DNA of 37,195 nt from Natronolimnohabitans innermongolicus JCM 12255 (GTDB taxonomy: Archaea; Halobacteriota; Halobacteria; Halobacteriales; Natrialbaceae): positions 66,756 to 103,950 of the forward strand of contig NZ_AOHZ01000040.1 in NCBI RefSeq assembly GCF_000337215.1, given 5' to 3'. Below the pieces are notes generated by a model, which saw nothing but the letters and a program-made list of their open reading frames with translations, was not told where the DNA came from and made no database searches. A program made the translations under genes and the position numbers. Of the stretch, positions 1-37,195 are shown piece by piece (the first letter of the stretch is position 1; every line of letters begins with the position of its first letter).

Positions 1-192
1 TTCTCGGCGCTGTCGGTCGACGCGGCGACGTTTACCGCGACGGTCGTCATGCTCGGGACGCCGACGGCCGTCTCGACGTACGTCTTCGCGGCCGAACTCG
101 GCGGCGACGAGGAGTTCGCCTCGCTGAACGTCTTCGCGACGACGCTGGTCTCGGTCGCGACGCTGTTCGTCCTGATCACGCTGCTGACGTGA
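1..192 (+). CDS. AEC-family transporter, C-terminal fragment (5' end outside window)
   Basis: An open frame runs from base 1 to a TGA at 190-192 and gives the last 63 residues of a membrane protein. The visible part has a helix-breaking LGTPTAVSTYVFA stretch, then an acidic loop, then a hydrophobic terminal helix (about the last 20 residues). This matches the C-terminal pair of helices of auxin-efflux-carrier (AEC) permeases, where a T/M-P-T/x-A-V segment precedes the last helix. The substrate cannot be told. The start and most of the protein lie to the left of the window. Family assignment rests on this short piece only. Confidence 0.7.
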   Translation, partial: FSALSVDAATFTATVVMLGTPTAVSTYVFAAELGGDEEFASLNVFATTLVSVATLFVLITLLT

Positions 193-347
193 GCTCGTAT
201 CGCGTGCCGATACCCTCACGTGGAGAGACGCCCGTCGACAGGTCGCGACCGTTTCAGCACCGACGGTCGGTCGTGTGCATCGATCCGTCGGCCGGTCGAA
301 GCGACCGGATCGTGACCACTATCCGAAAACCGCACGTCGGGTAGTGC

Positions 348-782
348 ATGGGCGACGTGGAAATCCGCGAACTCGAGTCGGAGGCGGAGTGGATCGACGC
401 CTACCCCCTGATGAATCGACTGTATCCGGACGTCGACGAGGCGCAGTACCTCGAGTACCTCGCGCAGATGACCGCCGACGGCTATCGGCTCTTCGGGTTG
501 TTTTCGGACGGCGAACTCGCCGCGCTCGCGGGCGCGACGATTTTGACCAACATGTACTACGGCAGGCACCTGTGGGTGTACGATCTGGTGACCGACCCCG
601 ACCATCGATCGAAGGGGTACGGAGCCCGGTTCTTCCGGTATCTCGTCGAGTGGGCCGAGAAGCGAGGCTGTGAAACCGTCGCCCTCTCGTCGGGGCTCCA
701 GCGGGAGCGAGCGCATCGCTTCTACGAGGAGCGCACGGAGTTGGAGAAGGACGCCCACGTTTTCACGCTGGACCTGTCCTGA
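348..782 (+). CDS. GNAT-family N-acetyltransferase
   Basis: A 144-residue single-domain acetyltransferase of the Gcn5-related family, which moves an acetyl group from acetyl-CoA to an amine. The acetyl-CoA pyrophosphate-binding motif A is clear at about residues 83-96 (DPDHRSKGYGARFF, with R87-G92 as the R-x-x-G-x-G signature), followed by the usual helix and the motif-B region around residues 110-127 (SSGLQRERAHRFYEE). Length is normal for a stand-alone GNAT. The ATG at 348 is preceded by a TATA-like CTATCCG at about 319-325, fitting a leaderless transcript. The gene ends 25 bases before the end of the convergent ASRT gene. The substrate is unknown. Confidence 0.88.
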   Translation: MGDVEIRELESEAEWIDAYPLMNRLYPDVDEAQYLEYLAQMTADGYRLFGLFSDGELAALAGATILTNMYYGRHLWVYDLVTDPDHRSKGYGARFFRYLVEWAEKRGCETVALSSGLQRERAHRFYEERTELEKDAHVFTLDLS

Positions 783-807
783 GCCTGCGGCGCGTCCGGC
801 GACTCGT

Positions 808-1230
808 CTAATCCTCGCCGTACGCGACCGTCGACGCAGTCGCGTTCTCGGCCTGTCGGGTGTCCTGGCGACTGCACTGGACGACGACCGGCACGTTCGA
901 CTCCACGACGATGCCGTAGTCCCGGCCCAGCGGCGGCGCGTAGGGATCGATCAGGTCGTTGATCCGGACGTGACGGACGCGCTCGGCGGCGACCGAGAGC
1001 GGATACGGGCCCGCCTCGCGGCCGTCCGCGTAGTGGAGGGTCACCTCGAGCGTCGCCATCTCCGCGCCGGGGTTCAACGCGCACAGCTCGTCGCGGCTGA
1101 CCATCTCGGGTTCCGGCCCGGTGCTGTCGACGGGGACGTGGCCGCCGGGAAGCTCCCAGCGCGTCTCGCCGATCGGCGCGTCGTGGTCGGCCTCCGGGTC
1201 CGGTCCCGGCTCGGTCTCGCGTTCGGTCAC
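808..1230 (-). CDS. Sensory-rhodopsin-transducer (ASRT) family protein, copy A
   Basis: A 140-residue soluble beta-rich protein of the Anabaena sensory rhodopsin transducer family (ASRT, PF07100). The family core is visible: an early W-x-x-P-x-G-x-x-P segment (RWELPGGHVP), then STGPEPEM, a GPYP turn, AAERVRHVR, and the C-terminal block ESNVPVVVQ...R-x-D-x-RQAEN. The start is the GTG at 1230-1228; it overlaps the TGA of the preceding oxidase gene in a GTGA, so the two are translationally coupled. It carries about 20 extra acidic N-terminal residues compared with copy B at 2558-2926. No rhodopsin gene is in the window, so a photosensory role is not indicated; family-level work (De Souza and colleagues) proposed small-molecule, probably carbohydrate, binding. 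Confidence 0.85.
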   Translation of the reverse strand: MTERETEPGPDPEADHDAPIGETRWELPGGHVPVDSTGPEPEMVSRDELCALNPGAEMATLEVTLHYADGREAGPYPLSVAAERVRHVRINDLIDPYAPPLGRDYGIVVESNVPVVVQCSRQDTRQAENATASTVAYGED

Positions 1231-2561
1231 GCGTCGCCCACCTCCGCGCCCGAAGCGACGTCGCCCTCGCTCGTCGACGACTCGTCGGTCGCGGCGTCCG
1301 TCGGTTCGGCCCCGCCCTCGAGCAAGGCCTCGAGGTAGTCCGTCATGAACACGCCCTCGGGGTCGAGTTCGCGCCGAATCTCCTGGAACCGATCCCACTC
1401 TGGGTACAGCTCACGCAGCTCCGCGGCCCGCAGGGTGTGTTTCTTCCCCCAGTGGGGTCGGCCGTCGTACTCGCGAAAGAGCGGCTCGATGTCCTCGAAG
1501 TAGTCCCGGTGGTCCAGTTCGGCGTTCTGAATGCACGAGATCGTCATCGCGTCGCGGTCGTACTCCGTCGAGAGCATGGCGTCGTCCGCGGCGACCGTGC
1601 GGACGAGCAGCCGCCAGCCGACGTCGGCCCGCCAGTTCTCGCGGACGCGTTCGCGGACCCGGGAGAAGCACTCGAGGCCGTCTTCGACGGGCAGGGCGTA
1701 CTCCATCTCGTCGAACTCGCGGCCGATGTCGTCGTGTTCGGGGATGGTCTCTTGCCACCAGCCGGTCTGGTTCTCGACGACCGTGGCGTAGGAGAGGTCC
1801 TCGTGGTCGGTGCCGCCGCCGGGCGCGTTGAGCAGCCGCAGTTTCACCTCGTTCGAGCGGGGGTACCAGTAGAAATCGAAGTTGCGGTTCTCCTCGATCA
1901 GCGCCGGGATGTGGTCCTTACACGCCCGCCAGTTCGTACAGTACTCGCGCCGCTGGATCTTGTAGGTCGTCTGCAGGTCGAGTTCGATCTCGGTGAAGAT
2001 CCCGAGCGTTCCCAGCGAGACCTGCGCGGCCCGCAAGAGATCCGGGTCCGTTTCGGCGTCGAACTCCCGGATCTCGCCGGTCCCGGTGACCATCCGGCCG
2101 CCGACGAGCGAGCCCGCGAGGTTCTCGAACTCCGGGCCCGTTCCGTGGGTCCCCGTTCCGAACGCACCCGCGACGGTCTGCATCGAGACGTCGCCGAGAT
2201 TGGGAAGCGCGAGGTTGCGATCGTGAAGCTCCGTGCCGGCCTCCTCGAGCGTCGTCCCGGCGTACAGCGTCGCGGTCTGGCTCTCGGGGTCGCAGTCGAC
2301 GACGCCGGTCATGTTCGTCAGCGAGACGACCACGTCTTCGGTCTCGACGACGGGCGTCCACGAGTGGCCCGCGCCGGCGACGCGGACGCTCTCGCCCTCG
2401 TCGGCGGCCCGCCGAACGATCGCCTGGAGTTCGGACTCGTCTTCGGGCTCGAGGATCCGATCGGGTTCGAACGAGACGCTGCCGGACCAGTTTTGCCACT
2501 CCTCGGCTTCGGTGTCGGTATCGCGCTCGTCGATCGAATCCGGCTCCTGTGCCACGCTCAC
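1227..2561 (-). CDS. FAD-linked sugar-lactone oxidase-like protein (D-arabinono-/L-gulono-lactone oxidase family)
   Basis: A 444-residue flavoprotein of the vanillyl-alcohol-oxidase fold. Residues about 30-190 form the FAD_binding_4 domain: AGAGHSWTP holds His66 at the place where lactone oxidases attach FAD covalently, and GTGTHGTG (about 135-142) is the second FAD motif. The rest matches the ALO domain, ending in the typical GRPHWGKKH block at about residue 375. Relatives oxidise aldono-lactones or alditols and pass electrons to O2 (giving H2O2) or another acceptor; the substrate here is unknown. The start is the GTG at 2561, overlapping the upstream ASRT stop in GTGA; the stop overlaps the next ASRT start in the same way. 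The last 40 residues are an acidic, low-complexity tail. Confidence 0.88.
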   Translation of the reverse strand: MSVAQEPDSIDERDTDTEAEEWQNWSGSVSFEPDRILEPEDESELQAIVRRAADEGESVRVAGAGHSWTPVVETEDVVVSLTNMTGVVDCDPESQTATLYAGTTLEEAGTELHDRNLALPNLGDVSMQTVAGAFGTGTHGTGPEFENLAGSLVGGRMVTGTGEIREFDAETDPDLLRAAQVSLGTLGIFTEIELDLQTTYKIQRREYCTNWRACKDHIPALIEENRNFDFYWYPRSNEVKLRLLNAPGGGTDHEDLSYATVVENQTGWWQETIPEHDDIGREFDEMEYALPVEDGLECFSRVRERVRENWRADVGWRLLVRTVAADDAMLSTEYDRDAMTISCIQNAELDHRDYFEDIEPLFREYDGRPHWGKKHTLRAAELRELYPEWDRFQEIRRELDPEGVFMTDYLEALLEGGAEPTDAATDESSTSEGDVASGAEVGDA

Positions 2562-2926
2562 TCACCCGGGTGTGCGATCGTCGACAGCAGGGCGTTCTCG
2601 GCCTGCCTCGAGTCCAGGCGCGTGTGCTGGCAGACGACGGGCACGTCGGACTCGATCACGCTCGCGAAATCCTCGCCCGTCGGAATCGGCTCGGGATCTT
2701 CGAACTCGTTGAACCGGAAGTGTCGCGTTCGCTCGGCGGGGACGGTCTTCTCGTAGGGACCGATCGGGCCGCGGTCGGTGAAGTAGACCGTGATCTCGAC
2801 GGTCGCGTCCTCGTCGGTCGCGTTCAGCAGACAGACGGTTTCGTGGCTCTCCATCTCCGGTTCCGGGCCGGTGCTCCCTTCGGGGATGTACCCCTCGGGA
2901 ATCGCCCACGTGTGTTTGCCGGTCAT
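2558..2926 (-). CDS. Sensory-rhodopsin-transducer (ASRT) family protein, copy B
   Basis: A 122-residue protein very close in length and sequence layout to Anabaena ASRT (PF07100), a tetrameric beta-sandwich protein. Landmarks are TWAIPEGYIP near the N-terminus, STGPEPEM, the SHETVCLLN strand, DRGPIGPY, VPAERTRHFRFNEF and the end block ESDVPVVCQHTRLDSRQAENALLSTIA. It shares STGPEPEM, GPY, PAER-x-RH and the RQAENA block with copy A, so the two are paralogues, but copy B is nearer the canonical form. It is the first gene of the three-gene minus-strand operon; the ATG is at 2926-2924, with a weak TATA-like GTTATCC (minus strand) around 2962-2970. It is divergent from the catalase gene. Confidence 0.88.
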   Translation of the reverse strand: MTGKHTWAIPEGYIPEGSTGPEPEMESHETVCLLNATDEDATVEITVYFTDRGPIGPYEKTVPAERTRHFRFNEFEDPEPIPTGEDFASVIESDVPVVCQHTRLDSRQAENALLSTIAHPGE

Positions 2927-3472
2927 CGATTCTCACTCGGTTGTACGACACCGGAGACGCGGATAACGCTCCGGCTTGTACGCACAGGCGGCCCTCGAGT
3001 GCGGCGCTCGGCTTCGGACTCCGAACTCGCCGCCCACCTCGAGGCGGTCAGGAATGGCCAGGCTCGAGACGCGCACGGCTAGCCGCCACTCAGCCGCGGC
3101 CGACGACGGTCGGCTGCACTCGAGCGCGAACGGGCGTCTCAAGGTCGTGGCGCTCGAGCGCGACGACACCGTTCCGGCACCGGATTTCGGTCGGACCCGG
3201 CCCCTGCAGGAGACGGGATGACGCTTATCTCGCTTATTCTGGACAGTGCAGTAAGCCGGTCGGCAACGGCTCCGGAGACGGGAGCGGAGACCAGGCGGGA
3301 GGCGTCCGCACGAAGCGGTCGCGTCTCGCCGGTTTCGCCGAACCGCGTCGGCGTTCGGTCGACGTTTCGGCGCTCCTCGAGCGAGGGCGACCGGTCCGAC
3401 GTGCGGTCACGGTACGGGTCACCGGACCTGCGTTCCAGCCATCGATTCGACCCGAGACATCTACTTCCCCAC
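2927..3472. other. 546-bp divergent intergenic region between ASRT operon and catalase
   Basis: No convincing gene is seen. Open frames here encode Arg/Ser-rich strings typical of non-coding high-GC DNA. The AT-richest patch is at about 3222-3240 (CTTATCTCGCTTATTCTGG), a possible promoter element on either strand, but it is far from both start codons. A long 5' leader on the catalase transcript or an unseen small RNA cannot be excluded. No perfect palindrome was found. Confidence 0.45.
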
Positions 3473-5731
3473 ATGACAGACGACGACGCTTCCCACGACG
3501 GACGAACCGACGCGCAGCCACGGGCGACCGACGGCGGAACGGACAAGTCGCGGTCCGACTCGGACTCGGGGCAGGCGGGAACGAGCGACGACGCCGGCGT
3601 CGTCGACGAGTCGAGCAAACAGGACCAGCTCGACGAGGTGCGCGAAAATCCCGAGGGCCAGGACCTGACCTCCGATCACGGCGTCAAGATCAGCGATACG
3701 GACAACTCCCTGAAAGCCGGCGAGCGCGGGCCGACGATCATGGAGGACTTCCACTTCCGGGAGAAGATGACGCAGTTCGACCACGAGTCGATCCCGGAGC
3801 GGGTGGTCCACGCCCGCGGCACCGGCGCGCACGGCTACTTCCAGCCCTACGAGGACCCCGACCTCGGCGACGAGTACGACGACATCGAGGAACTGACGAA
3901 AGCGAAGGTACTGACCGATCCCGACCAGAAGACGCCGGTCTTCACCCGGTTCTCGACCGTCGTCGGCTCGAGGGGGTCCTCGGACACCGTCCGCGACGTT
4001 CGCGGCTTCGCGACGAAGTTCTACACCGAGGAGGGTAACTGGGACCTCGTCGGGAACAACATGCCACCGTTCTTCATCCAGGACGCGATGGAGTTCCCCG
4101 ACCTCGTCCACGCGATCAAACCCGAACCCGACGACGGGATGCCCCAGGCGTCGGCGGCCCACGACACCTTCTGGGACTTCGCCTCTCTCAAACCGGAGAT
4201 CACTCACATGATCATGTGGGTCCTCTCGGGGCGGGCGCTGCCGCGGGCCTATCGGATGATGCAAGGCTTCGGCGTCCACACCTTCCGGCTGGTCAACGAC
4301 GACGGCGAGTCGGTGTTCGTCAAGTTCCACTGGACGCCGAAACTCGGCACTCACCAGCTCGTCTGGGACGAAACGACGAAGCTCTGGGGCAAGGACTCGG
4401 ATTTCAACCGAAAAGGTCTCTATGACGTCATCGAGGAAGGCTACGATCCCGAGTGGGAACTCGGCGTTCAGATCTTCGACGAAGAACAGGCCGAGGAGTT
4501 CGACTTCGACATCCTCGACCCGACGAAGATCGTCCCCGAGACCGAGGTGCCGGTGCGGCCGATCGGGAAGATGGTGCTCAACGAGACGCCGGACAACTTC
4601 TTCGCCGAAACGGAGCAAGTGGCGTTCCACCCCGGCAACGTCGTCCCAGGGATCGACTTCTCGAACGACCCCCTGCTACAGGGTCGACTGTTCTCCTACC
4701 AGGACACCCAGCTCAACCGCTTCGGGAGCGCCAACTGGGACGAGATCCCGATCAATCGGCCCGTCGCCGAGCGCCACAACAACCAGCGCGCCGGCTTCAT
4801 GCGCCAGGAGATCAACGAGGGCAAAGTGTCGTACAAACCCAACTCCATCGGCGACGACGATCCGCAGGAAGTGCCCGAGGAAGAGGGTGGCTACGAGCAC
4901 TACGCCGAGAAAATCTCCGGGAAGAAGATCCGAAATCGAAGCGACAGCTTCGAGGACCACTTCACGCAGGCGCGGCTGTTCTGGAACAGCATGTCCGAGC
5001 CCGAAAAGCAGAATATCGTCGAGGCCGCCCACTTCGAACTCGGCAAGGTCGACCGGATGGAGATCCGCGAGCGGATGGTTTACGACCTCTTCAACAACGT
5101 CGACCACGAGTTCGCCAAACGCGTCGCCGAGGGGATCGGCGTCGAGCCGCCCGAATCACCCGGCGACGAGATGCCGACCCACGACCGGGAGGATCCGTCG
5201 CTCAGCATGGAAAACCGGACTCCGGACACGATCGAGACCCGCAAGATCGCGATGCTAGTCGACGACGGCTTCGACGACGAGCACGTCTCGGCGATTCGAT
5301 CGGCCGTAGAGGACGAGGGCGCCCGGGTCAAGGTCATCTCGAAGCTCCTCGGCGAGACGTCTGGTGCCGACGGCGAGACGGTCGATCCCGACATGCACCA
5401 CGTCGCGGCGGCTTCGGTCTCGTTCGACGCGGTCGTCGTCCCCGGCGGCGACCAGAGCGTCGACGCGCTGCGCCAGCAGGGCGACCCGAAGCACTTCGTC
5501 GCCGAGGCGTTCAAACACTACAAACCGATCGCCGCGGTCGGCGAGGGGACGGAACTGTTCGAGACGGTCGACCTGCCGGACACCGAGATCGCCGACGACG
5601 GCGACCTCGTCTCCGACGCCGGCGTCGTCACCTGTCGCAGCGGCGACCTCGAGGCGTTCGCCGACGCGTTCGTCGACGCCATCGCCGAACACCGCCACTG
5701 GGACCGAAGTCCCGAGGAAGTGCCCGCCTGA
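3473..5731 (+). CDS. katE: Large-subunit (clade 2) haem catalase with C-terminal DJ-1/PfpI-like domain
   Basis: A 752-residue catalase of the HPII/KatE type, breaking H2O2 down to water and O2 in the cytoplasm. The catalytic His is H113 in RVVHARGTGAHG, the distal Asn lies in DLVGNNMPPFF (N195/N196), and the proximal haem Tyr is Y409 in RLFSYQDTQ with R405 beside it. Residues about 555-745 form the extra C-terminal domain of large catalases, resembling class-I glutamine amidotransferase/DJ-1 (RKIAMLVDDGFDDEHV, then AVVVPGGDQSV). The first 55 residues are an acidic, disordered, halophile-type extension. The ATG at 3473 is chosen because the open frame upstream to 3218 is Arg/Ser-rich and non-protein-like. 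The gene is divergent from an FAD oxidase operon that may produce its substrate. Confidence 0.96.
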   Translation: MTDDDASHDGRTDAQPRATDGGTDKSRSDSDSGQAGTSDDAGVVDESSKQDQLDEVRENPEGQDLTSDHGVKISDTDNSLKAGERGPTIMEDFHFREKMTQFDHESIPERVVHARGTGAHGYFQPYEDPDLGDEYDDIEELTKAKVLTDPDQKTPVFTRFSTVVGSRGSSDTVRDVRGFATKFYTEEGNWDLVGNNMPPFFIQDAMEFPDLVHAIKPEPDDGMPQASAAHDTFWDFASLKPEITHMIMWVLSGRALPRAYRMMQGFGVHTFRLVNDDGESVFVKFHWTPKLGTHQLVWDETTKLWGKDSDFNRKGLYDVIEEGYDPEWELGVQIFDEEQAEEFDFDILDPTKIVPETEVPVRPIGKMVLNETPDNFFAETEQVAFHPGNVVPGIDFSNDPLLQGRLFSYQDTQLNRFGSANWDEIPINRPVAERHNNQRAGFMRQEINEGKVSYKPNSIGDDDPQEVPEEEGGYEHYAEKISGKKIRNRSDSFEDHFTQARLFWNSMSEPEKQNIVEAAHFELGKVDRMEIRERMVYDLFNNVDHEFAKRVAEGIGVEPPESPGDEMPTHDREDPSLSMENRTPDTIETRKIAMLVDDGFDDEHVSAIRSAVEDEGARVKVISKLLGETSGADGETVDPDMHHVAAASVSFDAVVVPGGDQSVDALRQQGDPKHFVAEAFKHYKPIAAVGEGTELFETVDLPDTEIADDGDLVSDAGVVTCRSGDLEAFADAFVDAIAEHRHWDRSPEEVPA

Positions 5732-5829
5732 CGAGCCCTGGAGCCGCCGTCCCTCGAGTTCGACGTGGACTGGGCGGCCGACCGGCATCACAGCCGTGAC
5801 GACGCTCGTTCGCCGAGAAACCGACACGC

Positions 5830-5865
5830 CACGCAGCCCTTGAACCTTCCGTCAAGAACTGCGTG
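5830..5865. terminator. Hairpin between convergent genes, possible bidirectional terminator
   Basis: Arm 1 (5830-5843) and arm 2 (5852-5865) are complementary at 12 of 14 positions, with outer CACGCAG/CTGCGTG and inner CTTGA/TCAAG matches and an 8-base loop. It lies between the end of the catalase gene and the end of the convergent lipoprotein gene. No clear oligo-T follows on either strand, so a role in RNA stability is as likely as termination. Confidence 0.4.
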
Positions 5866-5965
5866 AGAGTGCAGCGAACGGAGTTCGGTAGTGTCATCGA
5901 GCTGCACCAGATCACTCGATCGGCGCGCCTGCAAATCCGACGGGAGGACCGGCAGGCGACACTCA

Positions 5966-6586
5966 TTACTGTTCGACACATTCCATGTCCGGTGGCGAGA
6001 TCGGATCCGGCTCTCCCCACGAATGAAAGTCGGTGGCTCCGCTGGCGTCTTTGGATTCGAATCGAATCGGGTAACCGGAGTCAGTGCGGACGTACAGGTA
6101 TCCGTCGTCGACTTCAAATCGGAATACGTCCTGATCGTCGATGGGCTCCGTTTCCGTCGCCGTGACAGATCCAAACTCGTCTATGAGCCGTTCTGGCTCG
6201 AAAACGTCATCGTCCGAACTCCCTGTCGGGATGAAACACTCCTCGTCTACCACGATGTACTCATTCGTTCCGATTCTGTAGGCTTCCATCTCTACCCCGT
6301 TGACTGTCCAGGCAGTGTACGTGTCACCATCGTAAACGGTTATCGTCCCACTCCCTAGCGGCACGGCGAGTTCCATCACGTAGGACGATTCCCAGTTGAG
6401 GACGTCTCGAAGTTCCGGATCGCTCGTTGGCTCGTCGTCAGTCGATTCGTCGTCAGTCGGTTCGTCGTCAGTCTGCTCGTCGGACCCGTCCAGACAGCCA
6501 GCGAACCCACCGATAGTTCCAACGGCGGCTAGCTGAATAAATTGCCGCCGTCGAGGATGATTTGTATAACCACGTCGAGAATTCAT
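5966..6586 (-). CDS. Tat-exported lipoprotein of unknown function
   Basis: A 206-residue secreted protein. The N-terminus has a twin-arginine signal (RRRQFIQL, residues 12-19), a hydrophobic stretch, and a lipobox GFAGC with the lipidated cysteine at residue 31, so the mature protein should be anchored on the outside of the membrane. An acidic linker follows (residues about 33-55) made of near repeats of TDDEPTDDEST, typical of haloarchaeal lipoproteins. The globular part (about 60-206) is not recognised; it is rich in beta-type sequence, aromatic residues and acid residues. Base composition is visibly lower in G+C than in neighbouring genes. A TATA-like CTTATCT on the minus strand at about 6611-6618 is at the right distance for the ATG at 6586. 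Confidence 0.82.
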   Translation of the reverse strand: MNSRRGYTNHPRRRQFIQLAAVGTIGGFAGCLDGSDEQTDDEPTDDESTDDEPTSDPELRDVLNWESSYVMELAVPLGSGTITVYDGDTYTAWTVNGVEMEAYRIGTNEYIVVDEECFIPTGSSDDDVFEPERLIDEFGSVTATETEPIDDQDVFRFEVDDGYLYVRTDSGYPIRFESKDASGATDFHSWGEPDPISPPDMECVEQ

Positions 6587-6790
6587 GCAGATTATAAGGA
6601 GGTAACGGAAGATAAGAACGTCGTTTTAACAGTAATCGGATCCTCCTCTGAGGGTCCAGACGGATTGTCGGTTACGACACGAGTCCATCTGTAGAGCTGA
6701 GAACGGATGATCAATTCGCGCCACGAGGCGACGACGTCATCCGGAACTGATCAGGATCTCGTCGATCAGTTCGCTGCCGCACCGAGCGCG

Positions 6791-7756
6791 CTATCGGAAC
6801 GACGGCAATACGTCCTCGCCGAACGCCTCGATGAACGCGGCCTGATTCGTCGTGACGTTGTGGACGGACACCCGTTCGACGTCGAGGTCGGCGTCGCGCT
6901 CGAGCCACTCGAGGTGGTCCGCGAGGTCGGTCGAGACGCGGACGTTCTCGGCGACGCGCTCCTCGTCGACCGCTGCGGCGGCTTCCTCGAACTCCTCGGG
7001 CGTGCGGATCTCCTGGGTGACCGACCCTGGGATGCAGTTCGGGCCCCACTGCTCGGTCGCCTCCGCGAGGACGGCGTCCTCGTCGTCGCCGTAGGCGTGT
7101 TGGGCCTTCAGATAGACCGGTTTCTCGGGAGCGCCGTCTCGAAACGCCTCGACGCGGGCCGCGTCGGCCTCGTGGTCGGGCGTCGCGATGGTGATCATGC
7201 CGTCGATCCACTCGGCCTCGCCGAGCCACGCCGCGGTTTCCTCGGAGAGCGCGGCCCCGATCAGCGGCGGCGCGGTTTCGGGCCGCGAGTAGAGCTGGGC
7301 CTGCTCGACGTCGATCCGACCGTGATGGGTCACCTCCTCGCCCTCGAACAGCCGACGCATGACGTCGGCGCACTCCTCGAGGCGGGCGTTGCGCTCGCGC
7401 TTGACGGGCCAGTCGACGCCCGTGATCCCCTCGTTCAGTAGCTGTCCGCTACCGATGGCCAGCCAGAATCGCTCGGGGTACATCTCCCGCAGCGTGGCGG
7501 CGCCCTGGGCGATGATCGCGGGATGGTAGCGGTAGCCGGGTGCGTTGACCGTGCCGAAGGTCAGGTCGGTCGCCTCGAGCGCCGAGCCGAGCCACGACCA
7601 GACGAAGCCGGACTCGCCCTGGACTTCGCTCCAGGGGTGGAAGTGGTCCGAGGCCGTCGCGTGATCGAACCCGTTTTCGTCGGCGAGACGGGCGTACTCG
7701 AGGAGGTCGCTCGGCGCGAACTGTTCGTGCGAGACGTGGTATCCGAGTTCGGTCAT
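6791..7756 (-). CDS. F420-dependent LLM-class oxidoreductase (TIGR03557-like)
   Basis: A 321-residue TIM-barrel enzyme of the luciferase-like monooxygenase superfamily. The start MTELGYHVSHEQFAPSDLLEYARLAD, the ASDHFHPW block (about residues 35-42), the SGFVWSWLGSALEAT segment and the ERFWLAIGSGQLLNEGI block (about 95-110) match the subfamily of F420-dependent glucose-6-phosphate-dehydrogenase-like enzymes, which move hydride between a substrate and coenzyme F420. Haloarchaea make F420, which fits. The true substrate is unknown; relatives act on sugars, alcohols or secondary metabolites. Length is normal. No operon partner is evident: the genes on both sides are more than 100 bases away. Confidence 0.88.
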   Translation of the reverse strand: MTELGYHVSHEQFAPSDLLEYARLADENGFDHATASDHFHPWSEVQGESGFVWSWLGSALEATDLTFGTVNAPGYRYHPAIIAQGAATLREMYPERFWLAIGSGQLLNEGITGVDWPVKRERNARLEECADVMRRLFEGEEVTHHGRIDVEQAQLYSRPETAPPLIGAALSEETAAWLGEAEWIDGMITIATPDHEADAARVEAFRDGAPEKPVYLKAQHAYGDDEDAVLAEATEQWGPNCIPGSVTQEIRTPEEFEEAAAAVDEERVAENVRVSTDLADHLEWLERDADLDVERVSVHNVTTNQAAFIEAFGEDVLPSFR

Positions 7757-7867
7757 GAATAGACACCTGTAGTGGCTACGGCGGACTCCGTTACGGATAG
7801 GAGATCCACGGATTCCGTTGTAGTTTCACACCGTGAGTGTGCCTGACTGCGAGTCGGCGACGGCCGA

Positions 7868-8440
7868 TCACGAGTACGACTGCGGGTTCCACTCCCCGCC
7901 GAGTTCCGACCGCTTGGTCGTCTCGAACGACCCGTTCTCGAACGACGTCACCCGACCGGTTTCCTCGCTCAGCGTCAGCGTCGAGACGGCGTTTCGGCGC
8001 CGCGAGGTGTCGAGGGCGCTCATGTGTCGCGACCCCATCCAGTCCTCGTACTCGGCCGCGTCCGGATCGGCGGCCTCGAGTTCGCTCGGCGTGAGATCGG
8101 TAACGCGCACCAGCTGTTCCTGAACGACGCCGTCGACGCTGACGACCAGCGCGCCGTCCCTGGTCAGTGCGACCTCTCGAGCCGTCTCGTAGACGTTCTG
8201 GAGATTCCGACAGACGGTTCGACAGCGCTCGGTCGGCCACCGGTTTCGACCCATCGGATCGGCGAAGTCGGCGACGGACGGCCCGGTAACGATCGCGACG
8301 TACATCCCCGGCCCCTTGACGTACTGTTCGTCCCAGCGATCGAAGGTCAGACTGATCGACTCGAGGACGTGCGTGAGACAGTCGATCAGCTCTCGGACCT
8401 CGTCGTGATCCTGGTAGGTGATCCGGAGGTCGTCGTCCAT
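7868..8440 (-). CDS. dacZ: Archaeal diadenylate cyclase (DacZ-like, DisA_N domain)
   Basis: A 190-residue protein with a diadenylate cyclase domain, which condenses two ATP to cyclic di-AMP. The DGA motif is at residues 95-97 (TRDGALVV), the second motif region is GSRHMSA at 136-142, and it is followed by the typical SEETGRVTSFENGSF end of the DisA_N fold (158-172). In bacterial enzymes the second motif is RHR; here it is RHM. The N-terminal 75 residues are an archaeal extension. A minus-strand TATA-like GGTTACGG at 8463-8470 places transcription start near the ATG at 8440. It is divergent from the Bax1 nuclease gene across 133 bases. c-di-AMP synthesis by DacZ is known in Haloferax volcanii; the match to that protein is from memory of the family. 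Confidence 0.8.
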   Translation of the reverse strand: MDDDLRITYQDHDEVRELIDCLTHVLESISLTFDRWDEQYVKGPGMYVAIVTGPSVADFADPMGRNRWPTERCRTVCRNLQNVYETAREVALTRDGALVVSVDGVVQEQLVRVTDLTPSELEAADPDAAEYEDWMGSRHMSALDTSRRRNAVSTLTLSEETGRVTSFENGSFETTKRSELGGEWNPQSYS

Positions 8441-8538
8441 ATCGGACGTTCGGACGCGGCATCCGTAACCTCGCTGCCTGAACCGGCACCCGCGACTCGA
8501 GGTGCGATCGATACTGGAACTCGAGGGACGCGAACGCG

Positions 8539-8546
8539 ATACTTTT
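8539..8546 (+). promoter_or_regulatory. TATA-like box of the bax1 gene
   Basis: ATACTTTT stands out in GC-rich sequence and is centred about 31 bases before the ATG at 8574, the spacing expected for a leaderless or near-leaderless haloarchaeal transcript. It supports the 8574 start over the upstream in-frame ATG at 8502. Confidence 0.55.
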
Positions 8547-8573
8547 GCCCGTCCCGGCCCGATATCGACGCGG

Positions 8574-10169
8574 ATGCTGACGAAGGACCTGCTGCGCGTC
8601 TCGCGGGCCGGAGGCGGCTATCACCTCCGGTTCGCCGACCGCGAGCACCGCCCCCTCGCCGCGCGCGTCATCGGCACCTACCAGGGCCACGTCGGCGAGA
8701 CGCGCGGCGCCCTCGAGACCGCCCTGACCGATCTGGAGCGCGACGCTGACGACTTCAAACTCGTCCGCGGGCTCTCGGCGCTGCTCGAGCGCGACGCCGA
8801 TTTCGAGACGGACGCGACACTCGATCCCGAACGCGCTCGAAAGGCGGCGTTCGAGGCCGCCGAAGCCGTCGGCGTCGTCGACGCGGACGAGCGGACGATG
8901 GCGCTCGTCCGCGCCGGCGAGTCGCTTGGCGTCTCCGCGGACGACCTCGCGGATTCCCTGTACGCCGACCTCGAGGAACGGCAGGTCCTCGCCGACCTGC
9001 AGTCGCGCTGGGAGCCGGACGACCTGGTCGCCCAGTACAACCTCTCGCTCGCACAGACCGCGCTGTTCGACGCGACCGAGTTGCGGGTTCGCTCGAGCGA
9101 TCCGAAGGCGCTGGTGTCGGCGATCAAGCGCCTGCGGCTGATGTACGAGATCCGGCGACTGGATGCTGGAGCGAACGACGGTAGTGGCGCCGACCCCGGA
9201 ATCGCCGAACGCGAGGTGATCGTCACCGGCCCAACCCACCTCTTTCGTGCCACCCGTCGGTACGGCACGCGATTCGCTCGCCTGCTGCGAACGGTCGCGG
9301 CAGCCGAGGAGTGGCGCCTCGAGGCGACGATCGACGACCGCGGAACCGAGCGGACGCTCTCGCTCTCCCAGGCGGACCCCGTCCGCGTTCCCGACGCCGA
9401 CCCCGTCGCCGAGGTCAGCTTCGACAGCGCCGTCGAGGCCGACTTCGCCGGTCGGTTCTCGACGCTCGACCTCGAGTGGGACCTCGTGCGCGAACCCGAA
9501 CCGCTCGCGACGGGAACGCGGGTGATGATCCCCGATTTCGCGTTCGACTACGAACACGGCGGTCCCGACATCGACGCAGTCGATTCGAGAGCAGCGAGCG
9601 CCTCGCGCGACCGCGGGTTCCGCGTCTACTTCGAGATCATGGGCTTTTGGACCCCCGAGTACGTCGAGAAGAAGCTCGCCCAGCTCGAGGGTCTCGAGGA
9701 CGTCGAACTCGTCGTCGCCGTCGACGAGTCGCTGGGCGTCGGCGCGGAGATCGCGGCCCGCGACTTCCGGGCGATCCCCTACGACGGAACGGTGCCGATG
9801 AAAGACGTCGCCGCAGTCCTTCGGGAGTACGAACGCCAACTCGTCGCCGAGAGCGCCGCCTCGCTGCCGGAGGAACTGCGTCCCGACGAGGACGCCCTCT
9901 CCCTCGAGTCCCTCGCTGGCCGTCACGGCGTCAGCGAGGACGCGCTGGCCGACGTGGCGTTTCCCGCCCACGAGCTCGTGGGCCGAACGCTCGTTCGGCC
10001 GGCGCTCCTCGAGTCGCTCGCCGCGGACCTCGAGGCCGGCATGGACCTCGCGGACGCCGAGGACGCGCTCGAGGCCGTCGGAATCAGCGACTCGAGTGCG
10101 GTGCTCTCGGAGCTGGGCTATCGCGTCGAGTGGGAGGGACTGGCCGGCGGGACGCTCGTCGAACGGTAG
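8574..10169 (+). CDS. bax1: Bax1 (DUF790) XPB-associated structure-specific endonuclease
   Basis: A 531-residue protein of the DUF790 family, known from Sulfolobus and Archaeoglobus as Bax1, the partner and nuclease of the XPB helicase in archaeal nucleotide excision repair. The N-terminus (MLTKDLLRVSRAGGGYHLRFAD) is the family start. The nuclease part near the C-terminal half shows a PD-(D/E)xK-like core: D321 in MIPDFAF and E354 in VYFEIMGFWTPEYVEKKL, with GFWTPEYVEKK highly typical of the family. A 50-residue helical C-terminal part follows. The first 24 codons of the longer frame (from 8502) overlap the TATA-like box and are left out. No XPB helicase gene is in the window, although the two are often adjacent. 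Confidence 0.88.
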   Translation: MLTKDLLRVSRAGGGYHLRFADREHRPLAARVIGTYQGHVGETRGALETALTDLERDADDFKLVRGLSALLERDADFETDATLDPERARKAAFEAAEAVGVVDADERTMALVRAGESLGVSADDLADSLYADLEERQVLADLQSRWEPDDLVAQYNLSLAQTALFDATELRVRSSDPKALVSAIKRLRLMYEIRRLDAGANDGSGADPGIAEREVIVTGPTHLFRATRRYGTRFARLLRTVAAAEEWRLEATIDDRGTERTLSLSQADPVRVPDADPVAEVSFDSAVEADFAGRFSTLDLEWDLVREPEPLATGTRVMIPDFAFDYEHGGPDIDAVDSRAASASRDRGFRVYFEIMGFWTPEYVEKKLAQLEGLEDVELVVAVDESLGVGAEIAARDFRAIPYDGTVPMKDVAAVLREYERQLVAESAASLPEELRPDEDALSLESLAGRHGVSEDALADVAFPAHELVGRTLVRPALLESLAADLEAGMDLADAEDALEAVGISDSSAVLSELGYRVEWEGLAGGTLVER

Positions 10170-10238
10170 TTCGAACCCGGGACGGGAACCTGGGAAAACC
10201 CCCAAGGGTAATGTTCCGTTCGAGCGGAGTTACGAAGT

Positions 10239-10775
10239 ATGCTTACCGAACCGATCGAAGAGGCGTTGAACGAACAGCTCAACGCCGAACTGTACTCGTC
10301 GTATCTCTACCTCTCGATGGCGGCCTACTACGAGGACGAAGGACTCCCCGGGTTCGCGTCGTGGATGCGTGCGCAGGCCGACGAGGAGAACGAGCACGCG
10401 ATGCGAATCTACGATTACGTCATCGAACGCGACGGGCGCGTCACGCTGGATAGTATCGACAGTCCACCGGCGCAGTGGGCCAGTCCGGCCGATGCCTTCG
10501 AGGCGGCGTACGAACACGAAGTCGAAATCACGGCGATGATCGACGACCTCGTCGCGCTCGCTCGAGAAGAAACCGACAACGCGACGGAGAACATGCTCCA
10601 GTGGTTCGTCGCCGAGCAGGTCGAGGAAGAGGCGACGGCACAGGGTATCCTCGACAAACTGAAACACGTCGGGGACGACGGTCCCGGCCTGCTGATGATC
10701 GATCAGGAACTCGGACAGCGCGGCGGTGGTGGGGACGAGGCGGACGATATCGATGTATTCGAGTCCGGGCCGTAG
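10239..10775 (+). CDS. ftn: Ferritin (FtnA-type iron storage protein)
   Basis: A 178-residue four-helix-bundle ferritin. The ferroxidase-centre ligands sit at exactly the places seen in bacterial FtnA: E17, E50, H53, E94, Q127 and E130, with Y24 beside the site. It oxidises Fe(II) with O2 or H2O2 and stores Fe(III) in a 24-subunit shell in the cytoplasm. The C-terminus ends in a Gly- and acid-rich tail (about residues 160-178) not found in bacterial FtnA. A TATA-like GGTAATG at about 10207-10213 is 29 bases before the ATG. The gene stands alone; a hairpin follows in the convergent spacer. Confidence 0.93.
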   Translation: MLTEPIEEALNEQLNAELYSSYLYLSMAAYYEDEGLPGFASWMRAQADEENEHAMRIYDYVIERDGRVTLDSIDSPPAQWASPADAFEAAYEHEVEITAMIDDLVALAREETDNATENMLQWFVAEQVEEEATAQGILDKLKHVGDDGPGLLMIDQELGQRGGGGDEADDIDVFESGP

Positions 10776-10822
10776 GAGAGTCGGCGAACTCCCCCGCCCC
10801 GCCCGCCGCGGCTGACGCCGTT

Positions 10823-10840
10823 CGCCCCTCGAAGGGGGCG
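10823..10840. terminator. GC-rich hairpin downstream of ferritin
   Basis: Perfect 6-base arms CGCCCC (10823-10828) and GGGGCG (10835-10840) with loop TCGAAG, in the 162-base spacer between convergent ftn and the MATE gene. A second, looser inverted repeat (TGAG...CTCA, about 10841-10856) follows. It is a possible terminator, though no T-run follows. Confidence 0.4.
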
Positions 10841-10937
10841 TGAGCCGACGGTCTCACGGCCGTTCGAACGGGCACTTTGCGACCGCGGGCGGACGGGGCT
10901 TCCTTCTTCTGCGCGGAACGAATCCCACTATCGACTG

Positions 10938-12335
10938 CTAGTCCTCGTCGCTGGCGCGCAAACTCCCGCGTTCGGCCATCATATCAGTGCCGCGCTCGAG
11001 CCAGTTCCCCCGCAGATAGACGGCGCCGACGACGACGTTCCGCCAGACGAAGTCGGCGACGATCGCGACGTAGGCGGCGACGACGCCGTACTCGAGGCCG
11101 ACGCCGAAGACGTAGGTGATCCCGAGCAGGAAGCAGACGGCGCCGGTGAGTTTGGCGACGAACGGTGGCCGCGTCTCGCTGCCGCCCCGGAGCGAGCCCG
11201 CGAGGACGATGTAACAGGCGATGAGCGCCGTCGCGACCGCGTAGGCGCGGGCGAAGCCGGTCGCGTAGCCGATCGTGGCCGGGTCGCTCGTAAAGAGGCG
11301 GACGATCGGCTCGGCGGCGACGAAGATCACGGCGCCCAGGCCGCCGACGGTGAGCACGGCCAGGCCGGCCGCGGCGAGTCCATTGAAGTAGGCCGCGTCG
11401 GCCTCGCCGCGGCCCAGGGCCTGCCCCGAGAGGATGTTCGCGGCGGTGCCGTAGCCCCGCGCGAGCGGCGAGGAGATCTGCTGGTAGACCCGTCGACCGA
11501 TGTGGTAGGCTGCGTTGACCTCCGTCCCGAACGCGAGCAGGATCGCGTTGAACGGGAACTCGGCGACCAGTTCGATGATCCCCTCGGCGATTCGCGGCGC
11601 GCTGATGACCAGGAGCTGTTTCGCGATGATCCACTGGGTCGGCCGGACGAGCGAGAGTTCGCTGCGCGCGCTGTAGATGACGCCGAGGAACGTAAGCGCC
11701 GCCAGCGTGTCACCGATCGCCGTCGCGACGGCGATGCCGACGATCGACAGCTCCGGGAACGGCCCGAGGCCGAACGCCAGCACCACGGTGAGGACGATGT
11801 TGAGCGCGTTCGCGCCCGCGTTGACGTACATCGGCGTGCGGGTGTCGCCGGTGCCCTGTATCGAGCGGGCGGCGATCATCGTCACGTGAAACGCCGGCGC
11901 CGTGATGAAGATGATCGCGAGGTAGAGCCCACCGAGGCGGACGGTCTCCGCGTCAGCGCCCAGGATTTCGATCGCCCAGAAACTCCCGACGAGCCCGAAC
12001 AGGACGAACGGAATCCCCGCGAGGACGCCGACCAACAGCGCCTGCGTGACGGCCTCGTCGCGGTTTGCCGACCGACCGCTCCCGGTGTCCTGACTCGAGA
12101 GCGCGATCGCGCCGTCGCCGATGCCGAGGCCGAGCCACAGGGTGAGCCGGCCGTAGATGTCCGCGAGACCGACGGCGGCGACCGCGGCGGGCGAGAAAAA
12201 GCCCGCGACGAGGAGGTCGGTCGTGCGCATCAGCGTCCGGAGCACCTGTTCGGCCATCACCGGCCAGGAGAGGTCGAATACGCGTCTCCAGAGAGAACGG
12301 ATGCGACGGCGCGTCGACTCGTCGGCTGCGTCCAC
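10938..12335 (-). CDS. MATE-family multidrug/toxin exporter
   Basis: A 465-residue, twelve-helix membrane protein of the multidrug and toxic compound extrusion family, exchanging a cation (Na+ or H+) for a drug or metabolite. The early block LSWPVMAEQVLRTLMRTTDLLVAGFFSPAAVAAVGLAD (about residues 20-60) and the symmetrical second-half start SAPRIAEGIIELVAEFPFNAILLAFG (about 245-275) are the family hallmarks of the two pseudo-repeats. The only start codon in the open frame before the first helix is the GTG at 12335; the frame is closed by a stop 18 codons upstream. The substrate is not predictable. The gene is divergent from the dehydrogenase-like gene. Confidence 0.9.
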   Translation of the reverse strand: MDAADESTRRRIRSLWRRVFDLSWPVMAEQVLRTLMRTTDLLVAGFFSPAAVAAVGLADIYGRLTLWLGLGIGDGAIALSSQDTGSGRSANRDEAVTQALLVGVLAGIPFVLFGLVGSFWAIEILGADAETVRLGGLYLAIIFITAPAFHVTMIAARSIQGTGDTRTPMYVNAGANALNIVLTVVLAFGLGPFPELSIVGIAVATAIGDTLAALTFLGVIYSARSELSLVRPTQWIIAKQLLVISAPRIAEGIIELVAEFPFNAILLAFGTEVNAAYHIGRRVYQQISSPLARGYGTAANILSGQALGRGEADAAYFNGLAAAGLAVLTVGGLGAVIFVAAEPIVRLFTSDPATIGYATGFARAYAVATALIACYIVLAGSLRGGSETRPPFVAKLTGAVCFLLGITYVFGVGLEYGVVAAYVAIVADFVWRNVVVGAVYLRGNWLERGTDMMAERGSLRASDED

Positions 12336-12448
12336 GCTCCCCGGTTGTCCCAGCGGCGTCTTGTACCTTCAGGAACCAGCAGGGGCGACCGAAGGGGCCG
12401 CGAACGCGAGCGGGAACCGAGCTAAACTGAGCCGAACCGAAGTCGAGC

Positions 12449-12458
12449 ATATTCTTTG
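12449..12458 (+). promoter_or_regulatory. TATA-like box for the malate/lactate dehydrogenase-like gene
   Basis: CATATTCTTT is the only AT-rich run in the divergent spacer close to the start, centred 27 bases before the GTG at 12481. It supports a leaderless transcript and the GTG start. Confidence 0.55.
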
Positions 12459-12480
12459 CCTCGAACCCTAATCGTCGATC

Positions 12481-13491
12481 GTGAACGTACTCGTCGTTGG
12501 CGGCGGCGGGACCATCGGATCCACCGTCGCCTACACGCTCGCCGTGCAGCAGCCGACCATCGACCTGACGCTGGTCGATCCCCGAACCGACGCCGCGAGG
12601 GGCCACGCGATCGATCTGCGCCACTCCCAGTGTCACGCCGCCCACGCGGTCGGCCGTCCCGCGTTCGACGGCGACCGGCCCGGTACGGTCTCCGCCGTCG
12701 ACCCGGACTCGAGAACGGGAGCCGAGACCGATCCGACTCTCGTCGACGACGCCGACGTGATCGTCGTCACCGCGAGCGCGCCCCGCTCCCCGGACAGCTT
12801 CGAGCGCGGCGGCCGGCTCTCGGTGCTCGAGCGCAACCTCGAGATCGCCGCGGACCTCGGCGCGTGGTTCGCCGACGGCGAGCCGACGCCGACGGTCGTC
12901 GTCGCGAACCCCTGTGACCGGATCGCCCACCGACTCTGGGAGGCGAGCGGCTGGCCCCGCCGGCGTTTTCTCGGCTACTCGCTGTCCGAGACGGCCAGAC
13001 TCGCGGACGAACTCGCTCGCCGGGCCGACGGCGACGTCTCGCCGAGCGACGTTTCCTGTCCGATCGTGGGCGAACACGGCGAACACATGGTGCCGGTCTT
13101 CTCGCGAGCGACCGTCGACGGCGAACCGATCTCGCTCTCGGCCGACGACCGCGAGGCGATCCTCGACTCCGTCCGGTCGATCCCCTACGACGTTATCGAG
13201 ATGCGCGGCGGCGCGGACTCCTCGCGCTGGGTCACGGGCCGGGGCGTCGCCCTGATCGTCGGTCGGCTGCTCGAGGGCGGAACGGACGGTGCGACCGGCG
13301 ATCGCGGCGCCGATCCCGTCTGCCTTTCGACGCCGCTTTCAGGCGAGTACGGCCTCGAGGGCGTCAGTCTGAGCGTTCCCGTCGTCCTCGACGAGGGCGG
13401 CGTCGCCGAGATCGTCGAGTGGGATCTCGCCGACGACGAACGCGAGGGACTCGAGGCCGCCGCCGAGGCGGTTCGTGCGTCGCTCGAGTGA
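12481..13491 (+). CDS. Divergent malate/lactate dehydrogenase-family protein
   Basis: A 336-residue protein with the LDH/MDH fold. The NAD-binding motif GGGGTIGST (residues 7-15) and acidic D33 at the end of the second strand point to NAD(H). PR at 101-102 and R109 match the substrate-contacting arginines, R173 the substrate carboxylate arginine, and H199 in GEHGEH the catalytic histidine. The acidic partner of that histidine, Asp in the canonical LDSAR motif, aligns with Glu (E170 in SETAR). It is about 30 residues longer than the usual haloarchaeal MDH, with acid-rich insertions (about 62-90). It is probably a paralogue of the housekeeping MDH; the substrate is open. The GTG start fits the TATA-like box. 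Confidence 0.78.
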   Translation: MNVLVVGGGGTIGSTVAYTLAVQQPTIDLTLVDPRTDAARGHAIDLRHSQCHAAHAVGRPAFDGDRPGTVSAVDPDSRTGAETDPTLVDDADVIVVTASAPRSPDSFERGGRLSVLERNLEIAADLGAWFADGEPTPTVVVANPCDRIAHRLWEASGWPRRRFLGYSLSETARLADELARRADGDVSPSDVSCPIVGEHGEHMVPVFSRATVDGEPISLSADDREAILDSVRSIPYDVIEMRGGADSSRWVTGRGVALIVGRLLEGGTDGATGDRGADPVCLSTPLSGEYGLEGVSLSVPVVLDEGGVAEIVEWDLADDEREGLEAAAEAVRASLE

Positions 13492-13585
13492 CCGCGTTCG
13501 CGGTTCGTCTCACTCGCGCGGGGAGACCGCCGCCGGATCAGCGGCTCCCGATCGAGCGCTCGTTCCAACGCTATTAGTGAGCACC

Positions 13586-13592
13586 CTTATAC
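13586..13592 (+). promoter_or_regulatory. TATA-like box for response regulator gene
   Basis: CTTATAC in CACCCTTATACGGC lies about 60 bases before the ATG at 13650, predicting a short (roughly 35-base) 5' leader if it is used. A GTG at 13608 in the same frame would lie upstream of the predicted transcription start. Confidence 0.45.
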
Positions 13593-13649
13593 GGCTTCTC
13601 TGAATACGTGCGTGTACGGCTCGTGACCGATTGCTCTACGCCAGAATCG

Positions 13650-14081
13650 ATGCAAATCTTACTTATCGAGGACAACCCCGGCGACGTCCGCCTCATCAAG
13701 GAGGCGTTCCGGGACGTCGACGCCGAGACGACGTTCCACGCGGTCCACGACGGCACGTCGGCCCTCGAGTCCCTCCGCGAGCGCCAGCGAGACGACGGGT
13801 CCGTCGAACTCGATCTGGTGCTACTCGATCTAAATCTCCCGCGGAAGAACGGATTCGAGGTGCTCGAGACGATCAATCAGGATCCGGATCTCGTGGCGCC
13901 GCCGGTGCTCGTTCTCACGAGTTCGGAGGCGGTCGAAGACGTCACTCGAAGCTACGAACTCTGTGCGAACGCCTATCTCACCAAACCGAACACGCCGGAC
14001 GAGTTCATCGAGATGGGGCGGGCGATCGAGGCGTTCTGGTTCGACGAGGCGACGCTCCCGCCGGCGGTGGCGTCGGCCTGA
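13650..14081 (+). CDS. Stand-alone CheY/Rcp1-like response regulator
   Basis: A 143-residue single receiver domain without an output domain. E7-D8 form the acidic metal pocket, D60 in LVLLDLNLPRKNG is the phosphoacceptor, T90 in VLTSS and K112 in LTKPNTP complete the active site. The LDLNLPRKNG form and the length fit the Rcp1-like receivers common in haloarchaea, which relay phosphate from histidine kinases. No kinase is adjacent. The ATG at 13650 (MQILLIEDN) is preferred to the GTG at 13608 because the receiver fold starts right there. The partner kinase is unknown. Confidence 0.88.
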   Translation: MQILLIEDNPGDVRLIKEAFRDVDAETTFHAVHDGTSALESLRERQRDDGSVELDLVLLDLNLPRKNGFEVLETINQDPDLVAPPVLVLTSSEAVEDVTRSYELCANAYLTKPNTPDEFIEMGRAIEAFWFDEATLPPAVASA

Positions 14082-14117
14082 GACGAACGGCGCTCGGTGA
14101 CGGCTGTTGGGTGCAGC

Positions 14118-14124
14118 GTTATCC
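14118..14124 (+). promoter_or_regulatory. TATA-like box for VOC-family gene
   Basis: GTTATCC is centred 27 bases before the ATG at 14148 and so supports that start and a separate leaderless promoter for this gene, even though the response regulator ends only 66 bases upstream. Confidence 0.45.
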
Positions 14125-14147
14125 CGGCTGCCGCCGTAAAATCGCCC

Positions 14148-15080
14148 ATGCCATCGGCGACACCAGGCCTTCACCACGTTACCGCCATCGCGAGCAACCC
14201 GCGTCGCAACCTCGAGTTTTACACCGAAACCCTCGGGCTTCGCCTCGTCAAGCGAAGCGTCAATCAGGACGACGTCTCCGTCTATCACCTGTTCTACGCC
14301 GATCACGAGGGAACCCCGGGGACGAGCCTGACGTTCTTTCCCTACGCCAACGCCCAGTCCGGCCAGGTCGGTGCGGGACAGGCCAGCGCAATCTCGTTTC
14401 TCGTCCCCGAGGGGTCGCTCGAGTACTGGCGGGACCGTCTCGCCGACGCCGGCGCCGACCCCGGAGACGTTCGCGAGCGCTTCGGCGACGCCGTCCTGTC
14501 GTTTTCCGATCCCGACGGCCTCCCGCTGGAACTGGTCGCCAGAAGCGACACCCCGCCCGCGAACCTGCCGGAGAGCCCGGTTCCGCACGCCCACGCGATC
14601 CGCGGCTTCTTCGGCGTGACGCTCTCGCTGACCGGCGCGGACCCGACCAGCGACCTCCTGAAAGAGATGGGGTATCGCCAGACCGACCGCGAGGGCACTC
14701 GCAAGCGGTACACGGCAGAGGGCGACCTCGGCTACGTGATCGACATCGTCGAAAATCCCCAGGCCCGCCGCGGGGTTCCCGGCGCCGGCACCGTCCACCA
14801 CGTCGCGTTCCAGGTCGCCGACGACGAACAAGACGAGTGGCGCCAGTTCCTGATCGACCGCGGCCTCCGACCGACCGAGATCATCGACCGCAAGTGGTTC
14901 AGGTCGGTCTACGCCCGCGAGTACGGCACCGTCCTCTTCGAGTTCGCCACGAAGGAACCGGGCTACACCGTCGACGAGGATCTCGACGCCCTCGGCGAGG
15001 AGCTGGTGCTTCCGGAGTGGCTCGAGGATCGCCGTGGGGAGATCGAAAGCGGATTGCCGAAGCTGGACCGCTCGGCGTAG
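14148..15080 (+). CDS. VOC-superfamily ring-cleaving dioxygenase-like protein
   Basis: A 310-residue protein with two vicinal-oxygen-chelate modules. Likely metal ligands are H9 or H10 (GLHHVTAIA), H217 or H218 (GTVHHVAFQV) and E265 (VLFEFATKEPG), the two-His-one-Glu pattern of extradiol dioxygenases and glyoxalases. The block NPRRNLEFYTETLGLRLVKRSVNQDD near the N-terminus is typical of the ring-cleaving-dioxygenase group (MhqO/YkcA-like) linked in bacteria to hydroquinone or quinone detoxification. The substrate is not known here. The ATG at 14148 is chosen from the TATA spacing and because the 17 extra codons upstream are not conserved-looking. Confidence 0.85.
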   Translation: MPSATPGLHHVTAIASNPRRNLEFYTETLGLRLVKRSVNQDDVSVYHLFYADHEGTPGTSLTFFPYANAQSGQVGAGQASAISFLVPEGSLEYWRDRLADAGADPGDVRERFGDAVLSFSDPDGLPLELVARSDTPPANLPESPVPHAHAIRGFFGVTLSLTGADPTSDLLKEMGYRQTDREGTRKRYTAEGDLGYVIDIVENPQARRGVPGAGTVHHVAFQVADDEQDEWRQFLIDRGLRPTEIIDRKWFRSVYAREYGTVLFEFATKEPGYTVDEDLDALGEELVLPEWLEDRRGEIESGLPKLDRSA

Positions 15081-15116
15081 CTGACTGGTATCGAAACGGG
15101 CCGCGACGGAGGGTCC

Positions 15117-15452
15117 TCAGGACGATTCGCCGGCCACCGTCTCCTCTATCGCGAGGACAGTCATGACAAAAAGTGACACACTTCCGACCAGCGCCGAGGA
15201 GATGACCGTGATGTCGCCCGCTTCGGCGGGCGTGATCAGGTCGCCGGCGATGAGCGCCAGCGTGCCGACGAAGACGCCCGCGAGGAGGAGCGCGGAGAGG
15301 AGCCACCGATCGCCGTAGAGGAACGTCCACTGAACGAGTTCCTCGAGTTCGAGTCGGTCGCCGAGGCCCCTGTCTGGTTGTGACGCGGCCGGAACGCCGT
15401 CGGTATCGACGGGATCCCGGTCGGTCGTTCCCTCGGCGCCGTCGTCGGCCAT
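15117..15452 (-). CDS. Small two-helix membrane protein, unknown function
   Basis: A 111-residue protein: an acidic, Pro/Asp-rich cytoplasmic-type N-terminus (1-45), then two hydrophobic segments at about 50-70 and 82-102 and a short polar end. No known domain is recognised. The start at 15452 is the first ATG of the open frame; no good promoter is visible. It converges on the VOC gene with a 36-base spacer. Codon use and acidity are those of its neighbours, so a real gene is likely. Confidence 0.7.
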   Translation of the reverse strand: MADDGAEGTTDRDPVDTDGVPAASQPDRGLGDRLELEELVQWTFLYGDRWLLSALLLAGVFVGTLALIAGDLITPAEAGDITVISSALVGSVSLFVMTVLAIEETVAGESS

Positions 15453-15509
15453 ACCGGGACTATCAGCACGGCGTACGTAGTGAACCGGCCTGATCGCCGC
15501 TCCGCTGAA

Positions 15510-16019
15510 CTACAGCTCTCGCTGCCGTCCCTTCGGGACCATCGAGCGCAGTTCGCCGTGGACGTAGAGCCCGATGCCGAGGGGTTCCACGTCGCCGGCG
15601 ACGTCGTGGGCGCCGATCAGGTACCCCCAGTCGCCCTCCCAGCGCTCGATCTCCTGGTCCTCGCCGGCTGCGAACGCTCGCGCCTCTTCGCGCTCGAGTT
15701 CGATCACGCAGTCGGTCGCGTGACGGCCAAAGCGCTGGACGAAGTCGGTCGTGGGCTTCCAGTGTTCCTGGCGCGTCCGGAGGCAGGTCATCCCGATGGC
15801 CTCGATCTCGAGCGGCGTCGGCGCCTCGCCGGCGTAGATCCAGATCTTGCCGGCGCCTTTCTCCCAGAACGTGTGGTCGTCGAACGTCGCGGGCGGGATG
15901 CCGAACCGATCGTCGAAGTAGTCGACGACCGCCTCGCGGCTCACGCGGCCCTCGACGCTCCGCTCGTCGGGCGTCGCCGGCAGGCGGTCGAACCGCTGGC
16001 CGTCGTTTTGCTCGCCCAT
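15510..16019 (-). CDS. DUF7122-like protein coupled to the m5C methyltransferase
   Basis: A 169-residue acidic, Trp-rich soluble protein. It begins one base inside the stop codon of the upstream RNA methyltransferase gene (TGATG overlap), so the two are translated together. Sequence landmarks are FDDRFGIPPATFDDHTFWEKGAGKIWIY (about 35-62) and TCLRTRQEHWKPTTDFVQRFG (about 78-98). I recall this as the haloarchaeal family that regularly follows NOL1/NOP2/Sun methylases (named DUF7122 in some annotation); the position resembles the C-terminal RNA-binding extension that bacterial RsmF carries on one chain. A role as an RNA-binding partner of the methylase is inference. Confidence 0.75.
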   Translation of the reverse strand: MGEQNDGQRFDRLPATPDERSVEGRVSREAVVDYFDDRFGIPPATFDDHTFWEKGAGKIWIYAGEAPTPLEIEAIGMTCLRTRQEHWKPTTDFVQRFGRHATDCVIELEREEARAFAAGEDQEIERWEGDWGYLIGAHDVAGDVEPLGIGLYVHGELRSMVPKGRQREL

Positions 16020-16927
16020 CAGGCGGTCACCTCCAGTTTCGCGACGAAGAAGCCGCCGGTGTCGTTCCGATGCGGGTAGATCCGCGCCGCTCGCTCGAGC
16101 GTCGAGTCGTAGGTCTCGTCGTCCCACTCGGTCAGGCCGGGGTCGTACTCGAGGCCGAGGTCGAAGTCGACGACGCGGCAGGGTTCGTTCTCGAGGGCGT
16201 GCTGGACGACGGCCTCGTTTTCTTCGGGTGCGAAGGTACACGTCGAGTAGACGACGGTGCCGCCCTCGCGGGTGGCCTGGATCGCGCGCCGGAGAATCCC
16301 CTTCTGGATGCCCGCGACCGAGGAGATGTGGCCTTCCGACCAGTTGTCCAGGGCGTCGGGGTTCTTCCGAATCGTTCCCTCGCACGAGCAGGGGGCGTCG
16401 ACGAGCGCGCGGTCGAATTCGTCGAAGGAGAAGCGGTTCAGCGAGTAGTTGCGCGCGTCGTCGTTCGTCACCGCGAGGCTCGTCGCGCCGAGTCGTTCGG
16501 CGTTAAAGCGCAGCGCCGAGATCCGGCCGAGGTTGTTGTCGTTGGCGACGACGGTCCCCTCGTCGTCCATTAGCGCGGCGATCTGGGTCGCCTTCCCGCC
16601 CGGCGCGGCACAGCAGTCCCAGACGCGCTCACCGGACTGTGGATCGAGGACGATCGGCGGCACCGCCGAGACCTCCTCCTGTCCGTGGGTAAAGCCGTGA
16701 AACGAGGACCACGTCGAACCCGGCGAGTCGGTCTCGAGACGCAGCACGCGGGGGTTCCAGTCGGCCTGTTCGTACTCGAGGCCGTCCTCCTCGAGCGTCG
16801 CGAGCGCGCGCTCGACCGAGGTCTTGATCGTGTTGATCCGCACGGCGTTGCCGAGCGGTCGCTCGCAGGCCTCGAGAAAGGCGTCGAAGTCGTCGATGAT
16901 CGGTCGATACCGCTCGAGTGGCTCCAT
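16019..16927 (-). CDS. NOL1/NOP2/Sun-family RNA (cytosine-5) methyltransferase
   Basis: A 302-residue S-adenosylmethionine-dependent enzyme making 5-methylcytosine in tRNA or rRNA. The SAM-binding motif I is CCAAPGGKATQ (AAPGGK at 107-112). The two active-site cysteines are C180 in DAPCSCEGT and C230 in YSTCTFAPEENE; C230 is the nucleophile in this family and C180 helps product release. The N-terminal RsmB-like substrate domain (about 1-90) is short, and there is no C-terminal RNA-binding domain, which may be supplied by the coupled downstream protein. The start is the ATG at 16927 (MEPLERYRP); the frame upstream to 17296 is antisense to the PAC2 gene and not protein-like. Confidence 0.92.
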   Translation of the reverse strand: MEPLERYRPIIDDFDAFLEACERPLGNAVRINTIKTSVERALATLEEDGLEYEQADWNPRVLRLETDSPGSTWSSFHGFTHGQEEVSAVPPIVLDPQSGERVWDCCAAPGGKATQIAALMDDEGTVVANDNNLGRISALRFNAERLGATSLAVTNDDARNYSLNRFSFDEFDRALVDAPCSCEGTIRKNPDALDNWSEGHISSVAGIQKGILRRAIQATREGGTVVYSTCTFAPEENEAVVQHALENEPCRVVDFDLGLEYDPGLTEWDDETYDSTLERAARIYPHRNDTGGFFVAKLEVTA

Positions 16928-17030
16928 TGGCGACGAGTTCGCAGGCCCGGCGTTTGTGGGTTTCGAAGCGCCGCGTCGGTTCGCGGCCGCGATATCGACG
17001 GACGCCGTCGGAGCGACGACGCGACCCTCG

Positions 17031-17038
17031 TTTTTATC
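17031..17038 (+). promoter_or_regulatory. TATA box of PAC2 gene
   Basis: TTTTTATC is centred 28 bases upstream of the ATG at 17063: a clear leaderless-promoter arrangement in the divergent spacer with the m5C methyltransferase. It fixes the start codon. Confidence 0.65.
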
Positions 17039-17062
17039 CCGGATTCGGCCGTACAGTCGGGT

Positions 17063-17806
17063 ATGCCAGGGATTCAATTGCAGGGGCCGGAGGCCGACCT
17101 CGAGAACCCCACCCTCGTCGAGGGCTTTCCCGGCCTCGGACTGGTTGGCAAGATCGCGACCGACCACCTCGTGCGCGAACTCGAGATGCGCTACTACGCG
17201 AGCGTCGACTGCGACGGACTCCCCGAGATCGGCGTCTACCGCGGCGACGACCGGACCGCCAGACCGCCGGTGCGCGTCTACGTCAGCGAGGCACACGACC
17301 TGCTGGCGATCCAGAGCGACGTCCCGATCCGTTCACAGGCCGTCGAGACGGTCGCCTCCTGCGTCACCGGCTGGGTCGTCGAGCAGGACGCGACGCCGAT
17401 CTACCTCAGCGGCCTGCCGGCCGAACGCGACGACGACGAACCCGCCATCTACGGCATCGCCACCGGCGAGGCCGGCGTCGCGCTCGAGGAGAACGACGTC
17501 GACTCGCCGCCCGAAGACGGCGTGGTCACGGGGCCGACGGGCGCGCTGATCAACCGGGCCGCCCATCACGGTCACGACAGCATCGGACTGGTCGTCGAGG
17601 CCAGCCCGCAGTTTCCCGATCCCGAAGCCGCAAGCGTCCTGCTCGAGGCGGGGATCGGACCCGTTTCCGGACTCGAGATCAACGTTCAGGATCTCGTCGA
17701 CCACGCCGCGGAGATCCGGGAGAAACGCGAGCAGTTCGCCCAGCAGATGCAGCGGATCGGCCAGGAGGAGAGTTCACAGGCACAGCCGCTTCGGATGTAT
17801 CAGTAG
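17063..17806 (+). CDS. PAC2-family protein (archaeal proteasome-assembly-chaperone-like)
   Basis: A 247-residue soluble protein of the PAC2 family (COG1938/COG2047 type). Landmarks are TLVEGFPGLGLVGKIATDHLV near the N-terminus (residues about 17-37), VYVSEAHDLLAIQSDVPI (about 73-90), GVVTGPTGALINRAAHHG (about 153-170) and a charged helical end (about 215-247). Homologues include eukaryotic proteasome-assembly chaperone 2; archaeal members are nucleoside-phosphorylase-like folds whose job is not settled. No proteasome gene is nearby. Length is normal. It lies upstream of the geranylgeranyl reductase-family gene, which has its own promoter. Confidence 0.9.
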   Translation: MPGIQLQGPEADLENPTLVEGFPGLGLVGKIATDHLVRELEMRYYASVDCDGLPEIGVYRGDDRTARPPVRVYVSEAHDLLAIQSDVPIRSQAVETVASCVTGWVVEQDATPIYLSGLPAERDDDEPAIYGIATGEAGVALEENDVDSPPEDGVVTGPTGALINRAAHHGHDSIGLVVEASPQFPDPEAASVLLEAGIGPVSGLEINVQDLVDHAAEIREKREQFAQQMQRIGQEESSQAQPLRMYQ

Positions 17807-17890
17807 CGCTCCCGCCCCACCGTCGGAACCGAGATGCAGCCCCGTTCGACCGGTTTCGTTCTCCTGGCAACGTCAAAACAGTTCCCGCGT

Positions 17891-17900
17891 CTTTTTAGTT
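17891..17900 (+). promoter_or_regulatory. TATA box of geranylgeranyl reductase-family gene
   Basis: CTTTTTAGTT is centred about 31 bases before the ATG at 17927. The in-frame ATGs further upstream (17834, 17906) would lie before or just at the predicted transcription start, so 17927 is preferred. Confidence 0.6.
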
Positions 17901-17926
17901 CTCGAATGAGTCGGTCGTGGATACCA

Positions 17927-19303
17927 ATGAGTTCGAACACGGAATCGTACGACATGGTCGTCGTCGGCGGCGGTACGGGCGGGTGTTTCGCCGCGGCGAC
18001 GGCCGCTCGAGACGGATACGACGTGGTCCTCCTCGAGCGAAAGAGCGAGGACGAGGGCGGCCACATCGCCTGCGGGGACGGGATCAAGGGCAAGAGCACG
18101 TTCCCCGACGTCGTCGACCGCGAGCGGCTCAGAGACGAGGCGTTCACCAACGAGGGGATCACTCGCGGACTCTTCGAAAATCCCCAGACCGACGAGCGCC
18201 TCGAGATTCCGTTCGGCGAGACGGGTGCGGTCGTCGACCGCTACAAGTACGGGCAGGTCCTGCTCGAGGAGACCGACCGCGCCGGCGCCGAAATCCACTA
18301 CGATACCGTCGTCAACGACGTCGTCCAGCCTGACGGCCGAGTCGAAGGCGTTCGAGCCGTCCGCGACGGGGATCCGGTCGAGTACGACGCAGAGGTCGTC
18401 GTCGACGCCGCGGGCGCGCTCTCGGTGCTACAGGACAAGACCGACCTCTCGACCTCGACGTTCGATACGAACGTCAACTACTCGCAGTTCTGCTCGGCCT
18501 ACCGCGAGGTGCTCGAGGTACCCGAACCCGTCGACTGGGAAGACGCGCTGGTGTTCAAGCCGACCGATGAACTCGGCTACCTCTGGTACTTCCCGCGGTC
18601 GGCCACGGAGATCAACGCCGGCCTCGGCTTCCAGATGAGCCAGAAACCGATGAAACTGGTCGACGCCCTCGAGGACGACATCGCGAACCGCGCGGAGTTC
18701 GCGGACGCGACGGTCAAGAACAAACTCGGCGCCGCGTTGCCGACTCGCCGTCCCTACGACTCGGCCGTCCACCCCGGATACGTCGCCGTCGGCGACGCCG
18801 CCGCCCACGTCAACCCCTGTACCGGCGGGGGGATTCCCGGCGCCGCGAAAGCCGGCCACTGGGCCGCCGAAATCGCGCTCGAGGCGATCGACGACGGCGA
18901 CGTCAGCGAGGCCGCACTCTGGGAGTACAACCGCCGCGTCCAGACCGACTTCGGGAAGCGCTTCGCCGCGATGGACCTCTACAACATCTTCGGGACGGCA
19001 AGCGACATCGACGACCTCGTCTCGGTGATCACCGCCATCCCGGGTCAGCAACTCATCGACGCCATCGGCAAGAAGGGAACCACCGAGATGGGACTCGGGC
19101 TCAAACTCAAGACGCTCGCCAAGACCTTCGGCCACTGGGACACCCTCTACGAACTCTACAAGGTCCAGCGCGAAGCGGACTCGCTCAAGGACGTCTACGA
19201 CAGCTACCCCAACGGCCCGGAGCACTTCGCGGCCTGGCAGAAAGAACGCGACGCCGTGATGGACCGCGTCTACGATATTACGGACGCCGAACCCAAGTAC
19301 TAA
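17927..19303 (+). CDS. Geranylgeranyl reductase-family flavoprotein
   Basis: A 458-residue FAD enzyme of the geranylgeranyl reductase family, which saturates isoprenoid chains; archaeal members reduce digeranylgeranyl phospholipids or menaquinone/carotenoid side chains. The FAD dinucleotide fold is GGGTGG (14-19) with LLERKSEDEGG ending the second strand. HIACGDGIKG carries the CGxG motif, LGYLWYFPRS the YxWxFP substrate motif, and VAVGDAAAHVNPCTGGGIPGAAKAG the second FAD motif (GD). Length and motif order match archaeal GGR. Haloarchaea have several paralogues; which lipid or quinone this one acts on cannot be told. It is membrane-associated in relatives. Confidence 0.9.
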   Translation: MSSNTESYDMVVVGGGTGGCFAAATAARDGYDVVLLERKSEDEGGHIACGDGIKGKSTFPDVVDRERLRDEAFTNEGITRGLFENPQTDERLEIPFGETGAVVDRYKYGQVLLEETDRAGAEIHYDTVVNDVVQPDGRVEGVRAVRDGDPVEYDAEVVVDAAGALSVLQDKTDLSTSTFDTNVNYSQFCSAYREVLEVPEPVDWEDALVFKPTDELGYLWYFPRSATEINAGLGFQMSQKPMKLVDALEDDIANRAEFADATVKNKLGAALPTRRPYDSAVHPGYVAVGDAAAHVNPCTGGGIPGAAKAGHWAAEIALEAIDDGDVSEAALWEYNRRVQTDFGKRFAAMDLYNIFGTASDIDDLVSVITAIPGQQLIDAIGKKGTTEMGLGLKLKTLAKTFGHWDTLYELYKVQREADSLKDVYDSYPNGPEHFAAWQKERDAVMDRVYDITDAEPKY

Positions 19304-19350
19304 CTCGCGACGGATCGCGCCGCCGCCTCGAAATCGTCCTGTTCGCTAAC

Positions 19351-19358
19351 TTATAACA
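19351..19358 (+). promoter_or_regulatory. TATA box of amidase gene
   Basis: TTATAACA, centred 28 bases before the ATG at 19382, is a near-consensus archaeal TATA box and implies a leaderless message. Confidence 0.65.
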
Positions 19359-19381
19359 TACTCGCCGACCGTGGTACTGCT

Positions 19382-20806
19382 ATGTCTCTCGAGTCGGAAC
19401 TCACGCGTCTTTCCGCGGCCGAACTCGCGACCCGTATTCGAACCGGCGACGTCACCGCAACCGAGGTCGTCGACGCCCACCTCGAGCGAATCGAGCACCG
19501 AGACGACGAGATCAACGCCTTCGTTACGGTCTGTGCCGACGAGGCCCGAGACGCCGCGGCGGAGGCGGACCGAGCGATAGAACGCGGCGAGGACGTCGGT
19601 CCGCTTCACGGCGTCCCGCTGGCGCTGAAAGATCTCGGTGCGCTCAAGAAAGGCGTTCGCCACACCTCGGGCTCGGCGCTCTTCTCGGACAACGTCGCCG
19701 CGGAGACGTCGGCCATCGTCGAGCGACTCGAGGCGGCCGGCGCGATCGTGATCGGGACGACGAACACGCCCGAGTTCGGCCACAAGGGAACGACCGACAA
19801 CGAACTCGTCGGCCCGACGGCGTCGCCGATCGACACCACGTTGAACGCCGGCGGCTCCTCCGGCGGCTCGGCCGCGGCGCTCGGAGCGGGACTGGTCCCG
19901 CTCGCGACCGGCAGCGACGCCGGCGGCTCGCTCCGGATTCCCGCGGCGATGTGCGGCGTCTACGCCATCAAACCGACGTTCGGGCTCGTCCCCGACGACG
20001 GCCGTCCGAATGCGTTCGGCCGGACGACCCAGCACGTGACGAAAGGACCGATGGCGCGAACCGTCGCGGACGCGGCGATCATGCTCGAGGCGATGGCCGG
20101 CCCCCACGCCGCCGATCCGACGAGCGTCCCCGTCGACCTCGAGTATCGCGACGCCGTCGATCGTCCGATCGACGAGTATCGTATCGCCTACAGTCCGGAT
20201 CTGGACGTCTTCCCCGTCTCCGAGCCGATTCGGGAGACCGTCGCGGCGGCCACGAACGCGCTCGAGTCGGCCGGCGCGACCGTCGAAGAGATCTCGATCG
20301 ACCACGGCTACTCGCTCGGCGAGCTTCAGGAGGCGACCATGGCGACGTACATGACGTCGATCCTCGAGACGGCGAAAACGGTCGAGGAAGCCTACGGCGT
20401 CGACCTCCGGGACCACCCCGAAGCGGTCTCGGACAGCCTTCTCGCGATGATCCACATCGGCGAGGGGTTCGGCCCCGAGGAGCTCGCGGCGTCCGGCGTC
20501 GTCAGAACCGGCTTCTTCGACGCCGTCCAGGACGTCTTCGAGGAGTACGACCTGCTCGTCACCCCCACGCTCTCGCGGGCCGACGTCGGCCTCGAGGAAG
20601 ACCTCGAGTCGAGCGCGTGGGACTGGCCGCTGACCTGGCCGTTCAACTGGACGGGCCACCCCGTCGGCGCCGCTCCGGCGGGACTGACGGAACGAGGCTT
20701 CCCCGCCGGACTCCAGCTCGTCGGCCGGCGGTTCGAGGACGATCGGGTGCTCGCGGCCAGCGGCGCCCTCGAGCGCGAACGGCCCTGGGAGTCCCTGTAC
20801 GAGTAG
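19382..20806 (+). CDS. Amidase-signature family hydrolase
   Basis: A 474-residue amidase. The Ser-cisSer-Lys triad is visible: K83 in GVPLALKDLG, cis-Ser S160 in NAGGSSGGSAAA, and nucleophile S183 in GSDAGGSLRIPA. The family hydrolyses amide bonds of small molecules or, as GatA, acts in Gln-tRNA/Asn-tRNA formation. GatA is unlikely: no gatB/gatC is adjacent and the C-terminal half (WPLTWPFNWTGHPVGAAPAGLTERGFPAGLQLVG) is that of catabolic amidases. The substrate is unknown. It has its own leaderless promoter and ends 22 bases before the end of the convergent TRIC-type gene. Confidence 0.92.
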   Translation: MSLESELTRLSAAELATRIRTGDVTATEVVDAHLERIEHRDDEINAFVTVCADEARDAAAEADRAIERGEDVGPLHGVPLALKDLGALKKGVRHTSGSALFSDNVAAETSAIVERLEAAGAIVIGTTNTPEFGHKGTTDNELVGPTASPIDTTLNAGGSSGGSAAALGAGLVPLATGSDAGGSLRIPAAMCGVYAIKPTFGLVPDDGRPNAFGRTTQHVTKGPMARTVADAAIMLEAMAGPHAADPTSVPVDLEYRDAVDRPIDEYRIAYSPDLDVFPVSEPIRETVAAATNALESAGATVEEISIDHGYSLGELQEATMATYMTSILETAKTVEEAYGVDLRDHPEAVSDSLLAMIHIGEGFGPEELAASGVVRTGFFDAVQDVFEEYDLLVTPTLSRADVGLEEDLESSAWDWPLTWPFNWTGHPVGAAPAGLTERGFPAGLQLVGRRFEDDRVLAASGALERERPWESLYE

Positions 20807-20828
20807 CGAGACGTGGCGGACCGCCCGC

Positions 20829-21503
20829 TCACCGGTTCCGGAGCTTTTCGCCCGCGGGTCGGAGCGTCTGCGCCGTCGGAAGCGCCCAGCCGTAGGTGAC
20901 CGCGGCCAGCCGCGCGCCGACCGTGACGGCCGCACACGCGGCCGCGGCGACGCTGCCGGACGCGCCGACGGTCACCGCGAGCCAGTAGGTGCTCCCGCCC
21001 AGCACGGCGCAGCTGGCGTAGAAGTCCTCGAAGAGGATAAACGGCGCTCGGTCCAGCAAGATGTCCGCGATCGCCCCGCCGCCGACCGCGTTGATCGTCG
21101 CGATGACGACGACGCCGAAGCTCGAGACGCCCGCCTCGGTCGCCACGATGGCGCCGGTCGTCGCGAACGCGGCGAGGCCGACGGCGTCCGAGACGAGCGT
21201 GATCGGGTGGTCGTCGGGCGACTCGAGGACGAGGTGGAGCCCGATTGCCAGCCCGACGCCGAACAGTCCGAGCGCGATCTCGCTGATGTCGCTGAGCGCC
21301 AGCGGAATGCGGTTGACGAGCAGGTCGCGAGTGACGCCGCCGGCGAACGCCGTCGCGAGGCCGACGACGGCGATGCCGAACAGATCGAACTCCTCGCGGA
21401 TCGCTTTGCTCGCGCCGACGAGCGCGAACGCGACGAGGCCGATCGCGTTCATCGCGACGAACGGATCGGCGGCGAACAACAGGATGTCGGGCTCCCGAAC
21501 CAC
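20829..21503 (-). CDS. TRIC/UPF0126 (YadS-like) cation channel family membrane protein
   Basis: A 224-residue protein with seven predicted membrane helices in two related three-helix repeats. Each repeat carries the family glycine motif: AGGVTRDLL (about residues 54-62) and GGGAIADILLD (about 141-151), the GGxxxD-type motifs found in both halves of trimeric intracellular cation (TRIC) channels and bacterial/archaeal UPF0126 proteins. Prokaryotic members form trimeric K+-permeable pores; regulation in archaea is unknown. The length is usual for the family. It converges on the amidase gene. Confidence 0.88.
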   Translation of the reverse strand: MVREPDILLFAADPFVAMNAIGLVAFALVGASKAIREEFDLFGIAVVGLATAFAGGVTRDLLVNRIPLALSDISEIALGLFGVGLAIGLHLVLESPDDHPITLVSDAVGLAAFATTGAIVATEAGVSSFGVVVIATINAVGGGAIADILLDRAPFILFEDFYASCAVLGGSTYWLAVTVGASGSVAAAACAAVTVGARLAAVTYGWALPTAQTLRPAGEKLRNR

Positions 21504-21682
21504 TGGTTACCCCGACGGTGGGGACCGCCTTGAGCGCTACGGAGCGACGCTCGCTCTCGAGGCTATCGCAGCCACTGTAAGGAGTTACACACAGATCGCA
21601 GCGACGGGGTCGCTCGACTCAGTACCCCGAACCGGTCACCGCAACCCAAATCCATTTTCGCGTTCTGCCGTTTCGTCCGTAC

Positions 21683-22525
21683 ATGGGAACCGAAGACGCA
21701 GACGTGGTTGCACCGGGAACGTGTCCGACAACCAATGGGATGCCGATGCTCGGACTCGGGACGTGGCAAAACGACGACGCGGCGCAGTGTGCTGAAAGCG
21801 TCGAAACTGCCCTCGAGACGGGTTATCGCCACATCGACACCGCGCAGGCGTACGACAACGAGGACGCCGTCGGCGAGGGCATCGCTCGAGCCGACGTCGA
21901 TCGCGAGGACGTGTTTCTGGCGACCAAGGTCTGGCTCTCGAACCTGTCTCACGACGACGTCCTCGAGACGGCCCGCGAGAGCATCGATCGTCTCGGCGTC
22001 GACTATCTCGACCTGCTGTACGTCCACTGGCCCGCCCGGACGTACGACGCCGAGGAGACGCTGTCGGCGTTCTCGGAGCTCTACGACGAGGGACTGATCG
22101 AGAACGTCGGCGTGAGCAACTTCCTGCCCGAGCAGGTTGCCGAAGCCGTCGACGTTTGCGACGCGCCGATCCTGGCGAACCAGGTCGAACTCCACCCGCT
22201 GCTCCAACAGGACGATCTGCGGGAGGCCTGTGACGACTACGACGTCGAGGTCGTCGCCTACTCGCCGATCGCCCGCGGCGCGGTGTTCGACCAGCCGGAG
22301 ATCCAGGAGGTCGCCGCGAAACACGGCGTCAGCGAGGCGCAGGTTAGCCTCGCCTGGCTGCGCGAGAAGGGCGTGACCGCGATCCCGAAGGCGACCGGCG
22401 AGGACCACATTCGCGACAACTGGGAGTCGCTCACGCTCGAGCTAGACCGCGAGGACGTCGACGCGATCGACAGCATCGACGAGACGAGCCGCGAGGTCGA
22501 CCCGGAGTTCGGCCCCTGGAACTGA
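21683..22525 (+). CDS. Aldo/keto reductase
   Basis: A 280-residue (alpha/beta)8 NAD(P)H-dependent carbonyl reductase. The catalytic tetrad is D52 (YRHIDTAQAY), Y57, K82 (FLATKVW) and H115 (LLYVHWP); the C-terminal IPKATGEDHIRDNWESL is the coenzyme-phosphate segment, favouring NADP(H). The form resembles 2,5-diketo-D-gluconate reductases and plant/yeast-type aldose reductases, so the substrate is probably a sugar aldehyde or ketone, but this is not certain. A weak TATA-like CATTTTC about 28 bases before the ATG (21652-21658) suggests a leaderless message. Confidence 0.93.
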   Translation: MGTEDADVVAPGTCPTTNGMPMLGLGTWQNDDAAQCAESVETALETGYRHIDTAQAYDNEDAVGEGIARADVDREDVFLATKVWLSNLSHDDVLETARESIDRLGVDYLDLLYVHWPARTYDAEETLSAFSELYDEGLIENVGVSNFLPEQVAEAVDVCDAPILANQVELHPLLQQDDLREACDDYDVEVVAYSPIARGAVFDQPEIQEVAAKHGVSEAQVSLAWLREKGVTAIPKATGEDHIRDNWESLTLELDREDVDAIDSIDETSREVDPEFGPWN

Positions 22526-22714
22526 GTCGGCGACACCGATCCGCTCGCGACGATCGACTCCGAAACGTATCCGTAACTCGACAGCAGTCGTCGGCGAAGT
22601 GACGGATCGGTCGAAATCGACCGAATAACAGGACGAACCGTCTGTCCGGAGACATATGTTGGAAGCCGAGAATAAGCAGGAAAGTTTACGGTACACCGGC
22701 TTTTTTGCTCGCGT

Positions 22715-23485
22715 ATGTCTACCCGCTCGCAGCGACGTGGCGGTGGTGGGATCGTCGGCGCCATCCGCGCCGACGTCGAGCGGCTTCACGGCGCCTGGAT
22801 GGAACTGGTCTTTCCGCGCCAGCGCGGCCGCGGCCACTCCGTCATGGGAAAATGGAAACCCGAGACGCTCCCGCAGAAGATCGGCTACCGCGTCTGGAGC
22901 ATCCTCGGTCTGTTCGGCTTACTGATCCTCTATCCGCTCACCGTCGTCGGTCTCGCGACCCGCTTCTACGCGGCGAAACTCGACTCCACGCGGACGCGAC
23001 TCGGCATCGTCGGCGTCACCGGCCTGGCTCTGCTCGGCTGGGGGCTGTTGACCGTCGCCTGGGGCGTGATGTCGTACATCGAGCAGGTCGACATCCCCGT
23101 CGAATCGGTGCTCGCGGTCGCCGCGGCAAGCGGCGTCGCGACGTTCTCGACCGCCCTCGCCGCGACGTGTACGAAGAAGGGCGGCCGCGCCGTGACGGTT
23201 CTGTTCGCCTACCCCTTCGCGATGACCGCGCTGTTTCTCCCGCCGGTCGTCGCCGCGCTCGTCACGCCGTCGCTCGAGGGCGTCGTCCTCGAGCCCAGTT
23301 ACGACTTCGCGGCGTGGGCGCTCGATAACGTCCTCCACGTCGGCGGCATCAACGAGATCCTGCGCTCGAACTTCGAACTCGAGGGCGCGGCCTACGCGGG
23401 AATGTGGCTCGGCATCTCGTTCCCGCTTGGCTGGTTCCTCGGGATCGTGATCGCGCTGGCGAATCTGGTGCGGCCGTCGCAGTAG
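22715..23485 (+). CDS. Polytopic membrane protein of unknown function
   Basis: A 256-residue protein with a basic N-terminus (1-58, containing the motif MGKWKPETLPQKIGYRVWS) followed by about five hydrophobic segments near residues 59-82, 96-118, 130-150, 158-184 and 226-252. I do not recognise a characterised family; codon use and composition are those of a chromosomal haloarchaeal gene. The AT-rich run GTTTACG at about 22684-22690 is 27-30 bases before the ATG at 22715 and supports a leaderless start. No partner gene is coupled to it. Confidence 0.8.
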   Translation: MSTRSQRRGGGGIVGAIRADVERLHGAWMELVFPRQRGRGHSVMGKWKPETLPQKIGYRVWSILGLFGLLILYPLTVVGLATRFYAAKLDSTRTRLGIVGVTGLALLGWGLLTVAWGVMSYIEQVDIPVESVLAVAAASGVATFSTALAATCTKKGGRAVTVLFAYPFAMTALFLPPVVAALVTPSLEGVVLEPSYDFAAWALDNVLHVGGINEILRSNFELEGAAYAGMWLGISFPLGWFLGIVIALANLVRPSQ

Positions 23486-23577
23486 CGTTTCCGACCGCGC
23501 TGTTCCTCCCGTTCCACGATCGCAAACCCGCTGCCGATTCCCGAGACCATTAGGAACCCGGCTCCGAACGGTCGCGT

Positions 23578-23769
23578 ATGGAGTTCAACGAACTCACGAC
23601 GGCCGTCGCGTTCGTCGCCGTGATCGCCATCGGCACCGGCGGGATGATCGCCTCCGATATGATGACAACCGACTCGATCCTGATGATGGTCGTGCCGTCG
23701 ATGGTCATCTTCGGCGCGATCATGCTCGCCATCGGCGTCATGTACGGGCAGTACCGCGCGACGAACTGA
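23578..23769 (+). CDS. Small Met-rich two-helix membrane protein (DUF7333-like)
   Basis: A 63-residue protein with two hydrophobic helices (about 8-25 and 35-56) joined by a short loop rich in methionine (SDMMTTDSILMMVV), ending in a polar GQYRATN tail. It resembles a small membrane family I recall from haloarchaea (DUF7333); its function is not known. A TATA-like CATTAGGA at 23548-23555, 27 bases from the ATG, supports an independent leaderless gene. Confidence 0.72.
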   Translation: MEFNELTTAVAFVAVIAIGTGGMIASDMMTTDSILMMVVPSMVIFGAIMLAIGVMYGQYRATN

Positions 23770-23914
23770 GCGAGGAACTCTCGGGTAACTCGTCTCGCAG
23801 TCCGTTCGAACGAGCCGACTCGAGGACGGCAACGGGACGGGGTTCTACAGAGATTCGAGAGAAAACGAGAGCCGGAAACGAAAAATACGACAGCGTATCG
23901 AGCGTCGGCCGAAC

Positions 23915-24886
23915 CTACATGTAGCCGAGGTCGCGCAGGCGCTCCATCAGGTCCTCCTTGTCCTGGGCGCGGCCCGCGCGCTCGGTCGTTCCCTCGAGGT
24001 CCTGCAGCCAGGCGGGTTCCTCCTCGCTTTTCTCGGTCGAGACCTCGCTACCCAGCGAGCGGAAGCCGGCGAAGTACTTCGGCGAAATCGGGATGTCGTC
24101 CTGTGCGACGCCCTCGGGGAGGTCGTCGTCGCTCTCGGGGACGTAGCCGTCATCCGGGAACTCGGCGACGGTGTCCGGCACGACGAAGTTCCAGAAAGCG
24201 TTCCAGACCGCGGCCTCGTCGAACTGCAGGATGGGCTGGATGCGGTCGTGGGGCGGGTAGATGTCGGGGTCGTGGCGCGGCGAGAAGAACGTCTCGTCCG
24301 CGCGGGCCTCCTGTTCGTCCCAGCGGACGCCGGAGATGACGCCGTCGATATCGTGGGTCTCGAGGGCGTCGTTGAGCGCGACCGTCTTCAGCAGGTGATT
24401 GCCGACGTAGGTGTCGAGCAGGAACGGGAACGTATCCTCCTCGTACTCGAGGATGTTCTCGACGTGGTGCTGGTTGTGCTCGGAGAGCTCGGAGATATCG
24501 ATCTCGTCGCCGGGGGTGAGGCCGTTTTCGTCGACGTACTCGCCGACGTCCTCGTTGCGCGCATAGATGACCTCGAGATCCCACTCGTCGGCCCAGTGGT
24601 CGACGAAGTCGTGGATCTCGTCGAAGTGCTGGTAGTGGTCGATGAACACCGCGGGCGGTACCTCGAGGTCGAAGCGGTCGGCGACCTCCTTGATGAAGTA
24701 CAGCGTGAGCGTGGAGTCCTTGCCGCCGGTCCACATCACGGCCGGGTTCTCGTACTCTTCGAGTCCCTCGCGGGTGACCTCGATGGCCTTCTCGATCTTG
24801 TCCTGGATGTGGGGATAGTCCTCGGGATCCTCGCCCTCGCCATCCGCGTAGTCGACGTCGACGTACTCGGGGAAGTTTGCCGTCAT
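23915..24886 (-). CDS. PAPS reductase/CysD-family PP-loop protein
   Basis: A 323-residue member of the adenine-nucleotide alpha-hydrolase superfamily. The PP-loop is TGGKDS (53-58); VFIDHYQHFDEI (about 81-92) matches the second strand region of phosphoadenylyl-sulfate reductases and sulfate adenylyltransferase subunit CysD. The end (RSLGSEVSTEKSEEEPAWLQDL...ERAGRAQDKEDLMERLRDLGYM) follows the CysD ending. There is no visible Cys pair for an APS-reductase Fe-S cluster and no cysN-like GTPase gene nearby, so the exact reaction (sulfate activation, PAPS reduction or another adenylation) is open. The promoter carries a perfect palindrome between the TATA box and the ATG. Confidence 0.85.
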   Translation of the reverse strand: MTANFPEYVDVDYADGEGEDPEDYPHIQDKIEKAIEVTREGLEEYENPAVMWTGGKDSTLTLYFIKEVADRFDLEVPPAVFIDHYQHFDEIHDFVDHWADEWDLEVIYARNEDVGEYVDENGLTPGDEIDISELSEHNQHHVENILEYEEDTFPFLLDTYVGNHLLKTVALNDALETHDIDGVISGVRWDEQEARADETFFSPRHDPDIYPPHDRIQPILQFDEAAVWNAFWNFVVPDTVAEFPDDGYVPESDDDLPEGVAQDDIPISPKYFAGFRSLGSEVSTEKSEEEPAWLQDLEGTTERAGRAQDKEDLMERLRDLGYM

Positions 24887-24891
24887 ATCGT

Positions 24892-24909
24892 GTAATTAGA
24901 TATAATTAC
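24892..24909. promoter_or_regulatory. Perfect palindromic operator candidate in the PAPS-reductase-like promoter
   Basis: GTAATTAGATATAATTAC has perfect 7-base arms around GATA. It starts 6 bases before the ATG (24886, minus strand) and ends just short of the TATA-like TTTAAAT (plus positions 24913-24919), so it covers the expected transcription start. A bound dimeric repressor would block initiation. The AT-rich composition contrasts with the GC-rich surroundings. The regulator is not known. Confidence 0.6.
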
Positions 24910-24912
24910 CAC

Positions 24913-24919
24913 ATTTAAA
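24913..24919 (-). promoter_or_regulatory. TATA box of the PAPS-reductase-like gene
   Basis: On the minus strand this reads TTTAAAT, centred about 30 bases before the ATG at 24886. It lies immediately upstream of the palindrome at 24892-24909. Confidence 0.6.
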
Positions 24920-25012
24920 CCCTTTGGGGGACCGGAAACGTCTGTCGGAAACTGCGACGATGGGGCGCTCGGGCCGTCTTCGGCGTCGGTACGAATCGCC
25001 ACTCCGGACCAT

Positions 25013-25019
25013 GATAAAC
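25013..25019 (+). promoter_or_regulatory. TATA-like box upstream of the small Cys-rich ORF
   Basis: GATAAAC is centred 26 bases before the GTG at 25042, the same spacing seen at the clear leaderless promoters in this window. Confidence 0.4.
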
Positions 25020-25041
25020 GTATTGGCGCGTTGCAGTCGCT

Positions 25042-25200
25042 GTGGCGGAGGATTCTTCGAGCCTCGAGCAAAAGCGACGATCAAAACGTTGCGTGAAATT
25101 CGCGTGCGATGTGTTCACAGGAAGGCCGCTCGGGCGGTCAGATCACGCCCTCGACTGCCCGCTCGAGCGATGCGAACGTTGCCGCTACCGAAAGCGATGA
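25042..25200 (+). CDS. Candidate small Cys-rich (zinc-finger-like) protein, 52 aa
   Basis: A short frame from a GTG start to the TGA at 25198-25200. The product starts MAEDSSSLEQKRR and has five cysteines: C17 and C22, then C39, C44 and C47, ending in CERCRYRKR. The ending closely resembles the CPRCRYRRAI end of the zinc-ribbon protein at 27017-27262. Third-position G+C is about 60%, lower than in the larger genes, and the protein is basic, which argues for caution. Its best support is a TATA-like box at exactly leaderless spacing. The competing frame from the ATG at 25011 gives a highly basic, unlikely protein. No function is assigned. Confidence 0.4.
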   Translation: MAEDSSSLEQKRRSKRCVKFACDVFTGRPLGRSDHALDCPLERCERCRYRKR

Positions 25201-25280
25201 CTGTCGACGACGGCGCCGTCAACGGCATCCGAACGATCCCTGCGTACCGGGCGCGACGGGCCGCTGACCACCGGTGCCGT

Positions 25281-25297
25281 CGCTCGAGGTTCGAGCG
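25281..25297. terminator. Small hairpin downstream of the Cys-rich ORF
   Basis: CGCTCGA (25281-25287) and TCGAGCG (25291-25297) are perfect complements around a GGT loop, about 80 bases past the small ORF and about 110 bases past the end of the DUF2150 gene on the opposite strand. It may end either transcript. The rest of 25201-25404 shows nothing gene-like. Confidence 0.3.
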
Positions 25298-25404
25298 GTC
25301 CCGAAAACACGTTCGTCGAGTACAGTGGTGCGAGCCCCTGTTGACCCGCCGAGTGAGTGCCCGACGCGGTCGACTCGGATAGTCGACTGCGAGACCGAGA
25401 GCGG

Positions 25405-25986
25405 CTAGTCTTCGTCCTCTTCGACGACCTCGGGATCGCTCATCGCGCTCTGGAGGCTGTCGAGGCCGTTGATCCACTCCGTGACGAGGCCGTACTCCAG
25501 GTCTTCGGCGACGGTCATATCGAGGTCCTCACCGTCGATGATGAGGGTTCCGGCCTGTGCGGCGTACCCGAGTGCGGCGTCGAGGTCTTCCTCGGCTTCG
25601 GCGTCCGCGGCGGCGCCGAGATAGTCACCGACGCTGCCCTCTTCGGCGGGTCCGCCGGCGATGAACTCCTCGGCCGCGAAGAAGACGCAGACGAGACTCG
25701 TCTGGACGCCGTCGACGAGGATCAGCTTCTCCTCGTCCTCGATGTTGACCTCGCCGAGAACGATCTCGCGGACGTCGGCGATCTCCTCGAGGGCTTCCTC
25801 TTCGCCTATCTCTCCGTCGTCGTAGGCGGCGACGATTTTCGCGATCGCGATCGCCGTGTCGTCCTGTAGATTGAGCAGGAGACGGGCCGAGTCTTCGTCC
25901 TCCGGATCGATGTCTTCGTCTTTGATGCGGTCGATCCAGTTCTGCCAGCGTTCCTCCGAGTAGAACTCGGTCGGGGGATTGCTCAT
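25405..25986 (-). CDS. DUF2150 family protein
   Basis: A 193-residue, extremely acidic soluble protein starting MSNPPTEFYSEERWQNWIDRI, the recognisable beginning of DUF2150, a family found in haloarchaea and some methanogens. The middle is helical (about 35-115) with LVDGVQTSLVCVFFAAEEFI, and the end is an acid-rich tail. No catalytic motif is seen and no function is known. A minus-strand TATA-like run at about 26009-26017 (TTTC in GGCATTTCAAG) is 27 bases from the ATG at 25986. Confidence 0.87.
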   Translation of the reverse strand: MSNPPTEFYSEERWQNWIDRIKDEDIDPEDEDSARLLLNLQDDTAIAIAKIVAAYDDGEIGEEEALEEIADVREIVLGEVNIEDEEKLILVDGVQTSLVCVFFAAEEFIAGGPAEEGSVGDYLGAAADAEAEEDLDAALGYAAQAGTLIIDGEDLDMTVAEDLEYGLVTEWINGLDSLQSAMSDPEVVEEDED

Positions 25987-26060
25987 ACAGACACCTACAC
26001 CGGCCGCTTGAAATGCCTTTCTCTACTGTACGCCGAGCTTACCGGACCGAAAACGCCGCG

Positions 26061-26912
26061 TTAGGCGCGCTCGAGGCTCTCTCTCGTGTCGATTCCGTAC
26101 ACGAGTTCCGGCGTCTCGACGTGGGCGTTTCGGACCGCCTCGTCGTGGCCCGCCTCGAGCAGCCAGTTGACGCGACGCGGAACCGTCTTGGGGCCGAGTA
26201 CGGCCCCGGGGCGGTCCGGATCGTCGATGTAGTCGGTCTCCATCAGGAACGGCTCCCCGCGCTCGGCGGCCGTCTCGAGGCGCTCCTTCTCGGACATGAC
26301 GCTCGGAATCGGCCCCTCGAGGCGGCCGCTCGCGTAGTGTTTGACGACGTTGTGTCGCGGGAGCCCCGCCTCCTCGGCCCACTCCGCGACCTCGCGCATA
26401 TCCTCGCTGGCCTCGGCGTGCAACTGAACGGCGCAGTCGAGGTCGGCGCCGCGCTCGAATGCGCGGCGCATGACGGCGTTCGAGGCCTCCCAGACGGCGT
26501 CGTCGACGTCGTAGTGCGGCCGTCCGGACTTCAACGCGAGCGCCTCGCCCGACTCGACGTACTCCGCCGCGACGTCGATTCCGGCCCGCATCAGGTCGCG
26601 CGCGTCCGCGGGACTGTAGCCGCGGTCGTCGACCAGCCGCGAGATCAGGCCGGGGTGGACGCCCAGCACGGGCCAGGCGCGACCCTCGAGGACGTCGTCG
26701 GCTTCCGCGACGATTTCGATGGTGCGCTCGAAGACGTACCGAAAGTCCTCGCCCGACTCGACCTCGACGCCCAGGTGCCAGGACGGTTTGTTCACCACGA
26801 GCAGGTGCGTCCCGCCCACGCGAGCGAAGTCGCGGACGGCGTCGATACCGCGGTTGTTGTCCGGGTCGAGGTGGAGGTGGTTGTCGAGTACCGGCGTCTC
26901 GTCGTCGATCAT
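26061..26912 (-). CDS. TatD-like metal-dependent TIM-barrel hydrolase (COG1099 type)
   Basis: A 283-residue amidohydrolase-fold protein. Metal-binding residues are H12 and H14 (LDNHLHLD), H165 (VQLHAEAS), H192 or H187 (RHNVVKHYA) and D227 (METDYIDD). In classical TatD DNases a Glu bridges the metals near the middle; at that place this protein has ALALKSGRPHYD (K128), as in the archaeal subgroup, so a DNase activity is not assured. The ATG at 26912 (MIDDETPVLDNH) sits 28 bases from a minus-strand TATA-like GAATTTTCC at about 26936-26944; the longer frame to 27098 antisense-overlaps the next gene and is not protein-like. Confidence 0.87.
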   Translation of the reverse strand: MIDDETPVLDNHLHLDPDNNRGIDAVRDFARVGGTHLLVVNKPSWHLGVEVESGEDFRYVFERTIEIVAEADDVLEGRAWPVLGVHPGLISRLVDDRGYSPADARDLMRAGIDVAAEYVESGEALALKSGRPHYDVDDAVWEASNAVMRRAFERGADLDCAVQLHAEASEDMREVAEWAEEAGLPRHNVVKHYASGRLEGPIPSVMSEKERLETAAERGEPFLMETDYIDDPDRPGAVLGPKTVPRRVNWLLEAGHDEAVRNAHVETPELVYGIDTRESLERA

Positions 26913-27016
26913 AGACGTCGGTGGGCGCGCCGCGCGGGAAAATTCACCGACTTTCGACTCGCAGCCGTCCGCGTCCGTCGCTCGACCTGAGGTGCGGCTG
27001 TCGAGCGCGAGCCGCG

Positions 27017-27262
27017 CTAGATCGCGCGACGGTATCGACACCGCGGACAGTAGATCGTGCGTCGACGAACGATCAGGAGCGACTCGCCGCACTTGCACGG
27101 TCCGCCGAGCGAGACGTCGTTCGCCTCCCGGAGGACGCCCCGAAGGGTGTTCTCCACCTGCTCCAGTTGCTGCTCTGCGTCCTCGAGACGGCCCTCGAGG
27201 TCGGCGAGTCGTCTCGAAAGCCGCTGTCGCCTCGTCCCGGGAACGCGGCGTCTGTGACCCAT
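27017..27262 (-). CDS. Small coiled-coil / zinc-ribbon protein
   Basis: An 81-residue protein. Residues about 16-48 form a heptad-rich helix (RLADLEGRLEDAEQQLEQVENTLRGVLREA), and the end is a compact zinc site: C56 and C58 (CKCGE), C72 and C75 (YCPRCRYRRAI). This resembles small haloarchaeal zinc-ribbon proteins of unknown role, possibly DNA or protein binding as a coiled-coil dimer. The ATG at 27262 is favoured over a GTG four codons upstream because a minus-strand TATA-like TTAATC (27286-27291) is 26 bases away. Confidence 0.7.
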   Translation of the reverse strand: MGHRRRVPGTRRQRLSRRLADLEGRLEDAEQQLEQVENTLRGVLREANDVSLGGPCKCGESLLIVRRRTIYCPRCRYRRAI

Positions 27263-27344
27263 GACTCGATGCACGCCACGGACGGGATTAACGGTGCGGG
27301 GAGGATTCGCAAGTCGGCCGGAGCCGCCGGCGTCGCGCGACGGC

Positions 27345-27440
27345 TCACTCGTCGTCGCGCGCCGGCGGGAGCAACACCGAGAACGTCGTCCCCTCGCCGG
27401 GCTCGGAGTCGACCCGGATCTCGCCGCCGTGAGTAACGAA
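27345..27440 (-). pseudogene. Remnant of a sensor histidine kinase (C-terminal end of ATPase domain)
   Basis: Reading the minus strand to a TGA at 27347-27345, the frame encodes THGGEIRVDSEPGEGTTFSVLLPPARDDE. This is the characteristic last part of the HATPase_c domain of sensor kinases: the HGG-x-I-x-V-x-S-x-x-G-x-G-T-x-F-x-x-x-LP block (G2 box and final strand). Upstream the frame soon loses any match and meets a TAG at 27458-27456; no H-box, N-box or G1-box is present anywhere nearby. It is thus a decayed fragment, left after a deletion or rearrangement. It lies directly downstream of the NYN gene on the same strand. Confidence 0.75.
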
Positions 27441-27479
27441 GGGCTGGGTATGTGTCTACGACAAATGAGTTGCCGACAC

Positions 27480-27971
27480 TCACTCTGAGCCGAGCGTGAT
27501 CGCCTCGTCGGCCGCGTTCCGCAGCGCGTCCGACCGACCGTAGCTGCCCGGCGCGATCGCGATCGTCTCGACGCCCGTCGTCCCCGCGTACTCGAGGACG
27601 GGCTTGAAATCAGTGTCGCGGGAGGCGACCGCGAGTCGGTCGATCGTCCCCTCGCTACAGAGGGCCGTCGCGTCGATGGCGAGTTTGACGTCGACGTCGC
27701 CGCTGGTGATGACGACCTCGAAGCCGCGAGCCTCGGCGGCCTGAATGAGCCCCGGCGTCGCGTGTTCGTCGAGGTAGAGTCGGATGACGCCGACGCGACC
27801 GAGGTCGCGAGCGACGTCGCGCAGGTCGTTCAGGTCGACGTCGAACTCCTCGCGGAAGACGTTCGGCCCGTCGACGAACAGTCCCACCGTCGGTCCGTTC
27901 TCGCCGCCGCCCGCGGTCCCCGGATCAGGGTCGACGAGACGGGCGAGACGGGCGCGAACGCGGTCGATCAT
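27480..27971 (-). CDS. NYN-domain (LabA/TIGR00288-like) putative ribonuclease
   Basis: A 163-residue protein of the NYN branch of the PIN superfamily. Conserved acidic residues that would bind Mg2+ are D34 (LFVDGPNV), D92/D94 and D100 (SGDVDVKLAID) and D119/D121 (ASRDTDFKPVLEYA). The fold starts after a short basic/acidic N-terminal segment (1-26). The family includes LabA and the TIGR00288 proteins of archaea, thought to be RNases, but the target RNA is not known. The ATG at 27971 has a minus-strand TATA-like CATCTATCTC (27995-28003) 27 bases upstream. A kinase remnant lies downstream. Confidence 0.87.
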   Translation of the reverse strand: MIDRVRARLARLVDPDPGTAGGGENGPTVGLFVDGPNVFREEFDVDLNDLRDVARDLGRVGVIRLYLDEHATPGLIQAAEARGFEVVITSGDVDVKLAIDATALCSEGTIDRLAVASRDTDFKPVLEYAGTTGVETIAIAPGSYGRSDALRNAADEAITLGSE

Positions 27972-28112
27972 ACTCGAGTCATGCGGGGGGCTCGAGATAG
28001 ATGTGGCGAAAGTCGACGGCTCGTCCGTCGTTGGAACGGCTCCCGCAAAGAGTGGTGTCGGTCGCTGGTTGCGCTCTCCTCGAGCCGTTGTGGCAACCGG
28101 TGCCCGCAAGCA

Positions 28113-29591
28113 CTAGAAGACCAGGTAGTCGCGGTCGTCGTTCTGGACGGAGATCCACTTCGGCTCGGTGAGTTCGCCGACGATCCACTCGCCGTGGTAG
28201 CGCCCGAGTCCGGAGTTCTTGACGCCGCCGAAGGGCGCGTTGTGGTCCTCGTTGATCGGCTGATCGTTGATGTGGACCATGCCGGCCTCGATGCGGTCGG
28301 CGAGGTCGCGGGCGCGGTCTTCGTCCTCGCAGAAGACCGCCGCCGAGAGGCCGTACTCGGTGTCGTTGGCCAGTTCGACGGCCTCCTCGTCGTCCGAGAA
28401 CGGAATCACGGGCGCGACGGGACCGAAGTGCTCGTTGCAGGCCGTCGGCATGTCGTTGGTACACTCCGAGAGCACCGTCGGCTCGACGAACAGTCCGTCC
28501 GCCTCGCCGCCCGTCTCGAGGGTGGCGCCGGCGTCGACCGTCTTCTCGATGAACCGGACGAGGTCGTCGCGCTGGGTCTCGTTTTGAACCGGGCCGAAGG
28601 TGACGTCGCTGTCCTCGGAGGGATCACCCACGTACAGCGATTCGGCGTGGTCGACCAGCAGGTCGACGTACTCGTCGTACAGCTCCTCGTGGACCAGGTG
28701 GCGGTTGATCGAGATGCAGACCTGTCCCTGGTGGAAGAACGAACCGAACGCGCCCGCGCGGGCGGCCTGCTCGAGGTCGGCCTCGTCGGTGACGACGAAG
28801 GGCGCGTTCCCGCCGAGTTCGAGCGCCGGCAGCGCGAGGTTCTCGCCGGCGCTCTTCGCGACGCCCTTGCCGACGCTCGTCGAGCCCGTAAAGGAGAGGA
28901 CGCGCGGCGTCGGGTGGCCGGTCATTCGGTCGCCGATATCGGAGCCGCGGCCCGTGACGACGTTGACGACGCCGTCCGGAACGCCGGCTTCCGCACAGAG
29001 CTTCGCGATGAGCAGTCCACCAGAAATCGGCGTGTCGCTCGCCGGTTTGAGGACGACGGTGTTGCCGAGCGCGATGGCCGGGGCGAGCGCGCGCAGGGAG
29101 AGGTGAAACGGGAAGTTCCACGGCGAGATGACGCCGACGACGCCGACCGGTTCGTAGACGATGTGGTTTTCCTTGTCGTCGATCGACGTCGAGGGTCGGA
29201 CCTCCTCTTCGGGCGCCTCGAGTTCTAGCGCCATCTCCACGTCGCCTTTCGCGGTCGCGAACTCGGCCATCGCGCGAAACGACGGGGTGCCGGCTTCGGT
29301 CGCGAGCATCGACGTGATCTCGTCGAAGCTGGTGTTGACCGCCTCCAGCAGGTTCTCGACGATCTCGTTTCGTTCTTCCCGGGATCGGGCGGCCCACTCC
29401 GGCTGAGCGGCCTCGGCAGCGTCGTAGGCCGCGTCGACGTCGTCTTCGGTCGCGGCGGGGACCGACGTAAACGCGTCCTGTTTCGCCGGGTTCTCGACCG
29501 GGATCGTCTCACCGCTTGCGGCGTCGCGCCACTCGCCGTCGATGTACAACTGGCTCCAGTCGGCCTCGGGCTCGAGTTCCTCGCGGCTCAT
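28113..29591 (-). CDS. NAD(P)-dependent aldehyde dehydrogenase
   Basis: A 492-residue enzyme of the ALDH superfamily oxidising an aldehyde to the acid. The catalytic cysteine is C292 (FFHQGQVCISINR), the general base E258 (LALPALELGGNAP), with N159 (SPWNFPFHLS) for the oxyanion and K182 (VVLKPASDTP) for the coenzyme. The QVC form and the sequence near the end (GGVKNSGLGRYHGEW) resemble benzaldehyde/vanillin and succinate-semialdehyde-type members, but the substrate cannot be fixed. The minus-strand TATA-like GCCTATGG at about 29618-29625 is about 30 bases before the ATG. It is divergent from gcvT. Confidence 0.95.
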   Translation of the reverse strand: MSREELEPEADWSQLYIDGEWRDAASGETIPVENPAKQDAFTSVPAATEDDVDAAYDAAEAAQPEWAARSREERNEIVENLLEAVNTSFDEITSMLATEAGTPSFRAMAEFATAKGDVEMALELEAPEEEVRPSTSIDDKENHIVYEPVGVVGVISPWNFPFHLSLRALAPAIALGNTVVLKPASDTPISGGLLIAKLCAEAGVPDGVVNVVTGRGSDIGDRMTGHPTPRVLSFTGSTSVGKGVAKSAGENLALPALELGGNAPFVVTDEADLEQAARAGAFGSFFHQGQVCISINRHLVHEELYDEYVDLLVDHAESLYVGDPSEDSDVTFGPVQNETQRDDLVRFIEKTVDAGATLETGGEADGLFVEPTVLSECTNDMPTACNEHFGPVAPVIPFSDDEEAVELANDTEYGLSAAVFCEDEDRARDLADRIEAGMVHINDQPINEDHNAPFGGVKNSGLGRYHGEWIVGELTEPKWISVQNDDRDYLVF

Positions 29592-29750
29592 GTTCGTCGA
29601 ACGTTACTTGGGGTTCGACCATAGGCTTTCGTCAACCGGAGACCGTATTGAAACGAGTTTGTAACCAGCTGTGATTAGTAACGGTTTGGCCCGGAGCACT
29701 GACGGCGGCGGCGGTGCCAACGCACGGTGTCGGGCCGGGTCGACGAAAAG

Positions 29751-29759
29751 ACATTACTA
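29751..29759 (+). promoter_or_regulatory. TATA-like box of the gcvT-gcvH operon
   Basis: ACATTACTA is centred 28 bases before the ATG at 29783. The in-frame ATG at 29768 would lie before the predicted transcription start, so 29783 is taken as the gcvT start. Confidence 0.55.
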
Positions 29760-29782
29760 CTCCGCCGATGAATCATCCGCGT

Positions 29783-30922
29783 ATGCCGCTTCAGACGCCG
29801 CCGTTGCGTGGGGTACACGACGAGTATGGCGCGAAGTTCACGGAGTTTGGCGGCTGGGACATGCCGGTCGAGTTCGATTCCATTCGGACCGAGCACGCGG
29901 CCGTCCGCGAGGCGGCCGGCATCTTCGACGTCTCCCACATGGGCCAGCTCCACGTGAGCGGGGCCGACGCGACCGAGTTGATGCAGCGGCTCACGACGAA
30001 CGACGTCAGTCAGCTGGCCGTCGGCGACTCGCAGTACGCCGCGATCACGGACGAAGAGGGGATCATCCTCGACGACACCGTCATCTACCGACTGCCCGAC
30101 GGCGACGACAGCGCGCCGGACGGGTCGCCGGACGACAGCGACGACGACGGCGAGGCGACCTACCTCTTCGTCCCCAACGCGGGCACCGACGAGGCGACCC
30201 ACGAACGGTGGGTCGAGTACCGCAACGAGTGGGACCTCGAGGCGACCATCGACAACCGAACGGACGAGTACGCCATGTTCGCCGTACAGGGGCCGGACGC
30301 CGTCGAACTGGTCGACGACGTCACCGACGAATCGGTCGCGGACCTCGAGCGCTTCCGGGCTCGGTACGCGACCGTGGCGGGCATCGACTGCTGGCTCGCG
30401 CGGACGGGCTACACCGGCGAGGACGGCGTCGAACTGATCGTCCCGTGGTCCGAGGCCGAGCACTGCTGGTCGCTGTTCGACTGCCAGCCCTGCGGCCTCG
30501 GCGCGCGCGACACCCTCCGAATCGAGGCCGGCCTCCTGCTCGCGGGTCAGGACTTCGACGCCGAATCCGACCCCCGGACGCCCTACGAGGCCGGCATCGG
30601 CTTCACGGTCGATCTGGACACCGAGTTCGTCGGCCGCGACGCGCTCGCCGAAATCGAACGTGAGGGCGTCGAGGAGGAACTCGTCGGCTTCCAGCTGATC
30701 GACCGCGGCGTCCCGCGTCACGGCTACGACATCACGAACACCGAGGGCAGGGTCATCGGCACCGTCACCAGCGGCACGATGAGCCCGTCGCTCGAGAAAC
30801 CGATCGGGCTCGGCTACGTCCCGACCGAGTACGCCGAGCCGGGGACGACCCTGCAGGTGGTCGTCCGCGGCCAGTCCAAGAAAGCACGAGTCGAAACGAC
30901 ACCGTTTATCGACACCGTATAA
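29783..30922 (+). CDS. gcvT: Glycine cleavage system T protein (aminomethyltransferase)
   Basis: A 379-residue tetrahydrofolate-type aminomethyltransferase that takes the methylamine from lipoylated GcvH and releases ammonia. It begins with [27 protein letters not shown], the family start, with FDVSHMGQL at 48-56 and the catalytic Asp in GIILDDTV (D97/D98). The C-terminal barrel shows [21 protein letters not shown]. An acidic loop at about 106-124 ([19 protein letters not shown]) is an insertion compared with bacterial GcvT, on a surface turn. It is followed 13 bases later by gcvH. Confidence 0.95.
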
Positions 30923-30935
30923 CGACAATACATCC

Positions 30936-31319
30936 ATGAGCTTCGACATTCCAGACGACAGACGCTATCTCGAATCGCACGAGTGGGGCCACGACGACGA
31001 CGGCACGGTCCGCGTCGGCATCACCGACTTCGCACAGGACGAGTTGGGCGACGTGGTCTTCGTCGAACTCCCCGACGAGGGCGACGCGCTGACCCAGGAG
31101 GAGCAGTTCGGCGTCATCGAATCCATCAAGGCCGTCTCGGACCTCTACGCGCCGGTCAGCGGCGAGGTTACCGCCGTCAACGAGGCGCTGTTCGACGCCC
31201 CCGAACTCGTCAACGACGACCCCTTCGGCGAGGGCTGGATGCTCGAGATCGACGCCGACGACGCCGACGAACTCGAGGCGCTGCTTTCGGCCGACGAGTA
31301 CGAAGAACAGATCGCCTGA
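30936..31319 (+). CDS. gcvH: Glycine cleavage system H protein (lipoyl carrier)
   Basis: A 127-residue lipoyl-domain protein that shuttles the methylamine group between the P, T and L proteins. The lipoylated lysine is K65 in [14 protein letters not shown]. The N-terminus ([42 protein letters not shown]) is the standard family start. It is co-transcribed with gcvT (13-base gap). The gcvPA/gcvPB genes that follow gcvTH in many haloarchaea are absent here: the next genes lie on the other strand. Confidence 0.96.
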
Positions 31320-31507
31320 GCAGCGGTCGACGCGCGAGAGGGCCGCCGCGTCCAACGAGCACGTTCTTTTTCGAGAGGGAGTGTGAGCCGCAAAAGCGGA
31401 CTGATCGTCGTTTTCGCGAATCCGATCGACCGTCAGCGGCGTCTCACGCCGTTTTCGGCGACGAACGTTGGGGCCGGCTTCGACCACTCGCAGCACTAAG
31501 GTGCCGT

Positions 31508-31708
31508 TCAGTCCGACGGCGGCGGTTCGCCGTAGTTGCTGAGAACGAGCGCGGCGCCCGAGAGGGTCACCATCGCGATCCCCCAGACCAGCCACAGCCA
31601 GACGCTGTCAACCCGGATCGTCACTGCGAACGTCACGAGAAAGACAACCGTTAACGCGAGCGACAGCCGTTCGGTCCGATCGAATCCGTCGAGACCAAGA
31701 CCGAGCAT
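31508..31708 (-). CDS. Small two-helix membrane protein
   Basis: A 66-residue protein: a polar N-terminus, two hydrophobic helices at about 15-31 and 36-57 with tryptophans at the interface (SVWLWLVWG), and a short acidic end. No family is recognised. It starts 9 bases after the end of the XRE-type regulator on the same strand, so the two are probably one operon. Confidence 0.68.
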   Translation of the reverse strand: MLGLGLDGFDRTERLSLALTVVFLVTFAVTIRVDSVWLWLVWGIAMVTLSGAALVLSNYGEPPPSD

Positions 31709-31717
31709 CGCTCCGAG

Positions 31718-32428
31718 TTACTCGAGGCTGACGAGATGCTCGAGCATCTCGTCTAGGTCGGCGTTCGTCACGGCGAGCGAGTAGCCGTCGATGCGCGCGA
31801 GGTCGCCGGCGTGGTCCCAGAGGTCGTCCTCGTCGATGCCGTGGAGGATGACGGCGTTCGGCGTCGGGTTGACGACCCGCAACGCGACCAGCGGAGACTC
31901 GCCTCGGGTGACGCCCGTAAACACGAGCACGCGGTTCGTGCTCTGCCCGTAGAGTCGGAAGAACTCCTCGCTCGAGAGGCGGGTGATCGCCTGGATGCTG
32001 TCGATGACCGTGTGGCCGCTGATGCGGTCGGTGCTGCCGGACGCGATTTCGGTCGCGTCGAGTTCGTCGTAGAGCGTGACCAGCGGGATCGAGGTCGCGT
32101 ACTCCCGCAGGTCGTGGACCACATCGCTGTCGAAGCCGGCCGAGAGGACGCGACCGTACTGTCGGATGCGATCGCCGCCGCGTCGCTCGTCGATGACGAG
32201 CAGTCCCTCGACGAGCCGTCGAACGACGCCGATCCCGGGGCTCTCTCGGCGGCCGCTCTCGTAGTCCGAGATGACCGACGAGGAGACGCTCAGCTCGGAC
32301 GCGAGATCCGTCTGCGAGACGTCGAAGTCGGTTCGCCACTTGCGTAACGTCGCGCCGGGGTCGTCGCTCAGCGTGATCTCCCCGGCGATCTTCTCTGCGA
32401 GTTCCCGTTTCGGCCCTCGTCCGCCCAT
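31718..32428 (-). CDS. XRE-type helix-turn-helix transcriptional regulator (COG1709-like)
   Basis: A 236-residue archaeal regulator. Residues about 27-80 form a lambda-repressor-like HTH (LRKWRTDFDVSQTDLASELSVSSSVISDYESGRRESPGIGVVRRLVEGLL). The rest (about 100-236) is a ligand-binding-like domain with VLVFTGVTRGESPLVALRVVNPTPNAVILHGI and an acidic end, matching the archaeal COG1709 group of predicted regulators. Its targets are unknown; the small membrane protein gene 9 bases downstream is the obvious co-regulated partner. The start at 32428 has a minus-strand TATA-like GTAGCTACTT at about 32449-32458. Confidence 0.85.
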   Translation of the reverse strand: MGGRGPKRELAEKIAGEITLSDDPGATLRKWRTDFDVSQTDLASELSVSSSVISDYESGRRESPGIGVVRRLVEGLLVIDERRGGDRIRQYGRVLSAGFDSDVVHDLREYATSIPLVTLYDELDATEIASGSTDRISGHTVIDSIQAITRLSSEEFFRLYGQSTNRVLVFTGVTRGESPLVALRVVNPTPNAVILHGIDEDDLWDHAGDLARIDGYSLAVTNADLDEMLEHLVSLE

Positions 32429-32480
32429 ACGCGTCGGTCGTCCGGTCGACTCAAGTAGCTACTGGAACCGGAGTGATGCC

Positions 32481-32924
32481 CTAGCGGCGACCGCCGGACG
32501 AACGGACGCGGCTCGCGTACGCCGCGTAGCCGACCCGCCAGCCGACCAGCAAGAGGAGACCGAAGCCGGTGATCACGAGCGGAAACGGCCAGGTCGCCGT
32601 ATCGTCGAACACGCCCTGTCGAAGGATGAGGCCGACGTTCGCCGCCGCCAACCACGTCAGCGTCGCCAATCGCGCCGCCTGCGGGACCGACGACGCGTTT
32701 GGCCGCGCGTACAGCCCCGCGAGCGCGGCGACGACGAGCCAGCCGATCACGAACGGCGCGGCCGCCTCGAGCGCTGCGAGCGGTTCCCCGAACGGATCCA
32801 TGCCGTGGTCTAGCTGGCCGACGACGACCAGTGCGGCGAGCAAGACGACGTCGACCGCCCCGAGCAGGAGCGTCTCGCGGTCGAGCGTCGGCACCCAGTC
32901 GTCGGTGCGAACTGCGGCGTCCAT
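32481..32924 (-). CDS. DUF3054 family membrane protein
   Basis: A 147-residue protein with four membrane helices near residues 19-37, 55-72, 85-102 and 112-130. The short MDPFGEP loop after helix 1, the PFVIGWL segment, and the NVGLILRQGVFDDTATWPFPLVITGFGLLLLVGWR end are those of DUF3054, a family shared by haloarchaea and actinobacteria. Function is unknown. The ATG at 32924 is supported by a minus-strand TATA-like GCAATAGG about 28 bases upstream; the longer frame to 33110 is Arg/Ser-rich and not credible. Confidence 0.83.
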   Translation of the reverse strand: MDAAVRTDDWVPTLDRETLLLGAVDVVLLAALVVVGQLDHGMDPFGEPLAALEAAAPFVIGWLVVAALAGLYARPNASSVPQAARLATLTWLAAANVGLILRQGVFDDTATWPFPLVITGFGLLLLVGWRVGYAAYASRVRSSGGRR

Positions 32925-33288
32925 AGTCGATACTCGCGACCGAATCCCTATTGCTCTCCCGGTTCGATTCTCGAACTCGCCACTCGAGAGTCGCTCGAGC
33001 ACGGAGGGTTTCGAGACGGCGCGACAGGACAACTGACAGGAGAGGCGGAACCCGACGGCGCGCCACCGCCGCCGGATGCCGTCCAACGGACAGCGTCTCC
33101 GCGAGGACACGCTGCAATCGACTCTGTGCGGCCCGCGGGCTTAGTTACCAGCCGCCTTACAGGGTCGAACGGTTCCGCGACGACCGCCGGGCGCGTAGTA
33201 ACAGTCACCTACTGTCGGCGTCGGTCGTGCGTTCGTCAGCGTTCTATCAAAAGAAAACTAATTAAGGAGGACTACAAAGAGGTGGGTA
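32925..33288. other. 364-bp divergent intergenic region
   Basis: It lies between DUF3054 (minus) and the J-domain gene (plus). The last 50 bases are strikingly AT-rich (ATCAAAAGAAAACTAATTAAGG at about 33244-33265, TATA candidate CTAATTAA) and are followed by GGAGG (33265-33269) and GAGGTG (33279-33284), possible ribosome-binding sites for the ATG at 33289. The rest is GC-rich with no gene seen. Confidence 0.5.
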
Positions 33289-33984
33289 ATGGCTGTGGTC
33301 GACGACCGTCAGGCGGGCTGTGATGGGTGCGGCCGGACGGTTCCCCTAGAGGAGCTGACGGCGGTGACGATGCCCGACGGCGAGCAGGTCGCGTGTTGCC
33401 CGCGCTGTGAGCCACACGCGCGGGAAGCCGCGCGCAAGTGCTCCTCGCTCGACCAGCGCCGGGCGCCCTGTGACGGCTGTACCGGCACCTACCTCGAGGC
33501 CGAACTCGAGGATCTCGTCCTCGAGGACGGAACCGTCCTCTCGTGTTGTCCGAGCTGTGCGGCCGCCGCACCCGGCGGTGACGAGACGGACGACGGACCG
33601 ACGACCGACGCCGGCGACGGCGAGAGCGCCAGTGAAGACGAAGCCGACGACGGCGACCGGCAGCTTTGCTCGCAGTGCAACGAGTGGGTCACCGCCGAAC
33701 TGTTTCGCGTCACGACCATCGACGACCGGAGCGAGCGGCTCTGTCCGACCTGCAAGGAGCGCGCCGAAGACGACGGCATCGTCAAGGACGTCGAGATGCG
33801 CAAGACGAAGGCGCGCGACGTCCTCGACGTCGAGGCCGACGCGACGGCTGAAGAGATCAGACGGGCCTTCCACGCCCAGGTCAAACGCGCCCATCCCGAC
33901 CAGCAAAGCGGCAGTCGGTCGGCGTTCAAGCTCGTTCAGGAGGCCTACGAGCGGTTACAGGACGACGACGACGCTGACGCGTAG
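33289..33984 (+). CDS. Three-zinc-knuckle protein with C-terminal J domain
   Basis: A 231-residue protein. Three similar zinc modules come first: C11/C14 with C37/C40, C61/C64 with C87/C90, and C127/C130 with C152/C155, each CxxC...C(C)PxC; the second and third are joined by a very acidic linker (about 96-124). A J domain fills residues about 173-226 (TKARDVLDVEADATAEEIRRAFHAQVKRAHPDQQS) with the HPD tripeptide at 202-204, which stimulates DnaK-type ATPases. In DnaJ the J domain is N-terminal; here the order is reversed and there is no G/F region. It may recruit Hsp70 to a client bound by the zinc part. It is preceded by SD-like GGAGG and GAGGTG. Confidence 0.88.
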   Translation: MAVVDDRQAGCDGCGRTVPLEELTAVTMPDGEQVACCPRCEPHAREAARKCSSLDQRRAPCDGCTGTYLEAELEDLVLEDGTVLSCCPSCAAAAPGGDETDDGPTTDAGDGESASEDEADDGDRQLCSQCNEWVTAELFRVTTIDDRSERLCPTCKERAEDDGIVKDVEMRKTKARDVLDVEADATAEEIRRAFHAQVKRAHPDQQSGSRSAFKLVQEAYERLQDDDDADA

Positions 33985-34006
33985 AATTTCAGCTGCGTCA
34001 ACTGCG

Positions 34007-34105
34007 CTCCTCGTTCTCCTCGTTCTCCTCGTTCTCCTCGTTCTCCTCGTTCTCCTCGTTCTCCCCGTTCTCCTCGTTCTCCTCGTTCTCCCCGTTCTCC
34101 CCGTT
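34007..34105. repeat. Perfect 9-bp tandem repeat, 11 copies (CTC-CYC-GTT)
   Basis: Eleven head-to-tail copies of a 9-base unit: copies 1-6, 8 and 9 are CTCCTCGTT; copies 7, 10 and 11 are CTCCCCGTT. The array begins 22 bases after the J-domain gene stop and ends in the spacer before the convergent TIR gene. In one minus frame it reads as Glu-Glu-Asn repeats, but there is no start codon and a stop lies just upstream, so it is taken as non-coding. The unit number is likely to vary by slippage. Confidence 0.9.
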
Positions 34106-34193
34106 CTCAGTTCCAACGCACAGCCTATCGCCTCACTCATAGCCCACGCCCCACACACCGCTCTCCGCTCCCAGTTTGCGTCGACGCGACGAA

Positions 34194-34805
34194 CTACCGT
34201 TCGGCGTCCTCGCGACCACGATAGCCGATCGTCGCCGGATCGAAGTAATACCTCGAGCCGCAGGCGTCACAGTCCGTCGACAGCGGCCTGCCGTGTTCGT
34301 GTCGCGTCCAGAGTTTTCGCTGGTCCTGGTCGATGGTGAGCGTCACGGGGCGTTCGCAGTCGGGAACCGTACACGGGAACCGGACGTACCAGTTCGGAAC
34401 CGAGAGTGCCCCCAGCGGCGCGAGCTCGCTTCGCAGCCTCGTGAGCAGGTTGAAGATCGTCACCGTCGGATTCTCGCGTTCGATCACCACGCCGTCGGCG
34501 TCGGCGATGAACCCGCCGCGGTGGCGCTCGTGTTCGTACAGCGCGACGACCGGGATTCCCTTCGCCAGCGCGTAGCCGACCTCCTGGTTGATCCACGGCT
34601 CGGTAGCCGACGCCTCGGTCAACACCGCGACGACGACGTCGCTGTTGGCGAGCCGTCCCTCGAGTCGCTTCCTGGAGCGACCGGATTCGACCTCCTCGAG
34701 GGCGATGTGGACGCCGAGGGGGAAGTTCTTGACCGTCGAGAACAGGTCCTGGACGAGCTCGAGGTCCCGCGGAGCGTGAGAGACGAACAGTTGCGCTTCG
34801 GTCAT
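34194..34805 (-). CDS. TIR-domain protein with C-terminal zinc-finger domain
   Basis: A 203-residue protein. Residues 4-90 look like a TIR (TIR_2) domain: AQLFVSHAPRD is the first strand and BB-loop entry, SDVVVAVLTEASATEPWINQEVGYALAKGIPVVALY the central strands; E75 is where NAD+-cleaving TIR enzymes have their catalytic Glu. A middle segment (about 91-140) is followed by a zinc-binding-like end with C145, C150, H169/H171, C179 and C182. TIR domains in prokaryotes often serve NAD+-based defence or make cyclic-ADPR signals (Thoeris ThsB); no ThsA-like effector is adjacent, so defence is only a possibility. The promoter has a tandem 10-bp repeat. Confidence 0.8.
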   Translation of the reverse strand: MTEAQLFVSHAPRDLELVQDLFSTVKNFPLGVHIALEEVESGRSRKRLEGRLANSDVVVAVLTEASATEPWINQEVGYALAKGIPVVALYEHERHRGGFIADADGVVIERENPTVTIFNLLTRLRSELAPLGALSVPNWYVRFPCTVPDCERPVTLTIDQDQRKLWTRHEHGRPLSTDCDACGSRYYFDPATIGYRGREDAER

Positions 34806-34837
34806 CGGCGACTCTACGACGACTGGCGTGTGAGACC

Positions 34838-34860
34838 GTATTAATCTATCTTAATCTGTC
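34838..34860 (-). promoter_or_regulatory. TIR gene promoter with tandem 10-bp repeat
   Basis: The plus strand reads GTATTAATC at 34838-34846 (minus GATTAATAC, a TATA candidate about 37 bases before the ATG at 34805). TTAATCTATC (34841-34850) is directly followed by TTAATCTGTC (34851-34860), nine of ten bases identical and exactly one helical turn apart. This could be a duplicated TATA/BRE region or an operator. Confidence 0.5.
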
Positions 34861-35332
34861 ACTCGCCGTGTGCCGTTTCCCGACGCGTCTCGAGGACGCG
34901 CCGCGAGAACTCGACGTCGTCGAGCTCTAGCCCGAGGCCGTCGAACCACGCCCGTTCGACGTGCCAGCGTCCGCGCTGTCGGCCGTCGAGGGTGTACGAC
35001 GTCGCTTCGAGGCGGCCGGGCGTCCACTCGCGTTCGGCGGCGACGTCGAGCAGCGTTCGAACGACGGCGCCGACCTCCTCGCTTCCGACGGTGGGCCGCT
35101 CGCTGACCGTCTCGTAGGCGATGGCCAGCCCGGAGCCATCCGCCGGCGTTTCGTTCGTGGATGCGGAGTCCGGTTTCGTCCGCGGCCTTGTTTCCGAGTC
35201 GCCGATCTCGTGGGTGCCGTCGACATCGGACTGTCCACCGGCGAGCCACCGCCACTCGGTGAGGTAGATCCCGTGGCTCATCAGCCGGTTCTCGAGGGCG
35301 ACGCCGACGGGTGGAAGATCGCTGTCGCTCAT
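34859..35332 (-). CDS. Uncharacterised haloarchaeal protein
   Basis: A 157-residue acidic soluble protein. The N-terminus (1-35, VGVALENRLMSHGIYLTEWRWLAGGQ) looks structured, then a low-complexity linker (about 36-68), then a structured C-terminal half (LAIAYETVSERPTVGSEEVGAVVRTLLDVAAEREWTPGRLEATSYTLDGRQRGRWHVERAWFDGL). No known domain is recognised. The ATG at 35332 is 28 bases from a minus-strand TATA-like GACTTTTCC at about 35356-35364. Its stop overlaps the upstream repeat of the TIR promoter by two bases, so the TIR gene may be partly transcribed with it. Confidence 0.7.
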   Translation of the reverse strand: MSDSDLPPVGVALENRLMSHGIYLTEWRWLAGGQSDVDGTHEIGDSETRPRTKPDSASTNETPADGSGLAIAYETVSERPTVGSEEVGAVVRTLLDVAAEREWTPGRLEATSYTLDGRQRGRWHVERAWFDGLGLELDDVEFSRRVLETRRETAHGE

Positions 35333-35408
35333 GCTCGAGGTGTCGACGACCGCGGGGAAAAGTCGTCCGGCGGCCGCGTTCGGGTTCGGGCTTGGTGGAC
35401 CGTCTCTT

Positions 35409-36053
35409 TTAAAGCGGGTCGACCAGATCCTCGAGTGCCGCCCGCGGATCGTCGGCCTTCGCGACGCCGCTTGCGAGCAGGACGCCCTCCGCACCGAGGT
35501 CGTCGGCCGAGACGACGTCCTCGCCCGTACTGATGCCGGCGCCACAGAGTACCGAGACGTCGTCGTCGACGGCTTCGGCCGCGCTCACGGCGCCCTCGAC
35601 GATATCGGGGTCGGCCTGGCTGACCGGCGTGCCGGTCCCGATCAGTTCCGGCGGTTCGACGGCGACGGCGTCCGGGCCGAGCGCCGCCGCGGCGCCGATC
35701 TGCTCGGGGTTGTTCGCACAGACGACCGTCTCGAGGCCGGCGCGCTCGGCCGCGCGGACCGAGCCGTCGATATCGGCCAGCTTCAGCCGCTGCTCGGAGT
35801 GGTTGATCAGCGTGCCGACCGCGCCTGCGTCGGCGACCGACTCCGCGAGCGTGTGGCCGGTGTTGCTGCCGTGCTCGACCGGGTCGACGTGCTGGGCCCA
35901 CGTCTCGACGCCCGTCTCGGCGACGCGCTCGAGGTGGGCCGCCTGCGGGGCGACCGCCAGACGGGCGTCTGTCGACTCGTCGACGTCGCGGACGGCTTCG
36001 GCCACCGCGACCGGCTCACACGGATACGTCTTCAGGTTTACGAGGACGAACAT
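35409..36053 (-). CDS. tpiA: Triosephosphate isomerase (archaeal short type)
   Basis: A 214-residue TIM barrel interconverting dihydroxyacetone phosphate and glyceraldehyde 3-phosphate in glycolysis/gluconeogenesis. The catalytic residues are N6 and K8 (VNLKTY), H85 (LINHSEQRL) and E133 ([11 protein letters not shown]), with the phosphate-binding [10 protein letters not shown] (171-180). The shortness against 250-residue bacterial enzymes is the usual archaeal form. The promoter has a TATA-like CTATTTCT (minus) with a 14-base palindrome beside it. It lies next to aMBF1, separated by 178 bases. Confidence 0.97.
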
Positions 36054-36064
36054 ACGAGCACAGC

Positions 36065-36078
36065 CTTCCGCGCGGAAG
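36065..36078. promoter_or_regulatory. Palindromic operator candidate in the tpiA promoter
   Basis: CTTCCGCGCGGAAG is a perfect 14-base palindrome. It lies between the start codon at 36053 and the minus-strand TATA-like CTATTTCT (36077-36084), where a bound regulator would hinder RNA polymerase. Control of glycolytic genes by a sugar-responsive factor is known in haloarchaea, but this motif is not one I can assign. Confidence 0.4.
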
Positions 36079-36231
36079 AAATAGCTTGCGAGTCGGTGCC
36101 GAAGCGCGCGTCTCGAGAAGCGGGACCGAAAGACACGCCGCGCTCGGCGGTCGGGTCACGGCCGATCGCGGTCGTAATTGCTGCCAGACGGCGCTGGGAG
36201 CGACCCCAGCCGAGCGACGGCGTCGTCGGCG

Positions 36232-36768
36232 TCAGTCCTTTCGCTTGACCACGTCGCCGAGGGTGTAGCTTCCCGACGCTGAGCCGCCGGACCACTCCGA
36301 ATCGTCACTCGACGCGCCCTCGGCGTTCAGATCGACCTCGAGGAAGCGCTCGAGTTTCGACTGGACGCGGTCGCTCGGCAGCGTATCGCCGCGTTCGATC
36401 TTCCGAATCAGGCTCGACTTTTCGTTCAGTTCGTTCGCCAGATCCGACTGGCTCAGTCCCTTGTTCTCGCGAGCCTTCCGCACGCGGTCGTCGTAGTCGG
36501 TCGCGAGCTCGTCCATGTCGTCGAACATGTCCGAGCGACGACTGCTCGAGGACGAACTCGAGGTCGTCGTCGAACCGCCCGACGAAGACGAGGACGACGA
36601 GGAGGAACTCGAGCCGGTCGAGTACTTGGTCGAAGAACTCGAGCTCGAGGTCTGCTTGACCTCGGTGCCGAAGTCCGTACAGTTCGAACACACGTCGAGT
36701 TTCGCGCCCTCGACCTTGATAGTCTTCGGAGACGACGTCTCGGCGCCACACATCTCGCACTGGACCAT
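36232..36768 (-). CDS. mbf1: Archaeal multiprotein bridging factor 1 (zinc ribbon + HTH)
   Basis: A 178-residue protein. Residues 1-32 are a zinc ribbon with C4, C7, C27 and C30 (MVQCEMCGAE...VCSNC). Residues about 92-146 form a cro-type HTH (RVRKARENKGLSQSDLANELNEKSSLIRKIERGDTLPSDRVQSKLERFL). This is the archaeal MBF1 order, a factor bound to ribosomes and the transcription machinery. Between them is a long, almost pure serine/glycine/threonine linker (about 41-78). The ATG at 36768 is fixed by the minus-strand TATA GGTTTATGG (about 36792-36800), 28 bases upstream. Confidence 0.93.
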   Translation of the reverse strand: MVQCEMCGAETSSPKTIKVEGAKLDVCSNCTDFGTEVKQTSSSSSSTKYSTGSSSSSSSSSSSGGSTTTSSSSSSSRRSDMFDDMDELATDYDDRVRKARENKGLSQSDLANELNEKSSLIRKIERGDTLPSDRVQSKLERFLEVDLNAEGASSDDSEWSGGSASGSYTLGDVVKRKD

Positions 36769-37096
36769 GAGGGTACGTATATCGCGGCGAGCCATAAACC
36801 ATGCGGCGCGGTCTCGGTAGGTTGGGATAGTATCGACGGCTTTGGATTCGGCAGTAACTGAAAACACCACGAAAGCCCCTGACGGTATCGAGTCGGGCGA
36901 CTCGCTGCGCGCTTCGCTCACTTCGTTCGCTGCAGTGCTTGTGTCGCCGTCCTTCCTCGATAACGTCAGCCCCTTTCATTCCAACCCGCGGTGGCACGAC
37001 CAGTCAGCTGACACGGGCGGGAATGAACGTGGCAGGTGGTTTCGCCTTCGAGGAGTCAGGCTACGGAACGCTTTCAAACGAAAAGACCGAGCCCGA
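36769..37096. other. 328-bp intergenic region between mbf1 and the terminal gene
   Basis: It contains the mbf1 promoter (36792-36800) and the 107-bp inverted-repeat element described separately. No gene is seen. The remaining stretch (36978-37096) has an inverted GTGCC/GGCAC-like pattern but no clear feature. Confidence 0.5.
36871..36977. repeat. 107-bp imperfect inverted-repeat (MITE/REP-like) element
   Basis: The left end (36871-36891) and the reverse complement of the right end (36957-36977) match at 17 of 21 positions; both start GAAAG, share CTGACG/TGACG and end TATCGA. The inside is rich in GCG/CGC and CTTCG units with short complementary pieces such as GGGCGAC and GTCGCC. It lies upstream of mbf1, after the end of the preceding gene on the same strand. 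I recall similar GAAAGCCCC-type intergenic repeats in haloarchaeal genomes; copy number here cannot be checked. Confidence 0.55.
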
Positions 37097-37176
37097 TCAG
37101 TCCAGTGCGGCCCAGGAGTGGACGAAGCGCTGGAGGGCGGTCAGGTGGCCGACGACCGCGAGGAAGACCAGCAGCC
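37097..37176 (-). CDS. C-terminal fragment of a probable CDP-alcohol phosphatidyltransferase (cut by contig end)
   Basis: The minus frame ending at the TGA at 37099-37097 gives LLVFLAVVGHLTALQRFVHSW followed by AALD. The hydrophobic helix followed by LTALQR is the usual end of CDP-alcohol phosphatidyltransferases, membrane enzymes that join a CDP-archaeol (or CDP-diacylglycerol) to an alcohol, and this gene is often next to mbf1 in haloarchaea as far as I recall. Only 26 residues are present, so the call is tentative. The 5' part is missing because the real sequence stops at 37176. Confidence 0.55.
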
Positions 37177-37195
37177 CTGTCTCTTATACACATCT
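37177..37195. other. Tn5/Nextera mosaic-end adapter sequence (library artefact)
   Basis: The last 19 bases are exactly CTGTCTCTTATACACATCT, the Tn5 mosaic end used in tagmentation libraries. The match is full-length, lies at the very end of the window and interrupts a reading frame. It is sequencing adapter, not archaeal DNA. Confidence 0.97.

Follow-up and report, generated by a model that had tools for sequence, protein, structure and literature searches.

What do homologues of the Anabaena sensory rhodopsin transducer (ASRT) do in an operon whose middle gene encodes an oxidase? The role of ASRT proteins outside Anabaena has been an open question since 2003-2009, and a locus of the haloarchaeon Natronolimnohabitans innermongolicus JCM 12255 raises it in concrete form. 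The initial annotation of this locus, which we analysed within a stretch of 37,195 nucleotides (hereafter the window), placed an oxidase between two ASRT-family proteins, and the open reading frames re-derived from the window sequence agree with it: ASRT_A (2926..2558; ATG start, 122 aa), OX (2561..1227; GTG start, 444 aa) and ASRT_B (1230..808; GTG start, 140 aa) follow one another in this order on the minus strand. Both junctions are, as had been noted, 4-nt GTGA overlaps of start and stop, at 2558-2561 between ASRT_A and OX and at 1227-1230 between OX and ASRT_B. The two outer proteins are full-length matches to PF07100 (Pfam; gathering cut-off 25), with E=1.5e-55 and 186.7 bits for the beta-sandwich protein ASRT_A and E=1.3e-43 and 148.2 bits for ASRT_B; ASRT_A also matches PDB 2ii7 at E=3.5e-52.

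In the Anabaena ASR/ASRT system (PDB 2II7) the transducer, a full-length homologue of ASRT_A that also groups with it, shares its operon with a rhodopsin partner; here the partner is an oxidase, no rhodopsin lies within the locus and none was seen beside ASRT_A relatives. The annotated absence of a nearby rhodopsin is thus borne out, and light sensing was dropped as an explanation on this ground. The single Bac_rhodopsin-family gene found in the genome (G000:C14:54998-55669) is on another contig than the window (C40), far from the ASRT genes.

To see how far the arrangement extends, one can look at relatives of the oxidase. A scan of GTDB genomes seeded with OX gave 50 loci, from which we excluded L081, a fragmentary distant paralogue, and L040, whose contig ends just after OX. 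A type-B ASRT (as defined below) lies directly 3' of OX on the same strand in all 48 remaining relatives, each with downstream room, and the overlap is exactly 4 nt in 24 of them; because OX alone was the seed, this linkage to ASRT was obtained independently. The hosts span about ten phyla, including archaea (Natrialbaceae), Bacteroidota, Alpha-, Beta- and Gammaproteobacteria, Myxococcota, Chloroflexota, Actinomycetota, Armatimonadota and others, and Deinococcus deserti (Deinococcota) adds a further phylum with the OX-ASRT unit. Of the 48 loci, 20 have a second ASRT immediately 5' of OX, 5 have one nearby in convergent orientation and 1 has it downstream; since about half of the loci lack ASRT_A beside OX, it is not needed in cis. 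No natural fusion of OX and ASRT, which would come close to proving contact, occurs among 49 loci, and this counts against a complex of the two.

A census of 391 halobacterial genomes gave the same picture. ASRT genes are present in 41 genomes and full-length OX (at least 633 bits; next match 427 bits) in 17, with an ASRT directly downstream in 17/17 by comparison of coordinates. Of these 17, 14 have ASRT_A directly upstream; the other 3 (G032, G313 and G339) have it elsewhere, with the OX-ASRT_B pair on a different contig. No ASRT_B without OX was seen among the 391 genomes, and ASRT_A alone is common. All plasmid matches to OX with at least 44% identity whose neighbourhoods were inspected carry an ASRT (Natrialba magadii pNMAG01, Natrononativus, Deinococcus deserti, Sinorhizobium); no ASRT was found in the neighbourhoods of six sampled paralogues at 37% identity or less, nor of a haloarchaeal paralogue at 41% (L105). 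The gene order is therefore not peculiar to one genome, and its retention well outside the source genome supports the annotated view of the trio as one functional module. The 17/17 and 48/48 linkage rules out chance adjacency, and a sequencing artefact is ruled out by the repetition of the pattern in dozens of independent assemblies.

Two kinds of irregular locus were also seen. At L059 5962-7571, L065 5959-7595 and L076 6007-7589 the two genes OX and ASRT_B share 80-200 nt, read in different frames, and the OX stop lies deep within the ASRT_B gene; these are either assembly errors or genuine long overlaps. Apparently broken ASRT genes, split over different frames or interrupted by an in-frame TGA, occur at G052:C1:268843-269390, G272:C3:83353-83547 and G321:C12:74508-74858, and look like recent losses of type A.

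The oxidase and its active site

OX combines FAD_binding_4 (E=1.3e-27) and ALO (E=1e-39) domains (Pfam) with an HWxK motif, which makes it a member of the VAO/ALO flavoproteins. Among NCBIfam models it exceeds the cut-off of TIGR01679, a generic FAD-linked oxidoreductase family (350.1 bits vs 292.25), misses that of the sugar 1,4-lactone oxidase TIGR01678 (195.9 vs 396.8 bits) and stays well under that of plant GLDHase. The best PDB matches of its AlphaFold2 model (pLDDT 86) are the alditol oxidases 8OT8 and 2VFR (AldO), with TM ~0.8, and the fold is also common to L-galactono-1,4-lactone dehydrogenase (8QMY).

An alignment of 49 ASRT-linked oxidases shows H66, G123, R321 and H370-W371-x-K373 to be invariant and the motif RNFDFYWYPR nearly so. 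H66, in a GHS motif at the flavin-linking position (49/49), is the histidine expected for covalent FAD. G123 (49/49) occupies the oxygen gatekeeper position and aligns with Ala113 of galactonolactone dehydrogenase (GALDH) and with the equivalent Ala of AldO; Gly or Pro at this position marks most oxidases, a rule that has exceptions (PMC11505616).

The most telling change concerns the Glu of the E-x-R pair, which is replaced by L319 in OX and by an invariant Leu in 53/53 ASRT-linked oxidases (49 loci plus added plasmid copies). This Glu contacts the substrate in AldO and GALDH. AldO and 8OT8 have Glu here, and seven OX paralogues outside the ASRT-linked group retain Glu or Gln; OX thus lacks the active-site Glu of sugar 1,4-lactone and alditol oxidases. 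In a quick tree with long branches, the ASRT-linked enzymes form one side of a branch separating them from the paralogues (SH-aLRT 99). OX shares the R-T...HWGK active-site elements with AldO, 8OT8 and 8QMY and the covalent-FAD His with AldO and 8OT8; it differs from all three in the Leu, in a gatekeeper Gly instead of Ala, in being always paired with ASRT_B, and in the RNFDFYWYPR and WRxLxR motifs, which are unique to it in this comparison.

The initial annotation had described OX as sugar-lactone-oxidase-like. The likeness holds for the ALO fold, the HWxK motif and the flavin-linking His; the exceptionless change from Glu to Leu makes the label "sugar-lactone oxidase" doubtful, and the TIGR01678 score speaks against it as well. 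The fold and a probable O2 reactivity of OX are thus supported; its substrate label is not.

Two ASRT types and their neighbours

A maximum-likelihood tree of 106 ASRTs (124 columns) places the 49 downstream copies on one side of a branch with support 100/99 and every upstream, convergent, solo and Anabaena ASRT on the other; we call these types B and A. ASRT_A and ASRT_B lie across this branch, which confirms that they are different paralogues, as had been proposed. With only 124 columns the inner order of the tree is unsure, and the A/B split appears in 100% of bootstrap trees; on this phylogenetic evidence, types A and B are ancient paralogues.

The two types differ in their predicted ligand pocket. 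The family-level study of De Souza, Iyer and Aravind, the source of the sugar-binding proposal to which the annotation had referred, proposed a ligand signature, SHEshChhN; in 1NC7 a diol is contacted by its His and its Cys (PMC2739507). ASRT_A has this signature intact (SHETVCLLN); in ASRT_B (SRDELCALN) the His is lost. The same holds more widely: upstream type-A copies keep the His in 33/33 and the Cys in 32/33 cases and solo copies keep both in 17/17, while type B has the His in 19/49 (Arg in 19), an Asp after the His position in 45/49 and the Cys in 17/49. To our knowledge, the ethanediol in 1NC7 is the sole ligand shown for any ASRT. Type B has a conserved motif of its own, N-D-L-I-x-P-x-A-x-P-L (NDLIDPYAPPL in ASRT_B), and the AlphaFold2 model of ASRT_B (pLDDT 83) is an ASRT beta-sandwich with 2ii8 and 1nc7 as best PDB matches. 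The predicted ligand pocket is thus, by its signature residues, lost in most type-B lineages and kept in type A. Of the suggestion that both ASRT subunits bind substrate, the part concerning ASRT_A remains tenable; the ASRT_B family keeps neither residue reliably.

Flanking open reading frames were clustered and cluster representatives scanned for families. In the window, an LLM-class flavoprotein gene (7756..6791, minus strand; TIGR03885, 430.7 bits vs cut-off 398.7) has no second copy above cut-off in the genome, an HPII-type long catalase gene (3473..5731, plus strand) is divergent from the trio, and the C-terminal end of a convergent AEC-family transporter gene (1..192, plus strand) represents a conserved neighbour in Natrialbaceae. 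Elsewhere, the TIGR03885 flavoprotein is near the module in some two dozen loci spread over many phyla, TreS-like GH13 enzymes in Sinorhizobium, Steroidobacter, Salinimicrobium, Salegentibacter and Nitrosomonas, trehalase-like GH15 enzymes in Natronobiforma, Natronosalvus, Myxococcota, Thermoleophilia and others, and the AEC transporter in Myxococcota as well as Natrialbaceae; DUF2721 is another recurring neighbour. A catalase gene accompanies the unit in L036, L077 and L104 too, a recurrence limited to a few Natrialbaceae; the enzyme fits H2O2 formation by OX.

The LLM flavoprotein is found in 44 of the 391 halobacterial genomes and in 17/17 of those with OX (p ~3e-18, not corrected for kinship). 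In G254, G020, G062 and G105, and also in G166, a genome without OX, its gene is found immediately or a short way 5' of ASRT_A, an arrangement which suggests that LLM is the companion of ASRT_A, and OX that of ASRT_B. Inspection by eye showed no consistent partner of solo type-A ASRTs in haloarchaea, except LLM in L103.

Two further observations concern these neighbourhoods. Near the catalase gene, a DUF790/Bax1-like endonuclease gene (8502-10169, plus strand) lies beside a ferritin gene (10239-10775), possibly as a stress island. At L062 3815-5467 a gene beside the module encodes a conserved protein, about 550 aa long and matching no Pfam or NCBIfam family, with relatives in L051, L052, L053 and L074; its hosts are Bacteroidales, Myxococcales and Nitrosospira.

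What the ASRT proteins may do

The reading we prefer, with a probability of about one half, makes ASRT_B a partner subunit of the oxidase and assigns to ASRT_A the part of sugar sensor in a glucoside-oxidation pathway, the three genes encoding one enzyme module with its own regulators. Recurrence of the unit in about ten phyla argues that small ASRTs are probably enzyme partners or regulators and not light-signal transducers. OX would be a cytoplasmic, covalently flavinylated and probably O2-reducing, hence H2O2-forming, oxidase of a hydroxylated, sugar-derived substrate other than a classical alditol or aldonolactone. ASRT_B, as its obligate beta-sandwich partner made by coupled translation, would most likely bind OX in a physical complex and control or stabilise it. 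ASRT_A, with its predicted sugar pocket, would be the ligand-sensing paralogue and may link the OX/ASRT_B pair to the LLM flavoenzyme and to the alpha-glucoside enzymes (TreS-like GH13, trehalase-like GH15). ASRT is a tetramer (PMC2739507), and binding of a sugar or related metabolite to ASRT_A could be relayed to OX through A/B homo- or hetero-tetramers, gating the oxidation of a glucoside-derived substrate. The neighbouring catalase would remove H2O2 and the AEC-type carrier would move an organic-acid product or substrate; the pathway most likely oxidises a product of alpha-glucoside metabolism.

A bolder version is rather less likely: ASRT_B would be the first known regulatory subunit of an ALO-family oxidase, ASRT_A/ASRT_B hetero-oligomers would ligand-gate OX, and the light-signalling ASRT of Anabaena would be a later re-use of type A. 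If true, this would amount to trans-acting, sugar-responsive allosteric control of a flavo-oxidase common to archaea and bacteria.

Among the alternatives, the one that survives best, unlikely as we hold it to be, is that the operon is controlled by its own ASRTs, chiefly type A, acting as DNA-binding regulators, so that their link to OX would be regulatory and not structural. It draws on a 27-bp element, YTGMGSSTACARGCC-N5-GTTATCC (2987..2961, minus strand, 34 nt before the ASRT_A start), which was found by aligning the DNA 5' of ASRT_A among relatives. With up to 3 mismatches allowed, the element has a single match in the 4.6 Mb genome, and all 16 sites with at most 1 mismatch in 125 Natrialbaceae genomes precede ASRT_A (solo copies included) or OX-first operons, at 23-35 nt from the gene start. 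Binding and looping of promoter DNA have been reported for Anabaena ASRT, type A by our tree (PMC8660804, PMC3198991), so autoregulation through the element is possible. The element may, however, be a plain conserved promoter, with GTTATCC at about -25 to -40, and it also heads OX operons without ASRT_A. Were GTTATCC to occupy the TATA-box place for a leaderless mRNA, the 15-bp upstream part would then be a gene-specific operator. Moreover, ASRT is an eight-stranded beta-sandwich with no known DNA-binding motif, and regulation of this kind leaves the restriction of type B to OX and the stop/start overlaps unexplained. Two further sites, with two mismatches each, at G105:C1:9303-9329 and G404:C7:102813-102839, were not linked to an ASRT gene in this analysis and are possible other regulon members.

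Somewhat less probable again is a role of ASRT_B in the assembly or stability of OX (folding, FAD loading, solubility) without ligand-dependent control. Translational coupling, the one-to-one presence with OX and the degenerate pocket of type B would all suit such a factor, but ALO-fold paralogues with the same covalent-FAD His work without ASRT (AldO in the PDB), which makes a general flavinylation role unlikely, and the frequent type-A partner would be left unexplained. Mere co-transcription, in which oxidase and ASRTs would share a sugar but never meet, ASRT serving other enzymes as a free sugar buffer or sensor inside the cell, seems the least probable: type A does occur without OX beside LLM (G166) and ASRTs accompany many different sugar operons (PMC2739507), but an OX-type B pairing without exception over about ten phyla, with overlapping junctions, is more than most co-regulated pairs keep.

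Relation to described systems

That the trio has no described function, as the annotation put it, is true of the trio as such; a publication of 2009 already contains both the sugar-sensor proposal and operons that combine ASRT with a FAD-dependent oxidoreductase. The 2009 work, on the same domain family PF07100, found stand-alone ASRT-like (ASRAH) proteins in sugar operons, some with TPP enzymes or amylases, and treated the family as a single group in which the SHEshChhN pocket is nearly absolutely conserved (PMC2739507). Our analysis, in contrast, sets apart an OX-bound type B with a degenerate pocket, whose pairing with one oxidase clade is obligate in the sample. This pairing and the A/B split with pocket loss in B appear to be new and, as far as the literature searched shows, so are the Glu-to-Leu change, the cross-domain LLM/glycosidase context and the dedicated upstream element. 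No paper was found by the locus tags SMb20095-98 of the Sinorhizobium meliloti trio, nor any naming both "rhodopsin transducer" and "lactone oxidase".

An enzyme clade never found without one ASRT type offers a concrete partner candidate for ASRT function, and sensor-like (A) can now be separated from oxidase-bound (B) paralogues. The surroundings point to a conserved, uncharacterised oxidation pathway with two flavoenzymes and trehalose/maltose-type glycosidases across bacteria and archaea. For the proteins described here, the automatic names "D-arabinono-1,4-lactone oxidase" and "sensory rhodopsin transducer" are misleading.

One of the closest described systems is the treS cluster on S. meliloti pSymB. 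Its gene order is pyruvate-oxidase-like TPP enzyme, ASRT, OX, ASRT, TreS-like enzyme and TIGR03885 flavoprotein, so that the trio is directly 5' of the TreS-like gene. The name treS has been given to smb20099 (PMC4960864), which by gene order would be the gene after the trio. The haloarchaeal window differs in having no TreS and in the position of the LLM gene, which lies 3.9 kb off with the catalase gene between.
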